Below are positions 1 to 64,000 of a DNA stretch of 64,000 nucleotides, one piece after another. The stretch covers positions 5,069,048-5,133,047 of the forward strand of contig SMSO01000031.1 of assembly GCA_004764695.1 (NCBI GenBank). Reading direction: 5' to 3'. The notes under the pieces are model-generated. The model saw only the letters and a list, made by a program, of their open reading frames with translations, had not been told where the DNA came from and searched no databases. This DNA is from Schizochytrium sp. TIO01 (lineage: Eukaryota > Sar > Bigyra > Thraustochytrida > Thraustochytriidae). The position numbers and the translations under genes are program-made. Numbering within the stretch: the stretch's first letter is position 1; the number at the start of each line of letters is the position of its first letter.

Positions 1-3000
1 TGTTTACCTCGCTTTACTTGTCATGCCTATCTATGTTGAACAAATTGGTTCTTGTTCCTTTCTAAACTTTCAGAGGATTTCACGGAAAAGTTTACAGCCT
101 AGCTGTAGCTTCTCAATGGTGAGTAAGACACCGCAAAAATATACCATTTCGACTATTCCATGTTGCCGTTTTATTGCTCGCTTCCATCGATTCGAGGAAA
201 TGATGAATTACCCCCAAGCAAATCCAAAGGTTCGCTTTTCTTCACATCTATCATTTGACATGTTAGTTTCGATTATTATTATATCGACTATATCGAATCG
301 CTTCTTTTATTTTTGAAGAATTTATTTTCTTCTAAACTTTAGAAGTGAGCACCAAAGAGGATTTGGGGCTTGAGTGGGACCTTTTGCAAAGAACAATTAG
401 GCTTTGGAGGGAAGCAAATTTGCAGACTTTAATGAAGCGCAACTGGCCCTACGAAAACATCAGGGGGGTGGCGAGGGGGTTCTGTTTCTTCGAAGAAGTT
501 TCATGCTGTTTATTCTCGCTTTCTTCCATTCTTTCACTTTCTTTTCTTTCCTATTAATTGCTTTTCTGTAATTAGTATTCTTTTAGGTTTTCGCACGTGC
601 AGTCATCGATGGCGAGATGAGTGAATGCAAGCTTCGGACCACCTTTCGTCGAAACAAAGTGGTTTGAGTAACTTGAGCTTGAATGCACCACTGAGTGTAT
701 ATCGCTTACTCTTTTTAACGATATACGACCGGGGTTATCGAAAAGTGGAGATGATGTGTAGTTTATGTGTTACATCATGGGACTAGTTAAAAAGCGAACT
801 TTTTGACTGACGAAATCAATTCTTGCGCCTAAAAAGCTGCTTGGAGGGCCAGCTGAGAATTGGGCTAACTACATTGGTACCGCACGTCAGCTTACATAAT
901 GCAACATTAAGCATTTTAAACTCTTTCGTCTACAGGCAAATTACGAAGGAGGGCTCAAACATGATATTTCAGGTTTGAAAAATAATTATCACAATTAAAT
1001 TTAAAAATTTTGAAAATTTAAAAAAATAAAAAAATCTTTAAAAAAGCGAAATAGGTAAACAGAGTCTCGACTTGGGAGCCGTTTCACGAATACTCAATCG
1101 ACAGTTTTTAACATATGAAACCTTCAGTCACAGATAATGAACTCCACATAACTCACCTCACGGCAGGTGTCAAACTCTTTAAGAAACTCCATGCATCTAG
1201 CAATGAATGAAGCTGTTCGGGGCTTCGCCACGACAGGGTGTGTCAATTTGCAAGGTACGAACGAAGCAATCCCACGGACAAGTGAAGAATGTCGCGTACA
1301 GAAACTTTGGGCCTCGGCCATGAAAGGTTCGCATAAACCAAAATCGGAGGGACGCAACGATGTGCTGGCGAGATGCCAGCTGACCAGGATGTTTTATAGT
1401 GTCAATTGAACTAAGACGACAGTTTTTTAATATCAAGCACAGTTCACCTGCAAACAAAGAAACAAATAAATGGAAAAGATCAATCGCAAAATTAGAAGAT
1501 AAACTCATATTCTATGGTAGATAGAGCTTGTAAATGTATTCTGAATAGAAGACATGAGATATAGTCGACCTCGGGTAGTCAAATAGTCACTTGTTGGCTT
1601 ACAACTGTATCAAGCGCAGACATTGCGCCATCGCTAAGTACTAAGGGCGCGTGTAAAAGGAACAAGTAATGGGAATTAAAGATCGCACCAAGACTAGTCG
1701 TAAGAAGCAAGGCAACGAGGATTGATCATACTCCACGAAGAAGCTTAAGTGGCGCTATTGATCGGTAAAAGTATTTATCCGAGACGTATCTGCAGTAGGC
1801 CAGAGACAGAGTAGGTTAATGCAACAATTGCTCGAGTGTTTGTTACAGCTCATTTCAAACAACCCAACACTTGAAGTTGAGATTAGATCTGAAGGTCCCA
1901 AGCAAGACGGAATTAATGCATAAGATTGTTATGATAGGAATTGCCGTGAAGTCTTGATCGAGTTTCACGAACCTGACCTTTTAAAATGTGCTTTGTCTAT
2001 CAAGAAATCTTCCGAGAAAGAGCCAGGTTGAGAATTCCAAGATAGATCTCTATTTGGATGAGTTTTTCATTTTGTTGTTAAAATTCGGCGATCCATGCTT
2101 GTTGAATACTCAACTTAATGTATACTTGAGTTACAGCGCTGGGCATTAACTTACCTTGCAACGCGCCTCATTCGGTCACTCTAATCATTTATGCTAAACA
2201 TATTTTTGAAAAATTTAGTTAATGAAAGAGCCCGAAATTTGGATCGGACTTCTCTAATAAACTGAATTTAGTACCACACAACTAGACCACTTGTGTCATT
2301 TGTAAATTCCGTGAAAAAATCCAATTCAATGCTGCAGTTATAATCTGCTAGTGAAACTTTATGGAATATTTTTCAAAACATGAAACCAGACAGTATATAC
2401 TACAGAGTCTTACGGCCCAACCAAAAGATAACTCGATGAGCAGCACGTCTCCAGTTCTCCGTAGTTTGCACCGCAAGAAATGAAACAAGGGTTTGTAGAT
2501 GGGTAGGGCCGATTGGGATGGAAATTAATCTTGGGTAGTTTAATCAAGTCATTGCAAAAGGCTCTGAGGATTGTGTAGGGAAACAGAGTCAGTATGCAAA
2601 GTAGACGTCACAATTATATATTCTATGGCTCTGCATTTCCAATATTTCATCCCAACGTATAAAAGCACAAGCAGTGTTTGCAAGTAAATTTAATCAAATT
2701 CCTCGTGCTGAACTTTGAAAGGTATATGTTGCGATGCGCGATCACAAGCTTCTAAACTTGGTTTGATTGTCAAGGGGAATTCGTTTTCGATGTATTTAGT
2801 ATTGCACAAGGTGCGCTCGTACAATGATCAACTCGGTGTATCTGATGTTTAAGTCCTTCGTAAGATACTGCTACGCTAAGTTAAACTTGCCAGGCCTATG
2901 GACTGGGCGTAGAGATTGTACGATTTGAACAATCGCAAGTTCCCCAAGAATATAAGCATACAAAACCTGGTTTGCTTATTCCTTTGTGGTTTTGTAAGAG

Positions 3001-3850
3001 CGAGACGGAATCCAAGGTTTTTCGTTGCTCTCGACAAAGATAGTACTAAATATCATAATGGCATTGTATACACCAGTGAGGAAGGCAAGGCCGGCTTTGG
3101 TGACACCATATTGAACACCACTGCTACGTGTCTAAAGGCTTGCATTCGAGCATTAAAACCTTGACAAAATCAACAAACTAACCTATTAGCATCCTGAATT
3201 ATTTGGCGAGCAGATTGCCGGATCGATTTACCAGAACGGATGTTGTAGCATTGCTTCTAAATGATAGCGAAGGCAAAGGTGTCAAGGAGTAGATAATAGA
3301 TACCTTCGAATCTATAACATACGATGTGCTGGTGATGGAAATGTATTTCGCCAAGCTTTGCATTTGCACAGCCGTTAAGTAATTCATAACAAAAATAACA
3401 AATTCTTCGCTTAGTATTTCCTTGAACGACACAACCAATTCCTCAAAACTACTAGAGCTCGCGTGCTTGAAGTCTATTTGTGTGGTTTACCTGCATGTGG
3501 GTAAACATGCCCATGTTTGCTCGCAATCATGGAGGCCTGCAGCCCAGCATGTGTTTGGGTTCCAGGCCACCATGGTTATCATAAACTATACATTTCACGC
3601 GAGTTTTAAGATAAGTCAATGCTCATGTCCATGTCCAGTATTCACTGAGCCTACTGTTTGTCTATTGCACTGACAGAGATCATTGTTGCCGTTCTGTTTG
3701 TTCAAAGTTTAGGATGAATAATAACAATAATAATAGAACGCCACTCTCGTAGTAAGATGTTCTTGAATATTTCTCATCAACCTTGACGTCTCCCAAACTA
3801 TTCAACGCAAAGCTTGCTTGCTTGGTCCACGACATTCTGTGCGTACAAAG
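1..3850. other. Intergenic region, no supported gene
   Basis: AT-rich sequence with only short open frames (under about 100 codons), several lacking an ATG. A pyrimidine-rich tract ending in AG near 342 followed by a short open frame could be the end of an intron of a gene cut by the window edge, but I recognise no protein. An A/T-only run lies near 980-1050. I see no RNA gene or clear repeat. Confidence 0.6.
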
Positions 3851-4801
3851 ATGAAGCTTAGTTTGGCCAAACGAAAAAAACGGCAACGCTCAAACGATAG
3901 TGAGGAGGATCCCTTTGGCGCCGAAGTCGACGATGATCAAGAGCTCGATGGCAATGCGCTCGACGAAGACGGGAGAGATAATAACCGCGACGCTTTAGAT
4001 AGCCGGGAGCGTGCCAAACGTGATCGTAAAAAAATGAATGCAAGGCTACAGGCAGTGAATGAGATCAATGCACAAGTGGCTAATAATGATGCGAAAGCCC
4101 AAGGCGTGAGTAGCGAAGAACTTGACAAAGCTTTCAAAGCAGCTCGAGAAAAGCAAAGTAGGGAGGCCGAGGCCGGGGCCTCTGGAAACAAGGATGCGAA
4201 GAGTAGATATATTAGTAGGCTCCTTGAAACAGCACAGGAACGCGAGTTGAGACATGAACGCGCTAGAGAAAAGCTCATTCGGAAGACTATTGAAGAAGAA
4301 AGCAAAGACCTTGGCGCTCCCACAGAGATTTTTGTAACAGATTCATACAAGAAGAAACTACAAGAGCGGGAGCTCTGGGAGCAGGAGGAGGAGCGCAAAG
4401 AAAAGGAGTCACAGTCGCAGCGGAGTCTTGGGGCATTCAATCGAGCCTTCCTTATGGGCGATGATCCTGAACTTGGTGGATCAAACTCAGCAGCATCTTC
4501 CTCCTCTTCCTTGGAAAGCTCCGCAGGACTGGCGGTAGTCTCTGGGAGTAGAATTCAATCGAGAGAAGATGTTCCAGCAACTATGGCTATTCCAAGTAAC
4601 ACTCAAAGTATAAATGGAACTCCCAAGGCTAGGTCTTTAATTTCAACCTCATTTGATTCAGAAAACAAAGCATTCGCAAGCGACACAGACAAACCTACGG
4701 CAACTATTTCACGGTGCAGAATTACTGCAGAAGAGCTTGAGGCCGCCCGCCAACGGGCCACTGAGCGCTACGAATTGCGGCGTGCAAGCCGGATACAGTA
4801 A
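3851..4801 (+). CDS. NSRP1-like nuclear speckle splicing regulatory protein (CCDC55/DUF2040 family)
   Basis: Predicted 316-residue, highly charged nuclear protein. The start is the ATG at 3851; the frame is open slightly upstream but has no earlier ATG. The N-terminus is basic (KRKKRQR) and acidic (SEEDPFGAEVDDD). Residues about 60-190 are a charged helical region carrying the DUF2040 signature: a KSRYISRLLETAQERE-type block, then FVTDSYKKKLQERE and a run of Glu/Lys. This matches the conserved core of human NSRP1, where YKKKLQER is nearly invariant. The C-terminus (AARQRATERYELRRASR) resembles the NSRP1 tail. Family members sit in nuclear speckles and influence alternative splice-site choice. 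That role in this intron-poor genome is inference. The protein is shorter than human NSRP1 and lacks its long RS/RE-rich middle. The gene converges on the oxygenase gene with about 110 bases between stop codons. Confidence 0.8.
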   Translation: MKLSLAKRKKRQRSNDSEEDPFGAEVDDDQELDGNALDEDGRDNNRDALDSRERAKRDRKKMNARLQAVNEINAQVANNDAKAQGVSSEELDKAFKAAREKQSREAEAGASGNKDAKSRYISRLLETAQERELRHERAREKLIRKTIEEESKDLGAPTEIFVTDSYKKKLQERELWEQEEERKEKESQSQRSLGAFNRAFLMGDDPELGGSNSAASSSSSLESSAGLAVVSGSRIQSREDVPATMAIPSNTQSINGTPKARSLISTSFDSENKAFASDTDKPTATISRCRITAEELEAARQRATERYELRRASRIQ

Positions 4802-4914
4802 ATTGATGCTACTCCTCAAGCTAAATTTTCAGATACTGTAGATCTAAATTATCTATTGTTATTTTTACCATTGTTATTTTAGAAATATGTATTTCATCAT
4901 TAGGGGTGAATCAT

Positions 4915-6606
4915 CTAATGTTTTGCTTGATTCATCATACGTAAACCATCTTCACTTGGAAGATTCCAACAAAATACGTTAACTGCGTACTTGACACCTT
5001 TTACTGGAGGGCACCCGCCGTGCATCGACAGTTGGTCAATCTGACGCCCAGAAGGGTCGAGGTGGTAGAAGATAGCAGCAGCACCCTTCACAGGCGGGAC
5101 AAAAAGGCCTCGCGAGCATTCAGACATCCCATCGCGTTTCAGTGACTTTGAATTGCCGAATAACCCCTTCCCGTTTGCCAAGGGGAAAACTGTCTCGCCA
5201 CCTTCTTCTACATCGGTCAGGTATGGAAGCATTGTTACGTGACGATTTCGCTGCAGCGATACAAAATCGACATTTTCTAAAGGAAACATCTCGTAGATAT
5301 TGTCGAACGCCTCAGATACATGAATGATGCATTCTTCCTGTTCCTCGATATCTTTGCAAAAGGCTCCTGAGATCCAAGCAATCTGAGCGTCAACCAGATC
5401 AACCAATGCACTGATTTCTGCTAAGCTTTTCGCGCCATATACATTCATCAACATTTCAGCAAACTCTTCTGATTCTAAACTTGGGTACCAATCACTTTGT
5501 GGTGAACAGTATAGAGCACGCATATCATTCGCTAATGATGGATCATTGGGAAGAAGAGAAGGGTCGTGGTAAACAAGCCAAAGTAAGTATCTTTGCCGTG
5601 CACTCCACTCCACTAATGGCAGTCCAATGGATTCCATCTGAACAAGCTCATCTGTTTTTGAAATTGGGGGAAGATTATGAAATACGTCATAATGCTCCTT
5701 GTACCACTTCCCTGGAGTATACCTCAGTAGCTGCAACGGTTCAACATACTCAAGCTCTCGAAGCCGCAATAATTGCCAAGAGCGAAATCGAAGCTTTAAT
5801 GAAGGAGTGTGGGAATCCCTCAGATTGCCTGTCTCACTCGTACGATAATTTTTGTACTTTGGGTCGTCACTGTAATGCCGTTCTGGTGATCGAAAGAGAG
5901 ATGGAGCCCCATTGCTTATTATGTCTTCAATGTCCTCGTCATTGATTACGTTTTTGGCAAGGAAAATGCGAGGCTGCATAGACACAGTGACAAGCTCTAT
6001 ACCACTTATATTTCTAGAAAACCCAATCTCAACACCAGGCCACATCCATGATTCGCGATCAAGAAGTACATGGATAACGTTTTTTGTGTTAGCAATGTCT
6101 TCCCAATCTAATATAGGCTGGCCTGTGCTTGTAAGCAAGCTCTTGGGTTCAAAAAGTGAAGACATTGGTCTTTTCTCTTTGTTAGTAGGTAAAAGCGCGT
6201 GTACTGCAGTTTCTGCGAGAGAGCCAAGACAATCGGAGGCTTGAGCTTCTAGTGGAACATAAAGTACAACACCCTCGCTCGCTCCATTGAGACCAACCCA
6301 TACAAAGGAAGAGTTTTTAGGGCGAAAATCTTTGACATAGGTGAGGCTAGGGTTTTCCTGTGCTTCGGAAAAGTCAAATGAAATTAGATTCAGGCAACTG
6401 GCGTCTTCTGGGTCACTTGCCCAGACAAGGTTTAGGTCAAGGTCTTCTGCATCATTATTAACCCACGAACGATCCGAGCTGCTGGAATCGCTTAAAGAAG
6501 AAACATCATCAAAACAAGCTTCAGTAGTTTGCTCTGCCACTACTGGCACCGCCAGCAACAGTAGCAACCCAGTAGACACAAACCAAAACTGAGCCGTCCG
6601 GGCCAT
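4915..6606 (-). CDS. Secretory prolyl 4-hydroxylase-like 2-oxoglutarate/Fe(II) oxygenase
   Basis: Predicted 563 residues. The chosen ATG at 6606 begins a textbook signal peptide (MARTAQFWFVSTG, then LLLLLAVPVVA, cleavage near 24). An in-frame ATG at 6639 would add 11 residues before it. The C-terminal half is a P4Hc-type double-stranded beta helix. Iron ligands are HYD (His305, Asp307) and the distal His529 in SMHGGCPPVKG, with Lys536 in place for 2-oxoglutarate. YLTDVEEGGETVFP near 462-475 is the usual strand between them. The family hydroxylates proline in secreted or ER proteins. The protein is unusual in having about 115 extra residues between HxD and the YL..V..GG.T.FP strand, where typical enzymes have a few dozen. 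The N-terminal half (residues 30-200) matches nothing I recognise. No KDEL-like retention signal is present. It starts head-to-head with the first tRNA-Ser gene. Confidence 0.85.
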   Translation of the reverse strand: MARTAQFWFVSTGLLLLLAVPVVAEQTTEACFDDVSSLSDSSSSDRSWVNNDAEDLDLNLVWASDPEDASCLNLISFDFSEAQENPSLTYVKDFRPKNSSFVWVGLNGASEGVVLYVPLEAQASDCLGSLAETAVHALLPTNKEKRPMSSLFEPKSLLTSTGQPILDWEDIANTKNVIHVLLDRESWMWPGVEIGFSRNISGIELVTVSMQPRIFLAKNVINDEDIEDIISNGAPSLFRSPERHYSDDPKYKNYRTSETGNLRDSHTPSLKLRFRSWQLLRLRELEYVEPLQLLRYTPGKWYKEHYDVFHNLPPISKTDELVQMESIGLPLVEWSARQRYLLWLVYHDPSLLPNDPSLANDMRALYCSPQSDWYPSLESEEFAEMLMNVYGAKSLAEISALVDLVDAQIAWISGAFCKDIEEQEECIIHVSEAFDNIYEMFPLENVDFVSLQRNRHVTMLPYLTDVEEGGETVFPLANGKGLFGNSKSLKRDGMSECSRGLFVPPVKGAAAIFYHLDPSGRQIDQLSMHGGCPPVKGVKYAVNVFCWNLPSEDGLRMMNQAKH

Positions 6607-6735
6607 CGTGGGTCCTGTTTGCGAACTGATCATATACATACCTATATACTCTACACCCTACCCATCGTTTAGTTAATAGATTTTTTTTTGTATGCTATGC
6701 TATATATATATCATGAGATGTATTTCAAGCATCAT

Positions 6736-6816
6736 GGGGCGATGCCCGAGCGGTTAAGGGGATTGACTAGAAATCAATTAGCGTCAGCTGCGTCGGTTCG
6801 AGTCCGGCTCGCCTCG
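6736..6816 (+). tRNA. tRNA-Ser(AGA), copy 1 (the only plus-strand copy)
   Basis: An 81-nt type II tRNA. Acceptor GGGGCGA pairs with TCGCCTC (one G-U), with discriminator G as expected for eukaryotic serine tRNAs. The anticodon stem ATTGA/TCAAT holds loop CTAGAAA, giving anticodon AGA (decodes TCT, and TCC when A34 becomes inosine). A long variable arm and T-stem GTCGG/CCGGC with loop TTCGAGT are present; the B box is GGTTCGAGTCC. No intron and no encoded CCA. A T8 Pol III terminator follows one base downstream (6818-6825). Gene position 16 is C. Confidence 0.97.
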
Positions 6817-6825
6817 ATTTTTTTT

Positions 6826-8381
6826 GGATTTATTTATTATTCTTATTTTTTATTTAAATCTTTTCCTCTCTCTCAAAGATGTATAAGAAAGCGAGAAACA
6901 GTAAAGTGTTATGATAAGCACCCGTTTTCTTTTACATCAAGTCAAAAGCAGGATAAATAGATCATCCTGTCGTTCGATTGAGCTAAAATCAGGAAATATG
7001 TGTAATTTTTGAATAAATTTAGGTACAGGGAAATAATGACAGCCTACTTTAGTGCACTGTGGAAGCACGGCATAAGAATTATAGTTCTTTTCTTCTAATA
7101 TCATGCCAAGCTACGACTTTTTTAGATGCAAGTATTCAAGCAAGACCTTCAAGATAAAAACAGCATCCACATAATTTTGCCTATTTTTGTATCCTGGTAC
7201 GAGGTCTAGTACGAGCAAGCTGTTGGTTTTATGTTTCTTTGGAGCTCAGTGCCTCCCCGAATTTGGGCACAAAGGTCGCTTGGCTTAGAGGCTTGAGCTT
7301 AACTATCCCAAACACCAGCGACTTAGACGAACAATGTTCTCCATTCAAATTTGACCTGGTGGGCGCGTTTGCTTGTATAAACCCCCTCAGCATACTGCAA
7401 ATTATGCGAAGCTTACAGAGGAGCAGTGCTTATCACTTTGTTCGCAACATCTCAGTACTCAAGAAAATCCTGAATGTGGAATCAGCGGTGAAACTCATTC
7501 CTTGTTTGGTGTACGAGTTGAATGGTCGCAATTAGGTGCCTTGCACAATACGTTGCTACCTTAAGACAGACGACTTGGCAAGGTCAAAGAACTATTGAGT
7601 AGAGATTCCTTTAATCTAAGGATGTAAAATGTCCGGTCCCGAGAACTCTTTTCTATCTATAACGCGTAACCGCAGAAGTCGTGACAAAGTCAATCATGAT
7701 TTGAATATCAATTAAAGAGCATGGCAAACCCATGGTATTGCTCCGAGGCCAACTCTAATGCCGCACCTTGAGATGTCTTAGTTCACGCTGGAACATCAAG
7801 GCCTTTATTTTTCACTACTTTGCTTCCATGTTGAAGAATTCCTACTTGAAAGTGTTGAAAAATTCCTCATTCAAGTAGGAATTCTTTATCATTGGAAAAT
7901 AGATGTGCACTAATTGCTTAAAACAAAGGAACATAGTAATGTGGGGTCTTTGACAAGTAATCGTAAAGATATACAGCCGGTACTGGGACTTGAATTGAAG
8001 ATTCGAAATTTTATGATAGCATCTGCATCCCATATCTTCCATCTTATCTTTACATCATTTATAACATGCTGCACATAGTTTTTGTCATGACCCTCTTCAT
8101 AATATGAAGCAAACTTAGATAAAGTGATACTGAATACACACTATCTTCTCCTTATGTGACAAACAATGTTTAAACTAGGTTTGTAGAAACTATTGATGTT
8201 CTACTCCGATTTGTTGAGTAGGTAGCACTGTTCTTTGTCCATACAGATTATGTAATCATATAAAAATTAAGTGGTATAGCAAAGCGTCTTACTTCTCTGC
8301 GAAAATTGATCATCGCCAACTGCACCACTATGTGACGAAAACAATAAATTGAAACGCTCGTTTAAAAAAACAGATCTTTCT
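6826..8381. other. Intergenic region with a 17-bp inverted repeat
   Basis: No supported gene. Short open frames near 7240-7560 lack convincing starts and family features. The one structured element is the perfect inverted repeat at 7834-7886, listed separately. Confidence 0.6.
7834..7886. repeat. Perfect 17-bp inverted repeat (hairpin)
   Basis: AAGAATTCCTACTTGAA at 7834-7850 is exactly reverse-complemented at 7870-7886, separated by a 19-base loop. A transcript from either strand would form a strong hairpin. It lies about 500 bases from the nearest tRNA gene. No flanking transposase or target duplication is visible, so its role is unknown. Confidence 0.8.
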
Positions 8382-8462
8382 CGAGGCGAGCCGGACTCGA
8401 ACCGACGCAGCTGACGCTAATTGATTTCTAGTCAATCCCCTTAACCACTCGGGCATCGCCCC
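8382..8462 (-). tRNA. tRNA-Ser(AGA), copy 2
   Basis: Identical to copy 1 except T rather than C at gene position 16 (D-loop). The sense-strand 5' flank is CATCGA. An A-run on the plus strand (8364-8370), downstream in sense, may serve as terminator. Confidence 0.96.
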
Positions 8463-9168
8463 TCGATGACAGTCACGGCTGTCAGCACATTCTTCACAAA
8501 TAGCGCTATTCCATGATACAGCAAGAAGCCGTATAACCATTGATTTTGTAAAGCTTCCCGCACTTTTGGAAGGCTGATCTGAGAACGCTGAAAGAAAGAG
8601 AGAAAGGACTTACCTACTTCTATACCTCTATAAATATACAATCTTCAAGTTTTCTTCAAGACCCAGTTTTTATTGTATCCTTAGTATCACTTCAAAAGCG
8701 CTCAGTGTATAGAGACTATCGAACAATCCGAAGGGAAAGCCAATAGTTATCTTCGGGTGTGGATGTAACTTTTGTCTCCATTCTTAACTTCTTCGTTTTC
8801 TTTTTTCTTTTTAATGTTAATCATCATTGCTTTCAATCAATGTTTTTAAAAGAAAGAGATAACTCTGTGATGTTGAGGATCTGTTGGCTTTGTGCCCAGT
8901 GGTTTATTGTTCAATAGTTCATGTACCTTGGTAAGACTCACGAGATATGCATAGTTCTGAGCATTAATGCTGGCGTTGAGAAAAATATGAAATATAAAAT
9001 TTCACAGGTTATGTATCTGCACATACATACAACCAAGTTCATTGATTTATTTTTTTTAATTCAAAATGAAAAACAATTGCTAGGGCACCAAACTAACACT
9101 ATTGTTTGGAAAACACAGGAACAAATTCCAAGTAACAAAAGCAAAAGTGAGTGAAAAAGATAAATAAT
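8463..9168. other. Spacer between tRNA copies 2 and 3
   Basis: AT-rich spacer of about 700 bases with no supported gene. It is longer than the roughly 150-180-base spacers of the tandem part of the array and does not share their sequence. Confidence 0.6.
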
Positions 9169-9249
9169 CGAGGCGAGCCGGACTCGAACCGACGCAGCTG
9201 ACGCTAATTGATTTCTAGTCAATCCCCTTAACCACTCGGGCATCGCCCC
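9169..9249 (-). tRNA. tRNA-Ser(AGA), copy 3
   Basis: Same 81-nt sequence with T at gene position 16. The sense 5' flank is CATCGT. It begins the closely spaced tandem part of the array; its 5' spacer is similar to that of copy 4. Confidence 0.96.
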
Positions 9250-9426
9250 ACGATGTTAGTCAGCTTTGGTTGCAACCATTTCCATCCTAACAGCAATACC
9301 ACCTTCGTTTGCAAGCCCAAGAATATGCATCTCTCAATCAATATCGAAAGTGAAAAAAAACAAAAAAAAAACAAAAAAAACATGAGCACTCGAAAGCGAC
9401 AAGAACCAGCAAAAAGGAATTCATTT

Positions 9427-9507
9427 CGAGGCGAGCCGGACTCGAACCGACGCAGCTGACGCTAATTGATTTCTAGTCAATCCCCTTAACCACTCGGGCA
9501 TCGCCCC
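9427..9507 (-). tRNA. tRNA-Ser(AGA), copy 4
   Basis: Same sequence with T at gene position 16. The sense 5' flank is CATCGT. The unit (tRNA plus spacer) is 258 bases from copy 3 and 267 from copy 5. The adjoining spacers share blocks such as CATTTCCATCCTAACAGC, showing tandem duplication of the whole unit. Confidence 0.96.
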
Positions 9508-9693
9508 ACGATGATGGTCTGCTTTGGTTGCATCCATTTCCATCCTAACAGCAATACCACCTTCGTTTGCAAGCTTTGCAAGCCCAAGAATAAGCATCTC
9601 TCAATCGATATCGAAAGTGAAAAAAAAAACAAAAAACATAAGGATGTTTATGGAACTCGAATGCGGCAAAAACCAGCAAAAAGAAATTCACTT

Positions 9694-9774
9694 CGAGGCG
9701 AGCCGGACTCGAACCGACGCAGCTGACGCTAATTGATTTCTAGTCAATCCCCTTAACCGCTCGGGCATCGCCCC
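9694..9774 (-). tRNA. tRNA-Ser(AGA), copy 5
   Basis: Same sequence with C at gene position 16. The sense 5' flank is CATCGA. The spacer beyond it (9775-9949) is a more diverged version of the copy 3/4 spacers, keeping CAATACCACC and CCCAGCAAAAA blocks. Confidence 0.96.
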
Positions 9775-9949
9775 TCGATGTTGCAGCATATTGATGGGGT
9801 CAATTTCCATTCCATCTACAATACCACCTATGTCTACAAGCCGAAACCAAGAAAAAAGAAAAAAAAAAGCCAAGGATGTGATGTACCGTAGAGTCCTGAA
9901 AAGTAAAACCCAGCAAAAAAAAAACAAAAAAGAAGAAAAAAAATCATTT

Positions 9950-10030
9950 CGAGGCGAGCCGGACTCGAACCGACGCAGCTGACGCTAATTGATTTCTAGT
10001 CAATCCCCTTAACCGCTCGGGCATCGCCCC
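9950..10030 (-). tRNA. tRNA-Ser(AGA), copy 6
   Basis: Same sequence with C at gene position 16. The sense 3' side is T-rich (plus-strand A-runs at 9915-9943), suiting Pol III termination. Confidence 0.96.
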
Positions 10031-10192
10031 ATGATATCGATTTAGACTGATAGTTTGTATTTTGATCAGAATAGGTGACAAAAACAAACAAAAAAACAAA
10101 AATTAACCAAATAGGTTGTAACCAAGAAGGCCTCAAGATGAAAAAGGTTGTAAAAAGGACAACCAGCAAAAAAAAAAAAATGAAAAAGTAAT

Positions 10193-10273
10193 CGAGGCGA
10201 GCCGGACTCGAACCGACGCAGCTGACGCTAATTGATTTCTAGTCAATCCCCTTAACCGCTCGGGCATCGCCCC
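10193..10273 (-). tRNA. tRNA-Ser(AGA), copy 7
   Basis: Same sequence with C at gene position 16. A 13-base A-run on the plus strand just below the gene provides a T-run terminator in sense. The 5' flank (AGTGT) departs from the CATCGT motif of most copies. Confidence 0.96.
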
Positions 10274-10350
10274 ACACTGCTTCACGATTGAGCTATACAA
10301 TTTTGTCTAAACCACTCACTTCCTTGTCAGGAAATTCGACAAAAAAATAT

Positions 10351-10431
10351 CGAGGCGAGCCGGACTCGAACCGACGCAGCTGACGCTAATTGATTTCTAG
10401 TCAATCCCCTTAACCACTCGGGCATCGCCCC
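10351..10431 (-). tRNA. tRNA-Ser(AGA), copy 8
   Basis: Same sequence with T at gene position 16. The sense 5' flank is CATCGT. A T7 terminator lies within four bases of the 3' end. The spacer to copy 7 is only 77 bases. Confidence 0.96.
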
Positions 10432-10522
10432 ACGATGACATAATTGAGATACTTGGTCTACATATACAACTGTTACTTTCATTCAGAATATTAAAACATA
10501 AAAAAGTCAAAAAAAAAAAAGT

Positions 10523-10603
10523 CGAGGCGAGCCGGACTCGAACCGACGCAGCTGACGCTAATTGATTTCTAGTCAATCCCCTTAACCGCTCGGGCATCGC
10601 CCC
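10523..10603 (-). tRNA. tRNA-Ser(AGA), copy 9
   Basis: Same sequence with C at gene position 16. The sense 5' flank is CATTGT. A T10 run follows the 3' end. Confidence 0.96.
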
Positions 10604-10682
10604 ACAATGATTAGTCTTTGGCTGTAGATCATTTTGTATAATCTCTGCACAATATTCTGCAAAGGAGAAAACGAAAAAATAT

Positions 10683-10763
10683 CGAGGCGAGCCGGACTCG
10701 AACCGACGCAGCTGACGCTAATTGATTTCTAGTCAATCCCCTTAACCGCTCGGGCATCGCCCC
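10683..10763 (-). tRNA. tRNA-Ser(AGA), copy 10
   Basis: Same sequence with C at gene position 16. The sense 5' flank is CATCGT. A T6 run follows the 3' end. Confidence 0.96.
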
Positions 10764-10852
10764 ACGATGAGTGAAAATGTAACACCTGGTCAATTTGTTT
10801 GACATGTTGCTCTGCTCCAGATTTAAAAAATAGAAGAACAAAAAAAGATTAC

Positions 10853-10933
10853 CGAGGCGAGCCGGACTCGAACCGACGCAGCTGACGCTAATTGATTTCT
10901 AGTCAATCCCCTTAACCGCTCGGGCATCGCCCC
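10853..10933 (-). tRNA. tRNA-Ser(AGA), copy 11, outermost of the main array
   Basis: Same sequence with C at gene position 16. A T6 run lies just past the 3' end. The 5' flank (CATCTTTT) only partly matches the motif of the other copies. Confidence 0.96.
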
Positions 10934-11882
10934 AAAAGATGTACAGGACATCATCCTTGGTGGAGGTAGTCTCTTTGACAATAAAATATATAAGATAAGA
11001 ATTTATTTTAATGATTGCTTGAACGAATGTGTTAATCGAAGGTTTCTTGTTTTTATAAGCACTAGGAGGTACAATTGGTTTGCTAGTAGTATCCTAGAAG
11101 GTCTTTCACTTTGAACCTCAAGTGAAAACAAATAGAGAAGTTAGACCTAGTCTCAGAGCATGCATGCATCCTTATTTGTCGAAAACAATGAGCAACAATA
11201 TTACTGGTCATCAATTCAAGAACTACGAACGAAATTAAAACGTGCAAGATTGCAAGATGCAGTCCGAGCAATGACTTAAATGCTTCTTGATATTTGCAGC
11301 GAAGGGATATGGATTACTCCAACACTAGTCGTGTTTAGCTACATTAGGCTGAATGGAGACAAGATAGGAACATACTAGAAATGCAGTGCAACAAAGCAAT
11401 ATAATTTTGGAACGGCATTTCCGATTGAGCGGTACGCTCTGCTCCTCGCTTTTAGAATTCAATCTCAAATGAGATTTGAGCTGGGTACAAATTGTAAACT
11501 TCGAATAAATCCAAGATTTTAGATTTTGGAAATTACATCTGAGAATTCCTGATACAACCATCTGCTTTAAGTCCCTCTTTACATTTACAAGTCATATGAC
11601 ATCAATTTGGATTCGACTGAGTCGTACGAGTGACACGGTGGACAATGCATTACAGTGGACTCGAGATCTTCGAGATCCAGGTGTTTACAATGATTTTGTT
11701 ATAATCGCAGAGTTGTATTTGGTACTTTGTCAAAGACGGGAAATATTGTTTTGTTCCACACAAATCACTCAAGATAGACGAGGAACAAACGTGCAAATAC
11801 CTATTCGCTAGAACCGAGTATAGTGAAATCTGAATTGATGGTTGAGGGGGGGGGGACCAACCTAACATCTTCAATTATGCTT

Positions 11883-12090
11883 AGTACAGATTAAGTCCGT
11901 TTTAGTTTAGGAATTCTAACATGACCCAGTTTGCCTTGGATTTGGATTCCAAGGACAGCAGATCGCTAACTCGCAAAGCCAAAGTTTATTGATTCTTCCT
12001 GAGTCTTCCCGAGGTTTCTTTAAGCCTTCATCAAGCCTCGTTTCTTCATCTTTAGAGTCAACCTCTAGCTGACCAAATTGAACGCAAAAA
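11883..12090 (+). repeat. Dispersed repeat, copy A
   Basis: About 200 bases sharing ordered blocks with copy B: GTACAGATYAAG, GGAACATGAC-like, GACAGCAGATCGCT, GCTTCATCAAGC-like and AGTCAACCTCTAGCTGA. It is non-coding and diverged by substitutions and small indels. It is probably a decayed mobile element of unknown class, as no terminal repeats or protein remnants are visible. Confidence 0.65.
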
Positions 12091-13188
12091 TGTTGCGTAC
12101 AAATGTCAAATATAAATTAAAGAGGATAGAAGTTTGAAGCCTTTCATGAACCAGGAGTGATCAAAGAGAAACATACAGTACAAGAACGAGCATGACAAAC
12201 TGCCACTTTCAAAAGCCTGGTAGGATCAGTACAATCACACTTTAGGCAAGCACAAAACAAAACTAGCACAAAACTAGCACAAAACTAGCACGAACAACAA
12301 TTCATGTACGAACATAACACATGTTTCTGATAACCAAATTTATAGAATTACGGCATACTACTCCTAAAAGAAAACACGAAACAGGGGCGTCATATCCAAC
12401 TTATTAATACTGTAACAATAATGGGTGATACGAGCACCAGGTGTTTGTAAAATATATTTTACACTTAACCTCCTCTTTAAATTCAGATGTAAAAGTGACA
12501 ACCTTGCAGAATCATCAACAAGATTTTTTTGCAGATGGGGTCCAACCAAAGATATTATTACCTTCAACTTTTCAAACAGAAGTATTTGCTTAGATTACAG
12601 ATTGAATGGTGGTGAAAACCAAATCAAAGCTCGAGGACCATTTGAGTCATCCTACTTCACAAATCATGTGAGGTACTAGGTCCTACTTACAACTTTAAAT
12701 ATTGGTAAGTGGACGATTAACTAATATAGAAAACGAATGGCAAAGCTAGAGTTCGTCTAACTTCAATAAGGCTTTCAGTAAACTGCGACAAAGCATAGTC
12801 AAAGCCTTCAGGCATGTTGCATCCGTCTTGTTGGTCAAACTCAAGCAGATTTGCATACGCATGTTGGCCTTGATAAGATAATAGAAAGGAAAATAAATGC
12901 ATACAAAATCTGTTATTCAGCATTCAATATGGTGAGTTCTTATTTTCGAAATTTCAAATCGAAGGAACTTGAGGACAAAGTATTGCTAGAGTCCTTGGCG
13001 TCCCCACATAAGTCCTCAAAAACTTTGGACTTTAGGATTAGGACTAGACAATCAAATGCGTGGTTGTGAACTCAAAGTGGCCAAGAACTGAATAGGTGGG
13101 TGGACATACCCATTGACCAAAGTTTATTACGGCAAAACCTGAGGTGATGGTCGAAAGACAAGCTAACGTATTGTCCACCGTTAGATAT

Positions 13189-13390
13189 GGTACAGATCAA
13201 GTTTGTCTTGTATTAGTCTCCTAGTAGGAACATGACTCAGTCTGTCCTGGAATTTATTTACAGAGACAGCAGATCGCTCACTCCTACAGCTAAAGCTTAT
13301 CGAGCCTTCTTAAGTCTTCTTCAAGCCTCTTGCATTCCAATTCGTAGTTTGCGTTCCACTTCCTAGTCAACCTCTAGCTGATCGATCAAA
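13189..13390 (+). repeat. Dispersed repeat, copy B
   Basis: Direct-orientation relative of copy A 1.3 kb away, with the same block order (GTACAGATCAAG, GACAGCAGATCGCT, CTTCTTCAAGCC, AGTCAACCTCTAGCTGA). Confidence 0.65.
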
Positions 13391-15387
13391 ATCATTCTTT
13401 ACACTCGTGCAGCAACGACTGAAACACTTAAATCAGGATAAATAGAATGATAGCTGACTGACAGCCAATATTTCAAGATGGAGGCATGTACCAGGTTGTC
13501 GATACTACAGCATTCAAGCAGACACGCTGATAATCTAAAAAACAAAAAACGCCTTTTCGTTAAAAGCTACATTTTGTGCAACCTGATTGTACTAGAATGA
13601 AAAATCGAGAAGCGGCGCGGACTTAACGTGATCAGAGCCCTTGATAAATTAAATTACACCAAGGCGAATTCGCATATGCATAGAAATGTCTACATAGAGG
13701 CTTGTAATATCCGGAAGAGAAACTGGTGATCGGGTCAGCATGCTGGTCTATCTTCTAAACTCCAAGTCGTATCAAGCTAAAGGTTTATCAAGGAAAATGA
13801 AGTCAAATGTATTTACTACTGACGAAAAGAGTTTTAAGTACAAAGAGTTGACGCATACGAAATAGCAAATTGATGACCTCAGAATTCAGTCCCATGGGTA
13901 CATATGACCTTAACCATATACATGACCGAGTATTAACTTAGTTATCTCCTTTAGTATTCCAAAGCATTATATTCCAATCCTGACTACCCTGGCTTTGGCA
14001 ATATGGACTCTAGCAGAACTTCTCGTGTGCATGTGTCAAACACACTGTCTTTTTTCTTGACTTGAATAAGAGTAATATCATGTGTATTCTCTTATGCGCG
14101 CGCGTCCAAGTGTCCTTGAGTTTTATTGAGGATTACACTCAAAGCTTTTGGCCAAAGATTCCAGCATGAATCTATACGAATGGTTCACCAAAAGAGTATA
14201 ACAGCAAGCTGACCTCGAATGACTTGTACTGTTCAACGAAAAGACCATGTTGTAGAGAGTGGCTAAAAAATCAAAACTTGTATACAAAGATGCTGAATAA
14301 ATTATTTGGATAGCAGCAAGTCCAGAACAATGTTTTAGACAACAGCCTGTAATCACAAAAATCAACATTGATAAAACAAAAGTATCTATAGATACTTTAG
14401 AGCTAGAAACATTGCCACTAGTAGTGGAGTTTACTGAGATATTTTTCAGCAGCAGCCGAACTAAAGGGTTGCAGGGGAAACAGCACAAAATTTGGTCGCG
14501 CGAGTATTAATGCTCGAGAGAATAACAGATTGCTAATCCATCATGGTTCAATGAAATTTTAAATGTCTAGATTCTGGTCTTGACCTGCAGAATAATTGAG
14601 AGAGTTATCATTTGATTTAGTAGGGTCATATTTTGTGGCCATACGATGCTTCTCTACATCAAGCATGTTGAATCTGAAGTTCAGCACCGATGTCGAACAA
14701 ACCCGTAATCATACCTGTACATCTTATACAGCATTGCCTACATATATCTCTACACATGTCATAGTTACATGTTACGTGCACGTCAATTTACAACACTCTA
14801 CCAATGACTCTGATTTACTATCCTGCAGATCGAATAAACCGAATTATCATAAGCGTTGTAGAATACGTAGTAGGTCGATCAGTTTTTGTGTATCTTTGTA
14901 TATCAAAACAAATAAATCATCAGTGCCCTCTTCAAAGGAGTAAGCTGTTTCGAATGAAAGGATTTGAAGAGAGCCAAAATACTGTTTGGGCAGACAAACA
15001 CCAGCTCAAAGTAAGCAGCTTTATTGAGACGCTTAGCAGGATTCCCCAAGTAAACGACAAGTTTGGTCTTATGCGAAAACATTACATTGAATTGAATAGA
15101 GTACTCTAGACTTTTCATGGGTGGTGCTAGTTGTCGTTCTGAATTTGTGGTTTCTCATGACTTTACAATTCTAGCAACAAAACGGAACAATGCAGTTAAA
15201 TACTCTATCAATACGTTTTAGGCTTAAAGTGAGACTTTTCAGCTTTCCAAGCACAAAGTTGATATTAGAAAAGTGAAGTGAAGGTTTACATATCGAGTGA
15301 CAGTGTTATGAATTCGAACATGTGATCATTATAAGTTAATGAGCTGCTTTTAGCTTAAATATTGCTGAAAGGTATTTCTGATTAGCG

Positions 15388-15530
15388 TGAGGTTGACTGT
15401 AAAGATGAAGGCAAGAAGCTTGATGAAGGTTATAAGAAGGTTGATTTAAGTGTTAGCGAACTGCTGTCCTGGGTAATGAATTCTAGGACAGATGGATTCA
15501 TGTAGTAATTAGGGAGATTAAGACATTCTT
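15388..15530 (-). repeat. Dispersed repeat, copy C (inverted)
   Basis: The reverse complement carries GGACAGCAG(T)TCGCTAAC, CTTCATCAAGCTTCTTGCC and CATCTTTACAGTCAACCTC, in the same order as copy A. Confidence 0.55.
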
Positions 15531-15944
15531 GAGATAATCGATGGGGCTAGGTTATCTAACTTCTCCAACCATCGATTCAAGCTAAACCAAGCTTGGGTAT
15601 CGGTAATGTGTATTCACATTTATAGTTCTTGGCTTCAGCAGCCACATGAGTCTGGCTGCCTATTCTTGTTCTAATGTAAACTATTTCTACTGGGTTTTAC
15701 AAAGGGACACCAAGAACTCTAGCGATGTCTTGTCCACTAGTTCCTTCGATTGGAGATCTCAGCAAATATATAATTTTGGAGGGAGAACATTTCCGATCGG
15801 TATGCAGTAAGTAGACCTGATCGTACTACGTCCCCAAAGGTTAAATTTTATACAAATCTTCGTCCAACAATCCTGGTGCTCGCTAGTTGTAATTTTTCAA
15901 TGTTTATGCATGTGCCTTGATACCTTTGCTGAGAGACGAATATA

Positions 15945-16030
15945 GTCAGCCAGAGGTTGACCATGCCGATGAAGACAAGCAGCTTGAGGAAGGCTTGTTA
16001 AGCTCTAGCTTTAAGGGTTAGAGGTATGCT
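15945..16030 (-). repeat. Dispersed repeat, copy D (inverted, partial)
   Basis: The reverse complement has AAAGCTAGAGCTTAAC, AAGCCTTCCTCAAGC and GGTCAACCTCTGGCTGA, matching the 3' half of copies A and B. Confidence 0.5.
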
Positions 16031-17274
16031 ATCTTTGGAGATGAATTGTAAAGCAGACTTACACACAACAGTGTTTCTCCAGTTGCAGATCTTAGCAATC
16101 ATCTAGCTTTGAAAGTCAGCATTGAGATTGCGAATGTATTCTCTATTACATTATTTCTCTACATTGAATCGATAAACTATTTGCACACTTCAGCAGTAAA
16201 GGAGTTTATGGGGTGGTGTTGTGCCAACAGGCGTTTTGGTGAACGGGGCTGGTGTCATAAGCTTAAAAACTAGAAACGAGCATGGCTAAATTGATCTGCA
16301 GAGAATTCACTTTCAGAGCTATTCGAAGAGGTAATTTTTTGTCTTAAACAAAACACAATTTGTGACTAGAAAATATAGAAATGCAAAGGCCCAATACTCA
16401 GGTATGTGCGTTCGAGGTTCATATTGAGGCTGGATTCATGTCAATGACTTTCGCTTTAATTTGGTCTGGTGGATCCATTATCCAAACATGCTCATTCACC
16501 AAGTAAATTGGAATTCATATGATGTACTACTACCATCTTGTGACTACAGCCCATAAACTGAAGGCAACCAACTGCAGTCTATAAACCTCTAAGTATGCTA
16601 AAGAGCTGACGTGAATCATAACAAAGTTCTTTCTTTATTTGTGTAGCTACGTCAAACACTTTGATTCACCCGCGCAATGGTGTTGTTTTTGGTCATATCA
16701 GAATTCTGGATGAAGCGTCATCCGGAGCGTTTGAAGTTAAAGTTAAAAATTACGTCGTACCTCTCTGCCCAGAGTTTCTTGTAAAAATTCACACTTGAAT
16801 AGCTGTGCATTGACTGGGTAACCAACAGTAGAGGCGACATTTCTAATAAGTGCTGGAAATTCAGATGTATGTCCAACCTGAATCAATGATTGAGTTTCGA
16901 ATGTCTTCTGTGAAGTGGGCTCAAGAGGTAGGTTGATAGGTTACTAGGTGCATTCCGAGACCTCCAATCAAACAAGCTCATGGGGAAGGTGCTGCTGGTA
17001 TACTTTCCAAACCATTGAAAGCTCCAAATAGAATGATTATTGCATAGGAATTAAAGTTACATCTAGATCTATAGCTGTGAACCTAAGAACCCCAAGAACC
17101 CCAAGAACCCTAAGAACAACCATGATAAACAGATATATTTCCATTATAGAAGGAAGCAGTGAGCTCTACATCTTAATGGAGAGGTGAATTCACCTGAAGT
17201 TTTCTGTTATGTGTGACACAAATGAGGTCTGTCTTATTCCTAAGATTACACATTAGAAATCCACTCCGCTTCTA

Positions 17275-17335
17275 AATTGCTAATTGTTAAGACGTAAACC
17301 TTTCTAGTCAACCTCCAGCCAACCAGATTCGTCAT
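17275..17335 (+). repeat. Dispersed repeat, fragment E
   Basis: A short segment with TAGTCAACCTCCAGCCAACC, the conserved 3' block of the family. It is too short to be sure. Confidence 0.35.
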
Positions 17336-18065
17336 CCAGCAGTATCGACCACCATGGTCAGCATTGATGTTTTCGTTCTATAGCCTAGGGTTCTGGGGGT
17401 TGCAGGTAGGTTACGAAAGGCTTACAGATCTTTGATCTTTCGCTTCGAAATCCCAATTTAAAAAAGCTTTGTATCAAAATTAAACATAAAGGAAGCGATG
17501 TAAGGCGAACTTCACTGTTATACTATAACGCAGAGTTCGGAGACTTGGTTGAAACGACCAACTAAATAAACAAATTTATTCATTCAAGGATACTCAATGT
17601 ATACCCCAGATGGTTATTTCGCTACACTCAGCAAAGAAGAAGGAATACAACAAAGCGTTATTCGGTCGCAATACCAGAATGCGATTTATTTTCAGCGACG
17701 ACGAGTCGTCACGAACAACAAAATTTTTGGATTAAGATAAACTTTCTCTTAGTCCTCTTCCACTCTTAAATTTAGTTATTGCAGCCTATTTATTAGCAAC
17801 CGCGATATTAGCAACCGCAAAGCTCTATTATTACTTAAACAAGAAAAGAAAAAAGGAGATGACATAAAGTTCTTTATGTATATCATGTTTCACAACTCAA
17901 ACAAAAGATTTTAAAACTTCATACTTGAGGATAAGATAGATCTTTCGAAGATTATAGAAGGATGATAAATGTAGCCATTTGAAAAAACAACAAACAAATT
18001 AATAATAGAAAAAGAAACGAATTCTGGTGTCCACAAAGCATGAACACAAGAGAAAAAAAAAAAAC

Positions 18066-18146
18066 CGAGGCGAGCCGGACTCGAACCGACGCAGCTGACG
18101 CTAATTGATTTCTAGTCAATCCCCTTAACCGCTCGGGCATCGCCCC
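18066..18146 (-). tRNA. tRNA-Ser(AGA), copy 12
   Basis: Same 81-nt sequence with C at gene position 16, 7.1 kb beyond the main array. The sense 5' flank is TATCGT. A long A-run on the plus strand just below provides the terminator. Confidence 0.96.
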
Positions 18147-18226
18147 ACGATAATTCACTCTTGAGCCTGCAACAATTTATTCTCTCCATACCAATGTTAG
18201 TAGAAAATGAGAAAAATAAAAAATAT

Positions 18227-18307
18227 CGAGGCGAGCCGGACTCGAACCGACGCAGCTGACGCTAATTGATTTCTAGTCAATCCCCTTAACCGCTCGGGCA
18301 TCGCCCC
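18227..18307 (-). tRNA. tRNA-Ser(AGA), copy 13
   Basis: Same sequence with C at gene position 16. It lies 161 bases from copy 12, a spacing like that of copies 8-11, and about 290 bases from the next protein gene, which is divergent. Confidence 0.96.
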
Positions 18308-18594
18308 AGAGATGGCTAGTTGCCATTTCCTTGAAGGTATGTGGGTTACTGGTACAATATAAATACAAACAGTACTGATTTTTCCCGCCAAACCTGCAAA
18401 ACCGCCCAACCTCCACTTTTTGTGTACTTCTATGATCAGTAGAGAAAAATCAAAAGGATTACATAGTATTACCTACTACCTACTACAAATGATCTCCAGT
18501 ATCTCCATCAAAAAAGACATTTTGACGCTTGGCTGCACTCACTGCGTCTGCGATTCTTGAGGCAGACATTGATTGGGAACGTGAGGTCGCCACC

Positions 18595-20058
18595 ATGCCC
18601 GGAACTGCTACAGGCGGCAAGAGATGGGTGTGCGAAAGACTTTTGAGGCTTGAGTCGGGTCGCGTGGTTGGATGCTTTCTCTTAGATGACGTGCACCTCG
18701 TGGTGGTCCTGGAGCCCAGCGGAGGGTCGCTCACGTACAGCTTGGCCGGGGATGGCCAGGTGAGACGAGAGCTTACACGATTCATTAGCAGGAGGCTGCA
18801 GCAACCGGTTCGTGAGCTTGTTTCGTTTCGTAATAGGCTGGCCCAAGAACCTTACGTGTGCCTGGAGCTCACACGGAAAGATGAAGTGCTTGAGATTGAC
18901 CAACGTATTAATACTGTGCGCTGGCCAATGGATGCCAACGCTGTGGAAACTGTTGATGGGAATAAAAATCACCGCTGTATTCACTCTATCGAGGGCGCCG
19001 CAGTACTCTCTGTATCCCTCGAGGCAGAAACTTTCACCGTGGAGACCTTGACTCCGTTACCGCTTGCATATAGTAAGCAGACTCGGCAATACACCACCAT
19101 TCGACAAATGTATTTTATTGATGAAGCACCTCACAAGTATAAGCGCCCTCTTGCTGTTGCACAAGGTAAACTTTTGGACGGTCGTGACGATGGAGTTCTA
19201 CTCTCTTATGTAAGCGAGGATCTTCCGCGTACGCCGATGGATGCACATGAGCCAAGCTGGTCTGACATGGATCGAATTCAAGATATGATATTGGAGCTAT
19301 GTGCTGCCCCTGAAACTGCCTTGCCCTGTATAGAGCGTGTTTGCTTTGAGTGGTCTCCTGCAGCGACATACAGATGGTCTTCAGCACAGAAAGAAATGCA
19401 AGTAAGTATCGTTGCTGATGGATCAATGTTAACTGTCGGTCGTAACGGTTTCTTCAATCATCGATTTATTGAAGGCGAGCGCTGGTATGCACCTGATGGT
19501 GTGCCACGCGTAATCCGTTGTTTTTCGGATATTGCGCCTTACGAACTTCAACCTATAGCAGATCATGCAGCACGACTGAATGGTCCTCAGCAGCAAGCGC
19601 TAAAGTCGACTGAAGCAGGAGGAAACCCTGCAACATCAACAGTTTCTACCCATTACAGCTACAGCGAACCTTTGCGTGTAGTGGAGGTTCAGAATGTTCG
19701 AGGAATAGGTCGCTTTACATATCTTTCCGATGACAGTGTTAAGGTTGTTTTCCATGACCGTACTATATTATCCTCGGACTCAGGCTTTCACAAGTGTGAG
19801 CTGATCTCTGCAGATGATGCAATGTCTTGTATTGTAAATACTAAAAACCCTTGCTCTGCAAGCAGGTATGTCCGTAAAGCTGAACAGTTCTTAGCTTGGG
19901 CGCGTAAAGCAGGAGAACCGGGTGTGCCGGTGCGTTTTACGGATCCGGATCCTCTTGTGCGGGCTCAATTAGATGGTGCGCTCCACGCACTACGAGCGCA
20001 GAGACTGCATTTGCATCTTCACCTCCAACGGTTATCGGTACAACTTAATTTCACATGA
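18595..20058 (+). CDS. C5orf34-like protein (DUF4524/DUF4520-type)
   Basis: Predicted 487 residues. The start is the ATG at 18595 in a perfect Kozak context (GCCACCATG). The frame is open upstream but has no earlier ATG. The N-terminal third contains VRWPMDANAV followed by a hydrophobic IEGAAVLSVSL block, recalling the TEVRWP...LDGHAYLCL segment of animal C5orf34. Near the C-terminus VRGIGRFTYLSDDSVKVVFHDRT parallels the VGRFLAYSDDKVHAIFLDG segment of DUF4520. The family has no established biochemical activity that I know. No signal peptide, membrane segment or catalytic motif is visible. The assignment rests on remembered family motifs and is moderate. The protein ends in a His/Leu/Arg-rich tail (LHLHLHLQRL). 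Confidence 0.7.
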   Translation: MPGTATGGKRWVCERLLRLESGRVVGCFLLDDVHLVVVLEPSGGSLTYSLAGDGQVRRELTRFISRRLQQPVRELVSFRNRLAQEPYVCLELTRKDEVLEIDQRINTVRWPMDANAVETVDGNKNHRCIHSIEGAAVLSVSLEAETFTVETLTPLPLAYSKQTRQYTTIRQMYFIDEAPHKYKRPLAVAQGKLLDGRDDGVLLSYVSEDLPRTPMDAHEPSWSDMDRIQDMILELCAAPETALPCIERVCFEWSPAATYRWSSAQKEMQVSIVADGSMLTVGRNGFFNHRFIEGERWYAPDGVPRVIRCFSDIAPYELQPIADHAARLNGPQQQALKSTEAGGNPATSTVSTHYSYSEPLRVVEVQNVRGIGRFTYLSDDSVKVVFHDRTILSSDSGFHKCELISADDAMSCIVNTKNPCSASRYVRKAEQFLAWARKAGEPGVPVRFTDPDPLVRAQLDGALHALRAQRLHLHLHLQRLSVQLNFT

Positions 20059-23000
20059 TTCCACCACCCCCATAGTATAAACTGTAAATTATATGGTATG
20101 GTTAATCTTAATATGAGTCATTAAAAACCTATCTTTCGTACAAGGAAAGCTGTCAATTCTTGGGATTTGCATACATCTGTTTTTGGCCTTTTTAAATTCT
20201 TTTTTAAAATTCAAATTTTAAAATAGAATAAAAAAGAAGATTATAATTTTGTAATTCTGCCATGACTTTGAATCACAAGAGCTTCTGAGAATGGAAATAA
20301 CCACTAGAACCTGTGAATTTGAAAGGTCTCTATATAGGTTCACAAATATATGGAGTCTCAATTTGTGATTCGTGTTAGCCCTGCGCTGGCTACCATTCCA
20401 GTTCAAGATTGCGGCCAGATATCGATATCTGGCAGTTAAAAAATGTGTATATAATTGATGCAAATTTCGGAATCTTCACTCTGAGATACGACTTGAAGAT
20501 CAGCAGAACGTTTTCTCACATATCATATGCTTTCATTGGGCCTGTAAATCATGCTCGCCTATTTTTGCAGAGCTTCATCCCAGAGTTATAGCTACGATGA
20601 GGTCAACCGTCAAAAGGGTCATATTTCGAGCTACCAACTAATACCAATCATACTTGAAAACATGACCCGGACCACCTCAGTCAGCCAGACCATTCATTGC
20701 AGGTCCATCAGCTTCAACAACTAAAACGGACAGGTTGAAATGTCCATACCAAGCAACTTCAACTTAAAAGAGACTAATCCTTGGGAGACTGTCCCGCCTT
20801 GGAAAGTAGACGACGTGTAAATCCCCTACGACATCATTTATCACCCTCGGCCTACCGTAGTGTCTGTACCTGTGTCCTCCAAAGACGCGCCTTCTCCTCA
20901 TTTATTTCGGGAGAGGGAGAGGCTAAATTGTTAAATGCCAGGTTCGCGTTGTGTGTCGCTGACACTTCGCGTGAAGTCGCTAAATCTGCCAACTTTGTCA
21001 TTTTAAAACATTTTTATGGGACCCATTCTGAAGGTTATCTGTTCAAGTTCTCATGGTAAAGTTCCATAACCTTACTGTGCCGCTTGCATGTAGGTAGGTA
21101 GCTGCTACTACCTAGCCTGAAGTCATAGACAATGACCCAATGAGTGGTGAGGCTGCTAGGTAGTAAGTGTCTAGAATTGGCGCTGAGCTTTCTGATGCAA
21201 GTACCTTCGGTGAAACCTGCCATTACGCACAATCTGGAGGGCCCATATCATTGGAGATAACGTTGGATGATGGGTGATCGACAAGACACTGCCAGCCTTT
21301 CATTTGAGAGGCACCCCCGAGAATGGGCATTGGAGATTGTTGTTAGTATGTGAAGGGCTTGGATTTATTTTCGCCCACCGATTGATGTTAGGTCGTTGTT
21401 ACTGCTACCATTATTATGGTTCTCTGTATTTACGTGCAAACTCTTATGACTTCCCCTTCCTTAGCTTGTATGCCCAGAGGAAATGAGCATTCTATTTCTT
21501 GCGGCTTGTTTGTATACATTTCTACAAGTTGTACTAGATATATAACATTATAATTTTAGAATGACGATAGAAACGGTTGTTTGACCAGCTTCAAGCAGCC
21601 AAAGTCCCGTCTTTGTCGATGGCAATACACGCAGCTGCAAACAAGCGAGTGAGCGAGCGAACGAGTAGGTACCGCATAATTAAACTTCGAAAAAAATAAA
21701 TGCCTTTTCTAGCGCTACCTTGAGCTCTTCGCTCATTTTTGCACTTACTGACAGCAGCCCAGATCACCGTAATCTATTCCTCATGAAAATGAAGCAGGCT
21801 CATAGACTTCAAGTCAGTTGGCATTGGCATTGGCAACCACCCAAACTCTCTACCTTGTAGGAAATGTTTCTAGGTAGTAAGTAGTCATGCCAACTGTTGG
21901 CGATGATGAGCAAGCTGCATACAATATAGGGAACAACTGCCATCTGCAGAGAGTAGATATCGAGACCAGTGGCTGCACAGCCGGAGTGTCGGGTGCTGTA
22001 AATAGTAAAATCAGTTGAGGATCATGAAGCACAATCTTTGCACCTTAGGTGCTGGCTCGAGCAGACAATCGCTGCCTCGTGTGTAATACTTAGGTGTACC
22101 TTCAAGTCGGCATAATAATACTTATGCCAGTCCTTTGTTTCCTAACTTCCATTTAAAATAATGTCTTTTTATCGTATGAATACTTTTCTATGATTATAAA
22201 TAACTGCTGCCGCTCTCCTCGTCTATCCATCTTCGTCTCCTCTGCAGAGTCTCGCAACTGAGCACCATGGTCTTCATCGTAGTATTTATTCCACAATGTG
22301 GCAGGCATGGTATGAACGCAACCACTGCATCGCCAACACGGGCGTACAGGTAGTCCAGCTTTGCGAGTGAGGCAATATCTCAAGCGTGCGGCAACGCCTC
22401 GCACAGCAAGGCTTTGATTGAAGAGTTCAACTTGTAAAGAGGAAGGCTGTCAAAGAGCAGATGACAAAAAATACTAAAAAACAATCTCTGAAAAAAAAAG
22501 AAAAAAAAGAAAAAAAAGAAAGAAACGTTTTTGATTTGAGAAAAAAAGAGTAAATAAAACTGAAAACAAGAGAAGAAAAAGGGTTGACGGATCGCTCGTA
22601 ATCTGTCAGCCCTTAGAGAATTTAACTTCATGCCCTGGAGTCGAGCACCCGCCGATGGTTTTAGAGCATGTTTTGAGTATATAAGGGCCACTCTAGGCCC
22701 TCAGCCTGTTTTCTGGTGGCTGGACGTTTGGGGTGATCATTTTAATTTATAAGTTTTATTCATTAATTAAAATACTGTTATAGTAACACTGTGCAAATTG
22801 ACCGCACATTGGACTATTATAGGGTGGGAAAACACTGCTTTAAATTGAAAAACAAAAACCAAAAAGCACCGCCAAAAAACTAGTGCTACTAGGTTAGGTA
22901 CATCAAACTTAAGTGTGCCTAGCCAGGTACCAGTAAGTGAGGTTTCACCAACAAAATCGAGAATCGTGTGGTCGGAGCTTAAGCTACGCTCACCGTCATA

Positions 23001-24650
23001 ACGAGGGTTTCTTCCTTTTAAATAGACCCACCGGGCAATAACATGCTTTCTTTTTTTTTTTGCTATTCACTTGCTAAAGCCCAGTGAGTGATACCTACCT
23101 AGCTATCAGGCCGTATATGCGTGAATTTCTGGCTGCAAGGGTCTCGCGATTGGTCGCTATCTGAGTGGGTAATTAGCTATCTACTCCATGTGCTATTGCG
23201 GCGCTGCGATCGGTATTCACATCGAAGGGGATATTACTCAGTAACTAATTAACACCGGAAATACTTAATTTTGTCACATTCATAATCACTGGCGATGGAG
23301 CATTGTGCGATACTATGCTACCCCTTCGGGTCCCTAGTCGAGCTATATGGTTTCAGCTAGTTAGCTAGCTATAGCTAGATGGCGGCTGGCTGGCAGCCTC
23401 GCCTTCACACGGGAAGATTGAAGAATGAATCATGATGTGATACAATTCTTAGGATGAATCAGAGACTCGAGAGCCCGAGATAATCAATTGAGCAAGCATT
23501 CAATCAGTCGATTGGTAACAATCATGAGTATGCCAATCATAAATTCACTGCATCGTGTTGAAGTACCAAGCTAGCTAGCTACCTGTAGAGAGATCCAGAG
23601 ACTCCATGAGCTAGCTAGCTGCCCTTAGATTAGCGCTAGGGGCAGGTAGGTAGATGGTAGCGGGTGCTTATTTGTAGAACAAATTAATTAATTGAATGAA
23701 TGAATGAATGAACTGAGAGATAGCATCTGACTAGACTTATCGCTATGGCTGGGGACTGGCTGACTGAGTAGCGGTGTCGCTGAGCAATTTGCGGCGAGGA
23801 GAACCACCAGAGCGACGACGATAACGACGGCGGCGACGGCGACGACGATGTGGACGGCGTTGACGACGGTGGCGAGCCGACCACGAGCACCGAAAGCCTT
23901 GGGGCAAGCAAGCAAGCCTCCTTAGTTAGCAGATAGATACCTGAGGCAGGAGATGTAGCTGTAGTCTAGAACCACCCTCAAAGGAAATAAGCTGTGGCTG
24001 GGCATTGGCTATGCGTTCTTTAGGATGCCTAAAGGGTTAGTGTTCAAGAGAATATAGTTTCCTCTAGCATAGGTGCTATGAATAAGTCGCTTTGAACTTG
24101 AAATAAAAGTAAATTGTTTAGCCTTTATTGTTAAAAAAGAAAGAAAAAATATGTTTTTATTTGTATATATATTTTTTTTAATTAAAAAAACATATTTTAA
24201 AATATATAAATTAAATCCTAACCTATCCTATTCAATTCTATTCAATTCTATTCTATTTGTTTTCTCCTCGTCGCGCTTACTACCTTTTCCTCAGGCATTC
24301 CTTGTTTTTTAAAGAAACCACTGCTACTGGAGAATACCCTGGGGTGGAGGTAGCAAGTAGTGCGATGCTCTAGCTTGTAATTTTGGATATGATATACATA
24401 GATACCTAAATACAGGTACATGCGTGGTTGGTATGTAAGTTTTACAATGTAGGTAGTTCGTGAAAGCTTTTCAACTTCAAAAGAAGCAGCAAACAATTCG
24501 TCGCTCAAAAAGCCCCTTTCTACTTTTTTTCCTCCTCCACATCCATTCGCTTACGAGAAAGAGTTCCAAGGCCCCGATAGCCGAACAAAACCGGTGTCTC
24601 GCTTGCTTGCTGTAACATGCCAGTGGCAGGCCTGGAGGCGTATGCCTGTA

Positions 24651-24689
24651 TGCATGCATGTATGTATGTATGTATGTATGTATGTATGT
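24651..24689. repeat. (TATG)n microsatellite
   Basis: Two GCATG-type units run into seven tandem TATG units. Confidence 0.9.
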
Positions 24690-24935
24690 GCCTTCGTGGA
24701 CGAGGCTTCTCCAAAAAAACCGTCATTTGCGGCACGAGATATCAGCGGTGCGCCTCTTTCTTCTTGTCCCGACTGGAGCTGGAAATAGGTTAGAGAATGA
24801 ACTAAGTCGGTCCTCAATTGGTAAGAATTAATTCATTCTCTTATCGATGGTTCTTTGGGTTTTATCATTGAAAAAAGAAAAAGAAGATGGCTAGTTCCGG
24901 GCTTAGGCCGCGTCTAGCGATCAACAAAAAGATCC

Positions 24936-25012
24936 CATTCATTCATTCATTCATTCATTCATTCATTCATTCATTCATTCATTCATTCATTCATTCATTC
25001 ATTCATTCATTC
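24936..25012. repeat. (CATT)n microsatellite, about 19 units
   Basis: An uninterrupted 77-base CATT tract, the longest perfect microsatellite in the window. It creates a spurious repetitive Phe/Ile/His/Ser open frame. Confidence 0.95.
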
Positions 25013-25426
25013 GATAGCCCTTCAGCAGGCATTGAGGTTGATTCATTTGAAGACCTTGCTCGGGGGCTAGCTGCTCTTCCACCAATATCCAGCCATCGTC
25101 ATCCTCATTTATGGCAAGCCTGTTGAAGTTCCCGACGATTGCTTCTGCCAGAGCTGGCTGGGGTTGCTGGAGTGATTGATTTGCATGGTCTTCTGCAAAC
25201 TTGTAACTTTGAGCGAATGAATCGCGAGCGAATTGGAGAAAAAAAGAAAAGAAAAGAAGAAAAGAAAAGAAGAAAAGAAAAGAAATTCTTTTCCCGAATG
25301 AGTGAAGCGAGCGTGAGGACTCTGAGGAGGGTGGCAGGATATCGGCCCTAGCGGACTTGTGTATCCGCAGTAATACCGCTGAGTTCGGGGTCCCCTCTGT
25401 CTCTTATTGTAGGCACGCTCGAGTGC

Positions 25427-25443
25427 GGATGGATGGATGGATG
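25427..25443. repeat. (GGAT)n microsatellite
   Basis: Four tandem GGAT units, 20-odd bases before a (CACT)n tract. Confidence 0.85.
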
Positions 25444-25464
25444 CCGCGACCAGAGAAGGAGGGA

Positions 25465-25489
25465 ACTCACTCACTCACTCACTCACTCA
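25465..25489. repeat. (CACT)n microsatellite
   Basis: About six tandem CACT/ACTC units. Confidence 0.9.
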
Positions 25490-25587
25490 GCTAACTAAGT
25501 TTTAAGCCTCATCTCTCCCGCGTTCTATGATGCTGCTATGATCAGACAATCAGTTCTATGGAGGCCGGTCATTGTTAAATCAATTGG

Positions 25588-25629
<42 letters not shown>
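25588..25629. repeat. (GATT)n microsatellite
   Basis: About ten perfect GATT units. Imperfect GATT/GAAT tracts continue to about 25,800. Confidence 0.95.
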
Positions 25630-25675
25630 AAGGATCGATTGTTTGTCTGTCATTTATTTATAATTGGAGGTGATT

Positions 25676-25800
25676 GATTGATTGATTGAATGTGAATGAA
25701 TGAATGAATGAATATGATTGAATGAATGAGTGATCATGATGGAATGAGCGAATGAATATGGTTGAATACGATTGAATACGATTGAATGTGAATGAATGAT
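25676..25800. repeat. Imperfect GATT/GAAT tract
   Basis: Interspersed GATT and GAAT units. This looks like a decayed continuation of the neighbouring (GATT)n array. Confidence 0.75.
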
Positions 25801-26251
25801 TGAAGGATAGCCACCTTGCAGAGGGAACCAGAGGCAGAGAGCGTGAGAGAGAGAGCTAAGAAGCGAATACGTGAATGGCAATGAGTGGGTGGGAGGTGGG
25901 CTGTCTGTCTGTCTGCCATGCCACTGGCTTAGAACCATGAGGAGACAGGTTTTTAAGGTTATAAAAGAAAATGAAAGGTGCCAGAGGGACCGAATGAAAG
26001 AAATGGCGAAAGAGAGACAGAGAGGGAGAGAGGCAGAGAGGCAGAGAGGCAGAGAGGGAGGGAGATAACAGGAGAGAGAGGGAGGGAGGTATATTTTTTA
26101 ATCTTTAATTTTGTTTTATTTTAATAGTGGGAGGGAGAGAGAAGAAGGGCCGAGAGGGCGACAGAGGGAGAAGAGGGAGAAAAAGAAAACAAAAAGAAAA
26201 TAAAAAAGAAATAAAAAGAAAAGAAAAAAGAAAAGGAAGAAGAGGAGAATG

Positions 26252-27306
26252 AGTGATCGAGCGACAGAGCAGCAGTCGCTTTAGCAGGAGTGGAGTCGAG
26301 GAGCATCGAGCGTGGGGTCAGAGCTAGGTTGCGTTTGCAGGGCTGAGGATAGAGGAGCGAGGATCAAAGCGTAGCTGGCAGACTCGCTTGAAGGCGGGTC
26401 GTTAGCTGTGCTAGGTAGGCCAACTCGGTTTGCGCGAAGAGCAGGCACGAACTAGGCATCCATCACGTGCTTTCCCTTCAGGGCCCGGGCCCAACACCAC
26501 TTCTCGACCACGAGCTGACAAGTTAGAAGGCGCCCCGCGCGGCGGTGCGCGGCGCCGTAGGTTACGCACTGCTTGCGTAGACCATTTGTTTGCTGGATTA
26601 GCTACTAAAGTCGTGGCTGGTTGCGGTAAGCGGTTTGCGCAGCGGGTCTCAAGCGGTTCGTCAGGAGCGAGCGAGCGTTGACACAGCGTATACACTGGGA
26701 GCGGATTCCAGGGACTTGCTAGCATATCCCTGTACCTGGATTGAGCGTTTTCGTGAGTACTTTAAGTTACTTTGCTTGCCCTTTCCCTCGGTTGCCTACT
26801 TTATCCGTCTCGTTATTTTTAGTTTGCATATCTGCCTTTGCTTTTGCAAACCTTGTTTTCGAGTCTGTGTCCAGGTAACTACACGAATCCACTTGGGATT
26901 ATTTGTTGAATTGGCCGGACTCCTTGCCCATCACTTATTATCTGTCGTTTCGAGTGTAAGGTTCTCCCTTGCGTGGTTTTTAATAGCCTACCACCCCGTA
27001 AGAAAGCGAGCAACTTTTGCATTCCATCCGTACAACCTACTTTTGAGGGCAGCGAAGAAGAAATACATTTGAACGAAAAGGGTCCGCGTACCACCTTTTC
27101 AACAAGCCACCTTTTTTGAGAACCTTTTATAATACAACCGTCACCACAAACACAAAAACTACCTGTACGAGGCATACTTGCTTATACATTCAATATAAAA
27201 AAGACAAAAAGCATTAAGCCAACAAGAAAGCACACGTAATCCTTGTACGTTCGTGTTTGTGTGAGTGTGAGCGGAGCTAAATCAGCTCTTCTTGAACTAG
27301 TACTAC
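26252..27306 (+). promoter_or_regulatory. ATG-free leader/promoter region of the AdoMet decarboxylase gene
   Basis: Reading the plus strand, no ATG occurs between the one at 26249 and the start codon at 27307. The complementary triplet CAT occurs about a dozen times in the same interval, so the absence is strand-specific. A donor-like GTGAGT lies at about 26754, and possible acceptors include CCAG near 26874 and ACTAG just before 27301, so part may be a 5'-UTR intron. This fits a long transcribed leader that is scanned by ribosomes and kept free of upstream starts. The transcription start is unknown, and the first part may be promoter. Confidence 0.55.
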
Positions 27307-28479
27307 ATGCAGAAGAGTCTGAGCGGCTATTTGGTCTTGCCACGCGAATCCTCGCCGTCTGCTGAAGCCATGGAGGCCAAGACCGCAGGAGGAGTCTGCC
27401 CGACTATGGAGCAGATCCAGGAGAACACGCAGCAACCTGGAGACGCGGCTGCCGGGGGCCAACTCGTCGGAGGCTTTGAAGGCCCGGAGAAAATCCTGGA
27501 AATCGACTTCAACCCTGAAGTCGGAGAGTCCTTGCGCAAGCTCGATCGTGAGACTTGGGACGCGATTCTCGACCTGGCTAGGTGCCAGATCCTGAGTAAG
27601 GTGTCCAATGAGTTTCTCGACGCGTACGTGCTCTCTGAGAGTAGTCTATTTGTGTACAGTCACAAGGCCTTTATCAAGACCTGCGGAACGACTACGCTGC
27701 TGCGATGCCTTCCTCTTCTCCTCGAAGAGGCTGAGAAGCTCGGCATGGAGCTCCAGTGGATCGGCTACACGCGCAAGAACTTCATCTTCCCTGAAGATCA
27801 AGTGTTCCCTCATTCTTCCTTTGCTCAGGAAATTGAGTATACTAAAAAGTGCTTTGGCCCCAAGGGTGAGCCCCTCACTGGTGGAGCTTACATCCTCGGC
27901 GACCTTCTTGCCGACCATTGGTATGTCTACGTGTCCGACTACTGCGATGAAAACCAAAGTTCTGAGCGTAACGTAAACATCATGATGTACGACCTCGACC
28001 CCGATGTCTGCCAGGGCTTCTACCGCCAGCCCACTCTTGACCTCGAAGCCGATGCCAACCGTGCTGCTTATGAGGTCGCTAAGATTAACGAGCTTTGCGG
28101 ACCCAACGCAATTGTTGATGACCGTATGTTTGAGCCTTGCGGCTACTCCCTCAACGCGATTGAGGGCGAGAGCTTCTACACTCTTCATGTGACCCCCGAG
28201 CCCGAGTATAGCTATGCTTCCTTTGAGACCAACCTCGAGGTTCCCGACTATACTGATCTCATTGCTAAGACTCTTCGTGCTTTCCGCCCGAAGCGTTTTG
28301 CCATCACCATGTTTGCCGATGAAGCCGCGCTTGAGAAGATCCGCAGTTGCCCAACCCAGCTCACCTCTGTTGCTGCTGGATGCACCTACAAGCGCCAGAC
28401 TCAATCTACCACTTGCATCCGTGCCGACTACGCTTGCCGTATGTCCGTCTACACCATCGAAGGTGAAACCTCTTCTTGA
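27307..28479 (+). CDS. AMD1: S-adenosylmethionine decarboxylase proenzyme
   Basis: Predicted 390 residues. The enzyme decarboxylates S-adenosylmethionine to supply aminopropyl groups for spermidine and spermine. The eukaryotic active-site set is visible: FEGPEK (Glu58, Glu61), the self-cleavage site YVLSE|SS (Ser112 becomes the pyruvoyl group), KTCGTT (Cys126, proton donor), and PCGYS (Ser281) with His294 (YTLHVTPEPEYSY), both needed for processing. The family usually begins within about ten residues of FEG, but here about 56 residues precede it. An in-frame ATG at 27370 (context GCCATGG, the stronger Kozak site) would shorten the extension to about 35, so the start is uncertain. Codon use is strongly C/G-ending (CTC, GAC, TAC), unlike neighbouring genes, suggesting high expression. 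The upstream ATG-free leader suggests translational control. Confidence 0.95.
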   Translation: MQKSLSGYLVLPRESSPSAEAMEAKTAGGVCPTMEQIQENTQQPGDAAAGGQLVGGFEGPEKILEIDFNPEVGESLRKLDRETWDAILDLARCQILSKVSNEFLDAYVLSESSLFVYSHKAFIKTCGTTTLLRCLPLLLEEAEKLGMELQWIGYTRKNFIFPEDQVFPHSSFAQEIEYTKKCFGPKGEPLTGGAYILGDLLADHWYVYVSDYCDENQSSERNVNIMMYDLDPDVCQGFYRQPTLDLEADANRAAYEVAKINELCGPNAIVDDRMFEPCGYSLNAIEGESFYTLHVTPEPEYSYASFETNLEVPDYTDLIAKTLRAFRPKRFAITMFADEAALEKIRSCPTQLTSVAAGCTYKRQTQSTTCIRADYACRMSVYTIEGETSS

Positions 28480-29140
28480 CACGAGCACTCCAATACTTCG
28501 AGCATTCATATTTTAATAATTGCAGCATCGTCTTGTCGTTCTCTAATTCCCCCTTTCCCAATTGACAATCAATATATTCTTTCATATATATGTCGCGCCT
28601 CACACGTTTAGATTTCCTTGTCTTCCTCTTAGTGCATACATAATTTCCTGCACAAGCTTGTCCATGAAATTCTAATAGATAGGTTCCATTTTAGCTCTTT
28701 GGTCAAGCAGTACCCAGAGAGGGAAAATACTGATGATCAAATCGTCCTCCTTGCCAGATAGATAGCCATCAAACTTGCCGAAAGCAAGCAAAGTGCTGTT
28801 ACAGCACTACTTCGAGGTGGTTCATGCTCTTCTCTGTCACCCTCCAGGCTATTGAAAGAAGCAGCCAAACATATATATTCATGCATTACATCCTAGTCTG
28901 CATGATTGGTCACCCATTCCACTGACTTTTCTGATGCATGCAAGAAGTTCTGTCCTGTCCTTGCCTTCTCTCGTATGGGAGAGCAAGTGAAATGAAATAA
29001 AAACCTTACTCTAGGAGTACCCTATTTATGTCCTAGCCATCAGCTACGGATAAAGTAAAATAAAACAGAAAGTTGCTCTTTGTCACCAGTGAGAACATGA
29101 CCATTAGAAGCAAACCAGAAAGCAAAATCGGTGGACAACC
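28480..29140. other. Intergenic region
   Basis: AT-rich 660-base gap between two co-oriented genes. It must hold the 3' end of the decarboxylase transcript and the promoter of the next gene. I see no ORF or RNA gene in it. Confidence 0.6.
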
Positions 29141-30130
29141 ATGAACAAGTCCATGGAGAACACCAACCAGCCAGATGAGGGTGCTCAAAGCAGCCGCGAG
29201 GATGTTTTGATCGCGTTGTCTAGCGCCGCTGCGGCAGATGCGGCGTTGGCTGGCTCTGACGATCATGGCCAAGGTAGTGGTGGAGGCAGCAATCTGTGCG
29301 ACATGTGTGGAAAGCTCGAGAGCAAGTATAAGTGCCCTGGCTGCGATACTCGTACGTGTGGCCTTGCATGCGTCAAGTCTCACAAGGAAAAGTTATCCTG
29401 CGATGGAAAGCGAAAGCGTACAGCCTTTGTTGGAATGAAGGAGTTCTCAGATCGCCATTTGCGCAGTGACATGCGGTTTTTGGAGGATCTCGGGCGTGAA
29501 AGTGGTGCCGCAGCACGAAAACGTCGCGCAGTAGAGGGAGATTCGGGATCAGGTGTTACTACAGGTCCTCCAAGGGCCGGCAAGCGCCGCCAGAGGGGCC
29601 GGAGGGATGAGAGTGAAGGCGACGAAGCTGAATCGGCGCCCGCCTTGCCACGAAATTTAAAAGCACTCGTCGATGCCGCTGCCAAGCGTGATATTGACCT
29701 TCTTGTGATGCCGCAAGGAATGTCAAGGAGGAAAGAGAACTCCTCGCATGTGAACCACCGTAAGAAGGAGATTATTTGGCGTGTGGTGTGGCACGCGAGA
29801 GGCGATTCCTTCACAGATAAAGGGCTTGGTGAATCTGTGTCAATTTTGGAGGGTCTGCGCAGAAAATTGCCGCAGTGCACACCAACAAAGGTGCTCTTAC
29901 GCGTCTGGGCAGGGTCCCCTGTCGAAGTGGACACTGCAAAGACACTTAAAGAAGCACTGTCGGGATGTAAGATCCTCGAGTTCCCTGAGTTTGAAATCAT
30001 TGAACAAGAATTTTCCCAAAGCAGCCAAACTCAGACTGCAACATCTACCGAAGCCGCTCCAGAGGCCACTTCCGTAGAAGCCGACCACGAGACCGACAAG
30101 GATGCTAAAGATGCAGTTCAAACCCTATGA
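29141..30130 (+). CDS. BCD1/ZNHIT6-like box C/D snoRNA assembly protein
   Basis: Predicted 329 residues starting at ATG 29141. A HIT-type zinc finger spans about residues 53-87: CDMCGKLESKYKCPGC, then CGLAC, H and C. It is followed by the BCD1-type sequence KRTAFVGMKEFSDRHLRSDMRFLEDLGR. In BCD1 proteins this finger and the helical segment after it are essential for box C/D snoRNP assembly in the nucleus. The middle is rich in basic patches (KRRQRGRR) likely to be nuclear localisation signals. A C-terminal folded part (IIWRVVWHARG to ILEFPEFEIIEQEF) matches the BCD1 core, including its LRxWAGSP-like segment. The tail is acidic and low-complexity. The same window carries box C/D snoRNA candidates at 49.4-49.9 kb. 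Confidence 0.88.
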   Translation: MNKSMENTNQPDEGAQSSREDVLIALSSAAAADAALAGSDDHGQGSGGGSNLCDMCGKLESKYKCPGCDTRTCGLACVKSHKEKLSCDGKRKRTAFVGMKEFSDRHLRSDMRFLEDLGRESGAAARKRRAVEGDSGSGVTTGPPRAGKRRQRGRRDESEGDEAESAPALPRNLKALVDAAAKRDIDLLVMPQGMSRRKENSSHVNHRKKEIIWRVVWHARGDSFTDKGLGESVSILEGLRRKLPQCTPTKVLLRVWAGSPVEVDTAKTLKEALSGCKILEFPEFEIIEQEFSQSSQTQTATSTEAAPEATSVEADHETDKDAKDAVQTL

Positions 30131-31468
30131 AGACCAGTTTTCGTGGTGATGTTTCGAATCTTGGAAACCCCCATATTAAGCGCCTTTGTCGCCAGCAGGG
30201 TTGCCGAAAAATCTGCTTGTGTGAGTGGAACTCGGCCGTAGGACAGCCTGCAATGCAGTAAAACCTCTAGTTGCATGAAACCAGGCGTGTGTATTTCATG
30301 CGGCTTTGTTTCACTCGCTCATACCGATAAGGGTGCGCAATGAGGCGCCCGAGAAGAGTGTCTGTCGCGCACAGGAAAACTCCTGGGACTTGGAGTTCCA
30401 GTTCTGCTGCTTATTGCTCATAGGAGGTGTTGTTAGTTAACGCTAGCAGAGTCATAACTTGGGTGTTTACTACTGATTCTATTAAGAGTAGGGCTACGAG
30501 GAGAAACGTAGAAAGGTACTAGGTCCTGGATAGGCGAAACTTAGGTCTTTCTTGTGAAATGTAACAGGTACTACGATGAGAACAATCAAACAATGTGATG
30601 TGAGGACACGAATATATCGTGAGATTAGTGCCATTGTGAACGATAGCTTACAAGAAAGCTCTTTACAGGGCGTTGTGAAGTAGATATTTTGTTAGATATT
30701 TAAAAGAATGTTAGTATTGATTTAAAAAGTAAACGTGATTGTCACTGTCAATTTCTGTTGATCTATTCCACTTGCGATTTTACCCTGCCATGCCATGCCA
30801 ATGCTTATAAGAAAAATGAAAATATTCGGAGGCACCTTTACAAGTAAATCCGGTTTGATCACCATGAAGCAACTGATCAGTTTATTCTTCTCACTCGTAA
30901 GGCAACCTGAACGCCATGAACAAGGATATAAAGTATCTGGAAACAGTAGGAGAATGCCAACAATTTTCGCGTTCGCATTTCTGAAAATCCACTAAGAATC
31001 AAAATTAAGCAAAGACTCATAGTTCGCCAGAGTTGTATAAGGTAGGGATTATCAGGGGAAAACTAGTGGATAAGTTTACGACGATTAGTTTGAGGTATAT
31101 TCGGCCGAAAAGTGCGCTACAGAAAAGGATCGCTAAGCAAATGAACAAGACAATAAGAATTTGTTTTGATGTTTCTCGCTGTGCTCTGCTTCTTCTTCTT
31201 CTTCTTCTTCTTTTTCTCTTCGAGGGTGAGGAAAAGGGGTTTTTCAGATCTTGTCTGTGTATTGTAGAATCATCTTGACTTGAAAGTAATCACCTTGGAC
31301 GACTTAGAATACTAGACTATCGCCGCCACTTCGATTACCTCGGTGAGTGATGAGCGATACAAATATGTTGCAAAGTGATGAAATTTCTACATTTTGCTGA
31401 AGAGCAGATCTGGGCAAACTACCTTGTAAACAATGGATCGACGACAAATGTCAATGGCTGAGTGCAGT
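30131..31468. other. Intergenic region between convergent genes
   Basis: No supported gene in 1.3 kb. A (TTC)n tract of about eight units lies near 31188-31212. Short open frames here lack family features. Confidence 0.6.
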
Positions 31469-32779
31469 TTACTTCTTGCGTTGGTTGCTAGAGCTTCCGG
31501 AGGAGGGTCCACGCGACGATGTGCTCATAGACACATGCGGGAGGGGAACAAGGAGGCGCCCAGAGCGCGGCTTCTCATTACGGGAGTCTGAGTTTGCTGC
31601 AAAGACTGGTTTAACGGCAAGGTTGACAACATCACTTGCCAACTCTGGCACAATGTCCTCGGGAAAGTCAATAGGAGCACAAACCTCAACAAGCCAGGGC
31701 TTGAGGTTAGCATCGACGGCAAAATCGAAGGCGAACACCTGGAAGGAGGTAAAGTCAGCATGCTCGACATTCTCGAGCTTATCCTGTGCAGCAGCAAGGA
31801 CCTGTGCAATAGTTTCGCGGGCCGGGGCAGCAAGATCTGCCTCAAAATTTGCGCCATGCTCAGATGACAACCACTTGGCAAGTTGCTCAACTGGCATATC
31901 GCTAGAATCGGATTCATTGCGGTGCTGAATGGCTGCCGTACTCAGATGCGCCATCTTATCAGCAAGGTCATCCATCGTGAAAGAGTTTTTGCAAGTCTTT
32001 ACGATCACCTGAGAGCTTACATAGCTGTCGAGATCCTTGTCCACAAGTACGAAGAAACGAAGGTCAAACTTACGTTTGCCTGGGAGCAACAAAGGCTCAG
32101 AAATGTAACGTTGTACGCACCATGGGGAGCTGGCCTTATCTTGTGACTCCAGATGGTTCATGATTTGATCATAATCATCAGAGATAAAAGTGCGCTCGCC
32201 ACGGGTTGCATCTGAGGCCTTGCAAATCCAGGTGTTTCCTGCAGCAGCTGCACGCTTGCTACCACTCTCAGAAGCAATCCGGAATTGCTCGGTCTCATTG
32301 TCGTCAGCGGACGACGGGAAGAAGAGGAAGGCGTCCGGAGTTACGTGTTCAAGGTTTGCTTGACGCAAAGTTTGGATAAGCTTGACCTTTTGAGTGATCC
32401 AAACGTGGCCACGGAAATAGTTACAGTGGGGAGTGATACCATAATCCCATTTGAAGAGCTGAGCAAAGCGCTTGAAAGGAATACCAGCACCGCGGGCGCC
32501 ACCCAAGATGAAGTGGAAACGACCAGATGTGTCTTTCCTCTGTTTGTAACCCTCCTGGGTGCTAACAATATCAGCTACGCGGCGGTACAGGTTGCCAAGC
32601 TTTGACTCAGCCACGCCATTAACGAATGTCGTGGGTCCACTTGCATCCTCTGACTCCTCGAAGCGAGAATCAGCAGCATCAGCAGTCTTGCACTCGTTTA
32701 GAAAGTCGTGAATCGTGAACTCTGAGGGATCGCACTTCTTCATCTTGCTCCTGATGCGGTGGTCGCTAGTCGATGCCAT
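31469..32779 (-). CDS. Tubulin tyrosine ligase-like (TTL family) protein
   Basis: Predicted 436 residues with ATG at 32779 in good context (CACCATGG). The ATP-grasp TTL fold is recognisable: an N-terminal substrate-facing part (RFHFILGGARGAGIPFKRF, NYFRGHVWITQKVKLIQTLR), the nucleotide-binding core NTWICKASDATRGERTFI, then WCVQRYISEPLLLPGKRKFDLRFFVLV, which carries the conserved KFDLR. The C-terminal AFDFAVDANLKPWLVEVCA corresponds to the ligase D-x-x-x-PWLxEVN region. The final position is Cys rather than the usual Asn, which normally coordinates Mg2+. Family enzymes add tyrosine, glutamate or glycine to tubulin tails. The N-terminal part looks closer to true TTL than to polyglutamylases, but the substrate is not proven, and the Asn-to-Cys change may affect metal binding. 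Confidence 0.85.
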   Translation of the reverse strand: MASTSDHRIRSKMKKCDPSEFTIHDFLNECKTADAADSRFEESEDASGPTTFVNGVAESKLGNLYRRVADIVSTQEGYKQRKDTSGRFHFILGGARGAGIPFKRFAQLFKWDYGITPHCNYFRGHVWITQKVKLIQTLRQANLEHVTPDAFLFFPSSADDNETEQFRIASESGSKRAAAAGNTWICKASDATRGERTFISDDYDQIMNHLESQDKASSPWCVQRYISEPLLLPGKRKFDLRFFVLVDKDLDSYVSSQVIVKTCKNSFTMDDLADKMAHLSTAAIQHRNESDSSDMPVEQLAKWLSSEHGANFEADLAAPARETIAQVLAAAQDKLENVEHADFTSFQVFAFDFAVDANLKPWLVEVCAPIDFPEDIVPELASDVVNLAVKPVFAANSDSRNEKPRSGRLLVPLPHVSMSTSSRGPSSGSSSNQRKK

Positions 32780-33917
32780 GGTGCTTAGTTTTGCAATTAA
32801 ACAAGAAATGTGTTGGCTACGCTATACCCAGAACCGCTTCTTCAAAAAAGAGGCTTTATATTTTATCACGATCACGCCAAAATCACCGTGCTTTGCTTCT
32901 AGCAAATACAGCCACACCAATCGCGCAGCACTCAAGTAGACTGCACAAGTGATAAATGAGCTTACGGCACGCAAGCTTATTTAAGGTTCTGCGTCTCGGA
33001 ACTGAAGCATCTGATATATGTGATAAAGGGCGCTTGCAGCTTTTCCTCTCTCCCTTTCCTCCTTTCATTTTATTGTTACACTTCTAGTTGATAAGTAATG
33101 CTTATGAAGCTTGCAAACGTTTCTTTCTTTATTTCTACTATGCTTATCTATTTATCAAGTAAGAAACATTATGGACCACTGCGACTAGACTAGCTGGCTA
33201 CTTAGGCGAAACAAGGGACCAGAATTGGCGACGAAACGATCATTATCAAAGCTACTACTGCTTTGTAACTCAAACACCAGGATGGCCGACGGTTTCGTAG
33301 CTGGCCTCCGACAAAGTGTCCCCTCTTTTTGAAACGGGGGCTTTCTGGGCCACCGTCGAGGATATCCTGGATTCTAGTAGCGAGCTACTCTAGCACCTCT
33401 ACTCCAGCTGCCCTCTCTTCAAACGTGCAACTTGCACACAAGCACGCGAAGTCTCAACGGCAATATCCAGAATATTCTAGGTGTTCTATATCGTTCCTTT
33501 GGAGAGTCATTGTACATGTTGCTCCCTTCGCTGAAAAAGAACGCTTCGTTCTTTTGGAGGTTATTCTATTTGGAACACGGTAGGTAGAAGCATCAAGTAT
33601 CAATCCCGAAATCTGGTTTATCATTTGAAACAATGATCCCAGTTCTTCAAGGAACACTGGGTTGACCCTGACGAGAGAGAAAACCATACGTGCTTAGTCG
33701 CAGGCCTCGCGTTAGGTATCCTTGCACTTTGGCAAGTCTGAATGCCAGTGAGTTGGTTTGGTTGTCTAGAGTTTGCTTATCAGTCATTCTTTATAAAATG
33801 ATTGAGAATTGTGCGCAACCGTTTGCAAGAGAATGAATAGCACAACAGCGACTTGAAGAAAGAGAAACCATTCTGGAGACTTTTGGAGTGTACATCAATT
33901 TGGGTCGGGCGAGCAAA
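32780..33917. other. Divergent intergenic region
   Basis: The 1.1-kb shared upstream region of the TTL-like (-) and coiled-coil (+) genes. No ORF or RNA gene is supported. Promoters for both genes should lie here, but I see no clear TATA box. Confidence 0.55.
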
Positions 33918-34832
33918 ATGGACCCCGCCTTCGCAGAGGCTTCCTCCCAGCTGGCACAGACGTGTGCCAAGCTTAAAGCTATTGTCGCCGCGCAGAGCGG
34001 ACGACTTCCACAGCTGGATGCCAGGAATGGCGGCACGATGGGCGAGATACCGACCTCTTTGACAGCCTCTTCGCAAATCTCAACAGCATTTGTGACAGAT
34101 GCATACGTGCGCAAAGCACTTTCAGCATATAGAGATGACCTATTGAGGACTCTTCGTGAACAGGTTGCAGCTCTGGACGCGGAGCTCACGAAACTTGGAG
34201 CAGGTCTTGAAAACTCGGTCTCTGAGGCAGTACAAGAACAAAGGGAGGCGAAAAAACTCCAACAAGAGATTGCGGAAACTCAAGATAAATTTGAGATGAT
34301 TCAGTCAGCTCGCGAGACTGAGGCTGAGTTGGAACACGCTGTGCGCGAAAGTAGCGCGGAGCTACAGCGACTAGGTCGATCTGTGCGAGAGGAACTCAGA
34401 TCTTCACAGTTTGGGGTACTTAACAAAGAAAATTCAGTATCTAACCATGCTTGTGTCCGTCAGGCAGAACTTCTCAAATCACTTAGCGTTCAGGCTGTTC
34501 CAGACCATGGAAACCCGATTCAGGCAGTACAGGAGGAATTAACGGCTGCCATGGCAGAGATGGAGGAGATGTTCCGTCATCAAGAACCAGAGACGCAACG
34601 TAGAAGCCAAGAACTTCAGCTTGCAACATCGCGTCTAGATAGCTTGGTTCGCTCATGCTCTCCCTCATTTGATCGTCTCAATGACCCGGACGTTCTCGCA
34701 AATTGGAAGACTGCTTTGCACGATGCCGCAGCTGAGGCATCAACACCAGCGCAAGTAATCAAGATTGCACAAAGTCACCTTCAATTGCGTGATCTCGAGC
34801 GCCTCAAAGTACTCGTTGGAGCTGATCTGTAA
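33918..34832 (+). CDS. Coiled-coil protein of unknown function
   Basis: Predicted 304 residues. The start is ATG 33918 (context CAAAATGG). The frame is open upstream but without an earlier ATG. The protein is almost entirely helical and charged: long heptad-like stretches run from about residue 60 to 150 (LREQVAALDAELTKLGAGL, AKKLQQEIAETQDKFE) and about 205-260 (VQEELTAAMAEMEEMF). There are no membrane, signal or enzymatic motifs. I do not recognise the family. The architecture would suit a structural or microtubule-associated subunit, but that is only a guess from the coiled coil. It converges on the SWIM/RING gene with about 124 bases between stops. Confidence 0.75.
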   Translation: MDPAFAEASSQLAQTCAKLKAIVAAQSGRLPQLDARNGGTMGEIPTSLTASSQISTAFVTDAYVRKALSAYRDDLLRTLREQVAALDAELTKLGAGLENSVSEAVQEQREAKKLQQEIAETQDKFEMIQSARETEAELEHAVRESSAELQRLGRSVREELRSSQFGVLNKENSVSNHACVRQAELLKSLSVQAVPDHGNPIQAVQEELTAAMAEMEEMFRHQEPETQRRSQELQLATSRLDSLVRSCSPSFDRLNDPDVLANWKTALHDAAAEASTPAQVIKIAQSHLQLRDLERLKVLVGADL

Positions 34833-34956
34833 CGTATACCTAACTATACTATCAAACTATAAAATATGCACAATCAAATTTTGTTATATGTTGTGCCTAC
34901 TATTCGCACAAGCTATTTTACAAGGAAAGACCTCTTTTCTTATCGAAGAGTGCTTG

Positions 34957-35470
34957 TTATTGCTTTACACCGTTAATACTTAAGCACAAACTGGTTTTAA
35001 ACTCGTTCTCAAGTTCATCGATATTGTTGTTCTTTTTGTTGACATTAATCATACTGCGGGGCTTCCGCTTCTGCCTTGGATGTCCACTCACTATCAAAGC
35101 TTCGTTTTGTCGATGTGCAGTACTTTTTCGTTCATAGGGTTTCATCGTGCCAATCTCTTGGGCACATATGCCCCAAGGAAGAGCCTCTAGGCTTTGATCC
35201 TCCACGCGGGCGTCGTCATGAATCTGCCTTTTCATGGGTATCTTTGAGGTTAGATTCAGCGCATTTCTACAATTCTGGTTTTGATTAGATTGTTGCCCCC
35301 TACGAGACCGTAGTGAGAGTTTTGCACTATGTTTTAGCGCGGATGATGTTGTCAAGCAATTTGCAGCGGATAGCTGCTGCAAAGAGGCTCCAGGATGAAA
35401 AGGCAATTTGCTCTGCCTATCCTGGAGTAAAACCGGGCGAAAGGTTGGCCTGAGTGATGGTTTCTGCAAG

Positions 35471-35511
<41 letters not shown>

Positions 35512-37032
35512 GAGGTTTAAAGTAGATGATATTGGCTGCCCTGTGCAATTTGTACCAGAGAGTGCTATATCTAGGCTGTCCTCCCAGGTCTGTTTAGACT
35601 CCGTATCGGCAGATGACGTTGGCGTAGTAGTATTCCTCCCCCCCGGGTTCTGAGAATCAACGAGGCCCGGGAAAAGAAATTCGTGGCATAGTTTACACTG
35701 AGCTGATACTTGAGATGCCATTTCACTAGCACAGGGGAGGTGAACAACCTGGTGACAACATGGCAAGATTTTGAGTGGGGTAGAGGACACTCCTGAATCA
35801 ATCATACAGCTGCAAGCTGGACAGTTGGTGTGAGGAGCGAAATTTGATTGAACAGACTTCATGTGCTTGACGAGTAAATCAGGCAAAGTTCGGGCTTGGA
35901 CTTCTTTCTCACTCAAAAAGGGATCATCAAGTGCTAACAAAGTATCATAATCTTGAGCAGTGAACTCTCGTGTTTGCAACTCGACAGCCCATTGAGGCGT
36001 CTCTGAGGAGGCTTTTTGTGGCCTTGGTTCTGCAGAGCGCCACGTTTCCCCTACTGCTGATTTTACTAAAAATGGATGTCTCCGCTGGAAACACCGAATA
36101 GAGTCCTTTTCCAAGTAGCACCGACGGCACAAGTCGATTCCACGCCGACAAAAAAGACAATGAAAGCGATCTTGAACAATTGGGCTCGCCTGACATCCAT
36201 GACATCGATGACCATAATGTGTTGTGCGAGGTCTAGTAGATGTTGAAACACGTCGACGGAGATCTTGTCGACGAAGCTCAGCCAGTTCTAATGCACCCCA
36301 GTGAGTGCGGCAAAGAGGACAACTTACGTCGTCCCCAATGCTTGTGCGATGGTCTGCCCACACCTTCATGCATTTCACATGAACTGAATTTCCACAACCG
36401 AATCTGCAAAATGTTAGGCCAGAGCCATCTGGAGGCATTGCTAGTGGAAGATCCTCTTGACAAATCGGACAAACTTCGCCTTCTCCTATGGGTTTTTGCT
36501 CCATTGGTTTTCGAGATTCTTCTGGCTCGGCAGAGTACATGAGCCCTCCTCGAGCACGAGACTCCAATCGACGTTCACCACTACGCTTTCGCAAGAAAGA
36601 CTTCGCTAGTTTTGCGCCCTGACCTTGTGCTAAGGCTGTTGATAGCGTTGCACCAGCTGTTATTGATGTTGATTCAGCTGATGCACATCGAGCACGATTC
36701 TGGCGGCAGGCAAGAACTTCATTAACCTCACGTTCGCATAGGGACAACTGCCATGCTAAAGGATTGTCACGGGGCACCCGAAGGACTTTGATCATGACAT
36801 ACAGCAGATGCATACACATCCGTCCTTTAAGCGGTTCTGCGCATGAGCAGGCGTTTGGGCTTCCAAGCAGAACCTTGAATTTGGTGTCTTCATTCTCCTC
36901 TTTAATTAAATATGAGGTTGGGCCACTTTGCTGTAGAACATAGAGATGGACCTCACCTTGTACAAGTTTTTCAATCTGGGCTGCTACCTCCTCATCAGGT
37001 CCTTGCGAAGCGGCGTTGTTAGATCTCCGCAT
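34957..37032 (-). CDS. ZSWIM2-like SWIM/RING/ZZ/RING E3 ubiquitin ligase
   Basis: Predicted 691 residues with four zinc modules in order. The SWIM finger has C62-S-C64...C73-M-H75. A first RING covers about 188-241 (CPIC...CRFGCG...HVKC...CPLC). A ZZ finger covers about 274-320 (HRCHGCQ...FHCLFC...DLCRRCY). A second RING covers about 404-449 (CPAC...LPCCH...HLPC...CKLC). This exact SWIM-RING-ZZ-RING order is that of animal ZSWIM2 (MEX), an E3 ligase described in testis. The C-terminal 240 residues are low-complexity, with a run of about 15 asparagines around 507-521 from a (TTG)14 tract at 35471-35512, plus basic clusters. Ubiquitin ligase activity is inferred from the RINGs. The substrate is unknown. 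Confidence 0.88.
35471..35512. repeat. Coding (TTG)14 trinucleotide tract
   Basis: A perfect trinucleotide repeat inside the SWIM/RING gene, read on the minus strand as polyasparagine. It is likely length-polymorphic. Confidence 0.95.
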
Positions 37033-37532
37033 GCTGTCAAGAAGTCTCCTTCAAACTCAACTCATGATGGTTTACTTTCGACCTAGCTCACTCAATCATC
37101 ACTTTAAAGCCTTACAGTGCCATGCCATACTCTTTGGCCTTTTAGTATGCAGGAAAAAGTAGCCGTTCAAAGTATTTTAATCGTAATTTTATTACTTTAT
37201 AGAAAATCATTTTGTCATTTGGTAAAAAATTGAGTATGAAACAAATTGCAAGAAATCTAAGCTAATAAGAGACGAATGGAATTATTTGTCGCGCACACAA
37301 CACCTGTGTAGAGTAGTGAATAATTAGAGAAACACATTAAAAAGAAAAAACTTTGGGTATGCTAACAAAAAGTTTAAACTAAAAGCAAAACTCTCTTCTG
37401 CTATATTAGAAGGAAAATTTGGATGTCTAAAATATCCTTTTAATTTTAGGCAAAAAAGTTAATCAATATAAGCGTATTAAAGAATAGTAATCTACGATTC
37501 CAACGCAGATTAAACAATAAATCATGAACCTT
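37033..37532. other. Intergenic region
   Basis: AT-rich 500-base gap between two minus-strand genes. It should contain the promoter of the SWIM/RING gene and the 3' end region of the SET gene. Nothing else is seen. Confidence 0.6.
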
Positions 37533-40172
37533 TCATTGGTTTCCTTCGAGGATCGCATGCAAAAGCTTCTTCTCACGAATCATGAAATGAATTGCACTTT
37601 GAGCGCGATCTGAAAGACCATTTTGTTGGGCATTGGAAAGCTTGTTTTCCTCTTCCTCTAAAGAAGATGGCATGGCCATCAAAGCAGCTTTGAGTTGAGA
37701 TGTAATTGGTTCAAGCGCTTGTGGAGATGTGCCAAATACAGTTTTAAGAGCTGGGTTACCCTCTATGAGTGGCGCCTTTACACAAAAGGGATGCTGATTA
37801 AGTCTTATTTGATTCACATCGCCTCCATACTGAAGGTTTGCCAATGTAGTACGTTGCCGCTCATTAAGATGAAGGGTGATGCGGAAGCAGTCATGCTCAT
37901 TTCCATCAAGAGAAAACCCATGATACAAGAAGTAGATATGGTTTGGCTGGCCATAGTCTTCAAAAACTTGCTCCCCAGCTTTGTAAGAACTTGCGACGTT
38001 TGTCACAGCAGTTCCGCGGGTCACATTTGCAAAAGTCTTATGAGGGCGTGATCCTCCAGCCTTGCAATTAACCATGTCGAGCAAAGGAGCAAGATGGCGC
38101 TCATGCTGCCACCAAATGCTGCGTGAGTCTAAAAGGGAATAAACCCAAAAGTAGTTCTCTTCTGTGAATACAGAGTCTTCGAAGAAAAGCTTCAAACCTG
38201 CTTTCTCTAAAACGGCTTGAACACGCTTGAATTTCGACTTGATTTCGTCTCGAGAGCGAATTGCCTCGGCCTGGATTTGGTGACCCTGAAGATGATCCAA
38301 CTCATCTTGTGTATAGTAGGTTGGTATCATGAGATCCTCCGATCTTGGGAGGAGCGATAGATAAGGCCACCACTCCGACCGCGGACCCTCAACGAAATAT
38401 TCAAACAATACAAAGAGTAACAGTTCGTGAAATTCGTCAGGGCGGCCCAGATTTTCGGAAAGATGATACAAGAAGGGATAGATTTTACTTCGCACCGCAG
38501 TATGCACATCCATCACGGCGTCTTGAGGGACTTCCAGATAAGGTGTTTCTGTTGCAATGTCCTCTGTCGCAACAGCACCAACGCGATAGTAAGGCGTGGG
38601 AACAGCCTTAATTTTAATTTGAGAAAATCCCTGCTGTTCAACCCAGTTGTTCAACCTTGAAGTCTTATCTTCGAGCGAGAGGTCTTGCTCGCGAGCAATT
38701 AAGCTTGGGTCAGGTTGTCCATAAATTTTCAGGATTTCTCCAGCTTCGTAAATATTCTTGATAAAACCTGTTGAAGGGATACTTTTTTCTACCAGATATT
38801 GGACGAGTTGGTCATACAGCCGATGTTGGCTAACGCGATATTCAGCAAAAAGAGAAGCGAGAATATCCCCTTGAGCCCTTTCCAAAGCAGTAAGGTCGTC
38901 TTCGAAGCTAGTCTTAAACTTTGCTTCCTCCACAAATCTGAGCAAAGAGCTCTCCCGCCCTTCTTTTGTTTCTAAGCAATCCCGTACCGCCGAAAAAAAC
39001 TGATTCTGGCCCGATGTGGCATCGAGTTTTTTAATACATTCCTGAGCCTCCTCGTCTGTGAATTGCTCAACACGGTCCAGGTAATTAAGTTTGCTACGAG
39101 GCCATAAACGATCCACATTATTCCAGCTCAAACAAGCTTGAGCTATGCGACCGATGCGAAGTCTGCTGAGCAGCAATTCTTTGATTTCGCGACTTCTACC
39201 CTGGACTCTATCAGAGAGCTCGCCTTGAATGAGGACACAGTCGAACGGATTGTACTGCGGAATGAAACCGTGATGAGCCATATAAACTTCAGAGGGATTG
39301 TCTCCATAGTCCATAAAGAGCTGCTCGTCTGCTTGGACTACGCGGTCGGCAAATACAATAAAGGTGTCTTTAAAGATCTTGTGGTGGCGAGCGAAAAAAT
39401 CACCACTACCTGATGATCTAGATCGAGGATGTGGGTGGTAATTAAACATATCCACGAATGGCACAAGATACTTTTCGTTGTTCAGGGTTTGAGTACGTGA
39501 CTCCACAATAGCAGACGCCCATAGGAAAGCATCAAGGGAAAGAGACGCTGCCTGCGCTTCTGCTGGCACATCGTCGTCGTTGAGCGCAAGCTTCAAAGCT
39601 TTCGCAACTTGAACGTGTTCCGCCTCCAGAATTCTACGAAAGTTTTTCAGTTCTCCACGGTGCTGTGCACTAGGCATTTGTTCAATGAGTTCAAAAGGTG
39701 CAAGCCATCCTGTTGGAACGAATTCAGGCAGAACTCTGAGGTATGGCGCCCATGGCGAATCAAGACCTTTCGCCTTTTCTAATAGAAGATAGCTTGCAAT
39801 TAGGCTGTTTGACTTCGCTAGAAATGTACCAGCAAGGCGTGCGCCTCCTTTGCTAGATTTGCGAATAGTTTTGTAGCAAAGTATACCGGAGAGTGGCATC
39901 CTAAGAATATTTTGACCCTCCTGGATCTTCTCCATAGCGCGAACGCCTCTTCCATAACCTTCAAAACTAGCCACGCTGACGCCGTTAGCGATGCCTCCTC
40001 GATCAGTAAACCATTGCATAAACGCCTTTGAGTTGGCCTCATCAGGAGTTAAACATGTTTCTCCATCATCGGATGGATCAGAACACACATCAGCTTGCTC
40101 TGCAAGCGAGAACAACGCACAGACGCAAAGAACCACCAAGCCAAGTATGAGTTCCAAACGTCTGACTCCCAT
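37533..40172 (-). CDS. Secretory tandem SET-domain protein (Rubisco-LSMT/SETD3-type)
   Basis: Predicted 879 residues. ATG 40172 starts a clear signal peptide (MGVRRLELILGLVVLCVCALFSLA, cleavage near 24). Two class-VII-type SET units follow. The first (about 70-290) has GRGVRAMEKIQEG, PFVDMFNYHPHP and FMDYGDNPSEVYMAHHGF. The second (about 525-740) has VGAVATEDIATE, APLLDMVNCKAGG and FEDYGQPNHIYFLYHGF. In both, the D-M-x-N and D-Y-G elements that bind AdoMet and form the catalytic tyrosine are present. Each is followed by a helical segment like the Rubis-subs-bind domain. Such enzymes methylate lysine or histidine in non-histone proteins. A signal peptide on this family, normally cytosolic, nuclear or plastid, is unusual. 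Alternatives are a plastid or other bipartite targeting peptide. No ER-retention signal is present (the C-terminus is LEGNQ). Confidence 0.85.
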   Translation of the reverse strand: MGVRRLELILGLVVLCVCALFSLAEQADVCSDPSDDGETCLTPDEANSKAFMQWFTDRGGIANGVSVASFEGYGRGVRAMEKIQEGQNILRMPLSGILCYKTIRKSSKGGARLAGTFLAKSNSLIASYLLLEKAKGLDSPWAPYLRVLPEFVPTGWLAPFELIEQMPSAQHRGELKNFRRILEAEHVQVAKALKLALNDDDVPAEAQAASLSLDAFLWASAIVESRTQTLNNEKYLVPFVDMFNYHPHPRSRSSGSGDFFARHHKIFKDTFIVFADRVVQADEQLFMDYGDNPSEVYMAHHGFIPQYNPFDCVLIQGELSDRVQGRSREIKELLLSRLRIGRIAQACLSWNNVDRLWPRSKLNYLDRVEQFTDEEAQECIKKLDATSGQNQFFSAVRDCLETKEGRESSLLRFVEEAKFKTSFEDDLTALERAQGDILASLFAEYRVSQHRLYDQLVQYLVEKSIPSTGFIKNIYEAGEILKIYGQPDPSLIAREQDLSLEDKTSRLNNWVEQQGFSQIKIKAVPTPYYRVGAVATEDIATETPYLEVPQDAVMDVHTAVRSKIYPFLYHLSENLGRPDEFHELLLFVLFEYFVEGPRSEWWPYLSLLPRSEDLMIPTYYTQDELDHLQGHQIQAEAIRSRDEIKSKFKRVQAVLEKAGLKLFFEDSVFTEENYFWVYSLLDSRSIWWQHERHLAPLLDMVNCKAGGSRPHKTFANVTRGTAVTNVASSYKAGEQVFEDYGQPNHIYFLYHGFSLDGNEHDCFRITLHLNERQRTTLANLQYGGDVNQIRLNQHPFCVKAPLIEGNPALKTVFGTSPQALEPITSQLKAALMAMPSSLEEEENKLSNAQQNGLSDRAQSAIHFMIREKKLLHAILEGNQ

Positions 40173-40778
40173 TCTCCCTCGCTGCTTCGACTATGCTTTG
40201 ATTTTCCTGTTGACAGCGCTAAGGTAAATAGAGAGAGCTTCACGATCCCGGCAATACGCCACGTACCCCTTGACGGGCCCACGATTGCCTCCTGAAGAAG
40301 AAGCACTTGTGACACGAACAAAGTTCTGATTTTGTTTGCGAGGAGCTAACTTTCGCTGTTCTTTATCTCATTTTAATGTTCATTTCTCAAACAAAAATAA
40401 ATGTTATCGCTCATAAAATAATAATAACATCAATTGTGCTTTACACATAAAGAATGTCCACATGTATTTCTTCATAGCATTTCCAGCATGGAAGGTGGCC
40501 TGAGCTTACATTCAGCAGTCGCAATACTATTAATGCGGAACTGTGCTTACCGGTTTACCGTCTTACTCATCTGTTTGAGTTGGCTGACGCCCATTCATAG
40601 CGTCCCCCTGGAATGTTAGTTATAAAGTACTACTATTACTACTTGAACAACCCCAAATACTCTTAGAAGTGCACTAACTGGAGCTACATCACAAATTGCA
40701 ATGGCGGGCCACTGGCAAACCTGATTCTGCCACTCGAGCGACGTGTTGTGCACTAAAGCTCGAGCCCTTACAGTCAAA
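40173..40778. other. Divergent intergenic region
   Basis: A 600-base divergent promoter region between the tandem-SET (-) and ALKBH1-like (+) genes. No other feature is supported. Confidence 0.55.
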
Positions 40779-42050
40779 ATGAGCGATTCGCAAACATCGA
40801 CGCTTGTAGAGATGAGTGTGAACCCCGCGGAGGTTGCTACTGGTGTGTCGACTGTAGCTCCATCATCTGGTGGTGCTACGAAGAGTCTCGACAAGGACAC
40901 CACAGACGTGGCGAACGCGACAAACGTGGAAATGACACATCGCACTGAGAAGAGCCAATGCGCTGCGAAGAGCAAATGCTCGCAAGAGGACGGAGAAGAG
41001 CAGGTTTTCCGCAAGGTTTGGAAACAGTTTAAAAGAACTAAGCTTGAGGTCACCGCTTACGTCCAAGCTATGGACGCCGACCGCCTCGACCCGAGCTTGG
41101 ATCCTAACTCTGATGCAGGCTCACAGAGCCGTAAACGTAAGCGAGCAGAAGAAGAGGGACAGGAAGCTCAACAACAAAAAGTCGACTTGCTAGACTTTGA
41201 AAACTTGCACAATAGCCCGCAATGGTTGTTGGACCTTGTGACAGAGATCCCAATTCCTCAAGAAAGCAATCATGGTGAAGGGTCTGAAGAAAACGCCACA
41301 AAGAACAATGAGGATGCTAAAGACTTTAGAATCCGCAAAGCGTACGGAATTCAAGGCCGCCCTGGTTTCATCTTTGTACCCAACCCTTTCGTCTCAGTCG
41401 AGGCGGAGGCCAAATGGGCACACCGCCTTGCCGTCGATTACCCTTCTGCGGACTTCAGCGAGAGAAATATGACACAGCAAGGGATGCAATCGGCTCTCGA
41501 CAATAGGTTGAGATGGGCGACGCTTGGTTACCACTATGACTGGGATAACCGCAAGTATACAGAGGAGCGGAAAAGCCCGTTTCCTGAGGACCTCGCAAAC
41601 TTGTCCAAGCAACTTATCAAGCCTTTTGGCATGGACCTTGTTCCGGAGACAGCTATTATTAATTATTATCGCTCAAGTACAACCATGGGTGGCCACAAGG
41701 ATGATGCTGAATGGACAGATGATGCTCCTGTTGTTTCTATTTCATTTGGTAATGCTGGCGTTTACGTCCTCGGTGGCGATGACCAAAAGGATGCTGGTCC
41801 TCCTCCTCCCGTTCCCTTGATTATTCGTAACGGTGATGTTGTGATCCTCGGTGGGCCATCACGCATGAATATTCACGGTGTCCCATGTATGCTTCGCGAT
41901 ACAATGCCATCACGTCTTGCGCAAACCTTACCACGCCCTGTAGCGCAGTACTTGCAGACAGGCAGAATCAATGTTAACGTGCGTCAAGTGAATCCATCAG
42001 CCAAAATCTCAGAGCTTGCTCTCGCAGCTCTACGACGGGTGGCCAAATAA
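40779..42050 (+). CDS. ALKBH1-like 2-oxoglutarate/Fe(II) nucleic acid dioxygenase
   Basis: Predicted 423 residues. The start is ATG 40779; the frame is open upstream without an ATG. The AlkB core is complete: AIINYYRSSTTMGGHKDD carries the iron ligands His306 and Asp308, SRMNIHGVP carries His366, and RINVNVRQ carries the 2-oxoglutarate-binding Arg396 and the second arginine 402. The spacing GGH-x-DD, VSISFG, LGG, and R-x-GDVVILGGPSRMNIHG is specific to the ALKBH1 branch. Animal ALKBH1 acts on methylated tRNA and DNA. Which substrate applies here is unknown. The N-terminal 180 residues hold a possible NLS (RKRKR near 118-122) and acidic linkers, so nuclear location is plausible. Confidence 0.93.
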   Translation: MSDSQTSTLVEMSVNPAEVATGVSTVAPSSGGATKSLDKDTTDVANATNVEMTHRTEKSQCAAKSKCSQEDGEEQVFRKVWKQFKRTKLEVTAYVQAMDADRLDPSLDPNSDAGSQSRKRKRAEEEGQEAQQQKVDLLDFENLHNSPQWLLDLVTEIPIPQESNHGEGSEENATKNNEDAKDFRIRKAYGIQGRPGFIFVPNPFVSVEAEAKWAHRLAVDYPSADFSERNMTQQGMQSALDNRLRWATLGYHYDWDNRKYTEERKSPFPEDLANLSKQLIKPFGMDLVPETAIINYYRSSTTMGGHKDDAEWTDDAPVVSISFGNAGVYVLGGDDQKDAGPPPPVPLIIRNGDVVILGGPSRMNIHGVPCMLRDTMPSRLAQTLPRPVAQYLQTGRINVNVRQVNPSAKISELALAALRRVAK

Positions 42051-45000
42051 TTTATGAATCAGTGCGTCTCCCCGAATAAAGTGATGGGGAAATTGGGATG
42101 ACCTAAATGATTTCAATTTTTGTTATATGTTTCACGTTGTTGGATTTCTATTATGGAGGGCGACGGGCGCGCTTTTCCTTTTGTTGAATAGTTTTCGAAG
42201 GAGAGCAGCATTTAATTTCCGTAACATTTAAAGCCTATGATCTAATATAAAATTACTCGAGTTTGTATTTGCCTCTACTATGTAGTATTTTGTGACCAAA
42301 ACCAAACACTGCATATAATATTTTCAACACTATCATCTACGCGAAGCTATGTCTATTACAACTGTGTTGGCGATGCTGTGCCCCTTTCTACTATATTGGA
42401 GATGATGGTGACTCTCTCGCTCTCCCATTTGTGTGAGTTTCACGTTGCTTTGGTTTTCTCTATCTACTGCAGCCAGGAGTCTGTCTAGATTGTTTTTGCA
42501 CGCAGCAAGGAAATTGATCATTCAATTGTGCAGATTTTTCAATGTTTATCTCTGTCACGGCTGCCATCATCCCAAAGTTAGACTGATTCTATTGTGCTAT
42601 CCTCTAGCACACAGTCTTTCTTTATTGTCATTCTCAACGCATCTATGAAACTCCAAAATGCTCTCAACATTACTGCGGCCCACCATTACATGGCCAGCCG
42701 CTTGCCCTAGCCTCGCAATCGCTGCGTTTGTTGCACCAAACTCAGTTCGAACCGGAGGGCGCTTGTGGCATGCTCTGCGTACTTTGATGTATTGAGAGAA
42801 CACCTTTTCATTTCCATTTCCCATGTTTAAAGATGTTGCAGCAGAGTTGGCTTCGACAGGTTAAGATTGTAGAAGCTGAGCATGGCCGAAACTGGATAGT
42901 GAATCCATATAGAAAAACGCCATTTATGTTAAGCTGCATCTTTTATAGATTTACATATAATCAACTCGAGGCACTCCCAAGTGTAGTGCAGGCAAGGCCG
43001 CATCGCGTACTAGTTCTCCTTGGACTAGCTGGAAGTAGGTACGAAATAACAAGCTCCACCTTTTAGTAACGTTGCGAATCAGCATAAAAAGCGCGGACCG
43101 GTCTCTGCTCTGGTGTTATGATGAAGACAGCGAGGCGCGCGAAGGAGTGAAGATCGAACGTTTCGAAGAGCTGACCAAAAGATTGCGATCTCAATCATAC
43201 GGCTGGCGTTGCAGTGCTGAGCACTACGTGTGAAAAAGGCTGCGCGTATCAGGAGTAATTCCGAGTCGTTGTTGAGAAGTTGCTCCAGCGAACGCAAGAA
43301 TGTGCGAAGAAACAGCCAGAACGATGTAAACCAGTCCAAGTATACACACTCGACTGCATCAGAAGAAAGTATCAAGTCAACAACAGACCTGAAGTTCTCC
43401 CCAATCCGACAGAGCTCAAGCTGGAATCGCGCCAGAGTCGCACAGGAATAGCTCGAAGACCTGAGGAGCCTCGAAACAACAGCACCTTTTCAATGGGAAA
43501 TAAAACGAACTCTGCAATTTACCCAATGTGGATGAAACGAAAACATGAAACCTCCAGAAAAGGGGGTCCACATCGAGGCTGCTGATGAGAGCTAAGAGAT
43601 GACTCCGTGGCGCCAGGAAAGCGATCAGCGAGAGCGCAGAACGCCACAACTCTCGTGACAGTAGATGCCCTTGCGCTGCCCTGCATTAGTGTTGTCGAAT
43701 TCCCAACGCTTCATAATGGATTGGATGAATTCCACTGCTCGCCACGTTTTTTTGTTTTGTTTTTTACAATTGTTTCATTTTGCTTCCGCAAGAACAATGT
43801 TTTTTCATAATTGAAAGAACACAACAAAAAATTGAAAAATTGAATGGGAAAAAAATAAATAAAATAATAATAATAATAAAACGAAAGGAGAAAAAGAAAG
43901 GAGAAAGAGCGATGATGTCTTGAGAAAGTGGAGGCCAATAAATCACGAAACCAACTAACCCAGATCGACTGTTTTCTCGCCCATACCGGCTGTTTCCTGA
44001 ATAGATCCATGCCCATTGCAGCTCACCCTCCTTATCCCCTTGAACTCAGCACTGCTAGACTCAGCCCATGCTCGAACAGAATAGCAACATCTCTTTTTTT
44101 GCATGGAATAAGAGCAGAGAGGACATAGTTTTCTTATAATTTTACAAGCGACATTGAACAATCTCGACTCTCCACACTCGTCAGTAGTATTCTCTACAGT
44201 AAACTGTTACAACCACTTCATAGAAACCCTTTGATGAAACGACCTTTTCAGACGACATCACTCTTTTCAATCAATGTGAAACCAATAAAATAGTCTCTGT
44301 TAGAAAGCATCGAAAATGCTTAGAGTTCACTCTTTAACCGGGTTTGAAGAGAGCAAAGTATCTTTTCATAATAACATGCACCCATTCCTGTCGAGTACAG
44401 CACCTAAAGACCGGCACGAAAGCGGACTCAATCGCCCATCGTTCTTCGTCTATAAATAATACATACGGACGGCAATTTCACAGTTGTTAGAACTTACTTC
44501 GTCTGATTGATTAGAAAATAAAAGAACTGTATAAAAAACAATGACTTATTTATTCATTTCTTTATTTATTATCTATCTATCTACTGATGAATGCCAAAGG
44601 AAGAGCAGGAATTGACCTTCCCCACGTGTGCATTGAACGAGATCTGAAGCAACTTTGATTGTCCTGTCCTCGAGCGCGATGGCTTCAGGCTCAGTTTAGG
44701 CAGTGGCTCTGGCAGCCCTGGCGACTGTCGCAAGGAGCGACTGCAGTCGAGCACGTCGTCAGCGTCTCCCGGGGAGAGAAACAAACCCCGGCTCGGTTTC
44801 TGGAATTGGAAGCGAGGAAGTAAGTGGACTTTCAAGGCAAAAGATGAAGACCGCGATGGAGACCAAGATGAATGACCTGATCGTGGAGAATTGCACAGCG
44901 AGAGGGCTCGAGAGCGGCGTCAAAGGCTCGAAGAGCAGCAGACAGAGGAGGTCTCCACTTGGAGCCTCTCCAAGCAAGCAATCTCATAGGCAGGCAGCCA

Positions 45001-46017
45001 TAAATAGCTGCGCGGAGACTGACATCTTGGGCTGAAGAGGCTCGCTGTAAGGCGATCAAATTACAGGCGTCAGGCAATTGGACAGACAGCGACGAGGAGC
45101 TTGAGGAGATGAGCAGCAGCGGCGATGGCGGCAGAGGCAGGAGAAGACCGAGGTGGCCAGGAAGCGGTGGCGAGGCTGATTCGTTCGTTACTGCGTGGCG
45201 AGCAAGTGAAGTGGAGGTTAGTTACATTGAACAAGAAGGTTTTGTTCCCCAGGCAGCCAGACAGCCAGCCCCTCGTGGTAGACATGCATGCTATACAGCG
45301 CCCAGATCAGTGAGCAGCCCGTTTCACATCCCCTGGCGCAAAGCTGGTTTCGCAGCGAAAGTCTAAAGCCTAAGCGCCGTTTCTTTGATGTATCGATGGG
45401 TTTCTTCGGTTGATCGTCCATAATTGTGTCCACGATTTGCAAGATGGCGCCCTCTTTCTGAAATGGGAATAATGAGCGAAGGAGACTAAAGTTTCCAGAG
45501 GTTGGACGTCTCCAAAAGCAAGAGAAGAGCAGAACTGGGTGGGGCTGATGATCTTTGCGAGAACCTTGAGCAAAAGGAGGCATTGGGAAGGCTGGAACTG
45601 TAAACGAACGAGCGATCCTCCGGAAAGAAGAAGAGACTTGTCTTTGGTACTGTATTTGTATTCTCATTCTCGTTCTCACAGCAGAAGTTTTACAGAGAGA
45701 CTTTAAACAAAAGCTCTCCTTCTTGGAAGGATGTTTTATTGCACTTTTGATAAAAGAATGAACTGCTAATGGTAAACTGTAGGAGCGATTAGCATTTGCT
45801 CTTTCCATTTCCAATTATTGCTTTCTACTTTATTTTATTTTTCGATGAATGTTTTTTTAAAGTGATTTGCTTATTTTCAGACCACTACAAAAAGCAATAA
45901 AAGAATTGCTTCTACTTGAGAGAGTCAGAGAAAAGACACAGAATTGGCCATCATCAGCAGACAGGAATCGAAGAGCGCCATTGCTGCAGCCGTCGCGAAT
46001 TGCGCGAAGGCGTTGCA
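42051..46017. other. Gene-poor region with a GC-richer island
   Basis: No supported gene in nearly 4 kb. AT-rich stretches surround 43.75-43.9 kb. A more GC-rich block at about 44.6-45.4 kb contains splice-donor-like GTAAGT (about 44820) and GTTAGT (about 45215) and several medium open frames on both strands, none with a recognisable domain. A minus-strand frame of about 196 codons (45218-45808) overlaps the upstream region of the kinesin gene and is not convincing. Confidence 0.5.
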
Positions 46018-49000
46018 ATGGGCGACATCGACGAGCTGGAGGGAATGCCAAGCCCACCCAGAGGACACCCGCCGCCACCTCCTGCGTTTGAGCCTACCGA
46101 GGAGGCCTCCGAGGAGTTGTCCAAGTTCGCGATGGCCTTGGAGGGCGCTGGGCAAAGTGTCGAAAAGACCTTCTTGCTGGACAGCCACGACGACGCCCAC
46201 GATAGTGACCTGCAAGGTGATGGTGAAGACTGCGTAGAAAATGCGATGAATGGAGCTGAAGATAGAGATATTGAAACGGAAGCTTTGGACGACGCAAAAG
46301 CTGGCTTAGAAGAAATATTGGCAACCACGCCAAAACAAGAGAGCGTGCATACGGAAGAGAAAACACGAGTCCCGCAAGCCTCGTCACCGAGTAGTACATC
46401 AAAAAGATCAAGTATGATGGGAAATGTTAAGACATCAAGTACAGAGAATGTAGAAGATGCACATGCCCGGAATAGCAGTCATTCAACCTCAACAAATGTA
46501 CGAGTGTGCTGCAGGTTTAGGCCGGCCAATCGGGTGGAGACAACCCAAGGAGCTGACCGGTGCGTCTCGTTTGGCCAGGATAAGGCCTCAGTAAAGCTTG
46601 AGGAAAACAACTTCACATTTGATCGTGTGTTTCAAGAAGACTCCTGTCAAGAAGACGTTTACAACTATTGCGCTAAGCCGCTCGTTCAAGACGTGCTGGA
46701 TGGCTATAACTGCACAATTTTTGCGTACGGCCAAACAGGATCGGGAAAAACTCATACTATGATGGGACCTGAAGGCGGCAAAGCTTCGGCACATGGTATA
46801 GAGGACTTGCGAGGCGTGGTGCCACGCATTGCGGAGGATATTTTTCACAGCATGACCAACGCTGAAATGGGTACTGAGTTTATCATTAAAGTAAGCTTCG
46901 TAGAGATTTACATGGAGAGAATCCGTGACCTATTGAACCCTAGCGCGCGCAATCAAAATCTTCGTGTCCGTGATGTACGTGGGCGCGGAGTCGTGATTGA
47001 AGGTGCGGAAGAAGTATATGTTTCATCAACAAAAGAGTTGCTTAAAGTGGCAGCAAAAGGAAACGCAAGCCGTGCAATAGCTTCAACTCGTATGAATCAA
47101 GACTCTAGCCGTAGCCATTCTGTATTTATGATTACAGTTGCACAGCGGCAAACACAATCCACGCAACTTAGTAGGACGGGCAAACTTTTCTTAGTCGATC
47201 TTGCTGGTAGTGAGATGGTAAAGAAAACTGGGGCTACTAGCGGTGTGCTGGAGGAGGCCAAAACGATCAATCGATCTTTAAGTGCGCTAGGCAACGTGAT
47301 CAAAGCTCTTGTGGAAGGCGCTAAACACGTTCCCTACCGTGATAGCAAGCTTACGCGATGTTTGCAAGACTCTCTCGGCGGGAATTCTAAAACATCACTT
47401 ATTATTACCTGTTCTGGGTTTTCATATAACTCCACCGAAACTCTCTCAACACTCCGCTTTGGCACCAGGGCTAAGCGTATCAAGAACAAGCCGAAGGTCA
47501 ATAGAGAATTCTCGGTAGCTGAGTACAAGACTATGGTCGAGCAAACAAAGGATGCATTGCGACTCGTCGTCGAATATGCGCGTTCCTTGGAAGCTAATCT
47601 GGGCATAGAGGTTAAACAATCCCCAGTACAGCAAACCAAAGATAAGGCGAGTTTCACTGTAACTCCACGGGACGGGAATCAGGATTCTCATCATCTAATT
47701 CCAAGTAATGACGATATGGAGTTGGAAAACCATGATGATGAAGAGGATGAGGAGACCACGAACACGAAGCCATCTAAGCCACCGAGGCACTCCCAAGAGA
47801 GCCTCGACCGTCAGCAAGCGTCGTGCCCCGAAAACGCAAGATATCCTCCACAACGACTTTCTCAGTCATCGTCGATTGTCCCGTTAGCAGGATCACCTGA
47901 TCAACCATTACATGCACAGTCTGCTAGTGAGGAAAACTCTGTGCTGGCACGTGCTGAAGAGGCTCTTACCCGAGCTCTAGCAAATGTCGATTTGTTACGT
48001 GCCAAGCTTGAAGAGGCGCAAACGGAAGCAGAAATCACTAAGGATGCACTGGAGGGCGCGAGGACACGTAATCAAGAACTTGAGGACGACCTAGGCAAGT
48101 CCTCCAAAGCACAATCTGATCTGGTACAACGTGTTGCTAAACTAGAGCTTTACAAGCAACAAGCTGAATTTAGAGAGAAGGAAATGCAGCTCACAATGCG
48201 CGGGCTTGAAGATGAAAACAAACTTTTGAAGCAACATCTTGGTAGTACAAATGGCGAGATCTTCTATAGTAGCTTTGGCCCACAATCTACACAAAAGAAA
48301 AAGAAGAAACGCGTTACTGATTCTAATGGACCTGATGTTGGTGCCAAAGCCGACCCGGAAGAGTCAAAAACTCAACAGGAGGATGATAGTGAGGAAGCTT
48401 CCCAGGAAGCACTTCTCAAGAGCGATCTCGTCCATATTACTGAAAAGTACATTCAACTTAGATTGGAGCATCTTGAAGCACAGGAACTTATTGCTGCACA
48501 TGAAAATAGGGACCTCAGCGAGATTAATGATATCTTAAAATCTGAGCGCGAGCACAACCGACAATTGAACGCACGCATCCGTACCATGGAGGCCAAAATT
48601 GAACTTCTGAACCATAACGAAGTTCTGTGGAAGCTGAAGTTGGAGAATAGAGAGGAGCAGATCAACTTTCTCGAAGCTGCGTTGCATGATTACCAGGGAA
48701 CTTTCAAGTCTCATGTAGAAGTCTACCAAGCACAAGTAAACAAGCTTTCGGCAGAGCTTACATCGTATCGTTTGGCATTCGACAGATTGGAAAGTGAGGA
48801 GGAAACAACTTGCTCCGAAGCTGTCAATTCGGAAGAATTTATGATGCTTAAGAATAACCAGCAGATTCCTAGAGTTATTAAGCCTGTGCGTGGAGGTGGA
48901 GCTTCAAAACCTCCGTTACCTAAACCTACTCAAAACTACACAGGCAATTCGTTCCATAGTTTTAAGTCTCCATCTGCACGAAAACGGTTCAACAGTACCC

Positions 49001-49167
49001 CGCTGTCAAAGACTCAACGGAGCAACTCCCATGATAGCGACGACCAGCAGCCTTCACCAGCCAAGTGGCTCATGGACTCCATAGACAGACTTGCTCCTCC
49101 ACCAAGATCAGTCAATTCAAGACCACCTTCCAATGAATCGCTCCCGGGCTACACAGCATCAATCTAA
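46018..49167 (+). CDS. Kinesin-1-like heavy chain
   Basis: Predicted 1,049 residues. The start is ATG 46018 (TTGCAATGG). The frame is open further upstream but without an ATG. An unusual 160-residue acidic, Ser-rich N-terminal extension precedes the motor (about 160-493). Motor landmarks are VRVCCRFRP, P-loop GQTGSGKTHT (238-247), switch I NQDSSRSH (360-367), switch II DLAGSE (394-399), and microtubule-binding HVPYRDSKLTR. The motor closes with LRFGTRAKRIKNKPKVN, the kinesin-1 type junction to the neck linker. Coiled coils follow at about 655-770 and 840-930, then a proline/serine-rich tail. The N-terminal motor implies plus-end-directed cargo transport along microtubules. No canonical kinesin light-chain-binding or IAK autoinhibitory motif is obvious, so other kinesin families are not fully excluded. 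Confidence 0.93.
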   Translation: MGDIDELEGMPSPPRGHPPPPPAFEPTEEASEELSKFAMALEGAGQSVEKTFLLDSHDDAHDSDLQGDGEDCVENAMNGAEDRDIETEALDDAKAGLEEILATTPKQESVHTEEKTRVPQASSPSSTSKRSSMMGNVKTSSTENVEDAHARNSSHSTSTNVRVCCRFRPANRVETTQGADRCVSFGQDKASVKLEENNFTFDRVFQEDSCQEDVYNYCAKPLVQDVLDGYNCTIFAYGQTGSGKTHTMMGPEGGKASAHGIEDLRGVVPRIAEDIFHSMTNAEMGTEFIIKVSFVEIYMERIRDLLNPSARNQNLRVRDVRGRGVVIEGAEEVYVSSTKELLKVAAKGNASRAIASTRMNQDSSRSHSVFMITVAQRQTQSTQLSRTGKLFLVDLAGSEMVKKTGATSGVLEEAKTINRSLSALGNVIKALVEGAKHVPYRDSKLTRCLQDSLGGNSKTSLIITCSGFSYNSTETLSTLRFGTRAKRIKNKPKVNREFSVAEYKTMVEQTKDALRLVVEYARSLEANLGIEVKQSPVQQTKDKASFTVTPRDGNQDSHHLIPSNDDMELENHDDEEDEETTNTKPSKPPRHSQESLDRQQASCPENARYPPQRLSQSSSIVPLAGSPDQPLHAQSASEENSVLARAEEALTRALANVDLLRAKLEEAQTEAEITKDALEGARTRNQELEDDLGKSSKAQSDLVQRVAKLELYKQQAEFREKEMQLTMRGLEDENKLLKQHLGSTNGEIFYSSFGPQSTQKKKKKRVTDSNGPDVGAKADPEESKTQQEDDSEEASQEALLKSDLVHITEKYIQLRLEHLEAQELIAAHENRDLSEINDILKSEREHNRQLNARIRTMEAKIELLNHNEVLWKLKLENREEQINFLEAALHDYQGTFKSHVEVYQAQVNKLSAELTSYRLAFDRLESEEETTCSEAVNSEEFMMLKNNQQIPRVIKPVRGGGASKPPLPKPTQNYTGNSFHSFKSPSARKRFNSTPLSKTQRSNSHDSDDQQPSPAKWLMDSIDRLAPPPRSVNSRPPSNESLPGYTASI

Positions 49168-49411
49168 CAAAAATGCTGTTTACTCAGGCACTGGCATCTC
49201 ACAGAGCAACTTAACACAGCTCACTAATCCAAAGCACCACCAAAACAACTGTAACCAAGCAAACTAACCATTAACAATTACAAAAACACATCAACTTGTA
49301 TATTGCAAACTTCGAAACTAACATTAAAAAAAAGAAAAAAAATTAAATTAAAAAAAGAAAAATTAAACCTTGGGATTCTGTTCATCGGAGAAACACCAAA
49401 AGTGAAACAAA

Positions 49412-49503
49412 TTGAATCAGGTGCCAATTAACGTTTGACGTGAAATCACTACGCAGTTCATAAGCAGAGCTGGCGAAATCAAACGGAGTATCATCATCTT
49501 CAA
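49412..49503 (-). ncRNA. Box C/D snoRNA-like gene, copy 1
   Basis: Read on the minus strand: terminal stem TTGAA, one base, C box ATGATGA (from 49497 down to 49491), about 70 bases, D box CTGA (49420-49417), then TTCAA, which pairs with the first five bases to close a canonical kink-turn stem. An internal antisense segment opposite 49462-49476 (minus-strand TCGCCAGCTCTGCTT) is complementary, with one mismatch, to the conserved large-subunit rRNA sequence AGCAGAACTGGCGA as I remember it from yeast 25S, the region I associate with snR190. The D' box is unclear. Expression is not shown. Confidence 0.6.
49414..49502. repeat. Perfect 89-bp direct repeat, first copy
   Basis: Identical to 49807-49895, offset 393 bases. 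The identity boundary almost coincides with the predicted snoRNA ends, which argues that the RNA gene is the conserved or duplicated unit. Confidence 0.97.
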
Positions 49504-49564
49504 AGTATTTCATTCTCAAGAGTTCATTTAAAAAAAAAAGAAAAAAAGGCACAGGCCAAATACA

Positions 49565-49660
49565 GCATCAGGGATATACAGCAAGCACAGTACGTTCACT
49601 GACCGCGCAAGGCAGCCTCAAACAAGAGGTGTCAGAAAATTGCTGAGTCTCATCACTTGC
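49565..49660 (-). ncRNA. Box C/D snoRNA-like candidate between the duplicated copies
   Basis: On the minus strand: GCA stem bases, one base, a perfect C box GTGATGA (49656-49650), a 14-base segment, a D' box CTGA (49635-49632), an imperfect C'-like GTGAACG, a D box CTGA (49571-49568), and TGC to pair with GCA. Box spacing is typical, but the terminal stem is only three pairs. I could not match a guide to rRNA. Confidence 0.4.
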
Positions 49661-49806
49661 AAAATAGTTCAAAACCTCAAACAAACAGAATGTAGTTCGA
49701 ATGAAACTTTGTAAACAAACCCCACTCACCCCACCCCAACCACACGAAGATCAATGCACGAACAATAAGATGCAATGCACGACTCCCTCGTGAGGAACAA
49801 AATCAA

Positions 49807-49895
49807 GAATCAGGTGCCAATTAACGTTTGACGTGAAATCACTACGCAGTTCATAAGCAGAGCTGGCGAAATCAAACGGAGTATCATCATCTTCA
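49807..49895 (-). ncRNA. Box C/D snoRNA-like gene, copy 2
   Basis: Exact 89-base duplicate of copy 1 (C box at 49890-49884, D box at 49813-49810). Sequence outside the repeat differs, leaving only a three-pair perfect stem (GAA/TTC) next to the boxes, so it may fold less well than copy 1. Confidence 0.5.
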
Positions 49896-52800
49896 TCGAT
49901 TTCTTCTCAATACCCCAACCAATCCGATTTGAATGTAACGCTGGAGTTAGTGAACCGCAACCATCTAACCGGCTACGATACGTGGAAACAGCGCTTACAG
50001 TTTGTCTGCTGCTGCCAAACTACCGAAGTAATCTGACGTTTTATCTATGGCGAATGAAAATTGACCTGGAGAACTTAATTTCAATGAAGGGAACTCCAAG
50101 GCATCAGGTAAAAAATCGCCAAGACACAACCCCCTAACCTATAAACCAAAAAAACAACAAAAAGAAAATTTGAATGTCGGCGTTACGGTTAAGCTCCATC
50201 CTCATAGCCACATAGTGACGAAAATAAGTGAAGCTTGTGGATAAACGCGGCAGTGCAAACTCTTGCCCTACTGCTAGATCCTGCATAGGAATCCCGGAAG
50301 GAACTCAACTACACAGGCTCAATAACAACAAAGCAAGCGCACCTGGACAATTAGTCTTGGACCTTTGTCAACACATGTACCTCACGAAAAAGTAGGCGTG
50401 CTTATCGACGTGGCAACCGCTTTCCCCGTGTTGGAGGGCGCCAGAAGCCTTGGTCCGAAAAGCGCTTGTACAGCGCAAATGGTCTTAGCCCGAAGCTAAG
50501 TTTTAAGATGGGCACAAACATCAGTTCCGTAGGAGCCCTATAAAGCCCTCCTGAATTCGCATAGTTCGTTTCACATCGCGTCAATAACAGCAATTGGAAT
50601 TTGAACAGTCACCGGGCAAACACCAACCAACACTACCGTGCCAATTATTACAAAATAGGTCTGAAATATGCATGTTCTCACTCACGGGTCATCGGATCCG
50701 AAAGATGGTTGATTAGCAATTTGTCTTCATTCCTAGATAATAAACTCTCGGAGCACCTCTCCACACAATCACATGACTACCTAGTACATAAATAACTCGG
50801 ATCAGTCCATCTAGTAGGTATACTATAGAAACCACACGGTGTTTGAGCACAGACTAATATGCGTTCAGAGTAGCTGGTAAGACATCACATCCGTACTCGA
50901 CATCAGCGTTAACCGTTCAACACTGAACTCTCCTCACTAATCCGATCCACACCCCAACCATAACATAAAATAATCTCGCTCCTCAGACTTAAAAAGCTCG
51001 GTTTGAATAATTCTTCAAATGGCAGAGCCATAATAAGTGTTGAATTTCAGTTCTCGCATCATAGGAGTACGAGCTCTTCACCACACTTTTCCGAAACAGA
51101 TTTGAGACTAAATCTTAAATCTTAAACACCATTCACAAAAACACCTTCACCCCCTTCACATGGCTGCGGTCAGTGTAACTATGACTATAATAGGTGCCTC
51201 AAAGCCTATGGTTTGCAATAACTGCCTACCAAAGCGGGCTCGGCGATTATGCTCAAAGAGCGTTGTCTTCCTCCCGCGACATAGCCATCCGAAGACGAGA
51301 GGCTACACCCTACCTATGATTTCTCGGTTGAAATGTACGGGTGCAAAGCGATCAACAAAGACCAAAAAGCTCAGCCGACCGACTCTAAAGGGCACTTCCA
51401 TGATTGTAGCGCTGTAAAACTAAAATACAGACCGGAATACTTTACTCCGGAATGCACTATCTCAACGCAAACCTATGTATTAAATAAACCAGAGCACATA
51501 AATTGTAGCATCAGAGAGATTCCCATTTCCGTCTTCTCGGCATAGCTCAAGCCCGATCATGTCGAACCGGCTCACGATGTCCCTATTTGGAGTACTCTTC
51601 ATCTATAAGAATTCAAAGTTTCACGAGGAAAGTTAGTCTACTGAACGGAATCAATTAAAACGCAAAAACGAGAGGCTAACTTAAAAACGCGTTGAATCGG
51701 ATCCGGCAATCGTATATGAGCTGAGAACGATATTTCTCTTCAACGGACAAAGTCCTCGAAGCGAGCTGGGTTATAAGTAAAACTTATCGTCATCTCCGTT
51801 CCAACACATTCTAAGCAGAGCACGATCTCGAGATGAACCAAAAAGTAGACGTACCTGCAATTTTTTTTAAAATGTCAAAGACATTATAACAGCTTCACCG
51901 GTCACAGCAGCGAGAAAAACTTATCGCGCAGAATATTCAGGTGAAGCAACAGAACACTATAAAACACCCACCCACAACTACAACTTGGCGAAGCGATCAG
52001 CCAGTGTGAATACTTTTCGCAGCACGTATATGCTCAGAATAGTTCAGGTTTGTTGAGCATCTTGTCGCTCGCTCATACGTTTTCAGCAGCAGCATCTATG
52101 AATGCGCTCTTATACCCCTTCACCCCTCGTAATACCCATAGATGACACAGCGATCAGCAACAATTGTATTTGACCTCACATGAATATTAGTGAATGTAGA
52201 TAAGTTTGTTTGGGCATCCTCTCGCTTGGACATCGTCATACAGAACGACACCCCAGGAAGCAAGCGGCCAAGTGCTAGCAAAATACTACCAGATGCCATG
52301 TGACCCCGAACTGCTGTTACAACAACTATCAAGTCGTGGCTGTTTGGATTAAGTAAATCAGTGTCAGTCAACAAATCTCCTATCTTGAAACAGAGAACAG
52401 ACGTTTAAACAGTCGAGCCAACATCATAAAAGCATACAGTAAAAGCAGAAGGGCTCAGCATATGGGTGGTGATCACAAAGGATCTGGTGGTCATAGCCAA
52501 AAAGTGGGCTGGTGGACCCGAGCTACCCGTCTGATTAATTTTGGAAATCATCGCCCAAGCTTTTAGTTCAGCAATTATAACTGCTTGATGGATCTCGGCA
52601 TTGGTCATGGGTCAGAAAATAGCGGAATCTATCCTCATTTTGAGGCCTTCGTATGAGCCCCATCGGTAGGGGAATCCTAGGTATCCTCACTCCCAGAGAT
52701 TTCGACAACACAAAACGTCTGCAAAGTTCTAGAGGTAACTTACACATAGGAGAGTCCGCAAGACAATTCGAACCACCCAGCATTTATCACTGAATAGTAC

Positions 52801-53412
52801 AAATTGTTCAATCAAAACACTGTACGAAATAGGAGGAGCGCACAAATACTAGTAAAAGCAGAGACGCGACCACCACTTCCTTATAGCCGTCATTGAAACC
52901 ACAGCATAGTTTATCCACATGATTTTATGAGGAGCGACCCTCTTTCGGCCGGGTAAACGGTATATGTGTTGTAATCATAGGCTTAGGAGTAAGAAGGGGG
53001 TCTGCTAAATCATACTTGTTGACCAGTAGTCGAGACACAATTTCTCATACAGCAGGAAAACAACCAGGGACCAGGAAGGCAAAATTGGTGCTTCATAAAT
53101 GGATGTGCAAATAATGACTGTGACAAAATAAATCCCGATGTTAGTTGGTCTTGTCCAAGAATACATACATTAAAAATGAAAACCAATCAGAGATGTCGCC
53201 ATTGTAGGAAATATACATATGGCTCAGTTGGTGGTGCATGTAAGTGTATCGTCACAGCGTGGTGTCCTAAACATGGACGCCATCGGTTCGAATTATCAAC
53301 CCGTGGTTTGGGCCTTCCTCATCGCCAATCCGAAATACTACTTGAGCGACATCTGCCAGAGGATTTTTTACATTCTTGGGAATCGTCGGATTACTCGTAA
53401 CTAAGACTTACC

Positions 53413-54552
53413 TCAATTCTTTACAAAGTATTCTTCAAAAGTTCTGCGTAAAACAAAGCCACTCGAACTCGTATTGGGGAGTGATAGCTTGTTCCGCACC
53501 TTTTGCCAGAGATGATTTGCGACCACGTAGTCAAAGCCACCGATCGCCTTTACAGCATCATACAATTTGGTCGGGTGAATAAGTTCACCCTTCAGACCTG
53601 TGAGCTTACTAATGAAGCGTTCACGCTGGCCGGCGAAACGCACAGCACGACCAGTTAACATGGATGAATCAAGATACTCTTGTGGGGACATCGCATTTGC
53701 ATCTCCAGAGTCCATGATGATCTTGTCTCCTTCTTTAAGCTTGGGAAGACTGTTAGATACAACTCGACCTGACGCATCAACCCTGACCGAAGCCAATTCT
53801 GAGGCGTCAACGTCTACATCCACTGTATAAGGGTAATTGCCGACTTTATCCGCAAAAGCAACTGAGTATCGCAGTTGGGAATTGTTGTTTACATTTGATC
53901 GGCGTTTCTTGCGCTTCTTACCCTTTCCACCAGAGGATTTTACCGGAACATCGTCGTCAAGATCGTCGTCGAGATCCACTGACTCGTCTCCTTCAAAGGA
54001 GGCATCATCATCAGGACCATCTCCATTTACCACCATGCGTTTTTTCGTCTGGCGGCCGGATCTGGTTGTATATTCTTCCTCTAGTGCTTCCATGGCACCT
54101 GCCAAGAGATCTGCTTCTGCGACCTCTTGCGTCAGGTTTGCATCCCGCACTGTCCTTGCACCTCTTTTGGTTCTTCTTTGACCTTTACCTCCAGAGCTTG
54201 CGCTCTTTGAGGCAGTCACGCCAGCGTTAGGGTTTCCATTAGCGGTAGAGCTAGCGTTGGCCGAGGCGGATGCAGCCAGGCTGGCGTTGGCTGATCCTGA
54301 TGCACGGCGTCCGCGCGCGGCCTGTGCCTGGTCGGCGGAGGAGGGCGGAAGCGCGTAAACGGGGAGACAGTACGAGTTCACGAACTCAGAGAGGTTGAGC
54401 TCGCGTGCTTGGACAGCATGGTAGGGCAAATAGTCGTCCTGGATGCTGCCGGCCAGAGCCATGGTAAACTCGCGATCTCGCGCAGCCGCCCCGGACGCAG
54501 CGCCTGCGTCGAGGGCGGCGCTGACGGTGGAGAAGACCGTGAGCGCGGTCAT
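53413..54552 (-). CDS. ARID/BRIGHT-domain DNA-binding protein
   Basis: Predicted 379 residues. The start is ATG 54552; the frame is open upstream without an ATG. The C-terminal about 70 residues form an ARID: RERFISKLTGLKG, then LYDAVKAIGGFDYVVANHLWQKV and a closing LRRTFEEYF, including the conserved hydrophobic helix, GG turn and W. The protein ends right after the domain. The N-terminal part has a folded-looking segment (SIQDDYLPYHAVQARELNLSEFV), an Ala/Ser-rich linker, an SGRQTKKR element and a basic cluster (KGKKRKKRRS), likely an NLS. ARID proteins bind DNA and are often chromatin-remodelling or demethylase subunits. No JmjC, PHD or SNF5 domain is present, so the complex is unknown. Confidence 0.85.
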   Translation of the reverse strand: MTALTVFSTVSAALDAGAASGAAARDREFTMALAGSIQDDYLPYHAVQARELNLSEFVNSYCLPVYALPPSSADQAQAARGRRASGSANASLAASASANASSTANGNPNAGVTASKSASSGGKGQRRTKRGARTVRDANLTQEVAEADLLAGAMEALEEEYTTRSGRQTKKRMVVNGDGPDDDASFEGDESVDLDDDLDDDVPVKSSGGKGKKRKKRRSNVNNNSQLRYSVAFADKVGNYPYTVDVDVDASELASVRVDASGRVVSNSLPKLKEGDKIIMDSGDANAMSPQEYLDSSMLTGRAVRFAGQRERFISKLTGLKGELIHPTKLYDAVKAIGGFDYVVANHLWQKVRNKLSLPNTSSSGFVLRRTFEEYFVKN

Positions 54553-56030
54553 GGGGGCGGCTGGTCGCGCGAGAGAGCGCGACCGATCCTCGCGGCGGCG
54601 GCCGGAGAGATCGGGATTTGAAATTTCATTTCTTTCGAATACGAATTTGAATTTGAATTTCTTCAAAAAATCAGATTTTCAAAAAAACTAAAACAAAACA
54701 AAACAAATCTTCGAAAAAGAAACCGCAGTAAAGCCTCTTATCTCCCTCTCTTCCCCTATCCCGCCGTAGCAAAGGCGTCTCGAAACAGAGTTGCTTTCAG
54801 AGACAGTGGGCTTCAGAGGGGCGTGTCTCTCCTGAGGGGTATTTCACAAAGCTTGTGAGTGGGGGACATTCTCTCTAGACTCCAAAAACAAGGGCCGCTT
54901 GTGAGGCAGAGGGGACGAGAGGGCGATTGATTGGCGCTGGCCTATAAGGCGCGGTCGCGTCGCGACGGGCACGGCTAAGGGGCTATAAAATATGCCGCGG
55001 TGAGGGTTTTCTCGTGCTTGCTTGGTCAGGAGGACTCCAACTACGCAGGCTGGGCTGGGGCGGGCTGCTTCGGGGCTGTTTGGGAGCGGTGCCAGCGGGC
55101 TTTGATCAGCTTTAGGCAGCTCTGGGCGCCTTGGCTACCAGCTTCTAACGACCGCGACGAGAACGGGTGGCTCCGAAGCGCCGGCGCCAGACGGCCTAGC
55201 GGAGGGTACACTAAACTGTAGGAGTGCCTGAAATGGATGGTAACGCGTATATCATCGTTCTTTCGAAGTTTTGGTAAGCATGGTTTTACTATGATGCTTG
55301 AAGGCAGCAGCAGGTAGAGGTTAGTTAGCATTGGTAGGACTAGTGTTGAGGAGTAAGAGGTTAATCTTAGAGAAACAAATGTACTCTGATTGTAGTTTTG
55401 AGGATAGAGAAAGATCTGAAGAAAGATAGGAAAGTTGGGCTATTATATATATATATATTGCTGAGGCGAGGTAGACTGCGATTTAGAAGAAGAAGAAGAA
55501 GTGAGTTGCAATAGTAGGTGAAGAGAGCTTGAGTTGGTTGTTGTTGTTGTTGTTGGATTAATCCTCTTGAGGATAGAAGGGAAAGCGGGTGGTAGCGAGG
55601 AAGGAGCAGTGTGATTTGTTGGTAGAAGTTGTCGGCCTTGAGAAGTTCGAGAAGAAAAGCTTCGCGTTGGAAAGATCGGGTCTTCACAGCGCCTTCTTAT
55701 TGAAGGGTAGAAATCCTCTTTCAGAAATCTACAGCAGCATTTGATGGTCAGAATGTGGCTGGAGCTACTCTCTCACTGAGCACTGATGGTGTAAATGACC
55801 TCTTGGAATGCTTCAAGGTAGTGGGGAAGGAGCTTACGCGATTAAGTGGCTATGGCACATAATATGACGGTGCGTATGTTGTGTTTTGTGAATTTGAGGC
55901 ATTCATTTTGCTTGAACGAGCAAGACCTAACAAGCCAAAACTTTCTCTTGAACGAACTAAACCTTGACATATTCTTATCATTATATAGCAGGCAACAAGG
56001 ATCAAGCTATCGGAATATCAATCCAAGGCA
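54553..56030. other. Divergent intergenic region with GC-rich block and TATA box
   Basis: A 1.5-kb region between the ARID (-) and Nudix (+) genes. The part at 54.75-55.2 kb is much more GC-rich than its surroundings and contains TATAAAATA at 54984-54992. AT/TA and GAA/GTT microsatellites lie at 55442-55560. No protein-coding frame is convincing. Confidence 0.55.
54984..54992 (+). promoter_or_regulatory. TATA-box-like element
   Basis: TATAAAATA within a GC-rich context (GGGGC before, GCCGCGG after). It is followed by about 200 GC-rich bases with no long plus-strand ATG frame. It could drive a non-coding RNA, since the Nudix ATG is 1 kb away with ATGs in between. Confidence 0.35.
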
Positions 56031-56684
56031 ATGTCTGAGGACCACGACGATGGGAAAATTCGGCCAAGTGCCAAGGTCGTCTCGTGCGAGGAAGTCCAAC
56101 CCGATGGATTTCGCTGGCTCAAACTCGCGAAGCTAACATACGAGGATCAAGAAGGCCACTCGAGACAATGGGAAATGTCTCAAAGAAGCACTCGCAAAGG
56201 TGAGGTTGACGGTGTTGCTGTTGTCTGCAAGCTGCTTAAGCAAGGCGAACCAACCAAGACCGTGTTAGTGTCCCAATTTAGACCTCCAGCCAATGCATAC
56301 GTTCTTGAAGTTCCTGCAGGACTTGTCGATGGAAATGAAACTGCAGAAGAAGCCGCAATTCGCGAGCTTAAAGAAGAGACTGGTTTTGTTGCTTCCCGTG
56401 TAACCCATGTCTCGCCGGTTGTACTCTCTGACCCCGGTGTCTCAGCTGACACTATGCAATACGTCACTGTGGAAGTTGATCTTGACGCAAGTGAGAACAA
56501 GAATCCTCAGGCAACTCCTGACGAGGGTGAACACATTGACATTCACATTGTTGAAATCGATCGCCTTCTCGACATCTTGCAAAATCCAACGCAACTCGTG
56601 CAAGGTCGCCCCAAAGTTGTAGTTGATGCACGTCTTTATGGTCTTGCACTGGCTTTCCTAAATACTGCATCTAACCGCTTGTAG
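56031..56684 (+). CDS. NUDT5-like ADP-sugar pyrophosphatase (Nudix hydrolase)
   Basis: Predicted 217 residues, the usual length for NUDT5 (human 219). The Nudix box at residues 97-119 reads G-x5-E-x7-REL-x2-EEtGF, with REx2EE residues for metal binding complete. Upstream QFRPPANAYVLEVPAGLVD matches the NUDT5/ADPRase signature (QFRPP...E.PAG). Downstream LSDPGVSADTMQYVTVEVD matches the ADP-ribose-specific segment (proline about 16 residues after the box, SPG-like turn). Such enzymes hydrolyse ADP-ribose and related nucleotide sugars to AMP and sugar phosphate, in cytosol and nucleus. No targeting peptide is present. ATG 56031 has context GCAATGT. Confidence 0.93.
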   Translation: MSEDHDDGKIRPSAKVVSCEEVQPDGFRWLKLAKLTYEDQEGHSRQWEMSQRSTRKGEVDGVAVVCKLLKQGEPTKTVLVSQFRPPANAYVLEVPAGLVDGNETAEEAAIRELKEETGFVASRVTHVSPVVLSDPGVSADTMQYVTVEVDLDASENKNPQATPDEGEHIDIHIVEIDRLLDILQNPTQLVQGRPKVVVDARLYGLALAFLNTASNRL

Positions 56685-57414
56685 TTAACTGTACGCATGT
56701 AACTAATCAAAACATCACTTTGAATCACTACACTGGAGATTTGCGGAACTTCAACACCTGTGAGAATCCCAATTGTAAAACACTGGTTGTTAAACCACAC
56801 TTACACATCAATCTAGTCTGTCTCACGTTTGATTCATTTGATCTTTCGCTCTTGCTTGTGTGAAGTAACGAAGAGTCTTACTTAGCAGCCTGCTAGAGTT
56901 AGGCAGATGAAGTGGAGTATCGTGTGAATTTATTTACAGGACAAAATTCGTTTGCCTCTACTCTTTATGTATCACAAACCTTCTCAGCACCAAATGGCAA
57001 AAAGATCATTGACAGAAAAAGATGCTCGTAGATGCTAAAAACTTATTGTTTGCTAGATGAGTTCAATGCCAACTGCGGAAATTGTGCTATTTCATAGACA
57101 TGACTAAATAACTTTTAAATTAAAGGCTTTTGTTTTCTCTTGATTTCTTTCAAAAGGCAAGCATATATACACACATCGTGGAATATCTCGTCTGCATTAG
57201 ATTTTACTCCTCTACGTTACTCCTCTGCATATAAAAAATACCATTCATAAGGCAAAGTAAAGTCATAAAGAATTGCATACTTGTAAGACTCTTGTAAGTG
57301 TTTTCATTCATTTTTTTATTATAAGAAGCATGTTGTTGTTTTTCTTTTTGTAATAGAATTGTATCGATGCAGTATTAAATGCAGTTAACGAGTTTTAACT
57401 TCCGGCAGCTACAT
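56685..57414. other. Intergenic region between convergent genes
   Basis: AT-rich 730 bases between the stops of the Nudix and IQ genes. Nothing further is seen. Confidence 0.6.
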
Positions 57415-60012
57415 CTACAAGAATTCTAATGATGGCGGCTCCCATACCCCGTCTAAATTCTTTTCGATAGTATCTACGTCTAAAACAAAGCGCTCCATGA
57501 TTAGTGGTCGTGTCCATGATCGTTCGCCGGTGAGACGGTCAACGTAGAAATAAAGTTCTAAGCTTGAGTCAGCATCAAGTCCTGCAAATCGAACTTTCAA
57601 ATAGCGATCTTGAACAGCGCGATGAAGGTGTTCATACAATGGAAAGACTCTGCGATAAAGACTTTGGATAACAGATGCAGCGTAGTAAATGCGTGCGTTG
57701 TATCGCATTTCCTGAGCTAGTTTCTCCTTCATCCCTTGAGCTCTCCACATTCGCCAAGCAGACTGTATAATCAAAACTGCGCGTTCATGGCGTCGCGATT
57801 CTTCAGCTTTACGGAAGATTGTAGACCTCACTGATTGCATTATCCCTGAGCCGGCAATACGCTCGGTGGCTCGGCGTTGCCGAAGTGCTTTGATTATTTG
57901 TTCATCTTGCTCTTGCTTACGGCGGAGGGACTGTGCTTGACGCTGCGCAAAAATTTCATCAAACATCTCCTCTCGCGCGATTTCTTCTCTCTCTTCGCGC
58001 AACAGCTCACACGATGAGCATGAACATGTTGATAAGCTGTCGTCGGAGCTCCCATCATTAATTCCAGTGGATGAATCATCTGCACCAGTATATTCTTCAT
58101 CTTCCTCATCATCGTCAACCTGATCCTGCGGAATCATAGAAGTGCCTTGCCTCTTTATGGATTTAGGATTCCTGTGGTGTCGCTTCGAAGCTGATGCAGA
58201 TGATTCGCGCAACTTTTGTCGGAAATCACAACGAGCTTGAAACACAAATTCAGGCATGACCCACTTTCTGAGTGCCGAACTCCACCAATATTGTGTTGGG
58301 TCTAACTCAATTTCTCGAACAACACTTTGAGCTTTCTCACAAATACTCTTGCAATATTGTGCTTCCTCTTGTGCTTTGGCCACAAGTTTAGTATGGTCTT
58401 GTAAGACCAACTGCCTGTCTAAGCCCTGCGATGCAAGCAAACTTGATGTTTCTTGATACCACATATTGATCAGCTCCGACAGATTTTGTATATGCGAGTC
58501 GATGCTCCTGAGCATATCCTCTGCAAAATCTAGACTTGCCATCCACAGGACTCCTGATGAAAGTTCTATATAGGCGTTCTCTACTTTACAGAGCAGTTCA
58601 TGCGAGAGTATACCAAATATTCTTGATTCATGCAAATGTTCATGGCACTTCCAGCAACCAACATTGCGCACGTCATCGTACACTTGTTGGCTTGCATTTA
58701 ATTGAACCAGCAAATCTTCTAAGCGCTTTGCTCTCTCACCAAGCCCTTGCTGTGCACCCATGACTTCAGTGACAATCATCTCTAAGACATAAGGGATCCA
58801 AGCTGCTGCATTGTGTAGCGTCATGTGTAAACAGTGGGCTTCAGATACTCTAGTCTCGAGTCTTGTTTGACATAACTTAGACAATTCTTGGAGTTGTTTT
58901 GCAGTAACAAGTGGCAGGCCACTTATTCTTACATTTTGCTCATGATATGCAAGTTGCGCTTGTGCAAGTTCGAGTCTAGCTTTGTCTACGTTGCAAGGCA
59001 TTTGACGTTGAAGAAGCCGCCGGTAAAACTTCCGTGCATCAGCTAATACGCCCAGGGTAGGCTTGACATCCTCTTGAAGCTGGTCAATCTTACGTTGAGC
59101 TCGGTCAATATCATCTACAAGCTGTTCTCCATGGCGGTGGGCAAGTTGAAGCGCTTGGTCATAGTTGTCTTGTAAATATTGCAAGGACATTGAATGTGCT
59201 TCATATAGACGATGAAGGTTTGCTTCGACGTTCCTAATTCGAGATGTCAAAGTAGTAATACGACCTAATGATTCAAACTGTGTGGAATGAACCTCTGGAT
59301 ATAAGAACAAGACCTTACGAATGTGTGTCCGAAGTTTAAGCATGAAGTCATAAAGATCATCTCGTAGAATGTAAGTACTGCTGTCATATATACTTGCTAA
59401 GAGCTGAAAGGCTGCTGTAGAGACAAGAAGACGTGGACCATGGCGAGGCATTCTCCATTGTAGGTGTTGGACTGCATCGGCTAGCCAGTGTAAAGACTGA
59501 AGAGCGGCGTTCCAGTGCTTTGGCTCCTTAATTTCGTTGAATATTGCAAACAAACAGTTTCGATGCGACTTAGATACCGAACTACAACTTATATCTTTCT
59601 GTGTCTGTAGAATACCACATGCGCGACCAAGGGAGTGAAGAGTTGCAATCAGGGAAGGGGAAAGCTCCGCTGGACGAGAGGAATATGGGTTTAGTTTCAA
59701 CCTGTCTAGCCTGTTCTTGACTTCGTTGCAACGCTTCAGACGCACACGAACACCACGAACTTGTGCTTGAAAAGCGATGACGCCAAGACGTATAATATTG
59801 AATAGAGCTCGGAATACTCGACGATGACGAAGTCCGCGCCACTGGGCTTGGAGAGCACGGGCGGCTATTTCCCTATGCAATCGCATCCTAGCTATATGTT
59901 TCCGTGTATTGCAGCTGAGAATAACAGCTGCTCGACGTTGCCGACGATAGGTAGGCCGAGCGATGACAAAGGCACGGATAAAAGCTTGTGCTTCACTGCA
60001 GCTGTGTGCCAT
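57415..60012 (-). CDS. PH-IQ-WW protein, C-terminal segment (third frame)
   Basis: An 865-codon open frame from an internal ATG at 60012. It is probably not a separate gene but the C-terminal part of one protein with the two frames upstream. It starts inside an IQ motif series (QAFIRAFVIARPTYRRQRRAAVIL; ALQAQWRGLRHRRVF; FQAQVRGVRVRL). A long helical, coiled-coil-like middle, an acidic/serine patch (QVDDDEEDEEY) and further IQ motifs follow (IIQSAWRMWRAQ; VIQSLYRRVFPLY). It ends in a WW-like element (ELYFYVDRLTGERSWTRP) before the stop. IQ motifs bind calmodulin or myosin-light-chain-like proteins; WW domains bind proline motifs. The target is unknown. Confidence 0.8.
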   Translation of the reverse strand: MAHSCSEAQAFIRAFVIARPTYRRQRRAAVILSCNTRKHIARMRLHREIAARALQAQWRGLRHRRVFRALFNIIRLGVIAFQAQVRGVRVRLKRCNEVKNRLDRLKLNPYSSRPAELSPSLIATLHSLGRACGILQTQKDISCSSVSKSHRNCLFAIFNEIKEPKHWNAALQSLHWLADAVQHLQWRMPRHGPRLLVSTAAFQLLASIYDSSTYILRDDLYDFMLKLRTHIRKVLFLYPEVHSTQFESLGRITTLTSRIRNVEANLHRLYEAHSMSLQYLQDNYDQALQLAHRHGEQLVDDIDRAQRKIDQLQEDVKPTLGVLADARKFYRRLLQRQMPCNVDKARLELAQAQLAYHEQNVRISGLPLVTAKQLQELSKLCQTRLETRVSEAHCLHMTLHNAAAWIPYVLEMIVTEVMGAQQGLGERAKRLEDLLVQLNASQQVYDDVRNVGCWKCHEHLHESRIFGILSHELLCKVENAYIELSSGVLWMASLDFAEDMLRSIDSHIQNLSELINMWYQETSSLLASQGLDRQLVLQDHTKLVAKAQEEAQYCKSICEKAQSVVREIELDPTQYWWSSALRKWVMPEFVFQARCDFRQKLRESSASASKRHHRNPKSIKRQGTSMIPQDQVDDDEEDEEYTGADDSSTGINDGSSDDSLSTCSCSSCELLREEREEIAREEMFDEIFAQRQAQSLRRKQEQDEQIIKALRQRRATERIAGSGIMQSVRSTIFRKAEESRRHERAVLIIQSAWRMWRAQGMKEKLAQEMRYNARIYYAASVIQSLYRRVFPLYEHLHRAVQDRYLKVRFAGLDADSSLELYFYVDRLTGERSWTRPLIMERFVLDVDTIEKNLDGVWEPPSLEFL

Positions 60013-60656
60013 TTTCTAATCATTCGACGCACAAGCCATCCACGAATAGATTTCTGAATCAGAACAAGAAGACGCTGGTTATGTTGCCAGGTGCGCGCGT
60101 GAATCCACATACGAATTGTCGTCTGTATAACAAGGATAGCCTTTCGTTGAGTCTGATAAGCATTGTACCTATACTTGCCTCGAAAGCTAGCTGTAACTTT
60201 AGTTGACGCCCATCGCTTCCGTGTAAAACCTCGGCGGGCAAGATAGCCACGAATGATATCTCGCACACGATAGTACAGTGCAAGCTCCTTATGGTACTGA
60301 TGATAGACTATATATCGCCTGCACATAGCTTGAATTCGAGTTGCAGCCCTCTCTTGGCACTTTATAAGCTCGTATCGCAACTGTGCACAATAGATAGCCT
60401 TGAGACGAGTGGCCTTGCGATGATCAAGGATGTGGGTGTACCAGGTCTGAATAGATCGACTGGCGTGATCACGCTGCACAATTGCGGGAATAATGCCTTG
60501 AGTCCACAAGGTTTGAGCTTGTTGGCGAACAACACGCTGATGAAAGTACTTTAGTGTACTGCGATAGGTTTTCGCAATGCATATGCGCAAAAAACATTGG
60601 ATGGTTATCACAGCGTGGTTCCTCCTAGCAAGCCAGGCACGCCAGCGACGTTGCAA
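59892..60656 (-). CDS. PH-IQ-WW protein, middle IQ-repeat segment (second frame)
   Basis: An open frame of about 254 codons with no credible start of its own: TGA directly precedes the first codon at 60656, which is TTG. It encodes nearly continuous IQ motifs (LQRRWRAWLARRNHAV; IQCFLRICIAK; IQAMCRRYIVYHQY; IIRGYLARRGFTRKR; IQTTIRMWIHA; IQKSIRGWLVRRMIRK). The adjoining frames carry IQ motifs in phase with these on both sides, so this is best read as the middle of one gene. Confidence 0.8.
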   Translation of the reverse strand: MQRRWRAWLARRNHAVITIQCFLRICIAKTYRSTLKYFHQRVVRQQAQTLWTQGIIPAIVQRDHASRSIQTWYTHILDHRKATRLKAIYCAQLRYELIKCQERAATRIQAMCRRYIVYHQYHKELALYYRVRDIIRGYLARRGFTRKRWASTKVTASFRGKYRYNAYQTQRKAILVIQTTIRMWIHARTWQHNQRLLVLIQKSIRGWLVRRMIRKWHTAAVKHKLLSVPLSSLGLPIVGNVEQLLFSAAIHGNI

Positions 60657-61909
60657 TCAGACACAGCTTTTCGAAACATAAGAAAAGGTACACGTACTTT
60701 GAAAGCTCTAAAGAGAGCCTGTAGCCACGTGCATGCTTTGTTTCCCAATCGAGGTGCAAGAATGGTGACTTTTCGGACTTGAGGGAAATCATCATGCGGC
60801 TTTTTATTTCGTAGATACTGTCGATATTGTCGCTGCTGCAATTTACGTTGGCGAATGCGTTGGACTCGACGGCGAGCGAGAAATCCACGCACAAGAGACT
60901 GTATGCGAGGAGCTGCATAATCTTGCGATGATCGAGAAACTACAAACCACTGGCTAAGGTTAGTATCCATGGTGATACCAAGGCCGCACAACTGGAGTTC
61001 CTTCTTGAGATGAGTATCCCGAAGGGCCATTTTTCCATTTGATGGAAATTCAAAGTGCTCGTAATAATATTCTCCACAGACTGATTTAAGGGGTGTATTT
61101 TGACGAGCTTGCCAATCGCCTGATTCAAATTCAACTTGAGGAGGGGCGGTTAGACGACGTGCAAGGGCATCTCGAATTGTTGTTACCCATACCTGAGCAA
61201 CTTTTGAAAGGGTTGCAGCAAAGTACAATGGAGTATCATCTCGTATATCAATACGAAAGGTGTAGATTCCTTGCAAGGCGTGAGCACTGTGAAATGCATT
61301 ATTTGTCATCACAATATGGGAGTGCAAGTAATCAAGCTCAAACGAGTAAAGGGGACCATCAGAGATGCGATGTCGGTGTCCAGGTTGGATGAACAACATT
61401 GGAACACCTGGGTCGAAAATAACCCAGGCAGGATACCAGTCGCCTGAAAGCTCAGGATCAATAAGGAGCCATCCTTGTGTATATCCAACAGACTCTAGGA
61501 CATGAACTTTACGGCCTACTTGCTGCCAGAAGTTGGATTGTTCACGATTGTCTATAGCTCTTGTTAAAAGTAAATCTTTGGTGAGGAAGTCCTTGCGCGC
61601 AAGGCGGTCGCGTGAAGCCACGGATCCACCGCAGCTTCCTTGTAAAGAAAGCTCTACGTTTCCTAGTGCTGGACGTGCGCGTTTTCGGGAACTCTGGTTC
61701 GCTTTTTCACGCAAGTGCGTTTTTACCTTGATGATACTGCTAGGCGCATTTGAGAGCGGTGGTAATCCAGGTTGTCTACTCTGAAAGCGGGTACGTTTTC
61801 GTTGCTTGGCTCCTGCCAGCGGCAGAGACTCTTTGGATATCATAACAAAGCAGGACTCATTGCCATGACGACTCGTGGCAGTGGACCCCGGAGCTTTTCT
61901 TATGCACAT
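60608..61909 (-). CDS. PH-IQ-WW protein, N-terminal segment (first frame)
   Basis: A 433-codon frame with the likely true start, ATG 61909. A basic N-terminus is followed by a PH-like domain (about 130-255: GWLLIDPELSGDWYPAWVIFD, LYFAATLSKVAQVWVTTIRDALARR, the latter like the PH C-terminal helix). The first IQ motifs follow (IQSLVRGFLARRRVQRIRQRK; LQALFRAFKVRV). The frame leaves the IQ pattern at about 60659 and stops at 60608. A phosphoinositide- or protein-binding PH domain plus IQ repeats suggests a cortical or cytoskeletal scaffold; this is inference. Confidence 0.82.
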   Translation of the reverse strand: MCIRKAPGSTATSRHGNESCFVMISKESLPLAGAKQRKRTRFQSRQPGLPPLSNAPSSIIKVKTHLREKANQSSRKRARPALGNVELSLQGSCGGSVASRDRLARKDFLTKDLLLTRAIDNREQSNFWQQVGRKVHVLESVGYTQGWLLIDPELSGDWYPAWVIFDPGVPMLFIQPGHRHRISDGPLYSFELDYLHSHIVMTNNAFHSAHALQGIYTFRIDIRDDTPLYFAATLSKVAQVWVTTIRDALARRLTAPPQVEFESGDWQARQNTPLKSVCGEYYYEHFEFPSNGKMALRDTHLKKELQLCGLGITMDTNLSQWFVVSRSSQDYAAPRIQSLVRGFLARRRVQRIRQRKLQQRQYRQYLRNKKPHDDFPQVRKVTILAPRLGNKACTWLQALFRAFKVRVPFLMFRKAVSDCNVAGVPGLLGGTTL

Positions 61910-64000
61910 CCTGCTTGAACTAACAAGCTAAGCGCCGTTCAAGTGGTCTTCAAGTGCTCAGCTAAACAAGCCATAGGGTCGCGGGGAGCCCCGCGCCAAG
62001 ATTCGTTCTCGGTCTCTCTGAAGTACACACCATGGTTCCACCTGATGTTCCCACATTTTACCTGAGCACCTCCACTTACATTTCATATACGTATTAGGAT
62101 GTCGTAGAAGGACATATGCCGAGGGAGGACATGTTTCTAGTGTGTTGTTGTCGCTGAGATGAGTTCAAGGCCTCGTCTTGATACACATGGGTTTACTAGG
62201 GAGCTAGCTATAATATCATTTTTAGCGGGGTATCAAAAACTATAAAGAAGAAAACAAAAAAAGAGAAAACTCATGTACCAAACAAAGCTTGGAATGTTCC
62301 TCCGCTCCCGATCTGAGCTTGGCTGCCCGTACAAGAAAGACTATGTAAGGAACGCTGACCAAGCCCCACTTGATGGCGAAGAAGGCAAGTTCACAGCATT
62401 ACCAGCCAAATCCGGTGGTATAGTCGATTCACCAAGCTGTCCCTGGTAGCAAATGTGATGTGCAGGTAGGAGCTCTTTTCTAAAAATTCGGCTGAGAAAG
62501 GTTGCAGACGAAAACAGATTTTTCCTTACCGGCGGAGAAGGTGTCCGGAGTGATAGGGTCTAAGCATAAAATGCTCATGCCAAAAGTGCAACCGGCGAAA
62601 GCAAAAGCGGAAGAAGCCAAATGTTCCAAGGGTATTATGTACACGGAGAAGCTGTAGGCTTGTGCTGCATTGGGTACCAGCATGATACCAGATCAAGCGG
62701 CAAATCGCTGTGAGACCGGCTTGCAGATTAAGTGTTGCCAGGTGCAGCTACTCGTGGCCAACACGGCGTATTTTGTGTCCTTTATAAAGAAATATTGATT
62801 AAGAAGTTCGGGTCCCGGCGTAAGGCATTCTCTACGGAAGTAAATGGTGAAAACAAAGATCTCCTACGAGGTTTTTCACGAGAGCCACTTCGTGCAGGTT
62901 GAGTGGTACCTGATTTAGGTAGGGAATACACGTAAGGAAGTCGCTGACTCGGAATGCCAGTTTGTTGAACCTGTGGCACGCAAACAATGAGACACTTTCT
63001 TAGGGTTGATACACTCTTCTTGCCGTTTATTTTTTGGCTTTCCTGTAAGGTAGGAAGAGCTTTGAACACCTGGCTTAATAAAGCTGCTTTGATTTATGCA
63101 GTCAGGTCCCAGTGCAAGTAAAAATTGGACCGTGAGATGGGCCGATCTTGAAAGCCTACATATCGCCCAAGCTGGTGAACTAAACGACACTTGTTTGCGG
63201 TCTTGAATCTCCGAACAACGTGGTATCCGCCCTCAAGAACCTTTACTATCCTTTTTAGAGCGGTGTCGTCGATATTTATTTTCCCTGGCAGTGCAGTTGT
63301 CGTGAGCGACAATCAGTGCAAATTATTAGAATGTAATTGACTCAATCATTCGCAAAGTCCAAAACATCGATAGCCACAAACAAGGCCTCTGGTTTTGATA
63401 TAAACTTTAATTGATAGCTTTGTTGTATGTATAAATCATGTACTAGCTTAAATCTGAGCATCGATGGTTATAAGTTATTTCAAGTAGACACTGGGTACGA
63501 ACGCCAAATTTGCTGTTTTAAAACTGGTGAATGATGCTTTTATTTCGAGCTAAGTGGCCACTGTTCTTTACTGACAAGAGAATGAGGGAACAATGTGATC
63601 AACGCACCTCATTTGCCGGAAGTAAGGAGTGGCGTGGCTTGCTACTGGCAAACATCACAATCTTCCATGCGCGCCTGCATCTAAATGAAGATTGCTTGAG
63701 AAGGTCGCTGGTAAACTAAAAAGCCAAAATGTGAAGGCGTTCAAGTTGAAAGAATTAAAAAAAAGGAATAAGAAAAAGAATAAGAGAATGCTCAGTACTG
63801 GTTAGAGTATTTCTGTCTGATTTGCTGCTTTTGCATTTTGATCCTGAGCAGTCTCGATAGCCTTTAGCGAATGTACTTTTGTGTGCTCGATTGTAATTCC
63901 ATTCGCCAGGAAGAGGAAATAAGAGCAAACGAGCTCAAATAGGCCGAGTAATTCTTCTCCGCATCCGATTCCTCTTTAATCGATTTCTTCTTTTATCCAC
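61910..64000. other. Intergenic region to the window end
   Basis: No supported gene. A 16-base GC palindrome lies at 61980-61995, about 70 bases upstream of the IQ gene start. Short frames at 62.5-63.3 kb have no recognisable domains. Confidence 0.55.
61980..61995. repeat. GC-rich perfect palindromic hairpin
   Basis: CGCGGGG, AG, CCCCGCG: a seven-pair stem with a two-base loop, in the presumed promoter or 5' leader of the IQ gene. Confidence 0.8.

Follow-up and report, generated by a model that had tools for sequence, protein, structure and literature searches.

The gene for AdoMet decarboxylase (AdoMetDC) of Schizochytrium sp. TIO01 is preceded by 1055 nt without a single ATG on the coding strand. 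This run occupies positions 26252-27306 (+ strand) of the window, i.e. the whole stretch of 64,000 nt that was analysed, and ends directly at the first codon of the gene. CAT, which is ATG on the other strand, occurs 13 times within it, and when 224 kb of this genome were examined on both strands, no longer ATG-free run came to light, the next measuring 754, 673 and 673 nt. With a probability of roughly 60%, we consider it to represent a long leader at the 5' end of the AdoMetDC mRNA, probably of 0.7-1.05 kb, which would be traversed by scanning ribosomes. Selection against AUGs that create upstream ORFs (uORFs) would have cleared ATG from this leader, on the coding strand only, and the weak-context AUG at 27307 may be partly skipped in favour of the in-frame AUGs at 27370 or 27406. 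Transcription of the entire stretch, scanning, selection and leaky start choice are what we infer from the DNA sequence.

The AdoMetDC gene and the stretch ahead of it

The coding sequence (27307-28479, + strand) is a single open frame of 390 aa plus stop. Judged from curated profiles, whose cut-offs it exceeds, it is a eukaryotic-type AdoMetDC: the match to PF01536 (E 1.1e-96, 324.3 bits vs. a cut-off of 22.2) covers profile positions 3-336 of 343, and TIGR00535 is matched with 274.9 bits (cut-off 233.15). It is the only AdoMetDC match found in the genome (64 Mb, 37 contigs), whose tubulins, EF-1A-like and ubiquitin-conjugating enzymes and genes split by GT-AG introns mark it as that of a eukaryote. 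Among solved structures, 1msv, the human enzyme, matches best (E 3.8e-58). A Glu-Ser site is present where ayvlsesslfv aligns with ayvlsessmfv of the solved chain 1jl0; on the basis of this alignment, it is presumably the self-processing site that yields the pyruvoyl group. Viral and prokaryote contigs were each scanned once, with a reach limited to close relatives; no relative turned up, and none of the seven pattern matches in the prokaryote contigs was one. The conserved part begins at residue 57 according to solved relatives and at residue 56 according to Pfam. An in-frame stop codon (27298-27300) ends two codons ahead of 27307, so that no in-frame protein extension into the upstream stretch is feasible without splicing.

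On the + strand the run is bounded by an ATG at 26249 on its 5' side and by the AdoMetDC first codon. Inside, AT is followed by A (12 times), C (14) or T (13) and never by G, while TG has C (14), G (16) or T (33) in front of it and never A; the near-cognate codons CTG, GTG, TTG and ACG are present 14, 16, 33 and 9 times. ATG/CAT shows the greatest strand skew of the 32 trinucleotide pairs (0 vs. 13; P 2.4e-4 without correction for this number of pairs), with the CATs spread over the far half (5) and the near half (8). Direct counting thus confirms the strand-specific absence of ATG, which the original prediction had reported together with about a dozen CATs. Its figure of roughly 15 expected ATGs is close to the 17.1 obtained from base composition, whereas dinucleotides give 8.8.

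Neither 2000 first-order Markov sequences nor 2000 dinucleotide-preserving shuffles (mean 8.8 ATGs) included one free of ATG. With the local dinucleotide expectation summed from the start codon, the probability of finding no ATG is 0.003 for the nearest 600 nt, where 5.8 ATGs are expected, and 3e-4 for the whole run. The evidence cumulates from the start codon, and since the GC-rich far 450 nt are expected to hold only about 2.4 ATGs, the far end is its weaker part. In the 224 kb, 12 ATG-free runs on both strands reach 500 nt, and a hand extrapolation of the run-length tail yields about 0.08 chance runs of the length seen here; gene starts make up a small share of all ATGs. In nearby DNA without a 200-aa ORF, ATG occurs at an ordinary density, with 22.1 per kb over 20059-25999 and 19.1 per kb over 28480-29107. 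A chance outcome is unlikely. A genome search, which skips simple repeats, found no second match to the leader.

The second longest run, 754 nt with 18 CATs, lies on the minus strand (L011:9213, window-relative 103213) and ends at an ATG that opens 46 codons, possibly another long leader with a short first exon.

Runs ahead of other genes and the extent of the proposed leader

The first yardstick was a set of 49 ORFs with a minimum length of 250 aa, each assumed to begin at its first in-frame ATG; for one of them, the stretch examined contained no ATG further upstream. AdoMetDC has the longest ATG-free run (1058 nt), followed by 471, 458, 458 and 283 nt. On average, the 48 other ORFs show 5.0 ATG vs. 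10.8 CAT per kb in the 50 nt directly preceding the start and a milder difference at 200-400 nt. With a clear deficit confined to those 50 nt, long purged leaders are not typical of these 48 ORFs.

Many of the 49 starts are uncertain, and therefore 18 controls with N-termini placed by domains were used: seven tubulins (all 10 matches fetched, 7 used), four translation GTPases (4 of 32 GTP_EFTU matches) and seven ubiquitin-conjugating enzymes (12 of 26 UQ_con matches, covered by the 12 stretches L039, L041 and L043-L052). Excluded from the 18 were L031, L032 and L036, the last being the SAM synthetase locus, with an unplaced first exon, L035 (same locus as L033), L045 (unsure start, run of 88 nt), L050-L052 (domain without a nearby in-frame ATG) and L039, which holds two exons of one gene and was fetched for its intron only. 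Runs ahead of the controls span 38-447 nt (median 163.5), with 38-269 nt for the tubulins, 63-199 nt for the GTPases and 259-447 nt for six of the seven ubiquitin-conjugating enzymes, the seventh (L041) having 103 nt. Runs of 250-450 nt are thus not rare (8 of 18), and that of AdoMetDC exceeds the longest control run by a factor of more than two. These shorter runs suggest a common pattern of which AdoMetDC is the extreme.

Two of the tubulin genes (L028 at C34:2594616 and L029 at C34:2618021 of genome G000) lie 23 kb apart. Together with a third on another contig (L027 at C32:320843), they have equal scores against the tubulin profile (218.3 bits) and identical first 30 residues, possibly reflecting recent copies or gene conversion.

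How much of the run belongs to the purged part can be bounded from chance overshoot: if ATG occurs at 8.3 to 16.7 per kb, 95% of chance overshoots are shorter than 361 to 179 nt, so that the purged part probably measures at least 694 to 876 nt, i.e. at least the 3' ~700 nt of the run. The strongest competing account, to which we give a distinctly smaller share of belief, assumes an ordinary leader of 100-500 nt; the remainder would be promoter DNA in which composition and luck have left few ATGs, picked as the longest run. Here the GC content of 0.60 across 600-1000 nt upstream of the AdoMetDC start, the low expectation for the far 450 nt, the control runs of up to 447 nt and the extrapolated 0.08 chance runs per 224 kb all count in its favour. 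The far GC-rich part indeed adds little evidence and could be promoter, and with so few ATGs expected there the length of the leader could be closer to 600 nt. Against an ordinary leader, an overshoot of more than 361 nt has a probability below 5% even at the low local ATG rate, and CAT occurs throughout the run.

Two further signals were considered as marks of leader length. Upstream of AdoMetDC, the local GC content changes most steeply 12 nt from the far end of the run, and a step within 80 nt of the run end is found in 5 of 11 long runs, AdoMetDC included (permutation 0.053); over 21 genes, however, the Spearman correlation is -0.29, and the step, fitting for AdoMetDC, was rejected as a general mark. 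A TATAWA motif at -113 of AdoMetDC would suit a much shorter leader, but TATA-like sites are scattered among the controls and uninformative.

Start codons, introns and upstream reading frames

Returning to the proposed scanned leader, its end would offer a choice of three starts. The first ATG (27307-27309, context TACTACATGC) has T at -3, the second in-frame ATG (27370-27372, GAAGCCATGG) G at -3 and G at +4, and the third (27406-27408, CCGACTATGG) A at -3 and G at +4. Position -3 is A in 17 of the 18 control starts, C in one and T in none; in the looser set of 49 ORFs with its uncertain starts, T is found in three, AdoMetDC included. The ATG that follows these, at 27608, lies in another frame: all three ATGs within 26252-27607 are in frame, and the stretch without an out-of-frame ATG, taken to 27405, extends over 1154 nt. 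The weak context of 27307 means that this codon may be partly skipped. In combination with the two in-frame ATGs and a conserved match that begins at residue 57, it raises the possibility that 27307 is bypassed and that AdoMetDC may be translated from a later ATG or from several sites.

The original prediction had also offered a 5'-UTR intron, non-AUG starts or RNA structure as means of control; special control mechanisms at the leader are, on the present evidence, unsupported. An intron would excise part of the stretch and leave a shorter mature leader, the lack of ATG within it being incidental. By eye, a GT-AG stretch can be made out at 26753-26875 (+ strand), from GTGAGTAC at 26753 (GTGAGT) to TCCAG ending at 26875, where the GC content drops from about 0.60 to about 0.45. 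Six introns of this genome, read by eye and with approximate boundaries, carry CTAAC (5 of 6) or CTGAC (1 of 6) ahead of the acceptor. The leader holds no CTAAC and a single CTGAC at 26515, a weak test given the small intron sample. As 26753-26875 itself contains neither motif, it is not predicted to be an intron. A wider automatic search for intron motifs yielded no enrichment (13 matches vs. 18 in the scrambled control), which again makes the branch-site test a weak one. Overall, we regard an intron in the leader as unlikely.

Polyamine feedback could alternatively act through a uORF with a non-AUG start. The uCC uORF of ODC and antizyme-inhibitor mRNAs begins at a near-cognate codon, and such a start would escape a purge of ATG. 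This uORF is described as carrying a PPW motif (PMC11900008). Near-cognate codons are available in the AdoMetDC leader, among them a CTG at 26695 (A at -3, G at +4) that opens 125 codons and is unremarkable on its own. Neither PPW nor MAGDI is encoded in any of the three leader frames, though, and a stop-free frame of 156 codons (26602-27072) is equally unremarkable (about 7% by hand estimate), so that we attach very little probability to a feedback of this kind. AUG-started uORFs are impossible within 26252-27306; the ATG at 26249 opens 11 codons, lies more than 1 kb upstream of AdoMetDC and is possibly outside the transcript.

Folding likewise lent no weight to structure as a means of control. 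The whole leader folds at -344.1 vs. a mean of -332.4 for 25 shuffled sequences (s.d. 7.8), i.e. about 1.5 s.d. below, and 13 windows of 150 nt gave z values from -1.99 to 1.24. One strong GC-rich hairpin is predicted at 26529-26556 (+ strand; -23.2 kcal/mol for the 37-nt stretch folded).

That the stretch is part of another transcript, be it a non-coding RNA or a missed exon, is barely credible: nothing specific favours it, the run terminates at the AdoMetDC start, the stop at 27298-27300 rules out an unspliced N-terminal extension, and in an Rfam search no family reached threshold, the sole match (16.9 bits, gathering threshold 90; 27405-27448) being on the other strand and outside the run.

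Known control systems and other polyamine genes

The polyamine-sensing uORFs of animal and plant AdoMetDC mRNAs are AUG-started, and Ivanov and colleagues, cited in PMC11900008, reportedly surveyed polyamine uORFs across eukaryotes. Trypanosomes have a paralogous AdoMetDC activator, the prozyme, and transcribe polycistronically. Depletion of AUG in leaders is described as widespread in eukaryotes, with observed/expected ratios below 1 in every fungus, multicellular plant and animal examined and in 15 of 20 protists (PMC7889888). The AdoMetDC leader would resemble such leaders in lacking AUG ahead of the start codon on the mRNA strand; it differs in its length of about 1 kb, far beyond the 18 control runs. 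A long scanned leader, as originally proposed, remains the best-supported reading of the strand-specific absence of ATG, with transcription and scanning as its conditional parts; the original prediction as a whole is partly supported.

In mammals and plants, AdoMetDC mRNAs are described as having a polyamine-sensing uORF (MAGDIS and the plant SAMDC uORF, respectively; PMC11900008, PMC2075485, PMC6221367), whereas the same enzyme in Schizochytrium sp. TIO01 is preceded by a stretch in which such an AUG-started control is precluded. The contrast drawn in the original prediction thus holds, provided that the leader is transcribed. For Trypanosoma brucei, one source states that AdoMetDC is without uORF control (PMC6221367). 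The absence of a uORF would be common to both, but a prozyme paralogue exists there and a single AdoMetDC match here. Our literature search found nothing on an AdoMetDC uORF in stramenopiles, nor on spermidine and decarboxylase in thraustochytrids. If the leader is confirmed, a textbook case of a uORF-controlled gene would have a leader swept of AUGs, and polyamine feedback on AdoMetDC would be made differently, or would not act at this step, in this lineage. The case would also suggest that, where start codons are well placed, the length of a leader can be guessed from raw DNA by the loss of ATG on one strand.

ODC (L018) and spermidine synthase (SPDS, L021) have runs of 471 and 458 nt, the second and joint third longest of the 49 ORFs. 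Shuffles without ATG number 103 of 2000 for ODC and 18 of 2000 for SPDS, weak evidence taken singly. Other loci from the searches for these two families (L019, L022-L024) have runs of 163, 127, 115 and 114 nt. A long run as a feature of the polyamine pathway is not shown, given the 259-447 nt of six of the seven ubiquitin-conjugating enzymes, and was kept only as a lead. The search for antizyme (PF02100) gave no match, and as 14 controls were equally silent, this result is uninformative.

Directly upstream of the ATG-free run lies an A/G-rich tract (26163-26249, + strand) with purine-only runs at 26163-26189 and 26213-26249; speculatively, it is a promoter-proximal element. Purine runs of 22 nt or more on the sense strand occur within 1.2 kb upstream of AdoMetDC, ODC and SPDS (3 of 3) and of none of the 18 controls, a comparison that is post hoc, as the length threshold was chosen after the tracts had been seen. 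They are also present ahead of 2 of 37 other ORFs and of none of 5 related loci (0.94-1.24 kb upstream). Pyrimidine runs are found as well, one ahead of ODC and others within 1.2 kb of three controls. A far-reaching scheme, which we consider quite improbable, would combine these elements: the kilobase leader and its GC hairpin would meter scanning, a polyamine-sensitive choice among the three in-frame AUGs (of weak, better and best context) would set enzyme amount and N-terminus without any AUG uORF, and a control region made up of purine tract and long AUG-free leader would be shared with ODC and spermidine synthase.

The ODC family search also returned an ODC-like domain match of 57 bits (L020, G000:C8:230569-230973) inside an open frame given as 32,972 aa, i.e. 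about 99 kb free of stop codons, and matches to the UBC domain were likewise found inside frames of 7,037 and 4,686 aa.
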